Part shown: in pieces, positions 1 through 64,000 of the stretch
Numbering within the stretch: position 1 is the stretch's first letter
Layout: each line of letters opens with the position of its first letter
Assembly: GCA_027621355.1 (NCBI GenBank)
Contig: JAQCBZ010000004.1
Span: forward strand, 1-64,000
Origin: Bacteroidota bacterium
GTDB taxonomy: Bacteria > Bacteroidota > Rhodothermia > Balneolales > Balneolaceae
Reading direction: 5' to 3'
DNA length: 64,000 nt
The notes under the pieces: model-generated
Database searches by the model: none
What the model saw: only the letters and a program-made list of their open reading frames with translations
What the model was told of the DNA's origin: nothing
Translations under genes and position numbers: made by a program

Positions 1-191
1 TCATCACGCTTGGGGCGGTCGTCACGCTTTGGGCGGTCATCACGGTTCGGGCGGTCATCGCGCTTCGGGCCGCGGTTCGGGCGGTCGTCACGCTTGGGGC
101 CACGGCTCGGACGATCATCACGCTTCGGGCCACGACTAGCTGAGCTAGGTCGAGATGACGAGGTATTATTCTTGCGGGGGCTGCGATTCAT
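1..191 (-). CDS. N-terminal part of a protein running off the left edge; Arg/Asp/Pro/Lys-rich repeat (RPKRDDRPNRDD...), probably RluB-like 23S rRNA pseudouridine synthase
   Basis: Reverse complement reads MNRSPRKNNTSSSRPSSASRGPKRDDRPSRGPKRDDRPNRGPKRDDRPNRDDRPKRDDRPKRD with no stop; it starts inside the 3' end of scpB. RluB identity rests only on the usual scpB-rluB order. Confidence 0.55.
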   Translation of the reverse strand, partial: MNRSPRKNNTSSSRPSSASRGPKRDDRPSRGPKRDDRPNRGPKRDDRPNRDDRPKRDDRPKRD

Positions 192-819
192 CGGGCTCTT
201 CATCTGATTTGGTATGAAACTCGATGAATGCCTGTCGATGCTCTGCCATATCATCATCGCGTAGTAAATCCTCGATTTCGCGAGGTTTGGGGAGTTCATC
301 AACACTTTGAAGTCCGAAATGGCTCAAAAAGAGTGGGGATGTTTTGTACAACAAAGGTTTTCCTGGTGAATCTGCACGTCCAGATACAGTAATAAGTTCT
401 CGCTCCAAGAGTTGCCGAATCACGTATCCTGAGTCAACACCTCGAATAGCATCTACTTCTGGCTTCGTAATGGGTTGTTTGTATGCCACAATGGCAACTG
501 TCTCTAGCGCAGATTGTGATAATCTTCGTCTTCGAGACTGATTTTGAGCCATCTGAAGCCACGGATGTAACTGGGGCCGGGTTAAAAAACGATAGCCACC
601 ACCTTTTTTTTCTATTCTAAACGAAACATCGTTCTGATCATAAAGCTGGTTGAGCTCAGTGATCATGTTATCAATATGCTCTGCCGTTAATGAGAGCTCT
701 TCCTCTGATTCATTCATCATTTCGGCCAGTTCTATTGCCTTCAGAGGTTCCGCATGAGCAAAAAGGATGGCCTCTATCACAGAGATCAGCCTTGTACCAT
801 CAACAAACGTATAATTCAT
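166..819 (-). CDS. scpB: Segregation and condensation protein B
   Basis: 217 aa, ScpB winged-helix signature (ETVAIVAYKQPITKPEVDAIRGVDS). Confidence 0.93.
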   Translation of the reverse strand: MNYTFVDGTRLISVIEAILFAHAEPLKAIELAEMMNESEEELSLTAEHIDNMITELNQLYDQNDVSFRIEKKGGGYRFLTRPQLHPWLQMAQNQSRRRRLSQSALETVAIVAYKQPITKPEVDAIRGVDSGYVIRQLLERELITVSGRADSPGKPLLYKTSPLFLSHFGLQSVDELPKPREIEDLLRDDDMAEHRQAFIEFHTKSDEEPDESQPPQE

Positions 820-854
820 TCGCGTAGTTTACGACTAATTTAGTTGACTTGGAA

Positions 855-3104
855 TCAGTCTACTGCGTCCACATCAACATTGACTCGAACCGAAGACCAG
901 CCTTGTTTTTTGATCCCTTCCACTTGCTGGATAATTCGATCTAAATATGGATAAAGTTGTGAAGCTTTGCTTTGTGGATCGACCTTTAACGAGACCTGCC
1001 AGTGAGTTCGGTTTTGAATCCGTTCAATAAGTGCCGGGGCTGGACCCAACACGTTCGATTCACCAGCATGCTGCCGCAGAGCTTGCCCCAGTGCCTGTGC
1101 TTTTTGGATGGTCATTTCGGCTTGGCGCCCCTTCACATGAAATGTCACCATTCTGCAAAAAGGGGGGTACATACTTGCCTGCCGTACCGCCCGTTCATGT
1201 GTCACAAAGCGCATGTAATCATGTTTTTCTGCGGCTTTAAATGCTTCATGATCTGCTAAATACGTTTGTACATACACGTGACCGGGTCGATCGGCGCGAC
1301 CTGCACGTCCTGCCACTTGACTCATTAATTGGTAAAGCCTTTCAGAGGCGCGCCATGATGGAAAGGCCAATTCGTTTTCCGCTTGCAATACGCCTACGAC
1401 CGTGACATTGGGAAAATCTAGTCCTTTGGCTAACATTTGAGTACCAAGTAGAATGTCGGCCTCTCCCTTTTTAACTGCCTCATAAATGGCCGCATGTTCA
1501 TCCTTTTTGGAGGTGCTATCTCGATCCATTCGCCGAATGACTGCGTCTGGATAAAGAATTTGGAGCTCTTCTTCCAGTTGCTGAGTCCCCATCCCCTTTG
1601 GTTCCAATTGCTCACTTCCACACGATTCACACCGCGTTGGAACACGATGTGCATGACCACTGTAATGACAAAGGAGCATATTCTTTGGTTTATGGTAGGT
1701 CATGCTCACCGAACATTGTGGACATTCAGGAATATGTCCGCAAGAAGAGCATTGTATATAAGAGGCTGAGCCACGTCGATTCAAAAGAACAATCGATTGC
1801 TCCTGCCTCTCTAGGGACTCCTCAATGGCACTGTACAATTCCACTGTCAGTGGGCCCTTCATGGCCGATCGATACGATTGCATCGGAAGTATCGAGACCT
1901 GAGGCATCGTACCAAAGGGTCGTTCCGTCAGAGTCAGAAGGGTATGTTTTCCCTGCTGGGCTCCCTCCCATGTGGTGATGGATGGGGTTGCAGAGCCAAG
2001 CACACACACTGCTTGCTCAATGGATGCCCTCATCAAGGCAACATCTCTGGCATGATATCGAGGAGCTGGGTCAAATTGCTTGTAACTCGTATCGTGCTCC
2101 TCGTCAACCACAATAATGGCAAGATCTTCCACTGGCGCAAAGATAGCCGAACGGGGGCCCACGACAACCTTGGATTCACCACGCTGGATGGAGAGCCAAG
2201 CCGCTGCTTTCTCTTTGTCCGTTTGACGGCTATGTAGCACGGCTAACTTTGGCCCAAAATGACGCTCAAAGCGTGCTACTGTTTGGGGCGTAAGTGCAAT
2301 CTCTGGCACGAGAACAATGGCCCCTTTTCCAGACTCAAGAGCTTGTTGAATGGCATGAAGATAGACTTCGGTTTTCCCAGAACCTGTCACGCCATGAAGT
2401 AAAAAACTTTGGTAATGTTCCTTTTGAAGCGCCTTTTCGATTGGTTCAAAGGCTTGCTCCTGTGCTTCTGTTAATGGGTGAATAGGGTGTACCGTATGGG
2501 GTGATTGGCCTGTCGAAAGCGATTCATCGTACTCTCCGTTTTGGCTGATCTCTTCTAGGGATCGCACTTTCGTTTTTGGTACCTGAATCACCTGGACCCA
2601 CCCTTTTTTCTTGAGAGAGGCAATCGCTTTGATCTCTTGCCGACCACGGTATTTCCTCTTTAGTCCATCCAAAGACCAACCATCCTTGCCTTTGGAGTCA
2701 ACATCTTCTAGCAACGTTTTCTCAGCGGCAGAAAGAGCCTCCTGGCTCAAAGGTCTCTTGGGTTCAGATACTCCAATGAGTCGCTCTTCGGCCACAATTC
2801 CAACGGCAGACGGAAGGGCGGTTTGAAATACTTCTCCTTGACTACAAAAATAGAACGTGGAGATCCAATCCACGAGACGAAGAAGCTCTTGACTCACCAC
2901 TGGCTTTGGATCCAGCACATTGATAACGGGCTGGGTCTTGAATGAGGGCTTGGTCTCATGAACCTTAACCACCAAGCCGATTGCATGCACTCCTCGAAGT
3001 GGCACCCATGCACGTACTCCAGGCACGAGTGTTAATGACTCTGGGATGTGATACGTAAATGTTTGTCTGACCGCTGTGGGAAAGGCCAGCTCGGCAAACC
3101 TCAT
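855..3104 (-). CDS. priA: Primosomal protein N' (replication restart helicase PriA)
   Basis: 749 aa; GVTGSGKTEVYLHAI Walker A, DEEHD, Cys-rich zinc region (CSSCGHIPECPQC), GTQMLAKGLDFPNVT. Confidence 0.95.
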   Translation of the reverse strand: MRFAELAFPTAVRQTFTYHIPESLTLVPGVRAWVPLRGVHAIGLVVKVHETKPSFKTQPVINVLDPKPVVSQELLRLVDWISTFYFCSQGEVFQTALPSAVGIVAEERLIGVSEPKRPLSQEALSAAEKTLLEDVDSKGKDGWSLDGLKRKYRGRQEIKAIASLKKKGWVQVIQVPKTKVRSLEEISQNGEYDESLSTGQSPHTVHPIHPLTEAQEQAFEPIEKALQKEHYQSFLLHGVTGSGKTEVYLHAIQQALESGKGAIVLVPEIALTPQTVARFERHFGPKLAVLHSRQTDKEKAAAWLSIQRGESKVVVGPRSAIFAPVEDLAIIVVDEEHDTSYKQFDPAPRYHARDVALMRASIEQAVCVLGSATPSITTWEGAQQGKHTLLTLTERPFGTMPQVSILPMQSYRSAMKGPLTVELYSAIEESLERQEQSIVLLNRRGSASYIQCSSCGHIPECPQCSVSMTYHKPKNMLLCHYSGHAHRVPTRCESCGSEQLEPKGMGTQQLEEELQILYPDAVIRRMDRDSTSKKDEHAAIYEAVKKGEADILLGTQMLAKGLDFPNVTVVGVLQAENELAFPSWRASERLYQLMSQVAGRAGRADRPGHVYVQTYLADHEAFKAAEKHDYMRFVTHERAVRQASMYPPFCRMVTFHVKGRQAEMTIQKAQALGQALRQHAGESNVLGPAPALIERIQNRTHWQVSLKVDPQSKASQLYPYLDRIIQQVEGIKKQGWSSVRVNVDVDAVD

Positions 3105-3113
3105 AAATCTAGG

Positions 3114-3251
3114 TTAGGTAGATCGGTTTCGGCGACATCGTTCACTACAATATCGCACCTCATCCCATACTTTTTCCCATTTTTTTCGCCAGGTGAAGGG
3201 GCGTCCACACACAGCACAGAGTTTGGAGGGTAGGTCTTGTTTTTTTCGCAT
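3114..3251 (-). CDS. DUF2256 family small zinc-finger-like protein (45 aa)
   Basis: Reverse strand reads [45 protein letters not shown]; [28 protein letters not shown] is typical of DUF2256. Below the ORF-track length cutoff. Confidence 0.85.
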
Positions 3252-3265
3252 CGCAATGTCACTGT

Positions 3266-4576
3266 TTAAAACAATGTGCCTTGTAACCAGGTTCGTCGAT
3301 ATCGACCCTGAGCATCATACATCTTCGCCTGTCGATCCACATCAAATTGACGATTTCTTGGGTCATGACCTACGGTTGAGTTGTAGGCCCAGTTACCCCA
3401 ATTGCTGGCCACATCATAATCGATTAGCATGGTTTCGAAGTATGAGGCTCCCATACGCCAATCCACACCTAAATTTTGAGATAAATAGGATGCTACATTT
3501 TGTCGCCCACGATTACTCATAAAGCCTGTAGCATTTAGTTCGCGCATATTTGCGTCCACAAAATCAGCGCCCGTTTGACCGTCTGCCCAGCGCTGGAATC
3601 TATCTTTGTTTGGCTCTTGCCGGACCGCCTTGCCCTGTATACCACCCGCATGAAATAGTGACGCACCATGTTTCCAGGCTGAAAATTGGAAAAAATCACG
3701 CCAGAGTAATTCAAAAATCAGCCAATAGGTCGACTCATTACTCACCCGGTCGGCTTCATAGCGTTTCACTTCGGACCAAATGCGTCTTGGACTTACACAA
3801 CCATTGGCCAGCCATGGCGAAAATTTTGAGGAATAATTTGCACCAAGAAGCCCATTACGGGTTTGCTTATATACCTTTAGATGATCGCCCTGCCAAAAAT
3901 ATTCGTCCAATCGAGCACGTCCAGCGGTTTCACCCCCTTTGAACGGAAGCACAGATCTTGTATCGGGCGTCCAATCACCGGCATGTTGAGAAAGTTGGGA
4001 GCCTTCGAGCACATCTTTCCAAGGTGTGCTCGAACTGTACGTAGACCACAAAATTTTTGATGGAGAAGACACCGGTTCGCGAACATCAACCTCTTTCTCA
4101 ACCTTCTTTCGAAAAGGTGTAAATACCTTGGGAAGGTCCTCAAGCTCAAAGGGCAAATCATCTGTATGGAGTAGTGTATGCCCATCCACCCATTCAAACG
4201 CACAATTCGAGGAAATACGCGACTTGATCCTCGTTTCAGTGTCAGCCTCCTCCGTCCCAGGGTAGGTCATCGCCACAAGATTGTGAATTCCAAACTCATC
4301 CACTGCCTCCGCAAGCACCGACTCTGGAAGACCTTCTCGCACAATCAAGGACCCACCATGTTTCTCGATGGAAGTAGCTAAATCCTCGATGGATTCCTTC
4401 CAAAATCTAGCTCGAAACCGACCCATTTTAGGGAGTCCTAAGCGGGTATTTTCAAACCACGAGGGGTCCAAAATGACTATCGGGACAATAGGCTGATTCA
4501 TCTCGATGGCTTTCATCAAAGCTGGATGATCATCTAGCCGAAAGTCCTGTCGAAACCATAACAGTGTTTGATTCAT
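3266..4576 (-). CDS. Cryptochrome/photolyase family protein (DASH-type)
   Basis: [21 protein letters not shown]-terminal FAD-binding motifs ([40 protein letters not shown]). Confidence 0.92.
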
Positions 4577-4666
4577 TGTTGTCTGTGTAACTTGTTGAAG
4601 CTTGAACGAGTACATCAGATGTTTCGTTTCAGTCAGTATAATTCCATCCTATTCACGTTTATACCT

Positions 4667-5647
4667 ATGTCCCACTGGACCCTCAAATCTATCCCTCCTC
4701 ACGATTGGACCTTATGCCTCGATATGCAGGTCTACTTTGATCACGAGCATGATCCAGAAGAGATCTTTGAGCGAGGCTTCCATCGGCCAATTCGAGCCGG
4801 AGAAAAGGACATTGTCGTAACCATTCAGTTTAATGGGAATCCTGAAGCACCCGAATTTGCCATTCATACGGATGAAGACCTCTCCAAGGATGAGATTCAG
4901 GACGCAAACCGGTCCTTATCAAGAATTTTAGGTACAGATCTAGACCTTCGTCCTCTTTACGATCAGGCTGGAAATGACCCACTGTTGGGGCCGCTATTGA
5001 GCACCTTGTACGGCCTCAAACGAATGTCTAGAGCATCCCTCTTTGAGGATACGGTCAACCGTATTGTCGAAATGCAGATGTCTCATAAGCCAACCGCCAA
5101 AAAGATGATGTACAGAATTCGCGAAAACTATGGTCAATTGATTCCATTTGAGGGAAAAACATTAGCGACTTGGCCCACTCCAGCACAACTCAAGGGGGCC
5201 GATCCAGAAGCAATTCGGGGTATGGGACCCACAAGACGAAAAGGGGAATACATCTCTGAGTTTGCGGCTCGACTCGATCAAAGGGAACTCGACCTTGAGT
5301 GGATGGACCGAGCTGCTACGGCAAAAGAGTTTTTGGAGGCGATTTCAGACGTTCGAGGTATAGGGCCAACTGCGGCACAAGATTTAATGCTCTACCGTCC
5401 AACGACGCAAGCCTATTTCCCATCCTCAAAAGTCAAAGGTGAAGAAAAGGGGTTACGAAAATGGATTATTCTAAGCTATGGTGGGGATCCCTCTCGGACA
5501 TCAGATGCAGAATTTGAGCGGATGATTAAACCTTGGAAGGGGTGTGAGGCTTCAGCGATTGAGTTCTTCCATCTCAATTGGGTGATGGAGTACAAGCGTC
5601 TCAAAGCAGAGCGTAAGCGCCAGAAAGAGTCTCAAAAAAAGACATAA
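4667..5647 (+). CDS. AlkA-like DNA-3-methyladenine glycosylase, HhH-GPD superfamily
   Basis: HhH-GPD-like segment (VRGIGPTAAQDLMLYRP...), GMGPTRRKGEYISEFA; ATG at 4667 is in frame in ORF 4568..5647. Confidence 0.75.
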   Translation: MSHWTLKSIPPHDWTLCLDMQVYFDHEHDPEEIFERGFHRPIRAGEKDIVVTIQFNGNPEAPEFAIHTDEDLSKDEIQDANRSLSRILGTDLDLRPLYDQAGNDPLLGPLLSTLYGLKRMSRASLFEDTVNRIVEMQMSHKPTAKKMMYRIRENYGQLIPFEGKTLATWPTPAQLKGADPEAIRGMGPTRRKGEYISEFAARLDQRELDLEWMDRAATAKEFLEAISDVRGIGPTAAQDLMLYRPTTQAYFPSSKVKGEEKGLRKWIILSYGGDPSRTSDAEFERMIKPWKGCEASAIEFFHLNWVMEYKRLKAERKRQKESQKKT

Positions 5648-5682
5648 AAAAACCCCACACCGGAATCCAGCGTGGGGTTTAG
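5645..5682. terminator. Bidirectional rho-independent terminator
   Basis: AAACCCCAC...GTGGGGTTT stem (5650-5658/5672-5680) between convergent genes. Confidence 0.85.
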
Positions 5683-5699
5683 ACTTTCGATAAGGTGGA

Positions 5700-7343
5700 T
5701 TAGAAATCCATTCCGCCCATACCGTCCATTCCTGCTGGAGGCATGGAAGGGCCTGAATCTTTATCTTCAGGCTTGTCAACAACCACTGCTTCCGTAGTAA
5801 GAAGCAAACCTGCCACAGATGCCGCATTTTCAAGTGCGGAACGTGTCACCTTGGTAGGGTCGATAACACCAGCTTTGAGGAGATCCTCATAAACCTCTGT
5901 ACGAGCATTGTATCCATGAGCCCCTTTTCCTTCGAGGACTTTTTGGACGACAATCGATCCTTCAACTCCTGCATTGGCGGCGATTGTGCGAAGAGGTGCC
6001 TGTAATGCACGGCGAATGATATCGAAGCCAACTTCTTGGTCGCTATTTTCACCTTTGAGGCCTTCCGTACCTTTCAGAGCACGAAGAAGAGCAACACCAC
6101 CCCCTGGGACAATGCCTTCCTCAACGGCTGCGCGTGTCGCATGCAATGCATCTTCCACGCGAGCTTTTTTCTCTTTCATCTCTACTTCAGAAGCAGCACC
6201 AATGTAGAGTACAGCCACACCACCTGCTAGTTTCGCAAGACGCTCTTGAAGCTTCTCACGATCATAGTCTGACGTTGTATTCTCAATTTGAGAGCGGATT
6301 TGGTTCACACGGGCTTTGATGTCCTCATCTTTCCCTTTTCCACCCACGACAATGGTGTTATCCTTATCGATGGAGACGCGGTCTGCTTGACCAAGGAAGT
6401 CAAGTGTTGCGTTTTCAAGCTTGTAGCCACGCTCTTCACTAATGACGGTACCACCTGTGAGGATGGCAATATCTTCAAGCATTGCTTTACGGCGATCTCC
6501 AAATCCAGGAGCTTTCACCGCTGCAATCTTAAGCGAGCCACGAAGTTTGTTGACTACCAATGTAGCAAGTGCTTCACCTTCTACATCTTCGGCAATGATC
6601 AACAACGGCTTGCCTGACTGCATCACTTTTTCAAGGATTGGCAGAAGGTCCTTCATATTGGAGATCTTCTTGTCAAAGATGAGGATATAAGGTGCTTCAA
6701 ACTCTGTAGTCATACTGTCAGAGTTTGTCACGAAGTAAGGCGAAAGATAGCCGCGGTCAAACTGCATCCCTTCGACAGTCTCAAGATAAGTCTCAGTTCC
6801 TTTTGCTTCCTCGACCGTGATAACACCGTCCTTGCCAACCTTCTCCATCGCATCCGCGATAAGGTTTCCAATCGTGTCATCATTGTTTGCTGAGATGGTG
6901 CCCACTTGCGCAATCTCTTCACGACCAGAAATCTCTTTGCTCATGGAGCGGAGTTCTGCAATGACGCTTTCGACTGCTTTGTCGATTCCACGCTTCAAGT
7001 CCATTGGGTTCGCGCCCGCTGTGACATTTTTCAAGCCTTGCTGAATAATGGATTGCGCAAGCACGGTGGCTGTTGTTGTCCCATCACCGGCATTGTCACT
7101 GGTGCGTGAGGCAACTTCTTTGACCATTTGCGCGCCAAGATTCTCAACTTTATCAGAGAGTTCGATCTCTTTTGCTACAGTTACACCATCTTTGGTGACA
7201 TTGGGTGAACCAAATGATTTTTCAATCACAACATTGCGTCCACGAGGGCCTAATGTGACTTTAACTGCATTTGCGAGTTTGTCCACACCACGTTTCAGTG
7301 CGTCGCGTGCTTCTAAATCGTAGTGAATATTTTTTGCTGCCAT
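5700..7343 (-). CDS. groEL: Chaperonin GroEL
   Basis: 547 aa, canonical GroEL with GGMGGMDF tail. Confidence 0.99.
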
Positions 7344-7390
7344 GTTAACTGTCCTTTTTAATGTTTTAGAATAGATTCCTGTTGGGGGAA

Positions 7391-7678
7391 TTAAGCAAGA
7401 ACTCCTAGAATATCAGACTCACGCATGATGAGGAGATCCTCTCCGTCAACTGTGACTTCTGTTCCAGAATATTTGCCATAAAGTACTATGTCACCATCCT
7501 TGACCGTCATGTCAATTTTGGCGCCGTTTTCAACTTTACCAGGGCCCGCAGCGACGATGGTTCCACGCTGTGGTTTTTCCTTAGCTGTATCTGGGATAAT
7601 GATTCCAGAGCTTGTAGTCTCTTCAGCTGCATCCGGGCGAACCAAGACGCGATCAGCAAGAGGTTTAATAGAAGACAT
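7391..7678 (-). CDS. groES: Co-chaperonin GroES
   Basis: 95 aa, [41 protein letters not shown]. Confidence 0.98.
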
Positions 7679-7885
7679 AATGTTACTCCTTACGAATTAT
7701 GATTTAATGTGTTTTGAATCGGTTCCAAAACGTTGACATCTCCGGAGAGGTTCCAAAGCATCTCAGCCGGAACGTCACGCTTGTACAACCACTACAAAAG
7801 CAACTTCCGTACCAAACGCACTCAGAGATTGATTTGGACCCATAAATTGTGCCTTGTTGTCATAGTGTCATGCATAAGAAGCTTA

Positions 7886-8758
7886 TTAATCCTCTTTTTT
7901 CTGCATCCATTCTGACAAACTTGCATAATCGGCCGGTGTCCATTGCTCAGGACGCTGATCAAAAGAACATCCCAACTGCTCAGTCACTGCATCACGCGCC
8001 TCAGCATCAAGCACAGTAGATAATGCGTTGGAGAGCTTTTTTCGCCTCTGTTGAAAGGCTGTTCTAACAATTTTTTTTAGGGTCTCATCCTCAAATGGCA
8101 AGGGTGGTTTATCAAAGGTTAATTGAATCACAGAACTCTCCACTTTGGGGGGAGGATCAAAGGCTGTGGGTGGCACATCCAGAAGATGTTTTACCGATGC
8201 CATTAACTGACATTGGACACTTAGAATGCCATATGTTTTGGAGCCAGGTGGGGCTATGATTCGATCGGCAACCTCTTTTTGAATCATCAACGTAGCTCGT
8301 TCGATGGAGGTGCGACGCTCCAAAATGGCAAATAAGATCGGACTCGTGATGTAATAAGGTAGGTTTCCTACCAGTTCTATGGACGATTCAGGGGCAATGT
8401 TGTGGGCCCACTCCTGCTCCATCAGCCACCAGTCTGGTGATAGGACATCATGTTCGAGAAGTTGTATAGATCCACTTGCTTGAGGAATCACATCTCTTTT
8501 GAGAATCTGTACCATGCGTGGGTCAATTTCGAGCAACGTGGTGGGCCAGCCCAACGCTATGAGCGGTTTGGTAAGCACTCCTTTCCCTGGACCAATTTCG
8601 ATAAGACGTCTTGTAGACCCCTTATGAATCATATCATGAGACGCGTTCTGTCTCGGAGATGAAACTGCCTCCACAATTTGATCGACAACGTAAAGATCGG
8701 TTAAAAAGTGTTGTCCAAGGCTTTTCTTAGCTGTAGGATGGGTCTGCAAATGGGTCAT
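7886..8758 (-). CDS. rsmA: 16S rRNA (adenine1518/1519-N6)-dimethyltransferase
   Basis: KKSLGQHFLTD, IEIGPGKGVLT, VGNLPYYITSPILF. Confidence 0.95.
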   Translation of the reverse strand: MTHLQTHPTAKKSLGQHFLTDLYVVDQIVEAVSSPRQNASHDMIHKGSTRRLIEIGPGKGVLTKPLIALGWPTTLLEIDPRMVQILKRDVIPQASGSIQLLEHDVLSPDWWLMEQEWAHNIAPESSIELVGNLPYYITSPILFAILERRTSIERATLMIQKEVADRIIAPPGSKTYGILSVQCQLMASVKHLLDVPPTAFDPPPKVESSVIQLTFDKPPLPFEDETLKKIVRTAFQQRRKKLSNALSTVLDAEARDAVTEQLGCSFDQRPEQWTPADYASLSEWMQKKED

Positions 8759-8894
8759 ATGAGGGACTTGGGATAATATGCTAGGCTACAGCTTCGACTT
8801 GTGGTGCACGGCAAGGGAATTGGGAGCGGTTTGGCGTAGTTTCATTATAATGAAGACTCTAAATTAGTAAAAAAGAACCCCCTATCCGTTTGGA

Positions 8895-9278
8895 ATGACG
8901 TCGCGCGAACATGCTGAATCAAATTATCGACGAATCAGCCTTATCAATTGGTTTATTACTGTGCCTCTGTTAATCCTGTTTGGGTGGCCATATGCCTACC
9001 TGGTTACATTCGTGGGTTTGCCTCGATGGTTTGCTTATGGTGGTGGATTTGTGTTTGCCCTCCCGATGATTATGACACTTATGCATGGTCACGTTACCAT
9101 GGCTTTGGGGTATGCACAACGTGATTACTATTATAAATGGTTACTCAAAAATCGACGGACGCACGGGCTATTTTTTCATCCGGCATTTGTTAGCACCAGG
9201 TTTCGACTCGGCTTAATCTATGCAAGTGGAGCGTTGCTCGTGGGGGCCTGGGTTGTGAAAAAAGGGTTCATTGGATGA
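8895..9278 (+). CDS. Hypothetical multi-pass membrane protein (127 aa)
   Basis: Three hydrophobic segments; stop overlaps the next start codon (ATGA). Confidence 0.7.
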   Translation: MTSREHAESNYRRISLINWFITVPLLILFGWPYAYLVTFVGLPRWFAYGGGFVFALPMIMTLMHGHVTMALGYAQRDYYYKWLLKNRRTHGLFFHPAFVSTRFRLGLIYASGALLVGAWVVKKGFIG

Positions 9279-11773
9279 GCTTATCTGTTCCACAATCCGT
9301 TCAGGGGAAGACACGGTTTATGCAGTGGTTTGAGGATAAAGGGTGGACTCCTTTTCCTTTCCAACTGGACGCGTGGGATGCACAACAAAAAGGACAGGAT
9401 GGGTTTCTGACCGCTCCTACCGGAAGTGGGAAAACGTTAGCAATGCTAGGAGGTTTATTCTTATCCCAATTGGAGCGACAGGGGTCGGATCAAACCGCTG
9501 AAAAAGGCCCTCTTTTGCTTTGGATTACGCCGTTGCGAGCCCTAGCTAAGGACTTGGAGGTGTCGATGCAAGAGATGATTGACGAACTTGGTCTGCCCTT
9601 GACCGTGGGACGACGAACCGGGGATGTCTCGTCAAATGAAAAGGCGAAGCAGCGGCAAAAGATGCCCTCGATCTTGATCACGACGCCTGAGAGTATGCAT
9701 ATCCTTTTTGCATCCGCACAATCGGTGGATGGATTGAAATATGTGAGACAAGTCGTTCTGGATGAGTGGCATGAATTCATGGGCTCCAAACGAGGCACCC
9801 AATGTGAGCTAGTGTTATCTCGTCTTCGTGCCTTGCAGCCCTCGTTGACGTGCTGGGGGGTCTCGGCGACCATAGGGAATGTGGATGAGGCGAAGCAAGT
9901 CCTTTTTGGTACAGAAAGGCGTGCATCTCACGCGGTACATATTACTGGAGATCATCCTAAAGAGATCGAAATGATCTCGATTGTTCCTGCATCCATCGAT
10001 GAGTTACCCTGGTCGGGCCATTTAGGATTATCCATGATAGAACAAGTCCTCCCCTATCTTGAGCCACCGGGTTCCGTACTTATGTTTACCAATACTCGTG
10101 CGCAAGCAGAACTGTGGTTTCGTGGACTACTTGAGGCTAAACCTGACCTCGCAGGGGATATTGCCCTTCACCATGGCTCGTTGACCCAGCAGATTCGTCT
10201 TTGGGTCGAGGGGGCAATTAAAGAGGGGGTGATTCGAATTGTAGTTTGTACCTCAAGCCTTGATCTTGGGGTTGATTTCTCCCCTGTAGATCGTGTGATT
10301 CAGGTGGGTAGCCCCAAGGGAATCGCTCGCTTTATGCAGCGAGCGGGCCGAAGTGGTCACGCTCCCGGAAAAAAAAGTACGATCATTTTTGTCCCAACAC
10401 ATGCATTAGAACTGATTGAAGCAGGGGCCTTACGTGAATCCATCTCAAATCCTGCCCTTGAGGATCGAATTCCTCCCTTCGCTCCGATGGATGTCTTGTC
10501 ACAATACGCAGTCACACGAGCTGTAGGAGGTGGTTTTGTTCCAGATGAACTCTATGAGGAAATCATCTCAACTTGGTCCTATCAGGCGTTGACTCGCGCC
10601 CAATGGGACCGAATCATTCATAACTTGATACATGGCGGAGATGCGCTCCAAAAATATCCCGAGTTTCAGAAGCTTGTGATCGATTCCGATGGAGTCGTGA
10701 AACCAGCCAATCGTCGTGTTTCTACTCGGCATAGACTCTCAATCGGTACCATTTCCTCTGATGCAATGCTGCGAGTCCGATACCTCACCGGCGGGAACTT
10801 GGGGACAGTAGAAGAGTGGTTCATCGCCAAACTGGAACCTGGCGATTGCTTTTGGTTTGCTGGACGCAATCTAGAATTGGTACGGGTAAAACAAATGACT
10901 GTCTTTGTCCGACGCGCTAAAGGTGCCTCGAAGTCGATCCCTGCGTGGCTAGGGGGGCGGATGTCACTGAGTTCGAATCTCTCGGCAGGCCTTCAAAGAG
11001 TGTTAAACAATATGGAACGTGGGCAGTTTAACACGCAGGAAACTCGCGCAATCCGCCCCTTGATGGAACTTCAAGCTGAACGGTCTGCCTTGCCAAGTCA
11101 TGAGCGTTTTCTTGTCGAACTCTCAACATCCAAAGAGGGGCACCATGCCTTCTTTTTCCCGTTTGAGGGTCGCGCGGTCCACGAAGGACTAAGTACATTG
11201 ATTGCGACTCGTATTGCGGACCAGCAACCCATCACCTTTACCCTTGCCATGAATGATTATGGCTTTGAGCTACTCACCGACCAACCTCTGGAATGGAGCG
11301 AGTCATGGATTCGTGAGTTGTTCTCTCCCAATGCTTTGGTCAAAGATTTACAGCGAAGTGTGAATACCTCAGAACTAGCGAAGCGCCATTTTCGGTATAT
11401 CGCACGAATTAGTGGCATGATATTCCAAGGGTATCCTGGCAAAGCTACTTCCACTAAACACCTTCAGGTCTCAAGTGGTCTTCTCTATGACGTTTTGGCA
11501 GAATATGAGCCTGATCATCTCCTATTACAGCAAGCACAGGATGAGGTGTTACAAACACAGCTTGAGGAATATCGAATTCGACACGTTCTCCAACGGATTC
11601 AATCCCAACCCATTCACATCGTAGAGACGCCACGCTTTTCCCCTTTTGCTTTTCCTATCTTTGTAGATCGATTGCGCGGGAAGGTCTCTTCTGAAACCTT
11701 GACTCAACGCATTCAAAAAATGCAGGACCAAGCCAAGCATGACCTCCAACGACATCAAAAGATGCATTCATGA
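9275..11773 (+). CDS. Lhr-like DEXH-box helicase of the ligase-associated DNA damage response type
   Basis: 832 aa; TAPTGSGKTLA, VVLDEWHEF, SSLDLGVDFSPVDRVIQVGSPKGIARFMQRAGRSGH. Confidence 0.9.
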   Translation: MSLSVPQSVQGKTRFMQWFEDKGWTPFPFQLDAWDAQQKGQDGFLTAPTGSGKTLAMLGGLFLSQLERQGSDQTAEKGPLLLWITPLRALAKDLEVSMQEMIDELGLPLTVGRRTGDVSSNEKAKQRQKMPSILITTPESMHILFASAQSVDGLKYVRQVVLDEWHEFMGSKRGTQCELVLSRLRALQPSLTCWGVSATIGNVDEAKQVLFGTERRASHAVHITGDHPKEIEMISIVPASIDELPWSGHLGLSMIEQVLPYLEPPGSVLMFTNTRAQAELWFRGLLEAKPDLAGDIALHHGSLTQQIRLWVEGAIKEGVIRIVVCTSSLDLGVDFSPVDRVIQVGSPKGIARFMQRAGRSGHAPGKKSTIIFVPTHALELIEAGALRESISNPALEDRIPPFAPMDVLSQYAVTRAVGGGFVPDELYEEIISTWSYQALTRAQWDRIIHNLIHGGDALQKYPEFQKLVIDSDGVVKPANRRVSTRHRLSIGTISSDAMLRVRYLTGGNLGTVEEWFIAKLEPGDCFWFAGRNLELVRVKQMTVFVRRAKGASKSIPAWLGGRMSLSSNLSAGLQRVLNNMERGQFNTQETRAIRPLMELQAERSALPSHERFLVELSTSKEGHHAFFFPFEGRAVHEGLSTLIATRIADQQPITFTLAMNDYGFELLTDQPLEWSESWIRELFSPNALVKDLQRSVNTSELAKRHFRYIARISGMIFQGYPGKATSTKHLQVSSGLLYDVLAEYEPDHLLLQQAQDEVLQTQLEEYRIRHVLQRIQSQPIHIVETPRFSPFAFPIFVDRLRGKVSSETLTQRIQKMQDQAKHDLQRHQKMHS

Positions 11774-12458
11774 TCAAACCCTCTGGCTTCTGCCTGAAAA
11801 GGCGGTGTTTTGGGAGGATGAAGGAGTCTTGTTGGTAGCCGATCTCCACTTCGGTAAGGTGGGGCACTTTCAAAGACAAGGCATCGCGGTGCCAAGAGGA
11901 TCACAACAAAAGACTTTAGATCGTTTGGATCGTGTGATACAACGCATTGATCCCCAAGAGATCTGGTTTCTAGGGGATTTGTTTCATAGCCAGCCGAACG
12001 AAGAATGGTTTGAATTTCAGGAGTGGTTGGCTAAGCATGAGACCCTTTCGTGTACGTTGATCCAAGGTAACCATGACATCGCCAAACCGTCGCTGTACGC
12101 CTCACTCGGTCTTGAGGTTCACCCGATGCTGTCTTGCCATGGCTTTCTTTTTAGTCACGAACCCGCAGACTATTTCCCAAAAGCGCCAACGGCTACTCAT
12201 GACCACGACTCCAATGATGGGTTTCGCCTCTGTGGTCATCTCCATCCCGGTGTGAAGATTCGATCGACAGGAAGACAGACGCTTACATTACCCTGTTTTT
12301 TCGAATCAAAGGATCACTTGATACTCCCTGCCTTCGGAGAGTTTACAGGCCTCCATTGCCTGAGCGTATCAAACGATTGTGAAGCCTACATCGTTACAGA
12401 TGAACGTTTAATTCTCCACTCAAGTCTGCCTCCTCAATCGACGACCTTTTATCACTAA
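11739..12458 (+). CDS. pdeM: PdeM-like ligase-associated metallophosphoesterase/endonuclease
   Basis: LLVADLHFGKVGHFQRQGIAVPRGS, FLGDLFHS, IQGNHD, CGHLHPGV; directly after the Lhr-like helicase. Confidence 0.85.
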   Translation: MTSNDIKRCIHDQTLWLLPEKAVFWEDEGVLLVADLHFGKVGHFQRQGIAVPRGSQQKTLDRLDRVIQRIDPQEIWFLGDLFHSQPNEEWFEFQEWLAKHETLSCTLIQGNHDIAKPSLYASLGLEVHPMLSCHGFLFSHEPADYFPKAPTATHDHDSNDGFRLCGHLHPGVKIRSTGRQTLTLPCFFESKDHLILPAFGEFTGLHCLSVSNDCEAYIVTDERLILHSSLPPQSTTFYH

Positions 12459-12462
12459 GATT

Positions 12463-13080
12463 ATGATACGCTCTACCGTGTTCAGTTTCCCACGACTCCC
12501 TCGTCAGGTATGGCTTCCCCTTCTTGGACTCTTTGGATGGTTGGTCCTCGGATCCCCGCTGGCCCAAGCTCAGGACGTTGTCGTCACGCCAATGGATCAG
12601 CATGTCGAATCGATGCGCTTTGGTATGAAACTGCTAGGCGGATGGGCGCTAGCAAATATTGTAACAGGGTCCCTTGGTCGCAGTCAAACGTCAGGAACTA
12701 CACGATATTTTCACGAGATGAACGCGGGATGGAATGCTGTGAATCTTACCATTGCTTCGGTCGCTCTTCTGACCCTTCCAGATGTAAGTTCATGGACGAT
12801 AGAGCAGGGTTATCAAGAAGCGGCAAGACTCGACAAAATACTACTCTTTAATGCCGGATTAGACCTTGGGTATATGGCTCTAGGGTACGCCCTAATAGAA
12901 CGAGGAAAACGACTCGACTCCTCACGTTTGCAAGGCTATGGACAATCCTTGCTTGTGCAGGGAGCCTTCCTTTTTGTTTTTGACCTGGCCTTTGCCTACT
13001 TCCATGTTGATATTACCGAAGCCATCCGTGTTCAAACCATGGCGGGTGGGGCTGGACTCACCTTTTCGATGAATCTGTAG
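12463..13080 (+). CDS. Hypothetical membrane protein with signal-like N terminus
   Basis: 205 aa, several hydrophobic segments, starts 4 nt after the pdeM stop; possibly DUF6992-like. Confidence 0.65.
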   Translation: MIRSTVFSFPRLPRQVWLPLLGLFGWLVLGSPLAQAQDVVVTPMDQHVESMRFGMKLLGGWALANIVTGSLGRSQTSGTTRYFHEMNAGWNAVNLTIASVALLTLPDVSSWTIEQGYQEAARLDKILLFNAGLDLGYMALGYALIERGKRLDSSRLQGYGQSLLVQGAFLFVFDLAFAYFHVDITEAIRVQTMAGGAGLTFSMNL

Positions 13081-13084
13081 AGTT

Positions 13085-13942
13085 TTACCCTGCTAGAGCA
13101 ATATCCAGAAACATCATCACGGTGAATCCAAGCATTGTCCCAAGGGTTGCCAGATCGGTATTTCCATGATTCTGTGATTCAGGAATGAGTTCTTCAATGA
13201 CAACATACATCATGGCGCCAGCAGCAAAGGCCAATGCATAGGGCAGTAATGGGGCTACCAACAGCACCGCAGCTGCACCCACAACAGCTGATATTGGCTC
13301 TACAACACCGGAAAGCTGTCCATAATAAAAGCTTTTTGAGGTCTTCATTCCGTCCCGGCGAAGAGGTGCAGAAATCGCTAATCCCTCTGGGAAGTTTTGG
13401 ATGCCAATTCCAATAGCTAAGGCAATGGCTCCTGCAATCGTGGCTGTGCCTGTTGGATCCACTCCCGTTGCTGCAGCGCCAAAAAGTACCCCAACAGCAA
13501 GACCCTCTGGGATATTGTGCAATGTCATGGCCAACATAAGTAAGGTAGATCGACGCCACGAAGTTGGAACCCCCTCCGCTTCATCCATAGAAAATGAGGG
13601 GTGAAGGTGGGGTAGGTAGGCATCGGCTATACGCAGAGCCAACCCACCCGTAAGAAACCCCACGACAGCAGGAATGAGAGGGTTCATTCCCTGGGACTCG
13701 GCCATCTCCATTCCTGGAATCAATAGCGACCACACACTAGCTGCAATCATCACACCCGCTGCAAATCCCATTAGCGAATCGAGCACTTTAAGACTTACGT
13801 TTCGTGTAATAAAAACAATGGCAGCACCTAGGGCGGTCATTGCCCATGTAAAAAGTCCTGCCAGCAAGGCTTGAATCAAGGGGTGAAGATCGTAAAACCA
13901 CCCATCTAGAAAAGGTAGATTGAGGGCAAGCGTAGCAGTCAT
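13085..13942 (-). CDS. ZIP family metal transporter
   Basis: LAMTLHNIPEGLAVGVLFG and IGIGIQNFPEGLAISAPLRRDGM signatures. Confidence 0.92.
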   Translation of the reverse strand: MTATLALNLPFLDGWFYDLHPLIQALLAGLFTWAMTALGAAIVFITRNVSLKVLDSLMGFAAGVMIAASVWSLLIPGMEMAESQGMNPLIPAVVGFLTGGLALRIADAYLPHLHPSFSMDEAEGVPTSWRRSTLLMLAMTLHNIPEGLAVGVLFGAAATGVDPTGTATIAGAIALAIGIGIQNFPEGLAISAPLRRDGMKTSKSFYYGQLSGVVEPISAVVGAAAVLLVAPLLPYALAFAAGAMMYVVIEELIPESQNHGNTDLATLGTMLGFTVMMFLDIALAG

Positions 13943-14171
13943 CTTGTTTTTACAAAGTGAAGAATTTTTAACCTTGGCTAAATATCTACAACTTTGGATT
14001 GATGCGCAAGGGAATTGTTTCGATTTCTGTTGGGATGACGCTCCAATTTCTAGTGAATCGCAGGAACTCTGAAAACGAAAAAACTGTATCTTAGGTACTT
14101 TGTAAAACGGAGCTTTAATAATGCTTTCGTTCTACTGCCTAAATCCTAGTTTTTACAAGAGCTACCAGCCC

Positions 14172-17042
14172 ATGATCCCTCCCAAGGACTCGTTTGAGCA
14201 ACGTCACAATGGCACCCACCAAGATCAACTTCATCCCCTTCTCGAACGAGTACATTCGTCCTCTCTTGATGAGCTGATAGATGAAATCATTCCGCAAGGA
14301 ATTCGTCTCAAGCAGGGTTTGAATTTACCCCACGCGGTCTCTGAGCAGGACTATCTACAAGAAATTAAGCAGATTGCTTCAAAGAACGTGGTCTTTGACT
14401 CGTTCATTGGGATGGGCTACACTGACACCATCATGCCAAGCGTGATTTTGAGAAATATTCTTGAAAATCCAGGGTGGTATACCGCTTATACACCTTATCA
14501 AGCTGAGATCGCCCAAGGTCGGATGGAGGCGCTGATTAACTTTCAGACCATGATCACAGATTTGACCGGCATGGAATTGGCGAACGCCTCTCTCCTTGAT
14601 GAAGCAACTGCGGCAGCTGAAGGCGTGACTATGCTCTATGATGCTCGCCCGCGCTCCAAAAAAGACGCCCTGACCTGCTTGGTTTCATCACAGTGCCACC
14701 CTCAGGTACACGCTCTGCTTCAAACACGGACACAACCTCTAGGGATCAAGTTGCTAATTCAGGATCCAACAGAATTTGATGTCATAAACCCAGATGTGTT
14801 TGCGATGGTATTAGCCTACCCAGATTCAGATGGACAGGTTCGACCCTTGCGCCCAATGATTGAGGCGGGTCACGAGCACGACGTCAAGTCCGTCGTCACT
14901 GCGGATTTGCTTAGTCTTGTAATGCTAACGCCTCCAGGAGAGCAAGGTGCCGATGTTGTTGTGGGATCTGCTCAACGTTTTGGTGTCCCTATGGGTTATG
15001 GGGGACCGCATGCAGCCTATTTTGCGACCCGCACAGAATACCAGCGAAAAATTCCTGGACGGATTATTGGTGCGACCAAAGATGCCGACGGGAATCCTGC
15101 CTACCGTATGGCGTTGCAAACCCGAGAGCAACACATTAGACGGGAAAAAGCGACCTCCAATATCTGTACAGCTCAGGTACTCCTTGCTGTAATTTCTGGA
15201 TTTTATGGCGTCTGGCATGGACCTGAAGGGTTAAAACGGATTGCCTCAAGAGTTCACGGACTCGCCTCTGCCCTGGCTTATGGGCTTAAGCAAGGCGGGT
15301 GCTCACTACGTCACGAGACGTTTTTCGATACACTCCGAGTGGAAGCGACGCCCGACCAAGCGAATCAAGTCCGTGAGGCAGCGGAAGCTACACTGTTCAA
15401 CCTACGCTATTATGACAATGGAGACATTGGTCTCACCTTTGATGAAGCCAAAGATGAATCTCATGTAGAGGCGCTATGGACACTCTTTCATGAGGCTGGG
15501 CTTCTCTCCTCAATCCCAGTGTTTGAATCAGTCTCCGCAACATGGCCAGAAGAGCTTCAGAGAACGAGTTCCTTCATGGACCACGAGGTGTTTCATCAAT
15601 ACCATACAGAACATGAAATGCTTCGGTATATGAAGCGCCTTGAAAACAAGGATCTTAGTTTAACCCACTCGATGATCTCCCTAGGTTCGTGCACGATGAA
15701 GCTTAATGCCACTACAGAGATGATTCCTGTGACGTGGAAGGAGTTTGGGGGGATTCATCCATTCGCACCAAGTTCACAAACTGAAGGGTATGCTCAGTTG
15801 TTTGACGAGCTGTCCCAGTGGTTGGAAGAGATTACAGGATTTGAGTCCGTCTCCTTACAGCCAAATTCAGGGGCACAGGGAGAATACACGGGGCTTATGG
15901 TCATCCGTGAATACCATCGACAACGTGGGGATCATCATCGTAATGTAGCCATCATTCCATCATCAGCACATGGTACAAATCCCGCAAGTGCGGTGATGGC
16001 GGGTATGCAAGTGGTGGTTACGCAGTGCGACGACCAGGGAAATATTGATTTTGAGGACCTGAAAAAACACGTTGAGGAGCATTCCGACAACTTATCGGCA
16101 CTCATGGTGACCTATCCATCGACTCATGGAGTGTTTGAAGAGCACATTCGAGAAATTTGTGCCTTAATTCATGAGCATGGAGGCAAAGTGTACATGGATG
16201 GTGCCAATATGAATGCGCAAGTAGGACTCACCAGCCCTGCTGCCATTGGTGCAGATGTATGCCATTTGAACTTGCACAAAACCTTTTGCATCCCACACGG
16301 TGGTGGCGGACCTGGAATGGGACCTATCGGTGTCACAAAGGATCTCGCACCCTATCTACCTGGACACCCATTAACTAAAACGGGAGGTGAGTTGGGGATT
16401 TCACCCGTCTCTGCTGCTCCTTGGGGAAGTGCCTCTATTTTGACAATTTCTCATGCGTACATTCGCATGATGGGACCAGATGGACTCACGCAAGCAACTA
16501 AATTGGCGATTCTAAACGCCAACTACATGATGGAGCGACTCAAAGACCATTATCCTGTATTGTACAGAGGAAAAACAGGTCGTTCTGCACATGAATTCAT
16601 ACTTGATATACGTGGATTCAAAACTTCTGCAGGCATTGAAGCCACTGATATTGCCAAACGATTGATGGATTATGGATTCCACGCACCTACCATGAGCTTT
16701 CCAGTCTCTGGTACGCTCATGATTGAGCCAACGGAGAGTGAGTCAATGGTGGAACTCGATCGGTTTTGTGATGCGATGATTGCGATTCGTGAGGAGATAC
16801 GTGCAATCGAAAACGGGACTGCAGATGCCGAAGACAATGTATTAAAGCACGCCCCTCATACCCAAGAAATGGTGATTTCCGATCAATGGACACGACCCTA
16901 CAGTAGAAAAGAAGCAGTGTTTCCTATGGAGGGACAAGCTACGTCTAAGTTCTGGCCTTCGGTTCGACGAGTCGATGATGCATATGGGGATCGGAACCTA
17001 ATGTGTACCTGCTTACCCATGTCTGCCTACGAAGAGGCATAA
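14172..17042 (+). CDS. gcvP: Glycine dehydrogenase (decarboxylating), P-protein
   Basis: Full-length P-protein; C-terminal half has [22 protein letters not shown]. In-frame ATG at 14172 is a likelier start than 14121. Confidence 0.97.
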
Positions 17043-17045
17043 AAA

Positions 17046-17078
17046 AAGGCCATATGGAAACCATATAGCCTTTTTAAA
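17046..17078. terminator. Rho-independent terminator after gcvP
   Basis: AAAAGGC CATATGG AAA CCATATAGCCTTTTT hairpin flanked by A/T tracts, between convergent genes. Confidence 0.85.
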
Positions 17079-17096
17079 AAACCTTAGAAAAACAGC

Positions 17097-17276
17097 TTAG
17101 CCAGCGTTTTTCTTCTCTTGAATCTCTTTACGAATCACTTGAGCAAGATTTTTCAAGTCTTGGAGATGTTTACGAGCACGTGTGCCGGCAGCTTTATTCC
17201 CCTTGTTGTAGAACTTGTCCATATCATCTTCAAGATGAGCCATGATAGTTTTTACTTCGTCGATTCTGGCCATGTG
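17097..17276 (-). CDS. Histone H1-like DNA-binding protein (Hc1-type, Bacteroidota)
   Basis: MARIDEVKTIMAHLEDDMDKFYNKGNKAAGTRARKHLQDLKNLAQVIRKEIQEKKNAG. Confidence 0.88.
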   Translation of the reverse strand, partial: HMARIDEVKTIMAHLEDDMDKFYNKGNKAAGTRARKHLQDLKNLAQVIRKEIQEKKNAG

Positions 17277-17530
17277 AGCCTCCATGTTTGGTTGTTGGTT
17301 AGCAGAATCCCATGAAAAACACAGGTTGTGGGCTGTATTCATTGTCTTATAAAATCACCCACATTAAACAAAAATAACAGATTCGTGCATAAATGCACGT
17401 TAACGAATCAAAAAAAACTTGATTTTGGCCATTTTTTTAATGAAATGGGGCTATTTTTGAGTCCTTTCGGTGTGTGTTGGACGCACATCGCCTGGATTTT
17501 GTCACAAATTCACTCAATTAATGACCGGTT

Positions 17531-18538
17531 ATGCCTCATGTAGTTCTCATTCCAGGCGATGGAATTGGCCCTGAAATCACCCAATCCATCCAACAGATCT
17601 TCAAAACGGCTCAGGCTGATATCCAATGGGTGGAATGTGCTGCAGGAGAAGGCGCGGTCGCTACCCATGGAAGTCCATTACCTGATGGGACCATCGAGGC
17701 TATTGAGCGTCATCGTGTTGCGTTAAAGGGACCCCTTACAACCCCAATTGGCGCAGGATTTCGATCCATTAACGTCGCTCTTCGTCAACATTTTGACTTA
17801 TTTGCCAATATTCGACCCGCAAGAACCCTTCCAGGTATCGACACCCCTTTTCGACATGTAGATATGGTTCTTTTCCGCGAAAATACACAAGGGTTGTATA
17901 TCGGACGAGAAACGTGGGTCCAAGAAGGGATAGAAGCGGAAAGTGTTGCCGTCGTCTCTCGAAAGGCAAGTGAGAGAATCATCAAAGCTGCTTTTGACTA
18001 TGCTGTGCAGCATGGGCGAAAAAAAGTGAGCCTCATCCATAAGGCTAATATCCTAAAATTCACGACCGGGTTATTTCTCGAGGTAGGAAAAGAGATCGCA
18101 ATGGAGTATCCAGCAATTCAGTTTGAAGATCTGATCATCGATAATATGGCCATGCAAATGGTCATGCGACCCGAGCAATTTGATGTGATTGTCACAACCA
18201 ATATGTTTGGGGATATCCTTTCTGACCTGGCCTCAGGATTGGTTGGAGGGCTTGGTGTCACCGGTGCAGGTAATTTGGGTGAAAATGCAGCCATATTTGA
18301 AGCCGTCCACGGCTCAGCGCCCGATATTGCTGGAAAGGGACTGGCCAATCCTCTGGCCTTTTTGTTCTCAGCGGTGATGATGCTTGAACACCTTGAGCAA
18401 ACCAAAACAGCGGAGCGTATTCGAGCTGCAATCTACACCGTTCTGCAAGAGCACAAAGACGAGTGTACAGCCGATATTGGGGGACAGGGTAATATATTGA
18501 GTTTTACTGAGGCCATTTGCAACGTTCTATCTCCTTGA
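17531..18538 (+). CDS. Isocitrate/isopropylmalate dehydrogenase family, probably NAD-dependent isocitrate dehydrogenase
   Basis: [71 protein letters not shown]. Confidence 0.9.
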
Positions 18539-18582
18539 CGTAGATTACCCCTAGATTCTAGACACAACACCAGCCTACTTTT

Positions 18583-18870
18583 ATGTCTGTCACTCTTGAA
18601 GATGTTCATTATATCGCCAAACTTGCACGACTTGAGCTTACGGAACAAGAAGCGACACAAGCCCAAAAGGATCTTAACAAGATTTTGTCCTACATGGACG
18701 AGCTCAATCAAATTGACACCTCCAATGTCGAACCCTTAGAGCATGTATTCGACTTTGAAACGAGGCTGCGTCCTGATGTCCCAGAGCCCCCCGTTCCACA
18801 CGATGATGCACTTCGTAATGCACCCGATGCGGATTCAGATTATTTCCGGGTTCCAAAAGTGATTGAGTAA
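18583..18870 (+). CDS. gatC: Asp-tRNA(Asn)/Glu-tRNA(Gln) amidotransferase subunit C
   Basis: 95 aa, VHYIAKLARLELTEQEA ... LNKILSYMDELNQIDTSNVEPLEHV. Confidence 0.95.
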   Translation: MSVTLEDVHYIAKLARLELTEQEATQAQKDLNKILSYMDELNQIDTSNVEPLEHVFDFETRLRPDVPEPPVPHDDALRNAPDADSDYFRVPKVIE

Positions 18871-20461
18871 GCCATTGGGCATTCTCTTCCGACAAGCGCT
18901 CAAAAATACCATCCTAAGCTATGCTGGCATTGGATTGGGTGTGATTACCACACTTTTTCTGTACCCCAGAATTCTTGCTCCAGAGGAGTTTGGACTGATC
19001 AAACTCTTTACGTCCTTCACTATGATTGGAGCCCATCTAGGATCTCTTGGCTTTCGGGGGGCGATTCTGAGATTTATGCCTGCTGTGGAGGACTTTCCCT
19101 CAAGACGGTCTCGGTTTATTAAACTCTCCTTTGCTGTCCCTCTGGCTGGGTTTGGGCTTTATGTTGGACTATTTTTTGCTTTAGAACCCTTCATTACGGG
19201 GTATTACGCTAAAGAATCGGCCCTCTTTTTGGATTATAAGCGGTGGACCTTACCGATGACACTGTTCATTATTTATTATGAAATCCTCAACAGTTTCCTT
19301 CGATCCATGAAGGATTCTGTTTCTGGGCTGGTTTCCTCCGAAATCATTCTTCGAGGCCTTCTTATCGCTTTACTATTGGTGATGTGGCAACAATGGCTCA
19401 CATTCCCTCAATTTGTGATCCTATTTGTCTCGATTTATGGCGTTTCTTCCATCTATATGCTTTGGAAAGTGATCTCATATGGCCTGTTTCGCCCCTTGGA
19501 ATCCGATGGCAAACGTGTGCCATCAGATAGCCCAAAACCCTTTTCTCGTGGCTTCAAAAAGCTACTCGTGAAGTATTCGGGGTTTACCCTTTTTGGTGGA
19601 TTTGCGGGCTTAGTTGTGATGAACATTGACATCTTAATGATTGGCTCTCTTCTAGGGCTTCGCGAAACCGCCATTTATGCAATGTCTTATTACATGGTCT
19701 CTGTCATGACAGTGCCCCTGCGTTCACTTGAGCGAATTGGCACACCACTTATTGCAGATGCCATGCAAAAAAATGACCTGTCAACCGTTCAGCAGATCTA
19801 TCAGAAGACCTCTATGAATGGCATTATGATGGGGTTCTTCATTACGATGGTGATTTGGGTAAACCTAGAGTTTGTGTTTTCGTTACTACCGGAAGCCTAT
19901 CGAGCGAGTCGTTGGATTTTCTTTTGGTTAGCCATAGGAAGGCTCATTGATACGTTTGCGGGGCTCAACGGCTCTATTTTGGTTCACTCAAAATATTTTA
20001 CCATCGATCTTTGGACCATTCTTGCACTCATGGGGATCTCATTGGGGCTTAATGCTACCTTTATTCCTCTATTTGGTCTTCAGGGTGCTGCCTTGGCAAC
20101 CACATGCTCTTTGGTTCTCTATAATGGTGTCAAACTCATCGTCGTATGGCGTGGGCTTGGGTTACACCCATTCACAAGAGCAGTTTTTGGGTATGGATTG
20201 ATGCTCCTCCCCTTCGCAGGGCTCATGTATATTGTTCCAAAGTTTTCTGCGAACCTTTTATCATTCGGGGAGTGGGCAGCTCCCTATCCATGGATAGAGC
20301 TTGCACTGGAAGGGGTAATCGTCACATTCCCCCTTGTGGCGCTTTACGGATTGGGTTTGGTTATCTTACCCATATCCAAAGATGCGAAAAGAGGAATTCG
20401 TACTATTTTGGCCAAGATAGTCCCTCGCTTTGCATCAGACTCAGATCGTGAAGCCTCATAA
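18863..20461 (+). CDS. Polysaccharide biosynthesis/flippase (Wzx/MOP superfamily)
   Basis: 532 aa, many TM segments, LYPRILAPEEFGLIKLFTSF; apparent TTG start overlaps gatC. Confidence 0.85.
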   Translation: MSKPLGILFRQALKNTILSYAGIGLGVITTLFLYPRILAPEEFGLIKLFTSFTMIGAHLGSLGFRGAILRFMPAVEDFPSRRSRFIKLSFAVPLAGFGLYVGLFFALEPFITGYYAKESALFLDYKRWTLPMTLFIIYYEILNSFLRSMKDSVSGLVSSEIILRGLLIALLLVMWQQWLTFPQFVILFVSIYGVSSIYMLWKVISYGLFRPLESDGKRVPSDSPKPFSRGFKKLLVKYSGFTLFGGFAGLVVMNIDILMIGSLLGLRETAIYAMSYYMVSVMTVPLRSLERIGTPLIADAMQKNDLSTVQQIYQKTSMNGIMMGFFITMVIWVNLEFVFSLLPEAYRASRWIFFWLAIGRLIDTFAGLNGSILVHSKYFTIDLWTILALMGISLGLNATFIPLFGLQGAALATTCSLVLYNGVKLIVVWRGLGLHPFTRAVFGYGLMLLPFAGLMYIVPKFSANLLSFGEWAAPYPWIELALEGVIVTFPLVALYGLGLVILPISKDAKRGIRTILAKIVPRFASDSDREAS

Positions 20462-20512
20462 ATTACACCCCGTTGCCGAGAGGCGCTTTCTAACGCTACA
20501 GGAATCAAGATT

Positions 20513-21409
20513 ATGAACGACCATCCTTCAACGAATCACACCCAAAGGCCCATCGGTGTTTTTGACTCAGGTGTGGGGGGCTTGACCGTTGCCAAGGCAA
20601 TTCACCGGGCATTACCTCAAGAAAAAATCCTCTACCTAGGAGATACGGCTCGGGTGCCTTATGGAAGTAAGTCGAAGGATGTGATTCAGCAGTACACGCG
20701 TGAAATTTTGGCTAAAATGGAGACAGAAGATGTTAAGGCCATTGTGGTGGCATGCAATACAGTCTCAGCGCTTGCGCATGAGGTCCTTGCAAGCCAAAAG
20801 GGGGTTGTCCCTATGATCGATGTACTGACAGCCGGTGTTGATGCAACTCTTCACCATCTTAGGTCTCAGGAGCAACATCCAATGCCCATTAATCCGTCGC
20901 CCAGTAACCCAACACCCACTGTCGGAGTCTTGGGTACCACCGCTACAATTTCTTCCCAAGCCTATGAACGGCAACTCAAACATGCATGGCCCAATCTACA
21001 TGTACTCAGCCAAGCGTGTCCCCTCCTTGTACCACTCGCAGAGGAGGGATGGGATGGACAGAGTGAGGTCGTTCGCCATACCTTGTCTACCTACCTAGAG
21101 CCCTTGCAAGGCCACCCAATGGACGCATTAATCCTAGGGTGTACCCATTATCCATTATTCAAGGATGCCATTGCGTCTGCGCTAAGCTCATCACCGTTGA
21201 TCATCGATTCTGGCGAAGCTGTGGCGAGGACTTTAAAACTAGAACTACAAAAGAATCACCTACTACAATCTCCCGACGAATCTTCTCAAAACACCCCTGA
21301 TTGGCTAGAATGTTGGGTAACAGATCGCCCAGATCATGTACAAGGACTCGCCGAGCGTATATTAGGTGAGCGAATCGCGAACGTCAGACACCTTACCCTG
21401 GGATCCTAG
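20513..21409 (+). CDS. murI: Glutamate racemase
   Basis: PIGVFDSGVGGLTVAKAI, VVACNTVSALA, LGCTHYPLF. Confidence 0.96.
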   Translation: MNDHPSTNHTQRPIGVFDSGVGGLTVAKAIHRALPQEKILYLGDTARVPYGSKSKDVIQQYTREILAKMETEDVKAIVVACNTVSALAHEVLASQKGVVPMIDVLTAGVDATLHHLRSQEQHPMPINPSPSNPTPTVGVLGTTATISSQAYERQLKHAWPNLHVLSQACPLLVPLAEEGWDGQSEVVRHTLSTYLEPLQGHPMDALILGCTHYPLFKDAIASALSSSPLIIDSGEAVARTLKLELQKNHLLQSPDESSQNTPDWLECWVTDRPDHVQGLAERILGERIANVRHLTLGS

Positions 21410-22926
21410 AGAAGTTTACTTGCCACGTTGGCTAGTTGAGATCTCTCCCCTTTTTCGAGCCCTACGTGGGCGTACAAATCACTATCGGCCAGTCGATCCA
21501 CCAGGTAGGATAGCCCATTACTTTCAGCGTCTAGATACGGTGTGTCAATCTGGAAAATATCGCCTGTAAAGATGATTTTCGTTTGTTCACCAGCCCTCGT
21601 GATAATTGTCTTGATTTCGTGGGGTGTAAGATTTTGAGCTTCATCAATAATAAAAATCACGTTGGACAGGCTTCGCCCACGGATGTATGCGAGCGGAACG
21701 ATGGTCAGTTTCTCTGATTGAACCATTTCGTCAATTTTTTTGAACTGCTTGCTCGATTCACTGAACTGATTTTTGATAATGCTCAAGTTATCCCAAAGCG
21801 GTTGCATGTAGGGATCAATTTTGGATTTTACATCGCCAGGAAGATAGCCTAAGTCCCTGTTGCTTAATGGCACAATGGGGCGTGCAAGGTAAATTTGACG
21901 ATACTCACTGCGTTGTTCTAGAGCACCTGCCAGGGCCAACAAGGTCTTACCAGTCCCCGCAGCTCCGGTAATGGTTACCAAGGGTACTTTAGGGTTGAGA
22001 ACCGCATGCAATGCAAAGGTCTGTTCTGCATTACGAGGCACCACCCCATAGGCGGTCATTTTGTGAAGAAGTTCCAGCGATCCTGAGTCGTGGCTGTAGG
22101 TTGCCAATGCCGAAGCAGAATTGTGTTTGAGTAGGTAATAATGATTCTTTATCGCCGGTTCGGTCAGTACGGCATCGGCAGATATTGAGCCATGTGCATA
22201 CAACTCTTGTATTGGCGTAGGATCTGTGAGCTCCAATGTGGTACGACCCCGATAGAGATGGTCGATATCTTTGACTCGTACCGTCTCATAATCTTCAGCC
22301 TCAAGGTCCAATGCGCGAGCCTTAAGCCTCAGATTAATGTCTTTGGAGACTAAAATAACACGTCGCCCCACCTCAGATTCTTTCAAACGCAAGGCTGCAT
22401 TCAAGATGCGGTGATCATTTTTGGCCGAGCCAAAAGCTTTGTTTGCGTCGAGTCCGTTGCCTCCGTCCTCCGTTACCACTTTGATTCTACCAGAAGAACG
22501 ACCATTCAAAGGAATCCACTCACGCATCATTTTGTTATCACCCGATATTTTGTCAAGGTATCGAATGAGTTCGCGAGCATGGAGATTCGTCACGCTGTTC
22601 CCCTTTTTGAACGTATCGAGCTCTTCAAGGACCGTAATCGGAATCGCTACATCGTGCTCTTGAAAATTACGAACAGCTTCTGAATCATACAGAAGAACCG
22701 AGGTGTCTAGAACAAAGACCTTGGAAGTGTTTATAGCCTTTTTTGAGGGCTTGGTAGTCCTTTTAACAGAAGCTTTGGTCGAGACTGTTTTGGGGTTAGG
22801 CGTCGTGGCCTTCTTCTTTGTCTTGGTCGCTTTTGGTGTTGCGCTTGAGGATTTTGGGGTTGTGCTAGATCTCTTGGTTTTGTCTTTCTTGACGCTGGCT
22901 TGTTTGCCAGAGGTCGAAGTAGGCAT
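21406..22926 (-). CDS. PIN domain + PhoH-like ATPase
   Basis: VFVLDTSVLLYD PIN start, ITGAAGTGKTLLALAGALE, VIFIIDEAQNLTPHEIKTIITRAGEQTKIIFTGD; Lys/Thr/Ser-rich N terminus. Confidence 0.93.
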   Translation of the reverse strand: MPTSTSGKQASVKKDKTKRSSTTPKSSSATPKATKTKKKATTPNPKTVSTKASVKRTTKPSKKAINTSKVFVLDTSVLLYDSEAVRNFQEHDVAIPITVLEELDTFKKGNSVTNLHARELIRYLDKISGDNKMMREWIPLNGRSSGRIKVVTEDGGNGLDANKAFGSAKNDHRILNAALRLKESEVGRRVILVSKDINLRLKARALDLEAEDYETVRVKDIDHLYRGRTTLELTDPTPIQELYAHGSISADAVLTEPAIKNHYYLLKHNSASALATYSHDSGSLELLHKMTAYGVVPRNAEQTFALHAVLNPKVPLVTITGAAGTGKTLLALAGALEQRSEYRQIYLARPIVPLSNRDLGYLPGDVKSKIDPYMQPLWDNLSIIKNQFSESSKQFKKIDEMVQSEKLTIVPLAYIRGRSLSNVIFIIDEAQNLTPHEIKTIITRAGEQTKIIFTGDIFQIDTPYLDAESNGLSYLVDRLADSDLYAHVGLEKGERSQLANVASKLL

Positions 22927-23011
22927 GGAGCAACAGTTTAGTTAAGAACAATGATTAATAGATAGTAAGTGAGCAGAAGATCAACTTCAACGGGAGAACA
23001 AAAAATTTGTG

Positions 23012-23848
23012 TTAAGGCTTTTGGCGATAGCCATATAATGCGATCGATGTTGCAATCGCGGCATTCAAACTTTCGACGCCGGGTGTGTGTGAGGGCTCAG
23101 CTTGCTTTGAACCTCGGGCTGGTGGAATGTGAATCTGTGTTTCCAGTGCACTTCGTGTGGTCTCACTGAGTCCATTCCCCTCATTGCCAATCGCAAGAAT
23201 GGTGTGGGATGGCCAATCGACACTATGTAAAGGGATCGCTTCGTTGGCCATATCAAGTCCACAGAGTACATGCGATTCTGGAACAGACTCTACCCACTCA
23301 TAGGGGATCTGTCCTATAGAGATGATGCCCAAGGCCCCAGCTAAACTTCGAACAACTTTCGAATTCCACGGATCGGCACACCCTGGAGTACATAGTACCG
23401 CATCCACGCCAAACCAAATGGCAGACCGTAAAATCGTGCCCATATTACCCGGGTCTTGAATATCGTCTAGTAGCAAGACAAGACTTTGAGATTGCGCAGC
23501 CAATGACTCAAATCCACGAGCGATGTCCCATTCCTCGGGGATTTCGACAAGGGCGAACACCGTCTGTGGAGAGGGTGTATCACTCAGCTTTTTGCACTGT
23601 GTCGGAGTCGCTAGAAAAATGGATTCGTCAGGGATACCCATTGCTTGTATTGAGGCCCATCGTTCCGACGAAGGACCCTCAACTTCGTCCATGGACACGA
23701 TAATATAGTGCACCGACAAACGTCCATTTTGAAGGACTTGGGAGACAGACCTTTGGCCTTCGACTAAACATTGGCCTAAGTTTTTACGAACTTTGCGTTG
23801 ATGGAGCTTTGCCCAAGACGTACATTGGGACTCGGAAAGACGTTGCAT
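23012..23848 (-). CDS. TrmH/SpoU-type RNA 2'-O-methyltransferase
   Basis: VLLLDDIQDPGNMGTILRSAIWFGVDAVLCTPGCADPWNSKVVRSLAGAL, IGNEGNGLS; alternative upstream ATG at 23869. Confidence 0.9.
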   Translation of the reverse strand: MQRLSESQCTSWAKLHQRKVRKNLGQCLVEGQRSVSQVLQNGRLSVHYIIVSMDEVEGPSSERWASIQAMGIPDESIFLATPTQCKKLSDTPSPQTVFALVEIPEEWDIARGFESLAAQSQSLVLLLDDIQDPGNMGTILRSAIWFGVDAVLCTPGCADPWNSKVVRSLAGALGIISIGQIPYEWVESVPESHVLCGLDMANEAIPLHSVDWPSHTILAIGNEGNGLSETTRSALETQIHIPPARGSKQAEPSHTPGVESLNAAIATSIALYGYRQKP

Positions 23849-23867
23849 AACATAAAATAGGATATCC

Positions 23868-25397
23868 ATGGATTTTTTGACTCAAATCTTTGACGGAAAG
23901 GGCCCTGCCCTCGGAACCTCAACTGGCCAATCATTCTTTGGAGAAGGGGATGCATTTGATGCGCGCAGCCCCATTGATGGCGCAGTCCTTGGGCAAGTTC
24001 GGGCGACAACTCGAGAAGAGTATGAGCACGTGGTGAGCACTGCCCAAGAAGCGTTTCAAACTTGGAGGATGATGCCAGCACCCCAACGTGGAGAAATTGT
24101 GCGGCAAATTGGGGAGGCCCTCCGCGAGCATAAAGAGGCTCTAGGCTTGTTGGTGAGTCAAGAAATGGGGAAAATTTACCAAGAAGGTCTCGGCGAAGTC
24201 CAAGAGATGATCGACATCTGTGATTTTGCCGTAGGCTTATCGCGACAATTGTACGGGCTGACCATGCATTCTGAAAGGCCTCTTCACCGTATGTATGAGC
24301 AATGGCATCCTCTTGGAATTGTCGGTGTAATGTCTGCCTTTAACTTCCCTGTTGCCGTCTATTCTTGGAATGCCATGGTGGCAGCTGTTTGCGGTGATGT
24401 GGTGATTTGGAAGCCAAGTGAGAAAGCCCCTTTGTGTGGAATTGCTGTGCAACAAATCATCGCAGGTGTTTTGGCTGAGAATGATGTTCCAGAGGGGGTT
24501 TTTAACCTAATCCAGGGAGATCGTGAAGTTGGGGAGTGGTGCACACACGACACAAGACTGCCGCTGATTTCGGCGACTGGGTCTATTCGTATGGGGAAAG
24601 AGGTGGCCCAAGTTGTCGGTGCGCGACTTGGGAAGAGCTTGTTGGAGCTTGGGGGTAACAATGCTGTGATTGTTAGCGATCAAGCGGATATCGAAATGGC
24701 GATTCGTGCCATCGTCTTTGGAGCCGTCGGTACAGCTGGACAACGTTGCACCTCAACGCGTCGCTTGTTTGTCCACGAGGCCGTCTTTGAAGATGTCAAG
24801 CACCGACTGTTGTCGATTTATAAAAACATCACCATTGGAGATCCCACGGCAGAAGGGACCTTGGTTGGGCCATTAATTGACGATCAGGCTGTCGATACTA
24901 TGCAAGCAGCGCTTAAGGCGGTGGTTGAAGAAGGTGGAGAGGTGCTTTATGGTGGCGACGATCTACGTGGATCGAATGCACCCGTACCAGGAGGGCATTA
25001 CGTCAACCCTGCGATTTGCATTGCTGAGAATCATTACGACATCGTTCAAGAGGAAACCTTTGCTCCGATTTTGTATCTGATTCGCGTCACTTCTGTAGAG
25101 GAGGCTGTTCAATTACAAAATGATGTCAAGCAGGGCCTAAGCTCATCTATTTTCACTTTAAATATGCGTGAATCTGAGCTCTTTTTGTCACATCAAGGGT
25201 CAGACTGTGGGATTGCGAATGTCAATATTGGCACAAGTGGCGCGGAGATTGGTGGAGCCTTTGGAGGCGAAAAAGAGACGGGCGGAGGGCGCGAATCTGG
25301 TTCCGACGCTTGGAAAGCCTATATGCGCAGGCAAACCAATACGATAAACTGGGGCAGCGAACTACCCCTGGCTCAAGGCATCAGCTTCGACGTCTAG
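23868..25397 (+). CDS. ALDH7-type aldehyde dehydrogenase (aminoadipate-semialdehyde/piperideine-6-carboxylate dehydrogenase-like)
   Basis: LLELGGNNAVIV, GTAGQRCTSTRRL, GAEIGGAFGGEKETGGGRESGSDAWKAYMRRQTNTIN. Confidence 0.93.
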   Translation: MDFLTQIFDGKGPALGTSTGQSFFGEGDAFDARSPIDGAVLGQVRATTREEYEHVVSTAQEAFQTWRMMPAPQRGEIVRQIGEALREHKEALGLLVSQEMGKIYQEGLGEVQEMIDICDFAVGLSRQLYGLTMHSERPLHRMYEQWHPLGIVGVMSAFNFPVAVYSWNAMVAAVCGDVVIWKPSEKAPLCGIAVQQIIAGVLAENDVPEGVFNLIQGDREVGEWCTHDTRLPLISATGSIRMGKEVAQVVGARLGKSLLELGGNNAVIVSDQADIEMAIRAIVFGAVGTAGQRCTSTRRLFVHEAVFEDVKHRLLSIYKNITIGDPTAEGTLVGPLIDDQAVDTMQAALKAVVEEGGEVLYGGDDLRGSNAPVPGGHYVNPAICIAENHYDIVQEETFAPILYLIRVTSVEEAVQLQNDVKQGLSSSIFTLNMRESELFLSHQGSDCGIANVNIGTSGAEIGGAFGGEKETGGGRESGSDAWKAYMRRQTNTINWGSELPLAQGISFDV

Positions 25398-25449
25398 GGG
25401 CTTAGGTTGACTCCGTTGTAGTGTTTTTGGGAATCTGAGCTGATATGCT

Positions 25450-26127
25450 CTACAGCTGGTCGATAATTCGCCATGCTTCCGGCCCTAATTCAAACAGAAG
25501 ATCTAGGCTACTGCAATCCTCCACATATGGTTCCCATCGCTGGCGGTACCTTGGTTCGGTCCAGGCTGGCAAAGAGGTTCGATTGGGCGGTTGTGGTACA
25601 TAGGCTGCAGTTCCAGGCTCCATCCACACATCTTCACGAAACCATGCTTCCTGAAAGGTCGTTTCCTCCAATGCAGTGGCAAGAACCCATTTCGTTGGAA
25701 GGTCCTCTAACCCAAGCCAACGTGCCATCCATTCCCCATGTGAAAGGGCGCACTCGACAAGCGTTGCTGGGGCATTATGCCAGAACTGTTGCCACTCTGG
25801 CCAACATTCATCAAATCCATAGCTTGACTTATAGGACGGCTCAAGGGATTTTAACCACGACTCCATCATAGGTGCCATGGTAGCCTTCTCCCACTGCAGA
25901 TCACGAATCGTTCTCCCTTTCCATTGACTAGACTCCCCTTGGAGTGCCAGCCATTGTTTCTGGCCTTGCACATTCACGGCCATCCGGTGGGATCGCCCCT
26001 TGCGACTCCAAGACCATGTATCAAGAACGACCACATGATCTGCGGCCATCATCGCTGCCCAATCACGTAGGTGAGGGGCCAAGATAGGCGTAGTGAAATA
26101 GAGTTGACCTTCAAGGGAACGTGTCAT
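25450..26127 (-). CDS. WbqC family protein
   Basis: 225 aa; layout and tryptophan-rich motifs resemble WbqC-like proteins. Confidence 0.75.
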   Translation of the reverse strand: MTRSLEGQLYFTTPILAPHLRDWAAMMAADHVVVLDTWSWSRKGRSHRMAVNVQGQKQWLALQGESSQWKGRTIRDLQWEKATMAPMMESWLKSLEPSYKSSYGFDECWPEWQQFWHNAPATLVECALSHGEWMARWLGLEDLPTKWVLATALEETTFQEAWFREDVWMEPGTAAYVPQPPNRTSLPAWTEPRYRQRWEPYVEDCSSLDLLFELGPEAWRIIDQL

Positions 26128-26152
26128 CCGTAAATCAGGCTATCATGCCATA

Positions 26153-28003
26153 TTATGCGTAGTCCTTTGGATCGGGAGATTTTCCAAACGTCCAAATGAC
26201 ACCAAAGATGATTCCTGCACCCACAAGATATGCCACCCAACCTGGCACCCCCCATGCGACAACAGCAAGATATGAAATCAAGGCAAGCGCCCCTCCTACC
26301 AAGGCATATGGCATCTGAGTGTTGACGTGTTCAATATGATTACACTGTGTGGCAAGGGAGCTCAAAATCGTTGTATCAGAAATTGGCGAGACATGATCGC
26401 CAAGGACAGCCCCGGCAAGGACAGCACTCACTGCGGCATAGATAAAGACAGAAATCTCATCTGTAGGGTACCCATATTCCAATCCTAGATTCCACACAAG
26501 TGGCAGCACCAATGGCATGAGGATGCCCATAGTCCCCCAACTAGAGCCCGTTGCAAAAGCGGTGGCAGCCGATAACACAAAGACCCCAAGGGGTAAATAC
26601 ATTGGGTCTATGGCTGTACCAAAGGCTGTGACCAAGAAGTCTGCTGTCCCAAGATCTTGGGTAATGGCACTGAGCGACCACGCTAATACAAGGACAAGCA
26701 ACCCATCGTACATGGTGTGCATCCCTGAAAACATGGCTTCTAGCGTGTCATCAAACGACAACAAACGCTGTCCCACCGTCAAGATGATCGCAACCACCAT
26801 CGATAGCATCGAACCCCATACAAGAGCGGCATAGGAGTCAGCTGAGCCAATGATATCTTGAATCGTGGATCCTTCCCCCGTGACAATCAAGCCTCCAACA
26901 ACCCCCGCAACTAATGTAATAATGGGGATGAAGGCATTTAGCCAATGCGAAACCGTCTCTTTTTTGACTTCTTCGGGGTCTTCCTCCTTGTATAATCCGT
27001 AGGTATCTAGTTCGGGATTCTTTGCGGCCTTATACAGCTTAATACGCTCTGCAAGCATCGGTCCAAAGTCTTTTCCTGATATAGCAATCAGAATGACAAA
27101 AAAGATGGTAAAGAAGGCGTAAAAGTTAAAAGGTAGTGCCTTGATGAATACAGTGTAAGCAGGCTCAGAAAACCCCTCAATACCGGCAGATGCACTGGCA
27201 ATGTAGCCTACCATCGCACCAATCCAGGTCGAGATCAACGCGACGGTTGCCACAGGCGCCGCCGTAGAGTCTACCAAATAGGCAAGTTTGGCACGACTGA
27301 TTTTAAGCTTATCGGTCAAAGGACGCATGGTGTTACCCACAACCATGGTATTGGCATAATCATCAAAGAAAATGACAAAGCCCAGCATCGAAGTTAGCAA
27401 CTGCCCTTGTGGTTTGGTCTTGACAAGCTTACCCAGCTGCCGAATGACCCCTCTCGTGCCCCCATTCTTGGAGATAATCCCAATCATACCGCCAATAAGT
27501 AGGGTGAATATGAGGATGCTTATGTGGCCTTCATCGGCCGTTTGGGGAACAATGTAGCCAGTCAGAGACTCGAAAAAGCTTCCAAAGACCCCCTGAAAGG
27601 AACGCTCACCCACAAGCCATGCACCCATCCAAATACCCATGAACAAGGCCAGCAACACCTGTCGGAAAATCAGTGCAAAACCAATCGCAAGTAACGGGGG
27701 GACGATACTCACCCATGACCCTACGATAGAGTTGCTACTGGAAGAAGTCACCTCTGTCATTACTAGGTCTGTATTTGCTTGATCTGCCGTGCTTTGATCT
27801 GTCGTAAGGTCAAGAGTATCCTGAACGACCTCTTGCACGGCCTCACTACCCTCAGGCACCATGCCCGTTGTACCAAGCAAAACAACACCAACAATGAGGA
27901 TTCCCACAATGCGTAGTGCGTTCGGAAGGGTTAACAATTTCTTCATAAGCATGTAAAATAACAGATTTAAGCTAAAACCAACGGTATATGAGGCCCTTGA
28001 CAA
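26153..28003 (-). CDS. Na+/H+ antiporter, NhaC family-like
   Basis: FFDDYANTMVVGNTMRPLTDKLKISRAKLAYLVDSTAAPVA, ATGSSWGTMGILMPL, LGDHVSPISDTTILSSLATQCNHIEHVNTQMPYAL. Confidence 0.92.
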   Translation of the reverse strand: MSRASYTVGFSLNLLFYMLMKKLLTLPNALRIVGILIVGVVLLGTTGMVPEGSEAVQEVVQDTLDLTTDQSTADQANTDLVMTEVTSSSSNSIVGSWVSIVPPLLAIGFALIFRQVLLALFMGIWMGAWLVGERSFQGVFGSFFESLTGYIVPQTADEGHISILIFTLLIGGMIGIISKNGGTRGVIRQLGKLVKTKPQGQLLTSMLGFVIFFDDYANTMVVGNTMRPLTDKLKISRAKLAYLVDSTAAPVATVALISTWIGAMVGYIASASAGIEGFSEPAYTVFIKALPFNFYAFFTIFFVILIAISGKDFGPMLAERIKLYKAAKNPELDTYGLYKEEDPEEVKKETVSHWLNAFIPIITLVAGVVGGLIVTGEGSTIQDIIGSADSYAALVWGSMLSMVVAIILTVGQRLLSFDDTLEAMFSGMHTMYDGLLVLVLAWSLSAITQDLGTADFLVTAFGTAIDPMYLPLGVFVLSAATAFATGSSWGTMGILMPLVLPLVWNLGLEYGYPTDEISVFIYAAVSAVLAGAVLGDHVSPISDTTILSSLATQCNHIEHVNTQMPYALVGGALALISYLAVVAWGVPGWVAYLVGAGIIFGVIWTFGKSPDPKDYA

Positions 28004-28112
28004 GGTTTCGCTTTTAGAAGAGGCCCTCTAGGCGTACTTTTGAAGATGTCAACAAACGACTTCAACAGTCAGTCTCATTCAGATTCCTCACTAAGACTCT
28101 TCTTCCAGATTC

Positions 28113-28757
28113 ATGGATCAACCTAAGTTCATTAAGCCACGTCAAGCCCTTGTGGAGCAACTTCGGCAGAAAGGGATCCAAGATGAACGAGTCTTAGCGG
28201 CGATTGGTGTTGTTCCTCGACATGCCTTTATCCAAACAGGACTCCAACACAGAGCCTACGAAGACACGGCATTACCGATTGCAAAGGATCAAACCATCTC
28301 ACAACCGTATACCGTAGCGAGGCAATCTGAGTTGCTTGGTGTCAAGGCTGGCGACAAAGTTCTGGAAATCGGTACCGGATCAGGGTATCAAGCCGCTGTC
28401 CTTGTAGATATGGGCGTCACACTACACACGATTGAGCGCCATGAGGAGTTACATCAACAGGCACGTGAACTCTTGCATCAATTGGGTTATCGTGCCAAAC
28501 AAAAATGTGGGGATGGAACCCTGGGTTGGTCAGCGTTTGCACCGTATGATGCCATCATCGTGACAGCGGGCGCACCCATTGTGCCGGAATCTTTAAAGGA
28601 GCAACTCACCACGGGGGGTCGACTGGTGATTCCTGTAGGTGATCAAGGGCAGCAACTCTTGCTTCGTCTTACGAAACAAGAAGATGGGTCTTTCCACGAA
28701 GAGTCCTTTAGTGACGTCGCCTTTGTCCCACTCATTGGAGATCAAGGCTGGGGGTAA
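28113..28757 (+). CDS. pcm: Protein-L-isoaspartate O-methyltransferase
   Basis: DQTISQPYTVARQSELLGVKAGDKVLEIGTGSGYQAAVLVDMG. Confidence 0.96.
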   Translation: MDQPKFIKPRQALVEQLRQKGIQDERVLAAIGVVPRHAFIQTGLQHRAYEDTALPIAKDQTISQPYTVARQSELLGVKAGDKVLEIGTGSGYQAAVLVDMGVTLHTIERHEELHQQARELLHQLGYRAKQKCGDGTLGWSAFAPYDAIIVTAGAPIVPESLKEQLTTGGRLVIPVGDQGQQLLLRLTKQEDGSFHEESFSDVAFVPLIGDQGWG

Positions 28758-28770
28758 ATGAGAGATAAAA

Positions 28771-28792
28771 GGCTCAAACCAATATTTGAGCC
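28771..28792. terminator. Hairpin between convergent pcm and ettA
   Basis: GGCTCAAA CCAATA TTTGAGCC perfect 8-bp stem. Confidence 0.7.
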
Positions 28793-28808
28793 AAACCTTG
28801 AGCCTCCC

Positions 28809-30479
28809 CTATCTCGTCAACTTTTTGTACTGAATTCGAGTAGGTTGATCGTCCGTGATGCCTAATCGCATACGACGGTTCTCTTCGTATTCCTGGTAAT
28901 TCCCCTCAAACCATACCACTTGGCTATCCCCTTCGTAGGCCAAGATATGAGTTGCCACACGATCCAAGAACCACCTGTCGTGCGAGATCACCACAGCGCA
29001 GCCCGCAAATTCTAGCAACGCCTCCTCAAGGGCACGCAGCGTATTGACGTCCAAATCATTCGTAGGCTCATCAAGAAGCAGTACATTGGCGCCCTCCTTG
29101 AGCATCTTAGCAAGGTGAACACGGTTGCGCTCTCCACCGGATAGCTCTGTCACTTTTTTCTGCTGATCCTGTCCTGAGAAATTAAACCTCGCCACATACG
29201 CTCGTGAATTCACCTCACGCTCTCCCAGTTTAATGAGATCCATTTCGTCGCTCACCTCTTGCCAGATGGTTTTGGATGGATCGAGAGGTCTGTTTTGATC
29301 GATGTAGCCAAGCTTCACAGTATCGCCGAGACGAAGAGATCCATTATCTGGTGTTTCTTCACCAATAATCATCTTGAAGAGCGTCGACTTACCCGCACCG
29401 TTTGCCCCAATTACTCCCACGATACCACCAGGCGGCAACGCAAAGTCGAGGTTGTCAATGAGTAAGCGGTCCTCAAATCCCTTGGTCAATCCCTTAGCCT
29501 CAATCACTACATCGCCAAGACGAGGACCTGAGGGGATAAAGATTTCCATATCCTCTCTAGATTTTTGGTGCTCCTCCGAAAGCATTTTTTCGTAGTTCGC
29601 CAAGCGTGCTTTCGACTTTGCACGGCGGCCTTTCGGGTTCTGTTGCACCCACTCAAGCTCTTCCTTCAACGCTCTTTGACGCTTCGATTCTTGCTTCTCC
29701 TCTTGAGCCAGACGACGTTGTTTCTGGTCAAGCCACGACGAGTAATTGCCTTCAAACGGGATGCCTTCACCACGGTCTAGTTCCAGTATCCATCCAGCTA
29801 CATTATCCAGGAAATACCTGTCGTGCGTCACCGCAATCACGGTACCTTCGTAGCGATCCAGATGTTGCTCAAGCCATGCGACCGATTCGGCATCCAGATG
29901 ATTGGTGGGCTCATCCAACAACAACACATCGGGTTTTTTGAGAAGCAAGCGGCACAAAGCAACACGTCTTCGCTCACCACCCGAGAGATTCTTCACGGGG
30001 GCGTCTCCAGGTGGACAACGAAGGGCGTCCATAGCAAGCTGAAGTTGGCTATCCAAATCCCATGCCCCAGCAGCATCTATTTTTTCCTGCAACTTGGCTT
30101 GTTTTGCGATCAAAGCATCAAAATCTGCCTCAGGGTCTGCAAACTTCTCGTTGATGGCTTCAAATTCAGCCAGCAAATCAACTGTTTCCTGGACGCCTTC
30201 CTGGACAATTTCTTTCACGGTCTTCTCTGGGTCAAGAGCTGGTTCTTGCTCCAAGTACCCAAATGTGATCCCTTTTTCAGAACTAATCTTTCCTTCATAC
30301 TCTTGGTCAAGGCCTGCAATAATGCGAAGTAAGGTCGATTTTCCAGCGCCGTTAAGACCTAATACACCAATTTTAGCCCCATAAAAGAAGGATAAATAGA
30401 TGTCCTTTAACACTTGTTTGCGGGGTTTGTGAAACTTGCTCACCCCTACCATGGAGAAAATGATTTTTTGATCGCTCAT
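28809..30479 (-). CDS. ettA: Energy-dependent translational throttle protein EttA (ABC-F)
   Basis: MSDQKIIFSMVGVSKFHKPRKQVLKDIYLSFFYGAKIGVLGLNGAGKSTLL; two ABC domains, LSGGERRRVALCRLLL; in-frame ATG at 30479. Confidence 0.96.
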   Translation of the reverse strand: MSDQKIIFSMVGVSKFHKPRKQVLKDIYLSFFYGAKIGVLGLNGAGKSTLLRIIAGLDQEYEGKISSEKGITFGYLEQEPALDPEKTVKEIVQEGVQETVDLLAEFEAINEKFADPEADFDALIAKQAKLQEKIDAAGAWDLDSQLQLAMDALRCPPGDAPVKNLSGGERRRVALCRLLLKKPDVLLLDEPTNHLDAESVAWLEQHLDRYEGTVIAVTHDRYFLDNVAGWILELDRGEGIPFEGNYSSWLDQKQRRLAQEEKQESKRQRALKEELEWVQQNPKGRRAKSKARLANYEKMLSEEHQKSREDMEIFIPSGPRLGDVVIEAKGLTKGFEDRLLIDNLDFALPPGGIVGVIGANGAGKSTLFKMIIGEETPDNGSLRLGDTVKLGYIDQNRPLDPSKTIWQEVSDEMDLIKLGEREVNSRAYVARFNFSGQDQQKKVTELSGGERNRVHLAKMLKEGANVLLLDEPTNDLDVNTLRALEEALLEFAGCAVVISHDRWFLDRVATHILAYEGDSQVVWFEGNYQEYEENRRMRLGITDDQPTRIQYKKLTR

Positions 30480-30610
30480 GTGTTCTTTTAGCCTTGAATT
30501 GACGAATATTAGAGCCTCAAATGTAGCAGGATTTTTACCCTTTTGACACAAGCAAACACACGATGGGCGATATTCACATCAAATCATGATATATTTATCG
30601 ATTCATTCAT

Positions 30611-30684
30611 GGGCCCATAGCTCAGTTGGTTAGAGCAGTCGACTCATAATCGATTGGTCGGGGGTTCAAGTCCCTCTGGGCCCA
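30611..30684 (+). tRNA. tRNA-Ile2 (CAU anticodon, lysidine type)
   Basis: Cloverleaf GGGCCCA/TGGGCCC acceptor; anticodon loop CTCATAA; AGTCGACTCATAATCGATTGGTCG resembles E. coli tRNA-Ile2. No encoded CCA. Confidence 0.9.
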
Positions 30685-30689
30685 CTTTT
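30673..30689 (+). repeat. attL-like direct repeat (tRNA-Ile2 3' end)
   Basis: CCTCTGGGCCCACTTTT, identical to 36398-36414. Confidence 0.7.
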
Positions 30690-30864
30690 ATCACAAACAT
30701 TATTGCTGCTTACTTTATAATACTAAAGCGGTCAGCTAACACGCTACGTGATTTGAAACACACTATCATCGTGGGTTAAGAGTGTGTAAAATTTGCTTAT
30801 TTATGGTTGAATTTCTGTTGAACTATTGTAGTTTCAACAGAACTATTAATCGCAACAAACAATT

Positions 30865-31581
30865 ATGAAAATGAAAAAAACAATCATTGCGCTTCTCCTC
30901 GCGTTATGTGTGACATCGGCAAGCTATGCTCAAAGCCAAATGTTTATCAGTTATGATTTTCGGGCAAATCCAGGATCTGAAGATGCCATCGCAAAATTAT
31001 TAACAGACTACCATGACCAGGTGGGATCTTACAAATCAGGTGGAATGAATGTCCTTAGAATGGATATGAAAGGTGAAATGGAAACCACTCATAGAGTCGT
31101 TATTCTTGGTGAAATAGATAATTTTGGGCCTGAGAATCCGACCCCAGAGGCCAGGTTGCAGTCTGAATTACTCGGAAAAAAGTTGGAAGACCACATTGAA
31201 AAAGAAACATCTTCTGTTGCAGGTTATATTTTATACGGCAGAGGCGATGGTGTCGAGGGTGATTCATACGGCGCTGGATGGTTAATGAATGTGACTGATC
31301 CAGCCACATTTGCGCCATCTTTTTTGAAGTTTGCCAACTCTGATGAGATTAATGCAATCTTAGGTGATCGAACATTAATGTTCGGAAGCTTTGCAGCTGG
31401 TGGAACATCCATTCCCGCAACACATTGGGTATATGCTTACTTTGCGAATATTGTAGACTACATGGCAACAATGGAGCAAATTTATGCCTCAGATGCATTT
31501 CAGCTGCATCAAGAAGAGGTTGCTGGCATTTACACACTGACACGCGAGTTCACCGAAGAACAAATTCTTAGCTTTGAGTAA
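30865..31581 (+). CDS. Secreted protein of unknown function; possible tandem dimeric alpha/beta-barrel-like repeats
   Basis: 238 aa with signal peptide (ALLLALCVTSASYAQ); two loosely similar halves. Confidence 0.65.
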   Translation: MKMKKTIIALLLALCVTSASYAQSQMFISYDFRANPGSEDAIAKLLTDYHDQVGSYKSGGMNVLRMDMKGEMETTHRVVILGEIDNFGPENPTPEARLQSELLGKKLEDHIEKETSSVAGYILYGRGDGVEGDSYGAGWLMNVTDPATFAPSFLKFANSDEINAILGDRTLMFGSFAAGGTSIPATHWVYAYFANIVDYMATMEQIYASDAFQLHQEEVAGIYTLTREFTEEQILSFE

Positions 31582-31846
31582 AGGCATATATTCATTCGAG
31601 CCAAATTCCTGGCTTTCAATAACATTGAAAACATTGGGTTATGCAACTAATTAATTGCCTGCATAATCCAATGCTTCGATGTGCTAAAGCTCAAATTGAA
31701 CAAAGTTGTGCAGAGTTTTTTATTATTTAGTGAGCTGCCGGCAAATCAGTGGGTGTCTATCAGTTTGGCTTTACATCTGATATAAGAGATTATGCACTAC
31801 TTTTTTTGGTGTATATGCAGATGCTAGATTATGATGGATACTTCAA

Positions 31847-32029
31847 TTAAATACTTTCTCTCAAAATCAGAGTATTACTAATCATATTCCTTGGATTTTC
31901 TTTTGTATCGAGTTCTAGTATAAATGTTACTTCCTCAGAATCTTCGTTCTCAATAACTATCAATTCGTCATTTGATGGCATACAACCAATCATCGTAATT
32001 GTAAGTATTGTAAGCAGTACGTTTTTCAT
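31847..32029 (-). CDS. Small putative lipoprotein (60 aa)
   Basis: MKNVLLTILTITMIGCMPSNDELIVIEN; lipobox-like ITMIGC. Confidence 0.45.
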   Translation of the reverse strand: MKNVLLTILTITMIGCMPSNDELIVIENEDSEEVTFILELDTKENPRNMISNTLILRESI

Positions 32030-32194
32030 AACAATGGATCAATATGGAATTTGTGTAAATATAGACTGATAGCTTATTTAGCCTAATTAAATTATAATCA
32101 ACTGATTCTTAATTAGGAATTTAAATAGAGCGTTTTAAATTTCATTAGGTGATTTTATTTCTAAATTTTTTAATACCAAATAAGAATACTTGAC

Positions 32195-32599
32195 ATGAAA
32201 AAATTAACTATATCCTTCTTTTTGGGATTTGTATGCCTGGCAGTTCTTGGTTCCGTGTTTGCCAATTTTGTTTACTTACCAAAGTTTGCCGAATGGCACC
32301 AACTGCACCCAGAAGTAGTTCGAGCTACCCTTGACCCTTTATCAGGAGCTCTTCAAGCCATTATTCAACTTGTTGGATTAGTGCTTTTGGTCAATATGAT
32401 TAAAATGACAAAGTGGATTAATGGATTTTTATTTGGTGCGATATACTCAGCAGGGATTTGGCTAATAGTGGATCTAAATTTGTTATCGCTAACTACTTTG
32501 ATTGATTATAATTATGTGGCACTGGATGCCTTGATTTCTGCGTTTCTAGGTGGAGTTGCGGGAGCAACAGTTACATGGTCCCAAAATAGATTTGCTTAG
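32195..32599 (+). CDS. Small integral membrane protein (134 aa)
   Basis: About four hydrophobic segments, N-terminal MKKLTISFFLGF. Confidence 0.6.
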   Translation: MKKLTISFFLGFVCLAVLGSVFANFVYLPKFAEWHQLHPEVVRATLDPLSGALQAIIQLVGLVLLVNMIKMTKWINGFLFGAIYSAGIWLIVDLNLLSLTTLIDYNYVALDALISAFLGGVAGATVTWSQNRFA

Positions 32600-32675
32600 C
32601 ATCAAGTAAAAAAGGACAAATTCATACAAATCGGTTGTATAAAGTATGCTGATTTAGCAACTAGCTAATAATCTC

Positions 32676-33629
32676 ATGAAACACATTGTAATACTCATTC
32701 TGTTGACTTTCTTGAATTACTCAACAGCTCAGAAGCCTTTACCGAAAATTATGACTAAAGTCTCTTCCTTAGAAATCACCACTTTGTCTACTATGCTTGC
32801 CAACCAAGGGATAGGTGAGTGGGGGTACTCTGCATTAATCGAGGTAGACGGTACAAAAATTTTATTTGATACTGGAAACAGACCAGAAACAGTTTTGCAA
32901 AATGCAGAGGATTTAGGAATCGATTTGTCAGACGTTGAACACGTATTTCTCAGCCATCATCACGGCGATCATACGGGGGGACTCATTACTCTAAGAGAGC
33001 ATTTAAAAAAAGTGAATCCAAAGGCCTTATCAAAGGTTCACGTAGGAAATGGCATGTTCAGCCAAAGAGTTGGGTACAAAAATCAGATGTTGTCAATGAG
33101 AAAGGAATTAGAAGCTGACGGTGTAGAGTTTATAGAATACACGGATCAGCAAGAAATATTCCCTGGTGTATGGATAACGGGGCCAGTGGAGCGCATTCAT
33201 GATGAGCGAAATTGGAGCGGATCGGGTAAAATTATAACTGAAAGTGGAGTTGTCGAAGATAATATACCCGAAGATCAATCATTGGTAATTGCCACGGCCG
33301 ATGGATTCGTATTAATCTCAGGATGTGGACATGCTGGCATCGTTAACACTATAGAGCAAATTAGATCCGATATTTATGAGGACAAAGTTCTTGCAGCCAT
33401 CGGAGGGTTTCATCTTTTTCAAGCATCTGAAGAGCACTTGGAATGGACAGCAAATAAATTGATGGAATTTGGGGTTGCAAATCTTAACGGTGCACACTGT
33501 ACAGGTATAGATGCTTTATATGCCCTTCGAGAATTAATGGAGTTAGATCGGAGTCAAGCTGTTGTAGGTTCTGTTGGCGACCATTTTGATCTACAAAATG
33601 GGATAAGTGCTGGTCTAATTGCTAAATGA
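32676..33629 (+). CDS. Secreted MBL-fold metallo-hydrolase
   Basis: ILFDTGNRPETVLQNAEDLGIDLSDVEHVFLSHHHGDHTGGL (HHHGDH), ISGCGHAGIVNTIEQ; signal peptide. Confidence 0.9.
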   Translation: MKHIVILILLTFLNYSTAQKPLPKIMTKVSSLEITTLSTMLANQGIGEWGYSALIEVDGTKILFDTGNRPETVLQNAEDLGIDLSDVEHVFLSHHHGDHTGGLITLREHLKKVNPKALSKVHVGNGMFSQRVGYKNQMLSMRKELEADGVEFIEYTDQQEIFPGVWITGPVERIHDERNWSGSGKIITESGVVEDNIPEDQSLVIATADGFVLISGCGHAGIVNTIEQIRSDIYEDKVLAAIGGFHLFQASEEHLEWTANKLMEFGVANLNGAHCTGIDALYALRELMELDRSQAVVGSVGDHFDLQNGISAGLIAK

Positions 33630-33682
33630 ATTAAACTTGCCGGGTATATAAAACAGGCAACTTCAGCAAGCATCACGAAATC

Positions 33683-34129
33683 TTATTTCATCAATATCAT
33701 TTGTCTGCTCTGTCTGTATCCATTGCTCTCTAATGTGTAGACATATATCCCACTTGATAGGGTACTTCCTTCAAATTGAACGGTATGGGCTCCTGCTCTT
33801 TTAACACCATTCACTAGAGTGGTGATGAATCGCCCTGTAATGTCATAGATATTGATTGTCACCATCCCTGATTTTAGAAGTGAGTAACTGATTATTGTTG
33901 TAGGATTGAATGGATTGGGAGAGTTCTGATTTAGACTGTAAGTCGTTGGTGGTGTTTCGCTTGACTTAGTACTAACTAAAATACTACTGTTAATTTGTAG
34001 TTTACCTATTGTTTGATTGATGGCAGAGAATGTTTCTGCTTTCGATTCGAATGTGGGATTGCTCTGCCCAACTACAGAGATCGTGGTTAGTAATAAAAGA
34101 ATGGTAAAAGAGAGTACCCGAAGAAACAT
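33683..34129 (-). CDS. Short secreted protein consisting mostly of a T9SS type A sorting domain
   Basis: 148 aa; NSPNPFNPTTIISYSLLKSGMVTINIYDITGRFITTLVNG...GIYVYTLESNGYRQSRQMILMK. Confidence 0.8.
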   Translation of the reverse strand: MFLRVLSFTILLLLTTISVVGQSNPTFESKAETFSAINQTIGKLQINSSILVSTKSSETPPTTYSLNQNSPNPFNPTTIISYSLLKSGMVTINIYDITGRFITTLVNGVKRAGAHTVQFEGSTLSSGIYVYTLESNGYRQSRQMILMK

Positions 34130-34137
34130 AAAGTATC

Positions 34138-36192
34138 CTATTTAATGAGGTACATGGTTTTGGTTTGGACACCACTTTGTGCCCCGGTAAGTCTATACAG
34201 ATACATGCCACTGGCTAAATCTGCAGCATGAAATCCAACGGAATGCTGCCCAGCACCCATAGGCCTATCAACCAATGTCACCACACGCTGCCCCAACAAA
34301 TTGTACACCTCCAAGGTCACATGTTGTGCTTGTGGCAAAACAAACCCAATGGTTGTTCGTGGATTGAATGGGTTGGGATAATTTTGTGCCAAACCATATT
34401 GTAGCGGTAACGCATCCTCTTGGGTTGAGACGCTCGTACCCGTGGTGAACGACTTGGCCTCGGTCCAGTCGGATTGGTTCACCCCTAGAATTGAGCGCAT
34501 TCGCCAATAATAGGTGGTGTTTGCCTCCAGTGCAGAATCCAGAGTGGCGGTGGTCACTTCATCTTGGTACACACTCGTTGCGCCCTCCACATCCATGGTG
34601 TAAACAGGAGATGCAAAATCCTGGGTGAGTGATACTTGAATTTGGTAAGAACTAAAGTCGGTACTGGCGACCCACTGAAAATCAGGTTTGCGCCCTATGG
34701 CTTCAGCCCCATCTGCTGGTAGCGAGGTGACAAACCGTTTGGGGTAATGAAACAACTCGGTGGAATGTTCCGTTGGAAGGATGTACGTCCACTTTAGAGG
34801 ATCGACAGTGGTATACCAATCATAGAAGGCCTGGCTGAATTCTAATTGCGTCATACCATAGGCGTCCTCAAAGGCTTGTTCAAAGGGCTTTGTCCACGCC
34901 CGGTCATCATATTTATCAATGTATACTTGCTGATTGCTTGTCAGATAAGCTAGATAGTATCCAGCAATCATACCTCCATACATTAAGTTACCGTTGACAA
35001 TCAAAGAGTCTCTTTTCCCAGGGCTCAAAGGTCCATCATATTCCCCACTAATTATACCATAGAATGCGCGGCGTTCAGTATCAACACCCCACGAGGTGGT
35101 TTCATAATAATTACCTAATGAGTCTAATGCACCAAATGTGATTCCATCCACATACTTTGATTGAATGTCTATGGCATAATCCCTCAGAAAAGGGAATCTA
35201 AATCCGCCATCGGATGTCATGTGTCTGTACCACAATCCAAACTTCTCTCCACCACTCATCATCCGAGTCGCTTCAAATACATGGGTAAACTCATGAACAT
35301 CGCCTATAGAGGGTTCTCCATCAGCGAGGGGCTTCTTGCTCTCGAATAATTCTTGAGGTGACATCGTCGACCAGCCATGACCAATACCTAAATTGGGATA
35401 AGGGCCGTCTTCAAAAATGCTATTACCCCTCGCAATTCCCATATAGTGAGGTTGTCCAGTACACCCATGTCCCGCAGCCTCACAATTCTCATTGTTGATA
35501 TCTAATACTGGCCCCCAAAGATTTTCGTCAGGACCAAATATGTAAACGTGATAATTAAAATGTCCAATCAGATCACCATGAGCTTTATAAAGCTCCTTAT
35601 GAAGATTGACCATATTTGTATCAATGTCTGCCGTGTAATAAAACTTGGTTGAGTCCCAAACGGTTGGCTTCATCCATCCAACAAGATCCAGTAGTTGTTG
35701 ATCCTTATCGTTTGGAGTTCGTATATCGGTGGAAGTAAAATGGCTATAATCACTCCATGCGTATGCAGAATCATCAATTACAGCCCTAACCTTCCACCAA
35801 TAATCTTGACTATAGGTTGGCCCACAGATGTCATCGCTACCTGATGTCGCTGTTGTGTCCGTAAAACTGTAGATTTTTGGTAAATAGCCCAAATGACCTG
35901 TTGGCCATGTCCACTCAGGTCCTCCTCCACTATGGTTACCAGAATGAGGACTACAAGCTACTCCCAACATCCAAACTTCATATTCCTGTGCCCCTTCTAC
36001 ACTTGACCAAGTATACGTGACTTGGATTCTCTCATTGGGATCAACACCCGCATCTTGTACTTGTTTTTGACCATCTTTAGGAATTAGTGGTATTGGAATG
36101 GTAGCATCTTGGCCAATGCTATAATGAAGTGGAAAAATCGACAATAAGACAGCAAATGTGAATAAGACTAAGTGTTTTGGATAAAGGCTCAT
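34138..36192 (-). CDS. T9SS-secreted putative metallopeptidase with HExxH-like motif and C-terminal sorting domain
   Basis: 684 aa; signal peptide, GDVHEFTHVFEATRMM, Fn3-like region, QNYPNPFNPRTTIGFVLPQAQHVTLEVYNLLGQRVVTLVD...KTMYLIK. Confidence 0.75.
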   Translation of the reverse strand: MSLYPKHLVLFTFAVLLSIFPLHYSIGQDATIPIPLIPKDGQKQVQDAGVDPNERIQVTYTWSSVEGAQEYEVWMLGVACSPHSGNHSGGGPEWTWPTGHLGYLPKIYSFTDTTATSGSDDICGPTYSQDYWWKVRAVIDDSAYAWSDYSHFTSTDIRTPNDKDQQLLDLVGWMKPTVWDSTKFYYTADIDTNMVNLHKELYKAHGDLIGHFNYHVYIFGPDENLWGPVLDINNENCEAAGHGCTGQPHYMGIARGNSIFEDGPYPNLGIGHGWSTMSPQELFESKKPLADGEPSIGDVHEFTHVFEATRMMSGGEKFGLWYRHMTSDGGFRFPFLRDYAIDIQSKYVDGITFGALDSLGNYYETTSWGVDTERRAFYGIISGEYDGPLSPGKRDSLIVNGNLMYGGMIAGYYLAYLTSNQQVYIDKYDDRAWTKPFEQAFEDAYGMTQLEFSQAFYDWYTTVDPLKWTYILPTEHSTELFHYPKRFVTSLPADGAEAIGRKPDFQWVASTDFSSYQIQVSLTQDFASPVYTMDVEGATSVYQDEVTTATLDSALEANTTYYWRMRSILGVNQSDWTEAKSFTTGTSVSTQEDALPLQYGLAQNYPNPFNPRTTIGFVLPQAQHVTLEVYNLLGQRVVTLVDRPMGAGQHSVGFHAADLASGMYLYRLTGAQSGVQTKTMYLIK

Positions 36193-36397
36193 GAGTTCGT
36201 TTTTGTGGTTTGAGCCTGGGACGATGGACTCAACGTGAAGTTAGACATCAGTAAAGCCAAAGCCCACATCATTGTGGTAGAATTTGTGTCATGATGAAGA
36301 AGATTGTTAAAGTATCATATTTAATAAATGATTTTTTTGAGCTTAAAACGTAATATCTAGTGCATGTCAGTGCTAGTCAATCCCACCCCTCAAGTCA

Positions 36398-36414
36398 CCT
36401 CTGGGCCCACTTTT
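36398..36414 (+). repeat. attR-like direct repeat of the tRNA-Ile2 3' end
   Basis: CCTCTGGGCCCACTTTT, exact match to 30673-30689; extends to TCAAGTC with a 1-nt insertion (36390-36414). Confidence 0.7.
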
Positions 36415-37242
36415 TTACTGAATTGAATAGATCCGGACATAATCCACCATCATCTGTTGTGGAAATTTTGTCTCTTGTGTTGGGAAGCCAACATAGTTGC
36501 CCCCTACTGCCACATTAAGCAGTAAGAAAAAGGGTTGATCAAACACCCAGTCACCCGAAACATCGTCGGGCGTGACTCGTTGGTAGAGATAGTCATTCAC
36601 AAAAAAATCTATGCGCTCAGGATGCCACTCCACAGCATAGACAAAGAAATCTGCATCAAAGCGTGCGTTGGTGAGTGAGTAGGATTGAGTCACGGGATTG
36701 CTACCCGAATACCCAGGGCCATGCAAGGATCCATGAATCACTTGAGGCAGCTGTCCTCGCATTTCCATAATGTCAATCTCGCCAGATTGAGGCCATCCAA
36801 CCTCGTCGATATTTTGCCCTAACATCCAAAAGGCTGGCCATATCCCTGGGCCATACGGATTTTGTATTCGTGCTTCGATGCGTCCAAATCGTTTGGTGAT
36901 TTTACCCTGTGTCTTGAGCCGTGCAGAGGTAAAAGGCATGCCACCGAATGACTCTTGGTGTGCTTGGATCACCAGGTGGCCGCTTCCGTCTAGCGCAACA
37001 TTTTTAGATCTATCAGTGTAGTACTGCAACTCTTGATTTCCCCAGCCATCGGTGCCCGTACCAATCTCCATTGTCCAATATTGAAAGGATGGTTGAGAGC
37101 CCTCGGCCCCATCAAATTCATCAGACCAAACAAGTTCTAACGTTTGTTCTGGAAACAGTTGGGTCGTACTAGGGGTACATGCCTCAAATAATAGGACGAA
37201 ACTCAGACTTGTAAGGACTATTCCTGATAGACGAATATTCAT
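36415..37242 (-). CDS. GH16 family glycoside hydrolase (beta-glucanase/laminarinase-like lipoprotein)
   Basis: LVWSDEFDG, WPAFWMLGQNIDEVGWPQSGEIDIMEMRG, YAVEWHPERIDFFVNDYL; lipobox LLFEAC. Confidence 0.92.
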   Translation of the reverse strand: MNIRLSGIVLTSLSFVLLFEACTPSTTQLFPEQTLELVWSDEFDGAEGSQPSFQYWTMEIGTGTDGWGNQELQYYTDRSKNVALDGSGHLVIQAHQESFGGMPFTSARLKTQGKITKRFGRIEARIQNPYGPGIWPAFWMLGQNIDEVGWPQSGEIDIMEMRGQLPQVIHGSLHGPGYSGSNPVTQSYSLTNARFDADFFVYAVEWHPERIDFFVNDYLYQRVTPDDVSGDWVFDQPFFLLLNVAVGGNYVGFPTQETKFPQQMMVDYVRIYSIQ

Positions 37243-37254
37243 GTAGATCACCAC

Positions 37255-37562
37255 CTATCGATGAAAATAAACATTGGTCATATAGACCGTGGGTAGACTC
37301 CCAGAAATCACGAGTTGAGCCATGTTTGTTCGATTGGTTAGGCCTGTAAATTGGCTCAACGGGATATCTAAGGTGACCCACCAGATACACCAGCAAAATC
37401 GGCAAAATAGGTTGTCCAACTTGTTAGATCACCTGTGCTAAAGTCACCATTGGCGATAATATTGTCTTGCGCTGACGCGGTTGTACCCGCAAGTGTTATC
37501 GCGCTAAGAATGAGCAAAAAAGAGAGTTTAGGCTGTGAAATAGATTGTAGAGCTCTTTTCAT
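37255..37562 (-). pseudogene. Internally deleted and frameshifted remnant of a secreted carbohydrate-binding/glucanase-associated protein
   Basis: N-terminal frame MKRALQ...LAGTTASAQDNIIANGDFSTGDLTSWTTYFADFAGVSGGSP*; another frame continues WVTLDIPLSQFTGLTNRTNMAQLVISGSLPTVYMTNVYFHR* to 37255. Confidence 0.75.
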
Positions 37563-37680
37563 AGAGGAAGATTAAAGTGTTAATAATATTGGTCCTAGAA
37601 TTCAACCAAATGTTAAAGTAGCATTTTTTTTCTAAGCATCAAGACTCGTCAAGGCTTTACATGCATACAACTCTTGAAAC

Positions 37681-38532
37681 TCAGAAATGGTTCACTGGAT
37701 ATACACCAAGTACACGTGACGATTCAATGATCTCTTGTTGTTCAAGAGAGTTCAACGACGATACAATCTCTGGAAGAGAGGTCTTAGAACTTAGCTCCAT
37801 ATCACAGTAGAATCGGTATCTCCAAGGCACTTCTGGAACTGGACGACTTTCAATTTTAGTTAGATTCCACCCGCTAGCTTTCATCGCAACTAGTGCATCC
37901 GCAAGTGCACCTGAATCATGAGAAGTCTCAAATGAGATCGACCCTTTCTTACTCTCTATGTTTGTGAGGCCTGGGTGCACCCCCTCGCTTTCGTTTGCAA
38001 GTACCCAAAAGCGAGTTTGATTGGTCGCATCTTGTTGGATAGAGCGCGCTGCAATCGACATCCCATACACATTAGCTGCCAATGCACTTCCAATTGCAGC
38101 GACATGGGTTGCCGACTGGTCCATGATCCATTTTGCAGCACCGGCTGTGTCGGAAACCTCGATTCGATCCCAGGCTAACTGGTTTCGCAGATACCCCCTG
38201 CATTGATCTAATGCCATAGGATGACTTCGAACTTCGGTGATGCTATCAATCGTAGCATCTGGGTGAATTAACAAACATTGTTGAACAGACAGATAAACTT
38301 CCGCCACAATCTGTAGGTTTACTCGTTCAAAATGATCAAGATTTCCAACGATCGTGCCCACATTGGAGTTTTCAATAGCGACCACCCCATATTCAGCACG
38401 TCGTTGCTCCACATCATCGAACACCTCACCAAAGTGGTCTCGTCCCAGCCACCGTTGATCCTGTCCAAAGTATCCTATCGCAACTTCATGGTGGAAAGAA
38501 CCTTCAATTCCTTGAAAACTAATTGTATTCAT
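37681..38532 (-). CDS. pheA: Prephenate dehydratase with ACT domain
   Basis: MNTISFQGIEGSFHHEVAIGYFG, VVAIENSNVGTI, ESRPVPEVPWRYRFYCDME. Confidence 0.93.
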   Translation of the reverse strand: MNTISFQGIEGSFHHEVAIGYFGQDQRWLGRDHFGEVFDDVEQRRAEYGVVAIENSNVGTIVGNLDHFERVNLQIVAEVYLSVQQCLLIHPDATIDSITEVRSHPMALDQCRGYLRNQLAWDRIEVSDTAGAAKWIMDQSATHVAAIGSALAANVYGMSIAARSIQQDATNQTRFWVLANESEGVHPGLTNIESKKGSISFETSHDSGALADALVAMKASGWNLTKIESRPVPEVPWRYRFYCDMELSSKTSLPEIVSSLNSLEQQEIIESSRVLGVYPVNHF

Positions 38533-38546
38533 TCCTCAAAATAAAA

Positions 38547-38573
38547 AACCCTGGCATGATCCATACCAGGGTT
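38547..38573. terminator. Rho-independent terminator downstream of the TonB-dependent receptor gene
   Basis: AAACCCTGG...CCAGGGTTT hairpin between 38532 and 38637. Confidence 0.7.
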
Positions 38574-38636
38574 TCACATGGGGTCCTTGGGCTCGCGTCG
38601 TGCGATACCCAAGGCTCTCTTGATCAGACGATACGT

Positions 38637-41405
38637 CTAGAAGTCAAATTTCAATCCAGCGTTCATGCGGATGCTATAGTACTCAGCCTGCATGGTATAA
38701 TCTTGGAATCCTTGATAGTAGCGAAGTGGCTGGTTGGTTAGGTTGTTTGCCTCTACGAAGAATCTCAGCTTCGGAGTGATCGTATACGCAGCATTTGCAT
38801 CAACAAATGTCTGCTCATCATAGTAGCGATCAAATGCGGCCTCTTCACCAATTTCGTCTACGTAATCACTTGTATAGTTGAGTGACACACGCGCAGAGAA
38901 CTTCGCGTCTTCGTATGATAGCGACGCATTGAGTGTGTTCTCAGCCGTTCCAGGCAGGTCAAGGTCGTCGCGCACTTCCCCATCTTCGTTGCGAATCCCA
39001 TCCGCACTACTCGTGACATACGTGTAGTTTAGGTAGATACCTAGGTTTGAGAGTGCACCAGGAAGGAAATCTAGCTGTCGTTGAATAGCAATCTCAGCAC
39101 CAAATAATGACGCATCATCCCCATTTTTTGGTTGGAATCGTGAGTCAAACGTGTTGCTAGTCACTGGGTCTACATAATCTTTGTCTTCAAACACATAGAT
39201 ATAGTTCTGAAGGGATTTGAAGAACACACCCCCAGAGATTAGACCGACATTGCTGAAATAGCGCTCCGCCATGAAATCGAAGTTCATCGACGTGGTAGGC
39301 TCAAGAAGTGGATTCCCTTCACCAAGCTCATTATCCTCGCGATTTACGGCACGGTATGGAACCAAATCGTAGTAATTTGGACGTGCAATGGTGTTGGTCC
39401 ATGCCGCACGAATAACGGTATTGGCATCCACAGCAAATCGAGCATTTAAGCCTGGCATCACATTGCTGTAATTCTCTGTATTGCTGATCCCTTCGCGAGA
39501 CGCAGCTTCGTCGAAGTCACCATCTTCGTCCAATACAAGCTGGTTTCCAGTATAATCAATCTCTGTAGCTTCGAGTCGCACACCTGCAATCACGGAGAAG
39601 CGATCATTAAACGCATAGTTGGTCATGGCATACCCACCTACGACTGTTTCAGTGGCTTCAAAGTTATCTGCGAAATACTCATCATAGACCGCTTCTTTCT
39701 CAAACAATGAGCTGTTTTGAAGATCTAAATCACCAAGAAGTCTTTCGGACGCGAAGTTTCCAGACTTGTAGTTACCTGCTTCATAGTCAGAAAGGGTTTT
39801 GTCAATGGAACCTGCTGAGGCCATTGTTGCAAGTTGATCCTCTAGTGATCCAATTGGCTTATACTCGAAGAAATCATTATCACGTAACTTATCTTTCTGC
39901 TTGAAAGATGCTCCAGCTTTGAGGTATGAAGCGTACTCTCCAACAGGTAGCTCGAGGTTCAAGCGAAAGGATTTGTCGATATCTTCTGTGTACTGACGCT
40001 CTTCTGTAATCTCATCTAGTTCCATATTTCCACCATCAAACGATTGTTCTTCGATGACAGGGAATTTTGTGTTCGAAGGGTCAAATGCAATCAGTACTTT
40101 ATCATCGGATTCAAAAGCAATGTATCGCTCATTGGGACGTTTTTCAGAAGCTTTGGCGTACGCACCTACCCAGTCAACTTCGATTCCAGAGGAGGTTACA
40201 TGCTGGCCGGCTAAAGAGTATGCCATAGCACGTTGATCCTCGAGTCGTCGGTAATCTACTCTGTCGTTACCCACACCACCTTTTGTCTCTCTTTGGATTC
40301 GTGCCAAAGCGGTTCCGTTCCCTTGATCATCGAATCGATCAAAATCTACTCGGAAACGATTTTCCCAGTCATCACGGTGGTTGTAGAGAGCTTTGAACGT
40401 TATGGAGTTATTCTCATTAAATGCGTAGTCAATCGTGGTTGAAACAGAACGGCGGATGCGCTGCAATTCATACAATCGAATTTGAAATTCATCCAATTCA
40501 CCTCCATCCCATTCACCCTCATAATTGTGGGATCCAAGTTTGTGGTCATGGATAGAGCCAGAGACAATTACGCCCAATTTGCCGTTGGCAAAACGATTAC
40601 CTACAACTACGGACCCAAGATAGATGGGCTCATCGCGAAGGAAATTATATCCAGAGCCTAACGTACCAGAAACACGAAGGCCATTTGGAGCAGCACGTGT
40701 AATCAAGTTCACAGAAGCACCAATCGCATCGGCGTCCATATCTGGAGTGACCGCTTTGTTCACTTCAATAGATTGGATCATATCGGCAGGGACGAGGTCA
40801 AGTTGAACGGTACGAGATTCAGCCTCTGCAGAAGGGATACGCTCACCATTAATCGTTACTGAGTTGAGGCGAGGCGCTGTACCACGGATCAAACCGAAAC
40901 GCGCTTCCCCTTGATCCACCTGCGTAGTGATTCCTGGGATTCGCTTCAGAGCGTCCCCAACGTTCGCATCAGGGAATCGACCCACTTGGTCAGATGCGAC
41001 TACATTGGTGATATTTGCGTTCGCTTTTTGTTGGTTAAGAGCAGCTGCTTGTCCACGCAGGCCTATACCAAGGACAACAACTTCATCGCCTTCAAGAACA
41101 CCAGACTCTAAAACGACTTCAAGAGCTGTGGTCTGAAAGGCTTCAATTTCAAATGTAATTTCAGCAGCTTGGTAGCCTATATAAGAAACAACTAATACAT
41201 GCTCTCCTGCAGGGAGCCCTGAGAGGCGAAATTCTCCAAATTGATTGGCTGACGTTCCGAATGTGGTGCCTTCAACTTGAATGGTTGCGCCCGGAAGAGC
41301 TAAATTGCTTTCGCTGTCAAGTACGACACCCGTTAGTTGACCCGTTTGGGCATAAGAAAATGCTCCTATTAACAGAGCAAAAAAGGTTGTAGCTAAGGTT
41401 TTCAT
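38637..41405 (-). CDS. TonB-dependent receptor (TonB-Xanth-Caul-like, with carboxypeptidase-regulatory-like N-terminal domain)
   Basis: GVVLDSESNLALPGATIQVEGT; VGRFPDANVGDALKRIPGITTQVDQGEARFGLIRG plug; C-terminal LKFDF; likely start at 41405. Confidence 0.93.
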   Translation of the reverse strand: MKTLATTFFALLIGAFSYAQTGQLTGVVLDSESNLALPGATIQVEGTTFGTSANQFGEFRLSGLPAGEHVLVVSYIGYQAAEITFEIEAFQTTALEVVLESGVLEGDEVVVLGIGLRGQAAALNQQKANANITNVVASDQVGRFPDANVGDALKRIPGITTQVDQGEARFGLIRGTAPRLNSVTINGERIPSAEAESRTVQLDLVPADMIQSIEVNKAVTPDMDADAIGASVNLITRAAPNGLRVSGTLGSGYNFLRDEPIYLGSVVVGNRFANGKLGVIVSGSIHDHKLGSHNYEGEWDGGELDEFQIRLYELQRIRRSVSTTIDYAFNENNSITFKALYNHRDDWENRFRVDFDRFDDQGNGTALARIQRETKGGVGNDRVDYRRLEDQRAMAYSLAGQHVTSSGIEVDWVGAYAKASEKRPNERYIAFESDDKVLIAFDPSNTKFPVIEEQSFDGGNMELDEITEERQYTEDIDKSFRLNLELPVGEYASYLKAGASFKQKDKLRDNDFFEYKPIGSLEDQLATMASAGSIDKTLSDYEAGNYKSGNFASERLLGDLDLQNSSLFEKEAVYDEYFADNFEATETVVGGYAMTNYAFNDRFSVIAGVRLEATEIDYTGNQLVLDEDGDFDEAASREGISNTENYSNVMPGLNARFAVDANTVIRAAWTNTIARPNYYDLVPYRAVNREDNELGEGNPLLEPTTSMNFDFMAERYFSNVGLISGGVFFKSLQNYIYVFEDKDYVDPVTSNTFDSRFQPKNGDDASLFGAEIAIQRQLDFLPGALSNLGIYLNYTYVTSSADGIRNEDGEVRDDLDLPGTAENTLNASLSYEDAKFSARVSLNYTSDYVDEIGEEAAFDRYYDEQTFVDANAAYTITPKLRFFVEANNLTNQPLRYYQGFQDYTMQAEYYSIRMNAGLKFDF

Positions 41406-41482
41406 GGTAAGATTGAGCTTAGATTTTGGTATTTGCACAGTGGTGCATGTTACTTGTGAAAGTTTAGCCCTTCAAGGTGTCC

Positions 41483-41514
41483 TTAACGTAATGCGAATGT
41501 TACCATTGCGTTAA
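41483..41514. promoter_or_regulatory. Inverted repeat in the divergent TBDR/Usp intergenic region
   Basis: TTAACGTAATG-N10-CATTGCGTTAA, 11-bp arms with one mismatch, 78 bp upstream of the TBDR start. Confidence 0.5.
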
Positions 41515-41652
41515 CAGGGGCTGTGCAATTGGGTCCTTTATCTTGTATGTTGAGGTGTGTAATATTCTTTGACCCGAGCAGTATTTTGTATTGTTTGCGC
41601 CCTGATATTGCCGCTGTAACCTGAACGTCACCAAATCCTTGGGAGGGAGATC

Positions 41653-42639
41653 ATGGACTCTATTATTCAAAATATTCTTGTGCCAACGGACTTCTCTAAA
41701 AGTTCTGAGAAGGCGTATATCGTGGCAGCCAATCTAGCCAAGACCTACGGAGCGACGGTAGACTTTCTTCACATTATCCCAACGCTGAAGTATTTCCGAG
41801 AGAGCGTAAACAAAATGGGAATCCCTTTTGATATGGATGAGGAGTTTTATCCACATGCTCAAAGAGATGCGAAACATCGAATGGAACAAGCGGCACAGGA
41901 TTATTTGAAAGAAGAGCATCGAGGGGAGCTATACACAGCCATTGAACCCCGTACTGCAGGAGCGATAGCACAATTCGCAGATAAACACAGCCACGATCTT
42001 ATCGTTGTTGGCGAGCGAGGCGCAGGAGAGACCCACTGGTTTAGAGGGTCCACCACTGAAAGATTGATTCGCCAAGCCAAAGTCCCTGTGTTCGCTGTCG
42101 ATGATTCGTTTCAAATCGAGTCTATCAAGAAGATTCTCGTCCCGACGGATGGAAGCCATTTGTCTCTCCAGGCACTGAAAATGGCCTTACCCCTAGCCGT
42201 GACGTTCAAAGCGTCTATTGAGTTGTTTCATGTCCTAGAGCTCTATGGTGTGTCTTGGGATGATGTACCTCGACAGCCTGATCAAGATGAGGAGAGTCAT
42301 GCAAGAGTCGCCATACTTAATCAGATCACTACCTTGCTGGAAAAAAATGGCGCCTTTGATGGGGTAAGCTTCGCTAAAAAATCAGAGACAGAGCCCCTCT
42401 CCTTTGGATTTAGCATGGGCTCAGATACAGTCTCCGTGCCGTGTGATTTGAATGTGGCGCGGGGGGTTTCTGCTCACTACGAAATTGAACGCGAGGCGGT
42501 GGATGCTGCCGACATGGTCATCATGGCAACACATGGACACAGCGGACTTGCCCATTTGATCCTGGGATCCACCGCTGAGAAAGTGGCTCAATACGTTAAG
42601 AAGCCGGTTCTGACTGTTCGGCCCGAAGGACTTGAATAA
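41653..42639 (+). CDS. Universal stress protein with two tandem Usp domains
   Basis: NILVPTDFSKSSEKAY ... LIVVGERGAGETHWFRGSTTERLIRQAKVPVFAVDD; second domain KILVPTDGS...MATHGHSGLAHLILGSTAEKVAQYVKKPVLTVRP. Confidence 0.93.
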   Translation: MDSIIQNILVPTDFSKSSEKAYIVAANLAKTYGATVDFLHIIPTLKYFRESVNKMGIPFDMDEEFYPHAQRDAKHRMEQAAQDYLKEEHRGELYTAIEPRTAGAIAQFADKHSHDLIVVGERGAGETHWFRGSTTERLIRQAKVPVFAVDDSFQIESIKKILVPTDGSHLSLQALKMALPLAVTFKASIELFHVLELYGVSWDDVPRQPDQDEESHARVAILNQITTLLEKNGAFDGVSFAKKSETEPLSFGFSMGSDTVSVPCDLNVARGVSAHYEIEREAVDAADMVIMATHGHSGLAHLILGSTAEKVAQYVKKPVLTVRPEGLE

Positions 42640-43702
42640 GCGTCGTTAGGGCAAGGCCTGCGAGGATTCCGCCAAGACCTTGCCACGGGCGGGTGTTATT
42701 GGAGGGCCAAAAAGGTCCCGAAGCCGTCATTTTTCTGGATACTTCTTCGATAAGCACATCTGAATCACCCTCTACATGGGTTTGAAGAGCCGCGTCGGTT
42801 GCGCTTTCCGTTTGTGAGACTATTCTGCGAAACGTCATGGCAAAGGGATCTATAGCCTGCTCTTGGAGCTCCAGGACTAAAGGATCTTGGCTAGAAACCG
42901 TGAATGTTTCCTCCACTGTTTCTGTGATCACACGTTCCTGCCACGGCCATAAGACCACAAGGGAACCAATCAAAAAGCCAATCAATGTCATCATGGTTGG
43001 ATGATGGGCTCGCTGAAGAAGCCAACTCAAGAACCGTGCGAATAACGCAAGTCCAAGCGCAGCACCTAAGCCAAAAGGGATCAAGGCTGCAAGTGCATCC
43101 ATTGTGAAGGGGCCTCCTAGGTCACCAATTTTTGATAAAATAAACTCATATTTCTTGAGGACAAGCAAGATGTATGACCCAGAGATTCCAGGCAAAATCA
43201 TTGCGCATATAGCCACAGACCCACTCAAGAACAAAAACCATACGTCATCGGGTGTGTCAGCGGGGACAGTGGTCACAACTAACCCACCAAAGGCTGCACC
43301 TCCCAAGACAAAAAGGATGTGCCACCACTTTCGTTCGTGTCGTGGCATTCCTAACAGGATAATGGCGATAGAGCCCACGATGAGGCCAAAAAAGACTCCA
43401 TAGACAAGCTCTGGGTGGCTCATCATATAGCGTGGTAGAGGAAAGCCCTTGGTAAAAAAAGCAATCGCCGAGGCGATTCCTGTACCGAGCAACCCGAGAA
43501 AGACCCAATCAATACGGCGAAACGCATCCGCCCATCGCAGTTTGACAAGGTCTTGGGCAAAGGCAAGATTAAACGACTTGATGGCCGCGAGCAGTGGCGC
43601 ATAAATCCCTGTAATAAGGGCCATGGTTCCACCACTCACACCCGGCACAATGTCCGCTGCCCCCATTAAAAACCCCTTGAGGGCAAGAACAAGTCGTTTC
43701 AC
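42596..43702 (-). CDS. DUF368 family membrane protein (PopT-like polyprenyl-phosphate transporter family)
   Basis: LKGFLMGAADIVPGVSGGTMALITGIYAPLLAAI; ICAMILPGISGSYILLVLKKYE. Confidence 0.9.
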   Translation of the reverse strand: MKRLVLALKGFLMGAADIVPGVSGGTMALITGIYAPLLAAIKSFNLAFAQDLVKLRWADAFRRIDWVFLGLLGTGIASAIAFFTKGFPLPRYMMSHPELVYGVFFGLIVGSIAIILLGMPRHERKWWHILFVLGGAAFGGLVVTTVPADTPDDVWFLFLSGSVAICAMILPGISGSYILLVLKKYEFILSKIGDLGGPFTMDALAALIPFGLGAALGLALFARFLSWLLQRAHHPTMMTLIGFLIGSLVVLWPWQERVITETVEETFTVSSQDPLVLELQEQAIDPFAMTFRRIVSQTESATDAALQTHVEGDSDVLIEEVSRKMTASGPFWPSNNTRPWQGLGGILAGLALTTLIQVLRAEQSEPAS

Positions 43703-43720
43703 GCTACGTAGCTCCTCCTA

Positions 43721-46213
43721 TCAGTCCGGATCTAAAATGAGATCAATACGCTCAGATAGATCATTCAAATGAGCTCTTGTCATTCGATCACCCGTGTTGG
43801 ACGACGCACGATCCACTTGAGACTTCAGGGTCGTCAATTGCTCCCGTACCAACGGTCGGATATCAGACTGACTCACATCCACTGGTGTGAATCCATAGAA
43901 GCTTCTGAAAGCCGCTGGAATAGAAGGTAATTCTTCAGTCATGAGTTCTTCCATATGCTCCACAAAGGCTCGTTGCAGCGCTCGACGATGTACATCCACA
44001 GCACGACCTCGATTGAGCTCACTAAAGACCCCGCCACGGACTTCATCCATCAACTCCATCGCCGTGTAGGTTCCTTCAGAGCGACGCTCATAGTCGATTA
44101 GACGAGCCAATCGTTGAGGGTCCAATACTTGGTTTAGTACGCTTGCCTGAAGAGCACGGAACGCTTCTACAACAGACGCTTGATTAAACAACGCAAAGAG
44201 CTCTTCATTCAACGCCCATGTAGGTGAGCTGAAAGCGTGCTCATTCAAGAAATCAACCGCGCGTTCTTGTGTCTCTTTTTCTACAGGCTCATAGACAACA
44301 CCTTCCTGACCCTTCACTTTGTCATTCTCATAGACACCGCCAATGTTGGCCAACACATGACCCATGTAACGACCCCACTGAGTAATCACTTGACCGTATA
44401 ACTCCTCAAGGTCTTCGTATGTATCACGCTCGTCCGTTGTCCAGTCATTCAGATTCTCAAGGATAACCTCAAGGTTTTTGAGTCCAAGTTCTGAAGCGTA
44501 CATCGCATCATCGCCTAGGTCCTCATTTTGCGAGCGAGGATCAATTTTTGAGCTAGTTTGACGGCCATAAAAGAAACGTGGATCATCTGCTCTTTCTTCG
44601 ACCCATCCATCTAGGATTTCCTTTTGCTCCTCTAGTGACATATCTCCAAACCACGTATAGCCCCATTTTACAGACCATTCGTCATACTCCCCAATTTGTG
44701 GATGGAATTGAGTCACTCCATCACCTGGTTGTGCGATATAGTTAAAACGGGCATAATCCATTAAGGTCGGTGCGGTTCCATGGTTGCTCGTAAACGAAGG
44801 CGAACGCAACGAATCTACGGGATAGGCATAGCTCGAGCCATAGTTGTGTGGCAACCCAATCGTATGACCCACTTCATGAGCAGACACAAAGCGAATTAAT
44901 TCTCCCATCACCTCATCATCAAATTCTGCGCCACGAGCCTCAGGATTCGCCGCAGCGGTTTGTATGAAGTACCAATTACGAAGCAGGTTCATCACATTAT
45001 GATACCATCCAATATCACTTTCGAGGATCTGTCCAGAGCGTGGATCATGGACGTGGGGTCCATAGGCGTTTTGAACAGGAGATGCGAAATAACGGATCAC
45101 ACTGTAGCGAACATCCTCTGGGCTAAACTCAGGGTCTTCTTCCGGCGTTGGAGGGTCTTTGGCCATAATGGCATTCTTGAATCCAGCCGCTTCAAAGGCC
45201 TTTTGCCAATCATCGACCCCTTGCTTGAGATAAGGCCTCCACTTTTCGGGTGTTGCTGGATCGATATAATAGACGATAGGCTCAACAGGCTCAACTAATT
45301 CCCCACGCATATACGCTTCGGGATCTTTGGGAACCAGTTTCCACCGTGTAATGTAGCTCACTTCCTCTGCTTTTTGATTATCGAGCCCATAATCGGTCAT
45401 CGACACCGAGATATACCCTACACGAGCATCGGTTTTTCGCGCTTGATAGGGCTCTTCTGGAAGCAATACCATACTATGATTCACTTCGAGGGTGATGCTA
45501 CCAATATCACTGTTGGATGGAGGATTTCCAGCATCGTATGTCATGACATGTCGAGCCTCGACATTCTCAGGATAACTGCGAATACTCTCGATGAAGCTAC
45601 GATCGCTGTCCAAACGGCGAACTTGGTACGCTTTACGACGACCTTCTTGTAGACCAATGGCAGGGACATCTTTTGCAAAGAGTGGTGTCGCATTAATAAC
45701 CACACCAGAGCTATCCTTACCAAGTGACTCAATGTCAAAACTCAGGATAATGGGCTCTAGATTGGAATTTTGGACCGCTTTAAAAATCGGTTGGTCTTCG
45801 CTAGCCATATTTTCATAGGACTTACGACGAAGGAGAACCTTATCTCCTTTTCGCTCCCAAACGACTACCTGGGTGTTATTTTTCTCCCCACCATAACCAA
45901 TACTTGAGGCAGTACGAGCGATGCGAGAGACAAGCAACATATCGCGACCCAGCATCTCCTCTGGGATTTCATAATAGTACTCATCATCCTTGGAGTGAAC
46001 ATGGAACAGACCTTCGTCGGTCTCCATATCGTCCGTAATGACTTTATCATAGGCCTTCATCCCATCTTTGTCATTAGATCGCGAAGAAGAGGGTGCTGCA
46101 GTCGATTTGTTTTCCGTTTTGTCAACCGAAATGTTAAACATCGAACATCCTTGAGCGACAAAAAGGAGTACCACACCCCAGATGAGTGAGGAACGGGTCA
46201 TGTGTCGTTTCAT
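43721..46213 (-). CDS. Secreted zinc-dependent metalloprotease (DUF5117/DUF4953-type)
   Basis: FVSAHEVGHTIGLPHNYGSSYAYPVDSLRSPSFTSNHGTAPTLMDYARFNY; signal/lipobox-like VAQGC. Confidence 0.9.
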   Translation of the reverse strand: MKRHMTRSSLIWGVVLLFVAQGCSMFNISVDKTENKSTAAPSSSRSNDKDGMKAYDKVITDDMETDEGLFHVHSKDDEYYYEIPEEMLGRDMLLVSRIARTASSIGYGGEKNNTQVVVWERKGDKVLLRRKSYENMASEDQPIFKAVQNSNLEPIILSFDIESLGKDSSGVVINATPLFAKDVPAIGLQEGRRKAYQVRRLDSDRSFIESIRSYPENVEARHVMTYDAGNPPSNSDIGSITLEVNHSMVLLPEEPYQARKTDARVGYISVSMTDYGLDNQKAEEVSYITRWKLVPKDPEAYMRGELVEPVEPIVYYIDPATPEKWRPYLKQGVDDWQKAFEAAGFKNAIMAKDPPTPEEDPEFSPEDVRYSVIRYFASPVQNAYGPHVHDPRSGQILESDIGWYHNVMNLLRNWYFIQTAAANPEARGAEFDDEVMGELIRFVSAHEVGHTIGLPHNYGSSYAYPVDSLRSPSFTSNHGTAPTLMDYARFNYIAQPGDGVTQFHPQIGEYDEWSVKWGYTWFGDMSLEEQKEILDGWVEERADDPRFFYGRQTSSKIDPRSQNEDLGDDAMYASELGLKNLEVILENLNDWTTDERDTYEDLEELYGQVITQWGRYMGHVLANIGGVYENDKVKGQEGVVYEPVEKETQERAVDFLNEHAFSSPTWALNEELFALFNQASVVEAFRALQASVLNQVLDPQRLARLIDYERRSEGTYTAMELMDEVRGGVFSELNRGRAVDVHRRALQRAFVEHMEELMTEELPSIPAAFRSFYGFTPVDVSQSDIRPLVREQLTTLKSQVDRASSNTGDRMTRAHLNDLSERIDLILDPD

Positions 46214-46281
46214 AGTGAGAGAGGTTATGCTAGTGTACAATTAGACAGGAAAGCTACGCAAAGTGGTCACATTTCCAAATG

Positions 46282-47739
46282 TTAAGGCGTCCAGGCATCC
46301 ATCTTTTGACGAAGCACAGAAGGCACTTGTTCCATGGAAACTCGCGTTTGTTGCATGGTGTCACGGTCTCGAATGGTCACAGTTTGATCTTCTAGCCCGT
46401 CGAAATCGACCGTGATACAAAACGGTGTTCCGATTTCGTCTAATCGTCGATACCTTTTGCCAATCGATCCACTGGCATCATTCAATACAGTGAAATGGTC
46501 GCTTAAGTCAGCCTCTAGCTTGGACGCCACCTCTTGCAATTCTGGTTTCTTGACAAGTGGAAATATGCCCACTTGAATCGGTGCTAGTGCGGGGTGCATT
46601 TTTAGAACCGTTCGCACATCCCCTTCAACCTCTTCTTCTCGATAGGCATCGCACAGCACCATCAACATACATCGGTCGAGTCCTATCGAGGTTTCGATGA
46701 CGTATGGAATAAATTTGGATTGCGTTGCCTGATCGAAGACTTCCATTTTTTTACCCGAAAACTCTTGATGGCGTGTCATATCAAAATCGGTCCGATTGTG
46801 AACACCCTCTACCTCCTGCCAGCCGATAGGGAAATGGTAGTGAATATCAGCTGCTGCGCGTGCATAATGAGCCAATTTATCCTGTGGATGTGGCGCCACG
46901 CGTAAATGTTCTTTGCGGATTCCAAGCTCTAGATGCCAAGACATACGCTTTTCTAACCATTCATTGTATGCTTCTTCATCTGTCCCAGGAGCCACAAAAT
47001 ATTGCATCTCCATTTGCTCAAATTCTCTCATACGGAAAACAAATTGCCTAGCAACCACCTCGTTACGAAACGCCTTTCCAATTTGTGCGATTCCAAACGG
47101 AATCGACACTCGACTGGTGTCCATCACATTCTTCATATTGACGAATATTCCTTGCGCAGTTTCAGGTCGTAGGTAGATCCCATCATTGTCGCCGGCAGCA
47201 GCCACAGCTCCAAACTGTGTTTTAAACATCAGATTAAACTGACGAACGGCCGTCCAATCGAAGGCACCAGAATCTGGAGATTTGATTTCATACTCATGAA
47301 TAATGGCCTCAAGGTCTTCACATAATCCGTCGCGTGATCCAGCCGTATCCAGGGCCTCTTGGACCTTGGCTGCTTGATCAACTTTCCCATCTTTTTCTAG
47401 CTTAGCGATAAGTCCTTCGATTAAGTGATCCGCTCGATACCGCTTCTTGGATTGTTTGTCATCAATCATAGGATCATTAAACCCATCAACATGACCACTT
47501 GCCTCCCACACCTTGGGATGCATAAAAATCGAGGCATCAAGCCCAACAATATTGGCATGCTTCCTTGTCATGGCCTTCCACCACTGATCACGGATATTTC
47601 GGCGAAGCTCCACGCCCATCGGTCCGTAATCATACACAGCGCCAAGGCCCCCATAAATTTCGGAAGAGGGGTAAATAAACCCTCGTGCCTTGCTCAAGGA
47701 AACGATTTTATCGAGTTGTTGGAGGTGTTCGATCGACAT
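46282..47739 (-). CDS. glyS: Glycine--tRNA ligase (single-chain alpha2 type)
   Basis: ARGFIYPSSEIYGGLGAVYDYGPMGVELRRNI, YLRPETAQGIFVNMKNV. Confidence 0.97.
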   Translation of the reverse strand: MSIEHLQQLDKIVSLSKARGFIYPSSEIYGGLGAVYDYGPMGVELRRNIRDQWWKAMTRKHANIVGLDASIFMHPKVWEASGHVDGFNDPMIDDKQSKKRYRADHLIEGLIAKLEKDGKVDQAAKVQEALDTAGSRDGLCEDLEAIIHEYEIKSPDSGAFDWTAVRQFNLMFKTQFGAVAAAGDNDGIYLRPETAQGIFVNMKNVMDTSRVSIPFGIAQIGKAFRNEVVARQFVFRMREFEQMEMQYFVAPGTDEEAYNEWLEKRMSWHLELGIRKEHLRVAPHPQDKLAHYARAAADIHYHFPIGWQEVEGVHNRTDFDMTRHQEFSGKKMEVFDQATQSKFIPYVIETSIGLDRCMLMVLCDAYREEEVEGDVRTVLKMHPALAPIQVGIFPLVKKPELQEVASKLEADLSDHFTVLNDASGSIGKRYRRLDEIGTPFCITVDFDGLEDQTVTIRDRDTMQQTRVSMEQVPSVLRQKMDAWTP

Positions 47740-47792
47740 AAAAAAGCCTTATACTCAACTGATTATGATTAATTCATTGGAAGATAGGCAAA

Positions 47793-48803
47793 ATGAAACC
47801 TTCTAAAGTAGGGGTCTTAGGGGCTACGGGAGCAGTTGGGCAGATGTTTTGTCGCATGTTGGAACATCACCCATGGTTTGAGGTAGCCATTGTTGGGGCC
47901 TCTGAAGCCTCCTCAGGAAAACGCTATCGAGATGCTGTCACGTGGAGATTGGATTCAGAGATGCCTTCTGGGGTCGCCGATTTAACGATTCAATCCTGCA
48001 CTCCAGAGGCGTTTGAGGGGGTGGATCTTGTGTTTTCTGGGTTAGATTCAACGGTTGCGGAGAATACAGAGCTTGCGTTTGCAGAAGCTGGATGTACCGT
48101 AGTCTCAAACGCGAGTGCTCATCGTATGCATCCTGACGTTCCTTTAGTCGTACCCGAGGTGAATGGAGATGTGCTACGATCATTGTCACAACCATGGAGT
48201 GGACAGCTTGTGACCAATCCAAATTGTGTGGTGATCCCATTAGTCATGGTATTAAAGCCCATCGTGGATAGGTTTGGTATAGACTCTGTGCATGTGACAT
48301 CCATGCAGGCCTTATCTGGCGCTGGGTATCCCGGAGTGTCTGCGATGGATAGTGTGGGCAATATTCTACCCTTTATCCCTGGAGAAGAGCCCAAAATTGA
48401 AACAGAGCCACTCAAAATTCTTGGCCGAGATCTGGCGATTCGCTCTACAGCGGTGAGGGTCCCTGTAAGGCATGGCCATCTGTTAAGTATCCATCTTGGG
48501 TTTGAAGGAGCCACTCCTTCTGTGAATGAGGTCTCTCAATTATTGCAAACGTTTGAAACACCATCTTGGATGAAGGGATGTCCAAGTGCCCTAGACAAGG
48601 TGATCAAGGTGTATGATGACCCTATGCACCCGCAACCACGATTAGTCGAACAAGTAGGGCAAGGCATGGCCGTCCATGTCGGTCGAATTCGTGGGGAAGG
48701 TCCTTTGGGTATCTCATTGATGGCGTTAGGTCATAATACCATTCGTGGTGCGGTTGGTTGTGCCTTGTTGAATGCTGAGGTGCTTGCACTCCACCAAAGC
48801 TAA
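47793..48803 (+). CDS. asd: Aspartate-semialdehyde dehydrogenase
   Basis: VGVLGATGAVGQMFCRMLEHH, TNPNCVVIPLVM, MQALSGAGYPG, VRVPVRHGH. Confidence 0.96.
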   Translation: MKPSKVGVLGATGAVGQMFCRMLEHHPWFEVAIVGASEASSGKRYRDAVTWRLDSEMPSGVADLTIQSCTPEAFEGVDLVFSGLDSTVAENTELAFAEAGCTVVSNASAHRMHPDVPLVVPEVNGDVLRSLSQPWSGQLVTNPNCVVIPLVMVLKPIVDRFGIDSVHVTSMQALSGAGYPGVSAMDSVGNILPFIPGEEPKIETEPLKILGRDLAIRSTAVRVPVRHGHLLSIHLGFEGATPSVNEVSQLLQTFETPSWMKGCPSALDKVIKVYDDPMHPQPRLVEQVGQGMAVHVGRIRGEGPLGISLMALGHNTIRGAVGCALLNAEVLALHQS

Positions 48804-48935
48804 GTCCGTTGGCTCTGCTGGTGGTGATGCAGATGGTTGCGAGTGAATCCTCTCTAAGGATAATCAAAGAGCCGATTCAAAATTTATTTCGAGTTGAATG
48901 TAAGGAATGAGTGCGCTGTGGTTCTGTAAAGGACG

Positions 48936-51041
48936 ATGGTACATATAGATCAAAAACACCAGGATTGTCGATCCTGGGATTTCCTTCATTCGATAGCCTG
49001 GGTTGAAAGCCCAGGCTGTTGTTCTCGACAGCGACGAGAATCCATCCCCTTCGCATGGGCCCTAGTTTTTTTCCTAGGGTTAATGATGATGCAATCTTCT
49101 GCCAACGCGGTGGCTCAGCTCTCTTCACAAGCAGAAAACGGCTGGACACATACATTTGAGGGGAATGTCTGGCCAGATAATGTCTGGAGGGGCGATCTAA
49201 ACGATTTCGACGTGGTTGAGGCGACTCTGCCTGGCGCGACTGGACCTGGCGCGCTACTCCTTGAGGGTAATGAATCGGGTCGGTCTATTCTATTTCGACG
49301 ACAAAAAAGTGGGTTTGGCTCCTGGTCTTTCATCATTGAGCAAACATTCGTGAGCTCGTCTGTCAATAGGCACAAGGTGATGCTTTTTGTAGACGATTCG
49401 CTGACACAAGCGTCCATAAATGGATATGGAGTGTCTACCGGTGGATCTGGAGATGAGCGCCGTTTTAGCCTGTTTCGCCTAGATAATGGGGATGAACACC
49501 TTTTGTTGTCCCACCCATTGGAAGCGATTGATGGGGTGTATCGAGTGACGGTTACAAGGGATGAACAATTCAAGTGGTCCCTCAAAGTAAATGACCTTAC
49601 TCCTACCCGTGACCCAGAGGAGGGATCCGGGGAGAAGGTTGAACTCATCGATTCGACCCATACAGAGGCACGTTTTTTTGGGATTCGCTTTCGGTATACG
49701 TCATCGAGGCGAAAAAGCACGACAATCGATGATCTCACTTTTATCGCAGGAGAGCTTCCCCCAGCCGTCGCTATCGATACTGAGGCGCCAATGGTCACAG
49801 GACTCTATTATGGGCTTACAACTCCAGACACCCTGTTCATTGTGGTTAGTGAGCCTTTGGATCAAACAAACATCATGGTATCAAGCCCCAGCTCCATAGC
49901 CACAGCAAATTATCATAGTAAACGCGTTTGGAGCTTACCCACGGCCCAACTTGGGAATTGGGCACCCACGTCCGATCCACTACGCATCGAACCATTACGA
50001 GATTGGTCAGGGAATGAATCTGCTACTCTAGTTGCTCCCACTCCTTCCAGGTACCCTTCACCGGGCGACATCGTCGTGACAGAAGCCATGATTCGACCTT
50101 TAGAGGATGATTACGATGGACAGCCAAATCAATCTCAATATGTTGAGGTTTACAACCGCACTGATGAGTCTTTATGGATTCCTTCTCTCAAGTTTCATTT
50201 AGGATGGAAAGAAGATGGTGGAGCGTCTTGGAAGGAGTCTCTTTGTGTATCATGCCAAATCATTCAAGGGTTTGTAGCCCACCAAATCCCTCCTAAGTCC
50301 TTTGGGTTGATCTTTCCTGAGCCAGAGGAAGGATCTACCGCTATATCTCAAAGTCGAGTGACCCAAGCACATCCAGAACTACCTCTTACAATTCCCTTTT
50401 GGCAGGTGGATGCAAAAACTTTGGGCTTTCACTCAACAGAAAATCAACTCTATGTAGCGGTTCAATATCAAGATAGAATGGCTCATATCATGGATTCTGT
50501 ACGATTGATGGAGCAAAGTCACCATCCACTGGTTCCGACGACCAAGGGACTCTCATTGGAGCGACTTACCAGTACAAAGGCCACTCAACAAACGAACCCC
50601 GGTGGGGAATCTTGGCATTATCTAGATGGTTGGAATCCAATCCATTGGGTGTCTAGCGCCCATCCATCGGGTGGTACACCAGGCCAGATCAATCCATCGC
50701 AAATTCATCCAGCTCAAAGCCCCAGGGAATCATGGGTGAGCCTTTCACCTACAACCTTTTCGCCAAATCGAGATGGAGTCGATGACATTCTTCGTATCGA
50801 ATACGAGCTCCAAAGCCCTGACTATCTGATAGAAGCGACCCTTTATACAACTCAAGGGCTCCCAATTGTCCATCTCACTCGAGGGCAGTTGGCCGGGACT
50901 CGGGGTCAACTCATTTGGAAAGGGTGGATGGATGATGGCACGGTTGTACCCGCAGGACTGTATCTATTACATGTCCGTGCCTTTGGAAGTACTAAAGCCA
51001 AACCCAAGTCCATTACGAAGCCTGTGGGTGTGTATCGTTAG
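48936..51041 (+). CDS. Secreted protein with lamin-tail-like domain and C-terminal FlgD/CHU-like domain; true start uncertain
   Basis: GDIVVTEAMIRPLEDDYDGQPNQSQYVEVYNRTDESLWI; FSPNRDGVDDILRIEYEL...GQLIWKGWMDDGTVVPAGLYLLHVRA; predicted 5' end covers hairpin repeats. Confidence 0.75.
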   Translation: MVHIDQKHQDCRSWDFLHSIAWVESPGCCSRQRRESIPFAWALVFFLGLMMMQSSANAVAQLSSQAENGWTHTFEGNVWPDNVWRGDLNDFDVVEATLPGATGPGALLLEGNESGRSILFRRQKSGFGSWSFIIEQTFVSSSVNRHKVMLFVDDSLTQASINGYGVSTGGSGDERRFSLFRLDNGDEHLLLSHPLEAIDGVYRVTVTRDEQFKWSLKVNDLTPTRDPEEGSGEKVELIDSTHTEARFFGIRFRYTSSRRKSTTIDDLTFIAGELPPAVAIDTEAPMVTGLYYGLTTPDTLFIVVSEPLDQTNIMVSSPSSIATANYHSKRVWSLPTAQLGNWAPTSDPLRIEPLRDWSGNESATLVAPTPSRYPSPGDIVVTEAMIRPLEDDYDGQPNQSQYVEVYNRTDESLWIPSLKFHLGWKEDGGASWKESLCVSCQIIQGFVAHQIPPKSFGLIFPEPEEGSTAISQSRVTQAHPELPLTIPFWQVDAKTLGFHSTENQLYVAVQYQDRMAHIMDSVRLMEQSHHPLVPTTKGLSLERLTSTKATQQTNPGGESWHYLDGWNPIHWVSSAHPSGGTPGQINPSQIHPAQSPRESWVSLSPTTFSPNRDGVDDILRIEYELQSPDYLIEATLYTTQGLPIVHLTRGQLAGTRGQLIWKGWMDDGTVVPAGLYLLHVRAFGSTKAKPKSITKPVGVYR
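48959..49040. repeat. Three consecutive perfect hairpins (structured intergenic-like element)
   Basis: CCAGGAT-TGTCG-ATCCTGG (48959-48977); AGCCTGGG-TTGAAAG-CCCAGGCT (48995-49017); TTCTCG-ACAGCGA-CGAGAA (49022-49040). Confidence 0.75.
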
Positions 51042-52383
51042 CGAAAACTTTACCCATGATGTTGGCATGTTGAGGCTTGATAAAGACGCTTCGTATGATC
51101 TCCACCTGATCTGAATCAACTACAAAATCTGGGTGTCGCCTTCCAAAATACTCTCCACTCACTTTGAGCATGGATACGAAAATTGGATTCTCTGGATCAT
51201 CCATTTTATCCTGAAACCATTGTCGATTGGCCGCACTACAAGCAGATGTCGTTTTTTCTTCTGGCACAACCATCCACGTGACAATATCTAAGTCTGGTTC
51301 CATATAGATTCGATAGCGGTCATCTTGAGCTGCGATTTCCTCACAGAAATCAAGCGCATATTGACGGCTTAGCTTCAGGTAATCACCAATCCCCTCATCT
51401 CTTCGCATAGGAAGGAGCTGAATCGTAGCCCAGAACGCAGCACTTACTTGCCCAGGGCGGGAACACTCGAGGGTAATCTCTCCAAGATGGAGATCTGACG
51501 GCATAAAATAGGTGTAGGGAGAGTCATGATCATACACCTTTGAAACACTCGGATCTTTGAATAAAATGCTTCCACATCCATAGGGTTGCAAACCGTGCTT
51601 GTGCGGATCGATTACAATACTATCACTTTCGGCTACGGCTAACCATGGCTCGCGTCGAATCCCAAGGTCTCCCGAAATTAAGCCGAAAAATCCCCCATAT
51701 GCTGCATCCACATGCACTCGAACACCATATTCCCTAGCAATCGGTAGTATCTTGTCAAGCGGCTCAACCTTCCCATGACCTGTAGATCCCATCGAGACAA
51801 CGAGGGTGCCAATCTTGTCAGCATGACGACGAAACTCATCAAGATCAAGGTATCCATCTTCTGCTAGGCCTAATTCAATGAAATCAAGCCCAAGAAGTTT
51901 GCTCATTCTAGGGTGTGTATAGTGGGAATTTTTACTTGCAGCAATCGCTTTGCCAGGGTGAAGCTCGCGACCAACCCAAAGAGCCTCTAAATTGGCGATG
52001 GTTCCACCTGACGTGAGGTGCCCCAAATATGTATCGCCATACCCAACCATTTTCGACATCTCTTTCATGATTTCTCGCTCCATATTGGAGGTTGGGAGAC
52101 CACATTCATCCGAATGATTATTAGGATTTACCGTCATGGCAAGTGCGTAGGATGCCCATGCAATGGGGTGTGGTGGCTTGATCATTTGTCCAATGTATCT
52201 GGAATGATGCATGGGGAAGTTCATCTTTAATCGGTCCACCAACTGCCCCATGACCTCGTCCATTTGGTCCAAATCTATGGGTAAAGGGGTTGGATCTGGA
52301 CCGTACTGCCCTCGCCAGCCATCCAGGTCTTTAAGATGTTTCTCTAAAAGGGGTAAAAACTGGGAATACTCGTATAGCTCCAT
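51013..52383 (-). CDS. Pyridoxal-dependent (group II) amino acid decarboxylase family protein
   Basis: GHLTSGGTIANLEALWVGRELHPGKAI, VHVDAAYGGFFGLI, DSIVIDPHKHGLQPYGCGSILFKD. Confidence 0.9.
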   Translation of the reverse strand: MELYEYSQFLPLLEKHLKDLDGWRGQYGPDPTPLPIDLDQMDEVMGQLVDRLKMNFPMHHSRYIGQMIKPPHPIAWASYALAMTVNPNNHSDECGLPTSNMEREIMKEMSKMVGYGDTYLGHLTSGGTIANLEALWVGRELHPGKAIAASKNSHYTHPRMSKLLGLDFIELGLAEDGYLDLDEFRRHADKIGTLVVSMGSTGHGKVEPLDKILPIAREYGVRVHVDAAYGGFFGLISGDLGIRREPWLAVAESDSIVIDPHKHGLQPYGCGSILFKDPSVSKVYDHDSPYTYFMPSDLHLGEITLECSRPGQVSAAFWATIQLLPMRRDEGIGDYLKLSRQYALDFCEEIAAQDDRYRIYMEPDLDIVTWMVVPEEKTTSACSAANRQWFQDKMDDPENPIFVSMLKVSGEYFGRRHPDFVVDSDQVEIIRSVFIKPQHANIMGKVFANDTHPQAS

Positions 52384-52447
52384 CTTGTCTCCTACTCGAT
52401 TTTCTATGGGTCGTATCTCTACTACATCGTCTGTTCTTTCATGCTCC

Positions 52448-53452
52448 TTACAACTCTATCGCGATCCCGGCCGAAAGCACTTGGCTCACTTGAATGTCTG
52501 GGCTAAAATCCCTGTCATAGACCAAATCAAACTGAAAGGTGGTGCGAAGATAAGAATTGATCCGCCCGACAAACTTGTTGCTCAGGTTCACATCCGTCTC
52601 TTTAAACGGATCTACTAGCGAAGTAAATGTATCAAGGTTTCCAATGTATTGCACATTTTCCATGAGTTGTTCCTTAAAGGCAAGACCCATGGTAATCCCC
52701 CCTTCGTTACGCACTTTGTCGTTACCCTCTAAACCATATCGTGATCCAATGGACGATCGTCGGACGTAGGTTTGCTTGAGTCCCAATCCAAACTCCAATG
52801 AATATTGTCCCGTGGTCATCGCAAGGCCTGCGTTTTCTGAAAACACCAACGGGGCCAACCACGATGAGACCAGTTCGTCAGGGTCATTGGGATCACTCGC
52901 ATATTTAAATCCTTCATTAAACTGAGTCGACACCATGAGATTTGCAAAGACATTAATCTTGCGATTATCAGGACTCAGGCTGTAAAGAAATCGGTGTCTG
53001 AACTCAATGAGATCCTCTGTTTTTCGACTTCCTGTGTTTTCTAGACGCGCATATCCGTATTTGAGCGTGAGCCTTGTACCATACTGGAACCGCTCGTCAC
53101 GATAGAGATAGAGGGCATTCGATTCCCCCGTGATCGCAATCGTATTGACACCTCCCTTGGACCAATTCCTATAGCTCGCCTGCGTTCCATTGACGCCCCC
53201 TGACCATGAGAACTCTCCCCCGCGCAGCGTGTCCGGAAAGACAATAGATTGTTGAGAAACTGCAGGTGAGATGGAAAATGCAACCCAAATCAGCAGGAAC
53301 ATTCCTACAAAGGCGGCGCGACACAATGCACGACACAATGCACGAGCCACCAAATTTTGGTTCACGTATTGGCTGTAGTGGGTCAAATTTTGGACCTGGC
53401 AGTTAGACAAATGGGTAGGTTTATGCATCACTAGAGTTGGAATCATCAACAT
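52448..53452 (-). CDS. DUF3078-like outer-membrane/secreted protein; start uncertain
   Basis: FSWSGGVNGTQASYRNWSKGGVNTIAITGESNALYLYRDERFQYGTRLTLKYGYARLENTG; signal peptide near MFLLIWVAFSISPAVSQQ. Confidence 0.8.
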   Translation of the reverse strand: MLMIPTLVMHKPTHLSNCQVQNLTHYSQYVNQNLVARALCRALCRAAFVGMFLLIWVAFSISPAVSQQSIVFPDTLRGGEFSWSGGVNGTQASYRNWSKGGVNTIAITGESNALYLYRDERFQYGTRLTLKYGYARLENTGSRKTEDLIEFRHRFLYSLSPDNRKINVFANLMVSTQFNEGFKYASDPNDPDELVSSWLAPLVFSENAGLAMTTGQYSLEFGLGLKQTYVRRSSIGSRYGLEGNDKVRNEGGITMGLAFKEQLMENVQYIGNLDTFTSLVDPFKETDVNLSNKFVGRINSYLRTTFQFDLVYDRDFSPDIQVSQVLSAGIAIEL

Positions 53453-53583
53453 GTGCTCACGGTATGAAGGTAATCAATGGGGGCTCATCTTAGCAATGAC
53501 GGAGCAAGAACAAGTCGTGTATCCTTAGTTGATTTCTGCATGGTTCGTCTTTATATTTAATGTTCTGTCAGAAATTCGGACTT

Positions 53584-53654
53584 TGCCCGGTCGTCTAATG
53601 GCAGGACAGCTGGTTTTGGTCCAGTATGTGGGGGTTCGAGTCCTCCCCGGGCAA
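53584..53654 (+). tRNA. tRNA-Gln (UUG anticodon)
   Basis: Cloverleaf TGCCCGG/CCGGGCA acceptor, GCTGG-TTTTGGT-CCAGT anticodon arm, GGGGG-TTCGAGT-CCTCC T-arm. Confidence 0.9.
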
Positions 53655-53723
53655 CACACTCTCAAAGCTTGGAGCTAGGATCCCAGGCTCAATTGTAACT
53701 TACCTGATGCGTACGGGGTATTT

Positions 53724-54656
53724 TTGGAATCACCACTCGCCATCTTTGCGGGACGAAGCAATCAAGCTTTAGGGCGTGCTATAGCTGAGCATTATGGTGC
53801 TTCACTTGGCGATGTGACCATCAAATCGTTCTCTGATGGTGAGCTATATATTAAGTTTGAGCAGAGTATCCGAGGTGAGGATATTTACATTATCCAATCT
53901 ACCCCTCCGCCGAGTGATACTATTTTTGAGTTACTTCTCATGCTGGACGCGGCAAAACGTGCCTCTGTTCGGAGAGTTACAGCGGTTATCCCATACTTTG
54001 GGTATGCACGTCAAGACCGAAAAGATCAACCTCGAGTCTCAATTGCTGCAAAACTGATGGCGAACCTCATTACTGAGGCAGGGGCCGATCGTGTTTTGAC
54101 CATGGATCTTCATGCGGCTCAAATTCAAGGGTTTTTTGACATCCCTTTAGATCATTTGTACGCAAGTAGAGTGTTTATCGACTATTTTGCGGCCAATCCT
54201 ATTGAAAATCTTGTGGTCGTTGCCCCTGATGTGGGTTCTTTAAAAATGGCTCGCTCCTACTCGAAACGTTTGGGTGCCACATTAGCATTTATCGATAAGC
54301 GACGCCCCGCTCAGAATGTTGCAGAAGTGATGAACATCATCGGAGACGTTGAAGGGAAAAATGTACTTATCGTGGATGATTTAATTGATACTGCTGGAAC
54401 CATCACCAATGCTGCTGTCGCGTTGAAGGAGCGCGGTGCATTGAGCATCCAGGCGGCCTGTACCCACCCTATCCTGTCGGGTCCTGCGTTTCAACGCATT
54501 GAGGACTCACCCATCGACATGATGTTGGTCACCGACACAGTCCCATTATCTCGCCCCTCAAGCAAGCTCAAAGTGCTGAGTGTGGCTGCCATATTCGCTG
54601 AAGCCATCCAACGGATTCACACGAATGACACCATCAGTGCGTTGTTTAATGACTAA
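53724..54656 (+). CDS. prs: Ribose-phosphate pyrophosphokinase
   Basis: IFAGRSNQALGRAIAEHYGASLGDVTIKSFSDGELYIKFEQSIRGEDIYIIQST, NVLIVDDLIDTAGTI; apparent TTG start. Confidence 0.95.
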   Translation: MESPLAIFAGRSNQALGRAIAEHYGASLGDVTIKSFSDGELYIKFEQSIRGEDIYIIQSTPPPSDTIFELLLMLDAAKRASVRRVTAVIPYFGYARQDRKDQPRVSIAAKLMANLITEAGADRVLTMDLHAAQIQGFFDIPLDHLYASRVFIDYFAANPIENLVVVAPDVGSLKMARSYSKRLGATLAFIDKRRPAQNVAEVMNIIGDVEGKNVLIVDDLIDTAGTITNAAVALKERGALSIQAACTHPILSGPAFQRIEDSPIDMMLVTDTVPLSRPSSKLKVLSVAAIFAEAIQRIHTNDTISALFND

Positions 54657-54704
54657 GTCTTTGCAATAGCTCACTGAGTTTCAATAACCTAAACATCATC
54701 TATC

Positions 54705-55376
54705 ATGACGCCTCCGGAAGTAACAAAAATAGAAGGAATCAAGCGCGAGCTTGGGCGTAAATCAGCGTCCAACCTTCGTGCCTCCAGACGAGTTCCTGCT
54801 GTTTTGTATGGCCCAAACGTCACAGATAATATCCACTTTTCGGTCGAAGAGATCGCGTTGGAAAAAATTCTGTCCGTGCCTACAACAAAACTGCAAGACA
54901 TTACCATTGACGGCCAGAATTACAGGACTTTATTAAAAAATGTGGAGTTTGATCCGATTACGGACAAGCCTCTACACGCAGATTTTTATGTCCTTAGCGA
55001 TTCCCATCCAGTAAGCCTAAAAGTTCCTATTCGATTGATTGGAACTCCTCGTGGTGTTCTTGAAGGGGGTGGACGCATGTTCCAGCCACTCAAGATTATG
55101 CGTATTAAGGTGCTTCCAGACAAAATTCCTGCTGATTTTTCGCTTAATGTAAGCCATCTAAACATTGGTGATGTCTTGCGAGTTTCAGATGTTGACATGG
55201 ATGGGATTATCCCATTGGACGCAAGCACAAGAACCATTGTTGTCATTAAACCACCTAAAGGAGCACTTGTTGAAGAAACCCCTGAGCTTGAAGAGGGTGA
55301 TGAGGATGAAACAAGTGACGCTTCAGAATCAGGTAGTGGTGACGATGGTAGCTCTGAAGAAAGCAACGAGTCATAA
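54705..55376 (+). CDS. rplY: 50S ribosomal protein L25/general stress protein Ctc
   Basis: GIKRELGRKSASNLRASRRVPAVLYGPN; acidic C-terminal tail EEGDEDETSDASESGSGDDGSSEESNES. Confidence 0.93.
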   Translation: MTPPEVTKIEGIKRELGRKSASNLRASRRVPAVLYGPNVTDNIHFSVEEIALEKILSVPTTKLQDITIDGQNYRTLLKNVEFDPITDKPLHADFYVLSDSHPVSLKVPIRLIGTPRGVLEGGGRMFQPLKIMRIKVLPDKIPADFSLNVSHLNIGDVLRVSDVDMDGIIPLDASTRTIVVIKPPKGALVEETPELEEGDEDETSDASESGSGDDGSSEESNES

Positions 55377-55442
55377 ATCCATTATGAGTGTCAATTCTAG
55401 GGGAAGACAGGACGAATTGATGCTCTTCATGGCCCCATCGCG

Positions 55443-56030
55443 ATGAAAATGATCACAGGACTCGGTAATCCAGGCAATGCATATTGGGACACACGTCACA
55501 ATGTAGGCTTTGATATTGCCGATGTCCTGATTGATCAATATGGTCAGGGTGAGCGATCGAACACGGGCTCCTACGAAATAGCAGAATGTCGTTTCAAAGG
55601 TCAAACGTTTATGGTGATGAAGCCCATGACCTTCATGAATCGAAGTGGTAGTGCCGTAACCAAAGCACTAGCTCACACTCAGGTCTCCTTGGATGATATG
55701 ATTGTATGTTACGACGATTTGAATCTACCCCTTGGTGAACTCCGCATGAAGCATGGAGGTAGTGCTGGGGGGCATAATGGTATTCAAGATATCATCGATC
55801 AAACTGGGACCCGTGAATTTCCACGATTACGATTTGGTATAGGCAACGATTTCCCCCGAGGAATGCAAGTTGAATATGTTCTTTCACGATTTTCTTCGAG
55901 TGAGAAGGAAATTGTGGATGAGGCTACAGAACTTGCAGTTGAAGCCCTTACAACCTTCATCCGAGCTGATCTAACCACAGCAATGAATCACTTTAACAAG
56001 AAGACTATACAACCAAAAACTCAAACATAA
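55443..56030 (+). CDS. pth: Peptidyl-tRNA hydrolase
   Basis: [56 protein letters not shown]. Confidence 0.96.
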
Positions 56031-56034
56031 ACTC

Positions 56035-58227
56035 ATGTTAATCACACTCATCTCTCTGATACCCGCAGCGGGTATCCTAGCCTTGCTCTTCACGGCAATC
56101 AAAAGCCAGTGGGTAGCCAAGCAAGAGGTCGGAACAGAAAAAATGGCTCGTATTGCGGAAAGCATTACTGAAGGAGCTATGGCATTTCTCAAAGCGGAGT
56201 ACAAAATCTTATCCATCTTTGTGGTGCTTGTGGCTGCCCTTTTAGGATTTTCCGCAGATGCTGAAACCTCATCACCATTCGTTGCCTTATCCTTTATCGT
56301 CGGAGCTGTCTGTTCCGGCCTAGCTGGATTTATCGGTATGCGTGTCGCAACCAAAGCCAATGTTCGCACGACTCATGCCGCTCGTACTAGCCTTGGCGCA
56401 GGTCTTAACGTCGCTTTTGCGGGTGGATCTGTCATGGGCCTTGGTGTTGTAGGACTAGGCCTTTTGGGTCTTGGTGGCCTATTTTTCCTTTACCAATCGA
56501 TGTTTGGACTTGAAGTGGATGGGGTAAACAAGGTCCTTACCGTTATCACTAGTTTCTCTTTTGGAGCCTCTTCGATCGCTCTGTTTGCACGTGTAGGTGG
56601 GGGAATCTATACCAAAGCTGCGGACGTGGGGGCTGACCTTGTGGGGAAAGTCGAAGCAGGAATCCCTGAAGATCACCCACTAAACCCTGCTACGATTGCC
56701 GATAATGTTGGTGATAACGTTGGAGACGTTGCCGGTATGGGCGCCGATCTGTTTGAATCGTATGTTGGCTCTATCATTGGAGCCATGGTCTTGGGTGCAG
56801 CCTTCATGGTTGTACCAAGTTTTGCAGACAGCATCGACTTTGAAGGATTAAACGCAGTCATTTTACCTATGGTTTTGGCAGGTGTTGGAATTATCACCTC
56901 CATTATCGGGACCTTTTTTGTGCGTGTGAAAGAGGGTGGAAATCCTCAAAAAGCGCTCAATATTGGTGAGTTTTCAGCGGCCCTGATCATGCTTGTAGCA
57001 TCTTATTTCTTGATTACGTGGATTCTTCCTGCACAATGGACCTTTGATGGGAAAGAATACAGCGCTCTTGGGGTGTTCTGGGCAACATTATTCGGTCTAG
57101 GTGCAGGCCTCACCATCGGTCTCATTACTGAGTATTACACGGGTACGGGCACGCGTCCAGTCCTTTCGATTGTGCGTCAATCCTTGACTGGATCTGCAAC
57201 CAATATCATTGCTGGACTTGGTGTAGGGATGATCTCTACTGCGATTCCAATCATCATCATTGCTGTCGCCATTTTAGGAGCTTACCACTTTGCAGGTCTC
57301 TATGGAATTGCGATTGCGGCTGTGGGAATGCTTTCCAACACAGGGGTGCAGTTGGCTGTTGATGCGTATGGCCCGATTTCTGACAATGCCGGTGGTATTG
57401 CCGAGATGGCTGAGCTTCCAAAAGAAGTACGTCAACGTACCGACAAATTGGATGCAGTTGGTAACACGACTGCTGCCATTGGAAAAGGTTTTGCGATTGG
57501 ATCTGCAGCGTTGACTGCACTCGCGTTATTCTCAGCATTCATCACATCTTATAACGTTGCCAATCCAGACAATCCACTTGTTTCGATCTCTATCACCAAT
57601 CCAAGTGTGATGGCATCCCTTTTTGTGGGAGCCATGTTGCCGTTCCTTTTCTCTGCGCTTTCTATGCAAGCTGTGGGTCGTGCTGCCATGGCTATGATTG
57701 AGGAAGTACGCCGTCAGTTTAACACAATTCCTGAGCTTCGTGCCGCATTGGATGTGATGACCAAAAACGATGGAAAAGAAATGGATACATGGAGTGATGC
57801 GGATCGCAAAATTTTTGATGCAGCAGATGGAAAGGCTGAGTATGCAAAATGTGTGGAGATTTCCACAACAGCTTCGATCCGTGAAATGGTCCTTCCTGGG
57901 CTTCTCGCAGTTGCCGTTCCAGTCGCTTTTGGTTTCCTTGGCGGTGCAGAAATGCTTGGTGGGCTGCTTGCCGGTGTGACAGCATCAGGTGTATTAATGG
58001 CCCTATTCCAGTCTAATGCGGGTGGAGCTTGGGATAATGCCAAAAAAATGATCGAAGAAGGTGTCGAGATTAACGGCGAGATGTATTACAAAGGATCAGA
58101 GCCTCACAAGGCAGCTGTCGTTGGTGATACCGTAGGTGATCCTTTCAAAGATACCTCTGGACCTTCACTCAACATCTTGATCAAGCTTATGTCTGTTGTG
58201 GCACTTGTGATTGCCGGTATGATTTAA
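56035..58227 (+). CDS. hppA: Membrane-bound ion-pumping pyrophosphatase
   Basis: [81 protein letters not shown]. Confidence 0.97.
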
Positions 58228-58231
58228 GCCT

Positions 58232-58939
58232 ATGTATATCCTCAAGTGGATTTTTGACCATGACTTGAGACTTCATGATTTGATTCATCCCCCTTTATCG
58301 CAAATGGGGGATGAACCATCTCATTCAAAAGTTTCGGATCGTTCATTAGAAGATTTTTTATCCCCTGATCCGACCTATTCACGTTTTTATTTTAGTGCGA
58401 CTAATCTTGATGCCGAACATTTTGGCTTGAGTATTTATCCTCAGGTTGAGTCTTTTTTTAGTGGACTCGACCATCACTTTGGCGAAACGGCCCGGTGGAC
58501 GACAAGAGGACCTCAAGTGTCGATTTACCAGTGTATGCAGGCACTCTACCATGGACAGTGTGTGATTGTTACTCCTCCTAATGAAACGGTTGATCCTGAA
58601 ATCTTACGATCCATGAGTATTACATCTGGTGAGGAGCCTACCAAGCACCGTGCTTTATTGGGTGATCAACTCCAAAAAGGCCATACAGTCTTGTTCAAAG
58701 AACAATCTCATCATGGCTACGATCTCCAGATGTACACTCCACGTAATATCTACGGCGACTTATTCGCCTTCATGAAAAACCTTGCCTTCTTAGACCCAGA
58801 GCAAACTCCAACTCGTTTGTTTAGTATTAATGCCAAACGGATGAGATCAGAGCGTCAATTTTATTTTGAGATGTGGAGCCTTGACCAACCTCCTCATGGC
58901 TTTGAAGAGGTGTTTCCCAAAACCGATGCCCCGTACTGA
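58232..58939 (+). CDS. Conserved hypothetical protein (235 aa), soluble, unknown function
   Basis: Complete ORF 5 nt downstream of hppA; no family recognised. Confidence 0.65.
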   Translation: MYILKWIFDHDLRLHDLIHPPLSQMGDEPSHSKVSDRSLEDFLSPDPTYSRFYFSATNLDAEHFGLSIYPQVESFFSGLDHHFGETARWTTRGPQVSIYQCMQALYHGQCVIVTPPNETVDPEILRSMSITSGEEPTKHRALLGDQLQKGHTVLFKEQSHHGYDLQMYTPRNIYGDLFAFMKNLAFLDPEQTPTRLFSINAKRMRSERQFYFEMWSLDQPPHGFEEVFPKTDAPY

Positions 58940-60030
58940 TCTGTAGAGGGCAGTGGATACCTCACAACGTGTGTCGATTCAGAATCTTCATCGACATAGT
59001 GAAGCAATACTCCGTTATCCCCCATAACAAATTCACTGAATAGCGTACCTGTTCGAATCGATTGTAAGTAATCGCCTGTTTCTGAGTCATATAGATCTAT
59101 ACGACTCATTAATCCATCTGTTCTACCCGAAAAAGAGATCCATAACATTTGATCGAACACATGGATATGTCCAATGGATCGCTTGGCTTTGGGATTGATG
59201 GTAAAGTATCGACCCAAATCGTTTTCACCTTGCACCAGGAGTTGTTCGTTTTCTTCAAATCCTACAAGATCCCGACTCCAACGCAAGGTCCCATCTGAAT
59301 TGTAACTACGAAGGTAATCAAAGTAGAAAGCTCCAAATACTAATCGATTTTGATTACAAAGGACGGCTCCATCGCGATGAAAGATAGAGGACTGACTAAA
59401 TCGTGGTATCTGTTGAAAGTGTGCTTTAATGATGCCTTCTGTGTCTAGATAAGCGAACATCCCTTTCTTGTGATGATTTTCTAGCAACACATAAAACGAA
59501 CCGTCTGTACACGTCGCCAACCTTGAAGGCGTCACTCGATCGAGTTCAATAGTACGATCCCACTCACCTTTTAATGTCCATTCCACAATGCGTCGATTCA
59601 CGACGTCGGTTAAGAAGAGTCCATTGGATGAGGGTTGTATGTCAAACAGGTTCCCTACTTGATGTGTCCCTTCCCCCAAAGGATATATCCATTCCTCTCC
59701 ATACGCTAGATGAAGCCCTGATGAGATATCAAACGCTATGACACTTTCACGGCGGAAGTCTAAAAAAGCAAGGGAATAATCGTCCAACAGGGTCATTCTA
59801 TTTAAGAAGTAGTACCCCTTTGACTGCAGATCAAGCGTATCTAGGGCTTCGCCAAGATCAATCCACTTCAATCTGTCGGCTTTCTGTGGCGTGACATCTG
59901 ATAAGGACTGCGCATTCGTCAAGGAGGCGCCCCATGTCAAAAAACTGACCAGCAAAGCAATCCCAGCAAAAAAGCAGGATCCTCGAGTGGACCCTGAATG
60001 ATAGATTCCTGGCGTACTCATCGCGACCAC
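58894..60030 (-). CDS. 6-bladed beta-propeller-like secreted/lipid-anchored protein
   Basis: 378 aa; repeated blade-like segments (IVEWTLKGEWDRTIELDRVTPSRLATCTDGSFYVLLEN, LRSYNSDGTLRWSRDLVG). Confidence 0.75.
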   Translation of the reverse strand: MVAMSTPGIYHSGSTRGSCFFAGIALLVSFLTWGASLTNAQSLSDVTPQKADRLKWIDLGEALDTLDLQSKGYYFLNRMTLLDDYSLAFLDFRRESVIAFDISSGLHLAYGEEWIYPLGEGTHQVGNLFDIQPSSNGLFLTDVVNRRIVEWTLKGEWDRTIELDRVTPSRLATCTDGSFYVLLENHHKKGMFAYLDTEGIIKAHFQQIPRFSQSSIFHRDGAVLCNQNRLVFGAFYFDYLRSYNSDGTLRWSRDLVGFEENEQLLVQGENDLGRYFTINPKAKRSIGHIHVFDQMLWISFSGRTDGLMSRIDLYDSETGDYLQSIRTGTLFSEFVMGDNGVLLHYVDEDSESTHVVRYPLPSTDQYGASVLGNTSSKP

Positions 60031-60422
60031 ACCGTGTTATTGCGAGACTTCTCACCGGTGCAATGTCTTGTCAGTGTAAAGCCAAATATTTGGAAGATAA
60101 CGTAGGACTTGCAGTACTGATCACGGCCAGAGCATCCCATACGTTGACAAGGACCTGGGCCCCAAAAAGCATCCTCGGATGCGGCTGCGTTCATGAGTTC
60201 TGCGACATAACCACGTTGATCCATCCGAAAAGAGGCATCTGGACGGATCACGCTGTTCGGTTGACACCCGAATGCAAAAGCCCCATCTGTTGTGAAAATG
60301 ATCGAGCTTTCCACTCCAGGAATTGGGTCTTCCGTGGTCGATGCGTTTGCTGAGATAGGTTGAAGCAAGAGTCCTAAAAGGAGTGTGCATAGCCCTATGC
60401 AGGAGTATTTATAGGTTATCTT
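60018..60422 (-). CDS. Small secreted Cys-containing protein
   Basis: MKITYKYSCIGLCTLLLGLLLQPISANAS signal peptide; five Cys in the mature part (FGC, GPC, MGC, QYC, RHC); stop overlaps the propeller gene start. Confidence 0.65.
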   Translation of the reverse strand, partial: KITYKYSCIGLCTLLLGLLLQPISANASTTEDPIPGVESSIIFTTDGAFAFGCQPNSVIRPDASFRMDQRGYVAELMNAAASEDAFWGPGPCQRMGCSGRDQYCKSYVIFQIFGFTLTRHCTGEKSRNNTVWSR

Positions 60423-60548
60423 CATGAGAGTGATGGATGTTGAGTTAGGATTTTTGGAGGACGTGTGTGCGTGATACACAACCATCCCCCTGCGTCTCTA
60501 ACAGAGCCTTCACATCTCGATTCCTTACACGATTAAATGATTATTTTT

Positions 60549-61370
60549 TTATCTCTTTCGACAAAAAAAGATCATCCTTGAGGACATTTGGGAGTCAAAC
60601 GGTTGACCATCATAATGGCCTGCCATCACTTCAATGGATAGACCCACCTCAGCAAACTGTTTTTCGAACCACGATTGAGGGTGTAATCGCACCTCTTCAC
60701 GTGCGTGATATTCCTCTGGAAGGTCCTCGATCACGTCATCTTCCCCCTCCAGAGCAGTGCGTGGTGTGTGCTTCTCGAAGTGCATTTCCTTGACAACACG
60801 ATCTACATTCAAAGATCGTTTGATATGTACATTATAGCCGGGTATGGACTGCTCTTCCAATTCTTGAAGGTTAGAAACAACCCATGTGGGATTGAGTGTA
60901 TCCATTAAGAACCATCCATCAGTGGCCATCATCTGAACCACAGCATCGAGCACGCGTCGATCATCCATTGGATCAACGAAGTAGCCAAAAGAGGTGAAAA
61001 GGTTAAAAATCCCATCAAATGTTGTTGGCAGGGGCTCTCTCATATCTCCCTGAAGAAAGGTAACGGATGAAGACACCTGAGCCTGTTCTGCCTTCAATCT
61101 TGCGTCCTTTAACGATTGAGATGATAAATCAAGACCTGTAACCGTGAACCCTCGTTGAGCTAGAGCAACGGAGTGCCTTCCCCGCCCACACCCTAAATCT
61201 AAGACATGAGAAGGCGGAGTAATATTGAGATCTCTTTCGAGCCAATCGACCAATTGTAATGCCTCTTGTCCATCTCGGTGTGCATATAGTAACTTATAGA
61301 ATTGAGTATCAAACCACGTGGCATACCAAGGCTTGGATTCTGGTGAGGATGAGTCGGATCCTTGGGGCAT
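60549..61370 (-). CDS. Class I SAM-dependent methyltransferase
   Basis: VLDLGCGRGRHSVALAQRGFTVTGLDLSSQSLKDA, FNLFTSFGYF. Confidence 0.9.
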   Translation of the reverse strand: MPQGSDSSSPESKPWYATWFDTQFYKLLYAHRDGQEALQLVDWLERDLNITPPSHVLDLGCGRGRHSVALAQRGFTVTGLDLSSQSLKDARLKAEQAQVSSSVTFLQGDMREPLPTTFDGIFNLFTSFGYFVDPMDDRRVLDAVVQMMATDGWFLMDTLNPTWVVSNLQELEEQSIPGYNVHIKRSLNVDRVVKEMHFEKHTPRTALEGEDDVIEDLPEEYHAREEVRLHPQSWFEKQFAEVGLSIEVMAGHYDGQPFDSQMSSRMIFFCRKR

Positions 61371-61411
61371 AAATCGAGGGTTATTCGTGGGTTTTCGTAA
61401 ATTGGCGCATC

Positions 61412-62290
61412 ATGAAATCGGAGAAATATACAGACAAACTAGCTTCCTCTATACGAGAAACCGAATCGGTCGCATGCATCGGTTTAGATCCTGTTCCAGA
61501 ACGACTTCCTCCTTCCATTCTTGAGAATGAGGACTCTCTAGACCAACAAATTCTGACGTTCTGCAAGGAAGTTGTCGATGTGACCACGCCGTATGCTGCC
61601 GCATTTAAAGTCAATACTGCCTTTTTTGAGCAACTTGGCGCTCGTGGATGGGAAATGATGGAAGAGTTTGTTGAATACATCCCTGAGGATAAAGTGGTCA
61701 TTCTAGATGCGAAGCGTGGTGATATAGGGAATACTGCGAAGGCCTATGCGCGTGCACTATTTGATGCAGTGGGAGCAGATGCTGTAACGGTGAATCCTCT
61801 CATGGGTCTAGAAACACTAGAGTCTTTTGTCGAGGAGGAGTGGCAAGGCATGTATGCCCTCGTTTGTACGTCCAATCCTGGAGCAGAGCAATTTCTAAAA
61901 TTACCCTTGCTTGAAGGGGGAACCCTTTCAACAGCAATCGCTGAAGCTTTGGTCGAATTTCAGAAAGACCCACTTGTGGAGGGTTCTGTCGGTCTTGTAT
62001 TGGGAGCAACCCAGCCCGAGGATGCAGAGGCCGTTCTCGAAATCTCTGGTGATGCACCTCTCTTAATCCCAGGTCTGGGTGCTCAAGGCGGTGACGTTGA
62101 AGCTTGGGTAAAACTTTTGAAGTCGTATCGCGGTTTACCTCTATTTAACTCTAGCCGGGCCATTTTGTACGCTCATGAAGAAGACGACACTGGCTTAAGT
62201 TGGCAACAAGCGACAGAAATTGCAGCTCTAACGTTTAAGAACTCTTTACAGGCGATTACCACGCATGTAATTGATTCAATGAATCAGTGA
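61412..62290 (+). CDS. pyrF: Orotidine-5'-phosphate decarboxylase (type 2)
   Basis: ACIGLDPVPERLP, AFKVNTAFFEQLGARGWEMM, VILDAKRGDIGNTAKAYA. Confidence 0.95.
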   Translation: MKSEKYTDKLASSIRETESVACIGLDPVPERLPPSILENEDSLDQQILTFCKEVVDVTTPYAAAFKVNTAFFEQLGARGWEMMEEFVEYIPEDKVVILDAKRGDIGNTAKAYARALFDAVGADAVTVNPLMGLETLESFVEEEWQGMYALVCTSNPGAEQFLKLPLLEGGTLSTAIAEALVEFQKDPLVEGSVGLVLGATQPEDAEAVLEISGDAPLLIPGLGAQGGDVEAWVKLLKSYRGLPLFNSSRAILYAHEEDDTGLSWQQATEIAALTFKNSLQAITTHVIDSMNQ

Positions 62291-62724
62291 AAACCATTAT
62301 CCTATACACCGACGGAGCATGCTCTGGCAACCCCGGACCGGGCGGGTGGGCTGCATTGCTCATGCATGGCGATCATGAAAAAATGCTTTCTGGGGCAGAT
62401 CCCAATACCACCAACAATCGTATGGAAATGATGGCGGTGATTGAAGGTCTAAGAGCTTTGCAAGAACCTTGTCTTGTGCGTGTACATAGTGATTCGGCCT
62501 ACATTATCAATGCCTTTACACAAGGGTGGATTGACAATTGGATACGTCGTGGATGGAAAAAAGCGGACAAAAAGCCTGTCGAAAATCAAGATTTATGGCG
62601 TGATATGATGCAAGCCATGGAAAGACACACTGTGGAATGGGTCAAAGTGAAAGGTCATAGTGATGATGTGCTCAATCAGCGTGTGGATGAGCAAGCTGTG
62701 ATGGAATCTAAGCGAATCGCGTAA
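62287..62724 (+). CDS. rnhA: Ribonuclease HI
   Basis: ILYTDGACSGNPGPGGWAALL, NNRMEMMAVIEGLRAL, WVKVKGHS; apparent GTG start overlaps pyrF stop. Confidence 0.96.
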   Translation: MKTIILYTDGACSGNPGPGGWAALLMHGDHEKMLSGADPNTTNNRMEMMAVIEGLRALQEPCLVRVHSDSAYIINAFTQGWIDNWIRRGWKKADKKPVENQDLWRDMMQAMERHTVEWVKVKGHSDDVLNQRVDEQAVMESKRIA

Positions 62725-62743
62725 TATTTTTTGTAAAGCCTGC

Positions 62744-62774
62744 TTGACATTATACTTACAGGGAGTTAACTTTG
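62744..62774 (+). promoter_or_regulatory. Candidate Bacteroidota-type promoter
   Basis: TTG at 62744-62746, 20-nt spacer, TAACTTTG (TAnnTTTG) at 62767-62774. Confidence 0.55.
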
Positions 62775-62790
62775 TAAAGTATACTTTACA
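62773..62790. promoter_or_regulatory. 18-bp perfect palindrome, candidate autoregulatory operator
   Basis: TGTAAAGTATACTTTACA overlaps the -7 element; half-sites TGTAAAG (62732-62738) and TACTTACA (62753-62760) upstream. Confidence 0.65.
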
Positions 62791-62804
62791 CATTATCTCT
62801 CCAC

Positions 62805-63191
62805 ATGATGAAAAAACAAAAAATTATTGAATTAGCGATTTGGACAGGCATATGGCTTTTATCCATTCTAATTGCAACCTATGGCCCCCTTTTATTGTGG
62901 GATGCCACTTTCATATTAACACCTATAAGTATTGGTTTGACGCTTGCTACAGGCTTGATGATGATTTTAGTTAATAAGAATCTATTTGATACGATGGACG
63001 AGCTTCAAAAAAAGATGCAGCTCCAAGCGACAGCGATTACACTGATACTCGTAATGGTTGTTGGGCTTACCTATTCATTGTTGGATCTACATAATTTGAT
63101 TCAAGGTGACGCTGAAATCAGCTTACTTGTCATGTTTATGGGCGTTACCTACCTCACAAGTATTGCGATTATATCGCTACGTTATCGATGA
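62805..63191 (+). CDS. Small membrane protein paired with an HTH regulator (DUF2178-like)
   Basis: 128 aa, four hydrophobic segments; overlaps the downstream HTH gene start. Confidence 0.7.
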   Translation: MMKKQKIIELAIWTGIWLLSILIATYGPLLLWDATFILTPISIGLTLATGLMMILVNKNLFDTMDELQKKMQLQATAITLILVMVVGLTYSLLDLHNLIQGDAEISLLVMFMGVTYLTSIAIISLRYR

Positions 63192-63421
63192 AAAATCACG
63201 TGCGTGATCTTCGAAAAGCAAAACAATGGACACAAGATGATCTTGCCAAAAAGCTTCTTGTGTCCAGACAAACCGTGAACGCCATCGAGAACGGAAAGTT
63301 TGACCCCAGTATCGTTACAGCATTCAAGATTGCTGAAATCTTTGGTCAGTCAATTGAGTCTATTTTTGTCTTTCGTGACGACCATAATAATGACCATCTT
63401 GACGACCCACAATTGACATAG
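63188..63421 (+). CDS. XRE-family HTH transcriptional regulator (YozG-like)
   Basis: MKNHVRDLRKAKQWTQDDLAKKLLVSRQTVNAIENGKFDPSIVTAFKIAEIFGQSIESIF. Confidence 0.92.
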   Translation: MKNHVRDLRKAKQWTQDDLAKKLLVSRQTVNAIENGKFDPSIVTAFKIAEIFGQSIESIFVFRDDHNNDHLDDPQLT

Positions 63422-63425
63422 CTCC

Positions 63426-64000
63426 TCAATAGGTCGTTTTATTCATCCACTGTCTTGCATACGGCTCAAGGGGCGTATCATGCTGGCCGCGCAGTACTAG
63501 ATGATAAGCTTGACGACAGATCATCCCACCATTATCAGTGCAAAGGTCTATCGGTGGGATATGTAGGGTAATGTCATGCTCATCGCAGGAAGACAGCAGT
63601 GTGTTTCGTAAGAGCGTATTAGCAGAAACACCCCCAGCCACAACCAATGTGCGAGCCCCTGTGTGCTCACAAGCCTCTATGGCTTTCTTTCGTAATACTT
63701 CTGTAATGGCAACATTGACACCCGCTGCAAGGTCCGGCAACTCATCTCCAAGTCGATGTTTAAGTTCGTCCTGTTCAAGATCCGACACAATCCCATACTC
63801 ATCTTCAAGAAACCTACGAAGGTGTGTCTTTAGGCCTGAAAAGCTAAATTCATACGGCTGATCCAGCATAGATTGCGGGAATGAAAATCGATTCGGATCG
63901 CCAGTTTGTGCAAGTGTATCAACCACGGGTCCTGCTGGATACCCAAGCCCCATCATTTTCCCAATTTTGTCGAAAGCCTCTCCAGCCGCGTCATCTCGGG
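63426..64000 (-). CDS. tsaD: tRNA N6-adenosine threonylcarbamoyltransferase, 5' part off the right edge
   Basis: Frame stays open to the window edge: RDDAAGEAFDKIGKMMGLGYPAGP...FSFSGLKTHLRRFL...LVVAGGVSANTLLR. Confidence 0.93.
   Translation of the reverse strand, partial: RDDAAGEAFDKIGKMMGLGYPAGPVVDTLAQTGDPNRFSFPQSMLDQPYEFSFSGLKTHLRRFLEDEYGIVSDLEQDELKHRLGDELPDLAAGVNVAITEVLRKKAIEACEHTGARTLVVAGGVSANTLLRNTLLSSCDEHDITLHIPPIDLCTDNGGMICRQAYHLVLRGQHDTPLEPYARQWMNKTTY

Follow-up and report, generated by a model that had tools for sequence, protein, structure and literature searches.

A small AT-rich block between tRNA-Ile2 and a displaced copy of its 3' end in a Balneolaceae genome, a probable decayed genomic island

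Islands integrated into tRNA genes (tDNA) have been described within a size limit of 2–200 kb and with an integrase gene required inside (Islander, PMC4383910), and tRNA-anchored flexible islands, the tycheposons, are known from streamlined aquatic bacteria (PMC10872708). In this study, we analysed a stretch of 64,000 nucleotides (referred to here as the window) from the draft genome of a Bacteroidota bacterium of the family Balneolaceae (G000), for which an initial annotation had put forward a 5.7-kb island between tRNA-Ile2 and a duplicated tRNA 3' end. Based on comparison with one congener and with integrase-carrying genomes of the same order, this block is probably a decayed tRNA-Ile2 genomic island that was integrated site-specifically and whose attR scar persists in a hypervariable spot. 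Coordinates of all features are given in Table 1.

The tRNA gene at the left end was labelled tRNA-Met(cat) by ARAGORN; we take it to be tRNA-Ile2, as its anticodon stem has a sequence like that of E. coli tRNA-Ile2. The congener and two further genera of the family have the gene at 100% identity. The reported recurrence of its 3' end plus flank was found as described, with CCTCTGGGCCCACTTTT (17 bp) exact at both 30673–30689 and 36398–36414, and so was the upstream extension, the alignment of TCAAGTC-CCTCTGGGCCCACTTTT with TCAAGTCACCTCTGGGCCCACTTTT matching at 24 of 25 positions with one inserted base. The displaced fragment has the same orientation as tRNA-Ile2, lies on its 3' side and is clear of conserved protein domains, between the stop of the GH16 gene (36415) and a T9SS gene. 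Apart from the tRNA itself and a pair of ordinary tRNAs, BLASTN with the 79-nt tRNA region against the 1.51-Mb draft (59 contigs) returned the fragment alone (E = 3.5e-4), so that this is the single such fragment in the assembly. A chance match, for which nothing but the shortness of the repeat speaks, is hardly credible: counting both strands, about 6e-6 exact copies of the 17-mer would be expected in the window and 1.4e-4 in the genome, even before the further 7-nt extension, and every other match to the 17-mer within the window has at least three mismatches. We therefore discarded it as the origin of the repeat. With the other tRNAs of G000 as a control, a comparable 3' fragment was seen at tRNA-Leu(GAG) only; this control gave no sign of 3' tRNA fragments of such length being common at random places.

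Table 1. Features of the tRNA-Ile2 locus and its surroundings (positions within the window)
Feature	Position	Strand	Remarks
tRNA-Ile2(CAU)	30611–30685	+	Intact putative integration target, attL side; ARAGORN, Rfam RF00005 (74 bits)
Direct repeat, reference copy (T-arm/3' end + TTTT)	30666–30689	+	
Segment common to G001 beside the same tRNA	30781–31776	+	Mostly tandem-duplicated in G001
238-aa secreted orphan	30865–31581	+	tRNA-proximal cargo
Truncated 5' end of lipoprotein gene	31847–32029	-	144 bp at 96% to full-length G001 copy
134-aa membrane protein	32195–32599	+	Function unassigned
Secreted metallo-beta-lactamase-fold (MBL) hydrolase	32676–33629	+	PF00753, E = 2.3e-12
148-aa protein, just signal peptide and T9SS sorting tail	33683–34129	-	PF18962
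684-aa secreted protein with T9SS tail	34138–36192	-	TIGR04183
Displaced tRNA 3' end (putative attR scar)	36390–36414	+	24/25, one inserted base
GH16 beta-glucanase	36415–37254	-	PF00722; abuts the scar, outside the repeat
64-aa short ORF	37368–37562	-	No Pfam match; possible truncated secreted-protein fragment

The gene content agrees with the secreted, membrane and T9SS genes announced for the block, namely the orphan, the lipoprotein fragment, the membrane protein, the MBL hydrolase and two proteins with T9SS tails. The 148-aa protein adjoins the full-length T9SS-tail protein and is possibly an internally deleted derivative. No integrase gene was found by profile search of the block's ORFs, and tblastn with the integrases of six relatives revealed no remnant, in line with the earlier reading that no integrase is recognisable inside; the block is therefore best read as a relic rather than an active island. 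Searches for relatives of the block among phages, plasmids and viruses were likewise empty. Regarding composition, 30690–36397 has a GC content of 40.2%, the window as a whole 46.7%; none of 583 sliding windows of equal size is as low, which bears out the suspected AT-richness of the enclosed DNA, and the tetranucleotide distance of 30690–36397 is greater than that of all 117 windows compared. By segment, the DNA preceding the tRNA has 47.9% GC, the interior 39.4% and 40.4%, the GH16 segment 44.5% and the block that follows 45.8%.

That a tyrosine recombinase acted at tRNA-Ile2, as had been proposed, is well supported by relatives carrying integrases at the same tRNA. Tyrosine integrases are located just 3' of tRNA-Ile2 in G014, G021, G022, G012, G004 and G027. 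When the integrase of G014 was compared with 126 genomes of the order and tRNAs were searched for at the 30 loci returned, 15 of these loci were situated directly after tRNA-Ile2, the integrases beginning about 150–480 bp downstream. Among the loci with at least 58% identity to the G014 integrase, 11 of 12 were at tRNA-Ile2, the exception being at tRNA-Asn; at 1e-40, this clade has no match in G000 or in the congener. As a side observation, integrase clades of the order specialise by tRNA, the more distant ones being found mostly at tRNA-Arg(TCG/ACG). Displaced 3' tRNA copies starting from the anticodon loop were identified 30.4 kb (G014), 31.3 kb (G021) and 48.7 kb (G027) away, and close to either end these three elements possess direct repeats in pairs with a 12-bp period, e.g., TTGGTACAGCGGTTGGTACA, which we infer to be arm sites of the integrase. 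G021 additionally harbors a second, shorter T-arm-type fragment just past attR, resembling that of the window. Integrases and displaced copies in the relatives thus establish tRNA-Ile2 as an attachment site, with short old fragments occurring elsewhere as well; it is a family-wide insertion hotspot at which integration recurs across the order.

Comparison was possible with one congener, G001 (UBA1860); the genomes of the two species are at draft stage, the contigs of G001 breaking at the tRNA-Ile2 locus. On contig C10, G001 is collinear with positions 3708–31776 of the window (88% identity), so that the orphan already follows tRNA-Ile2 in G001, where a second tandem orphan copy comes next and then the end of the contig. 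Contig C66 opens with a 145-aa gene and a 151-aa lipoprotein gene, followed by prephenate dehydratase and the TonB receptor, collinear with the window from 37793 onward; judged from this collinearity, C10 and C66 are probably neighbours. The first 144 bp of the 151-aa lipoprotein gene appear inverted at 31886–32029 of the window, the full-length G001 gene being located beside prephenate dehydratase in the opposite orientation to the window fragment. The 684-aa T9SS gene was detected in G001 on contigs C62/C36 (91–94% at the nucleotide level) among orthologues of the tRNA-Pro neighbourhood, which is contig C53 in G000. For GH16, no close copy exists in G001 (best match 45%), and DNA absent from G001 continues beyond the repeat through this gene. 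DNA specific to G000 is therefore not confined to the part between the repeat copies, and the block itself is mosaic. An empty site, i.e., tRNA-Ile2 directly joined to TTTTTTACTGAATTG and the GH16 3' end, which would count as supporting evidence but is no filter of Islander, was not found in the one congener compared, which has the first gene at tRNA-Ile2 and whose draft contig ends inside the region. A single clean insertion with an empty congener site is unsupported, since G001 shares the first gene and other contents are rearranged. A suspected tRNA-Val intron in G001 proved to be an N-gap of the assembly. Outside the block, a universal stress protein gene (41653–42639) is missing from the syntenic place in G001, and in several relatives a UspA gene adjoins DUF368, PCMT and tRNA-Ile2; these differences in placement show that the tRNA-Ile2 neighbourhood has been rearranged in the genus.

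The 238-aa orphan revealed no match in Pfam, NCBIfam or PHROG. Its AF2 model (pLDDT 79) found 2pgc from a marine metagenome as the best Foldseek hit (E = 5e-11), and a tandem alpha/beta-barrel similar to antibiotic biosynthesis monooxygenases is predicted, which ruled out the orphan as a recombinase; it is cargo. Within the order, 3 of 129 genomes carry the gene, and among 396 genomes sampled from the phylum it was present in G000 alone. All four copies in G000 lie 3' of a tRNA on the same strand, at distances of 0.2 kb (Ile2), 0.7 kb (Phe), 0.85 kb (Leu-GAG) and 4.1 kb (Pro). A rough hand estimate of the probability that three of four random genes lie no more than 0.9 kb 3' of any of 28 tRNAs comes to about 2e-6, a post hoc figure for copies that are paralogues. 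This pattern could reflect cassettes without an integrase moved in trans, or several tRNA sites used by elements that have since decayed.

An explanation of the block, or of parts of it, as such a satellite-like cassette with orphan-carrying kin at several tRNAs draws on this placement of the orphan and also on the tRNA-Leu(GAG) locus (contig C19, 22609–22699 and 26238–26312). There, a second tRNA copy (positions 17–91, 97%), cut by the edge of the contig, was identified 3.6 kb upstream, and both copies are followed after 51–56 bp by direct repeats of 11-bp period (TAGGGAAACA twice; TTGTAAAACA twice) that look like integrase arm sites. A GH81 glucanase with a T9SS tail and two small ORFs without assignment are situated between the copies, and no integrase was seen. 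The 684-aa T9SS gene, which is associated with one tRNA in G000 and with another in G001, fits the same explanation, as does a partial tyrosine integrase on contig C52 of G000, a genome that also encodes two full-length Xer/integrase-type genes. However, the partial integrase is only 24–28% identical to the clade at the Ile2 site, and C52, a contig of 10.7 kb that also encodes repetitive secreted proteins and a 621-aa member of PHROG 34709, is possibly a mobile element or mis-binned. Moreover, tRNA repeats were seen only at Leu and Ile2 among the four orphan loci, no 3' tRNA repeat having turned up in the stretches read at Phe and Pro; arms are missing from the Ile2 block, whose repeat is decayed; and, where this is readable (Ile2, Phe), the two species have orthologues of the orphan fixed at one and the same tRNA. 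We therefore regard a cassette origin of the block as unlikely, and slightly more doubtful still is the wider notion that the genus has orphan-marked, integrase-less cassettes at the 3' flanks of Ile2, Leu-GAG, Phe and Pro that swap their contents with a recombinase supplied in trans. About as improbable as this notion is plain gene flux by homologous recombination at a variable spot, in which case the tRNA fragment would be a duplication of separate origin or would mark an older element, now gone, that lay elsewhere in the spot. Patchy identity to G001 at the tRNA-Pro locus (86–98%) and lineage-specific DNA on either side of the fragment would agree with such flux, but orientation, position and uniqueness of the fragment fit the expectation for attR, and the relatives carry true integrative elements at tRNA-Ile2.

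The decayed island accounts for the attR-like position and orientation of the 24/25 copy, unique in the genome, and for the turnover relative to G001, i.e., the tandem duplication, the truncated inverted gene fragment and the relocated T9SS gene. Against it stand the length of the repeat, 24 nt from the T-loop onward in the window versus 47–54 nt from the anticodon loop onward in relatives, the absence of their arm-type direct repeats from the tRNA-Ile2 block, the lack of an empty site in one draft congener, and the congener-absent DNA that passes the repeat through GH16. Due to the shorter repeat and the missing arms, the block may go back to an integrase of another clade. Among the three options offered by the initial annotation, i.e., a relic, an element mobilised in trans or a cargo-only satellite, the relic, here without an integrase or remnant of one, was the best; the notion of 30685–36397 as one discrete element found no support, as its first gene is shared at the congener's tRNA-Ile2, other contents are rearranged or located at another tRNA there, and congener-absent DNA extends beyond the repeat. 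We infer the following order of events, with integrase action as the source of the window's repeat. A tyrosine integrase would have recombined the attP of an element with the T-arm/3' end of tRNA-Ile2, the tRNA being restored by the element's copy and the original 3' end being displaced downstream to what is now 36390–36414. Integrase and core att structure would later have been lost, and the spot would then have gained, lost and rearranged AT-rich cargo for secreted and membrane proteins. Given such continued gain, loss and rearrangement, the present 5.7 kb would be a mosaic and not one element.

Altogether, a small, tRNA-anchored hypervariable spot persists in a streamlined genome of 1.5 Mb, where an attR scar alone would be left of the integrase that opened it. 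One orphan family at four tRNAs also provides a testable handle on integrase-less cassette exchange in small genomes.

With the islands of Islander (PMC4383910), the block shares an intact tDNA and a displaced 3' fragment that lies 3' of it and points the same way, a size of 5.7 kb, a sublocation in the T-stem region, an atypical composition and a fragment off conserved domains. It differs in that no integrase is present inside, in the damage to the fragment by one insertion, and in its genes, some of which are common to the congener and others reshuffled relative to it. The elements of G014, G021 and G027 use the same tRNA and likewise have its 3' end repeated downstream; unlike the block, they are 30–49 kb long, encode an integrase about 150–480 bp after the tRNA, and display a repeat of 47–54 nt from the anticodon loop as well as arm-like sites of 12-bp period. 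Tycheposons and other tRNA-anchored flexible islands of streamlined aquatic bacteria (PMC10872708) resemble it in the small genome and in a cargo island that starts at a tRNA, whereas the block has no recombinase on board, belongs to a phylogenetically unrelated host and was compared with one congener. Thus, the block is a further example of a well-known kind, that of Islander islands (PMC4383910) and tRNA-anchored flexible islands (PMC10872708).
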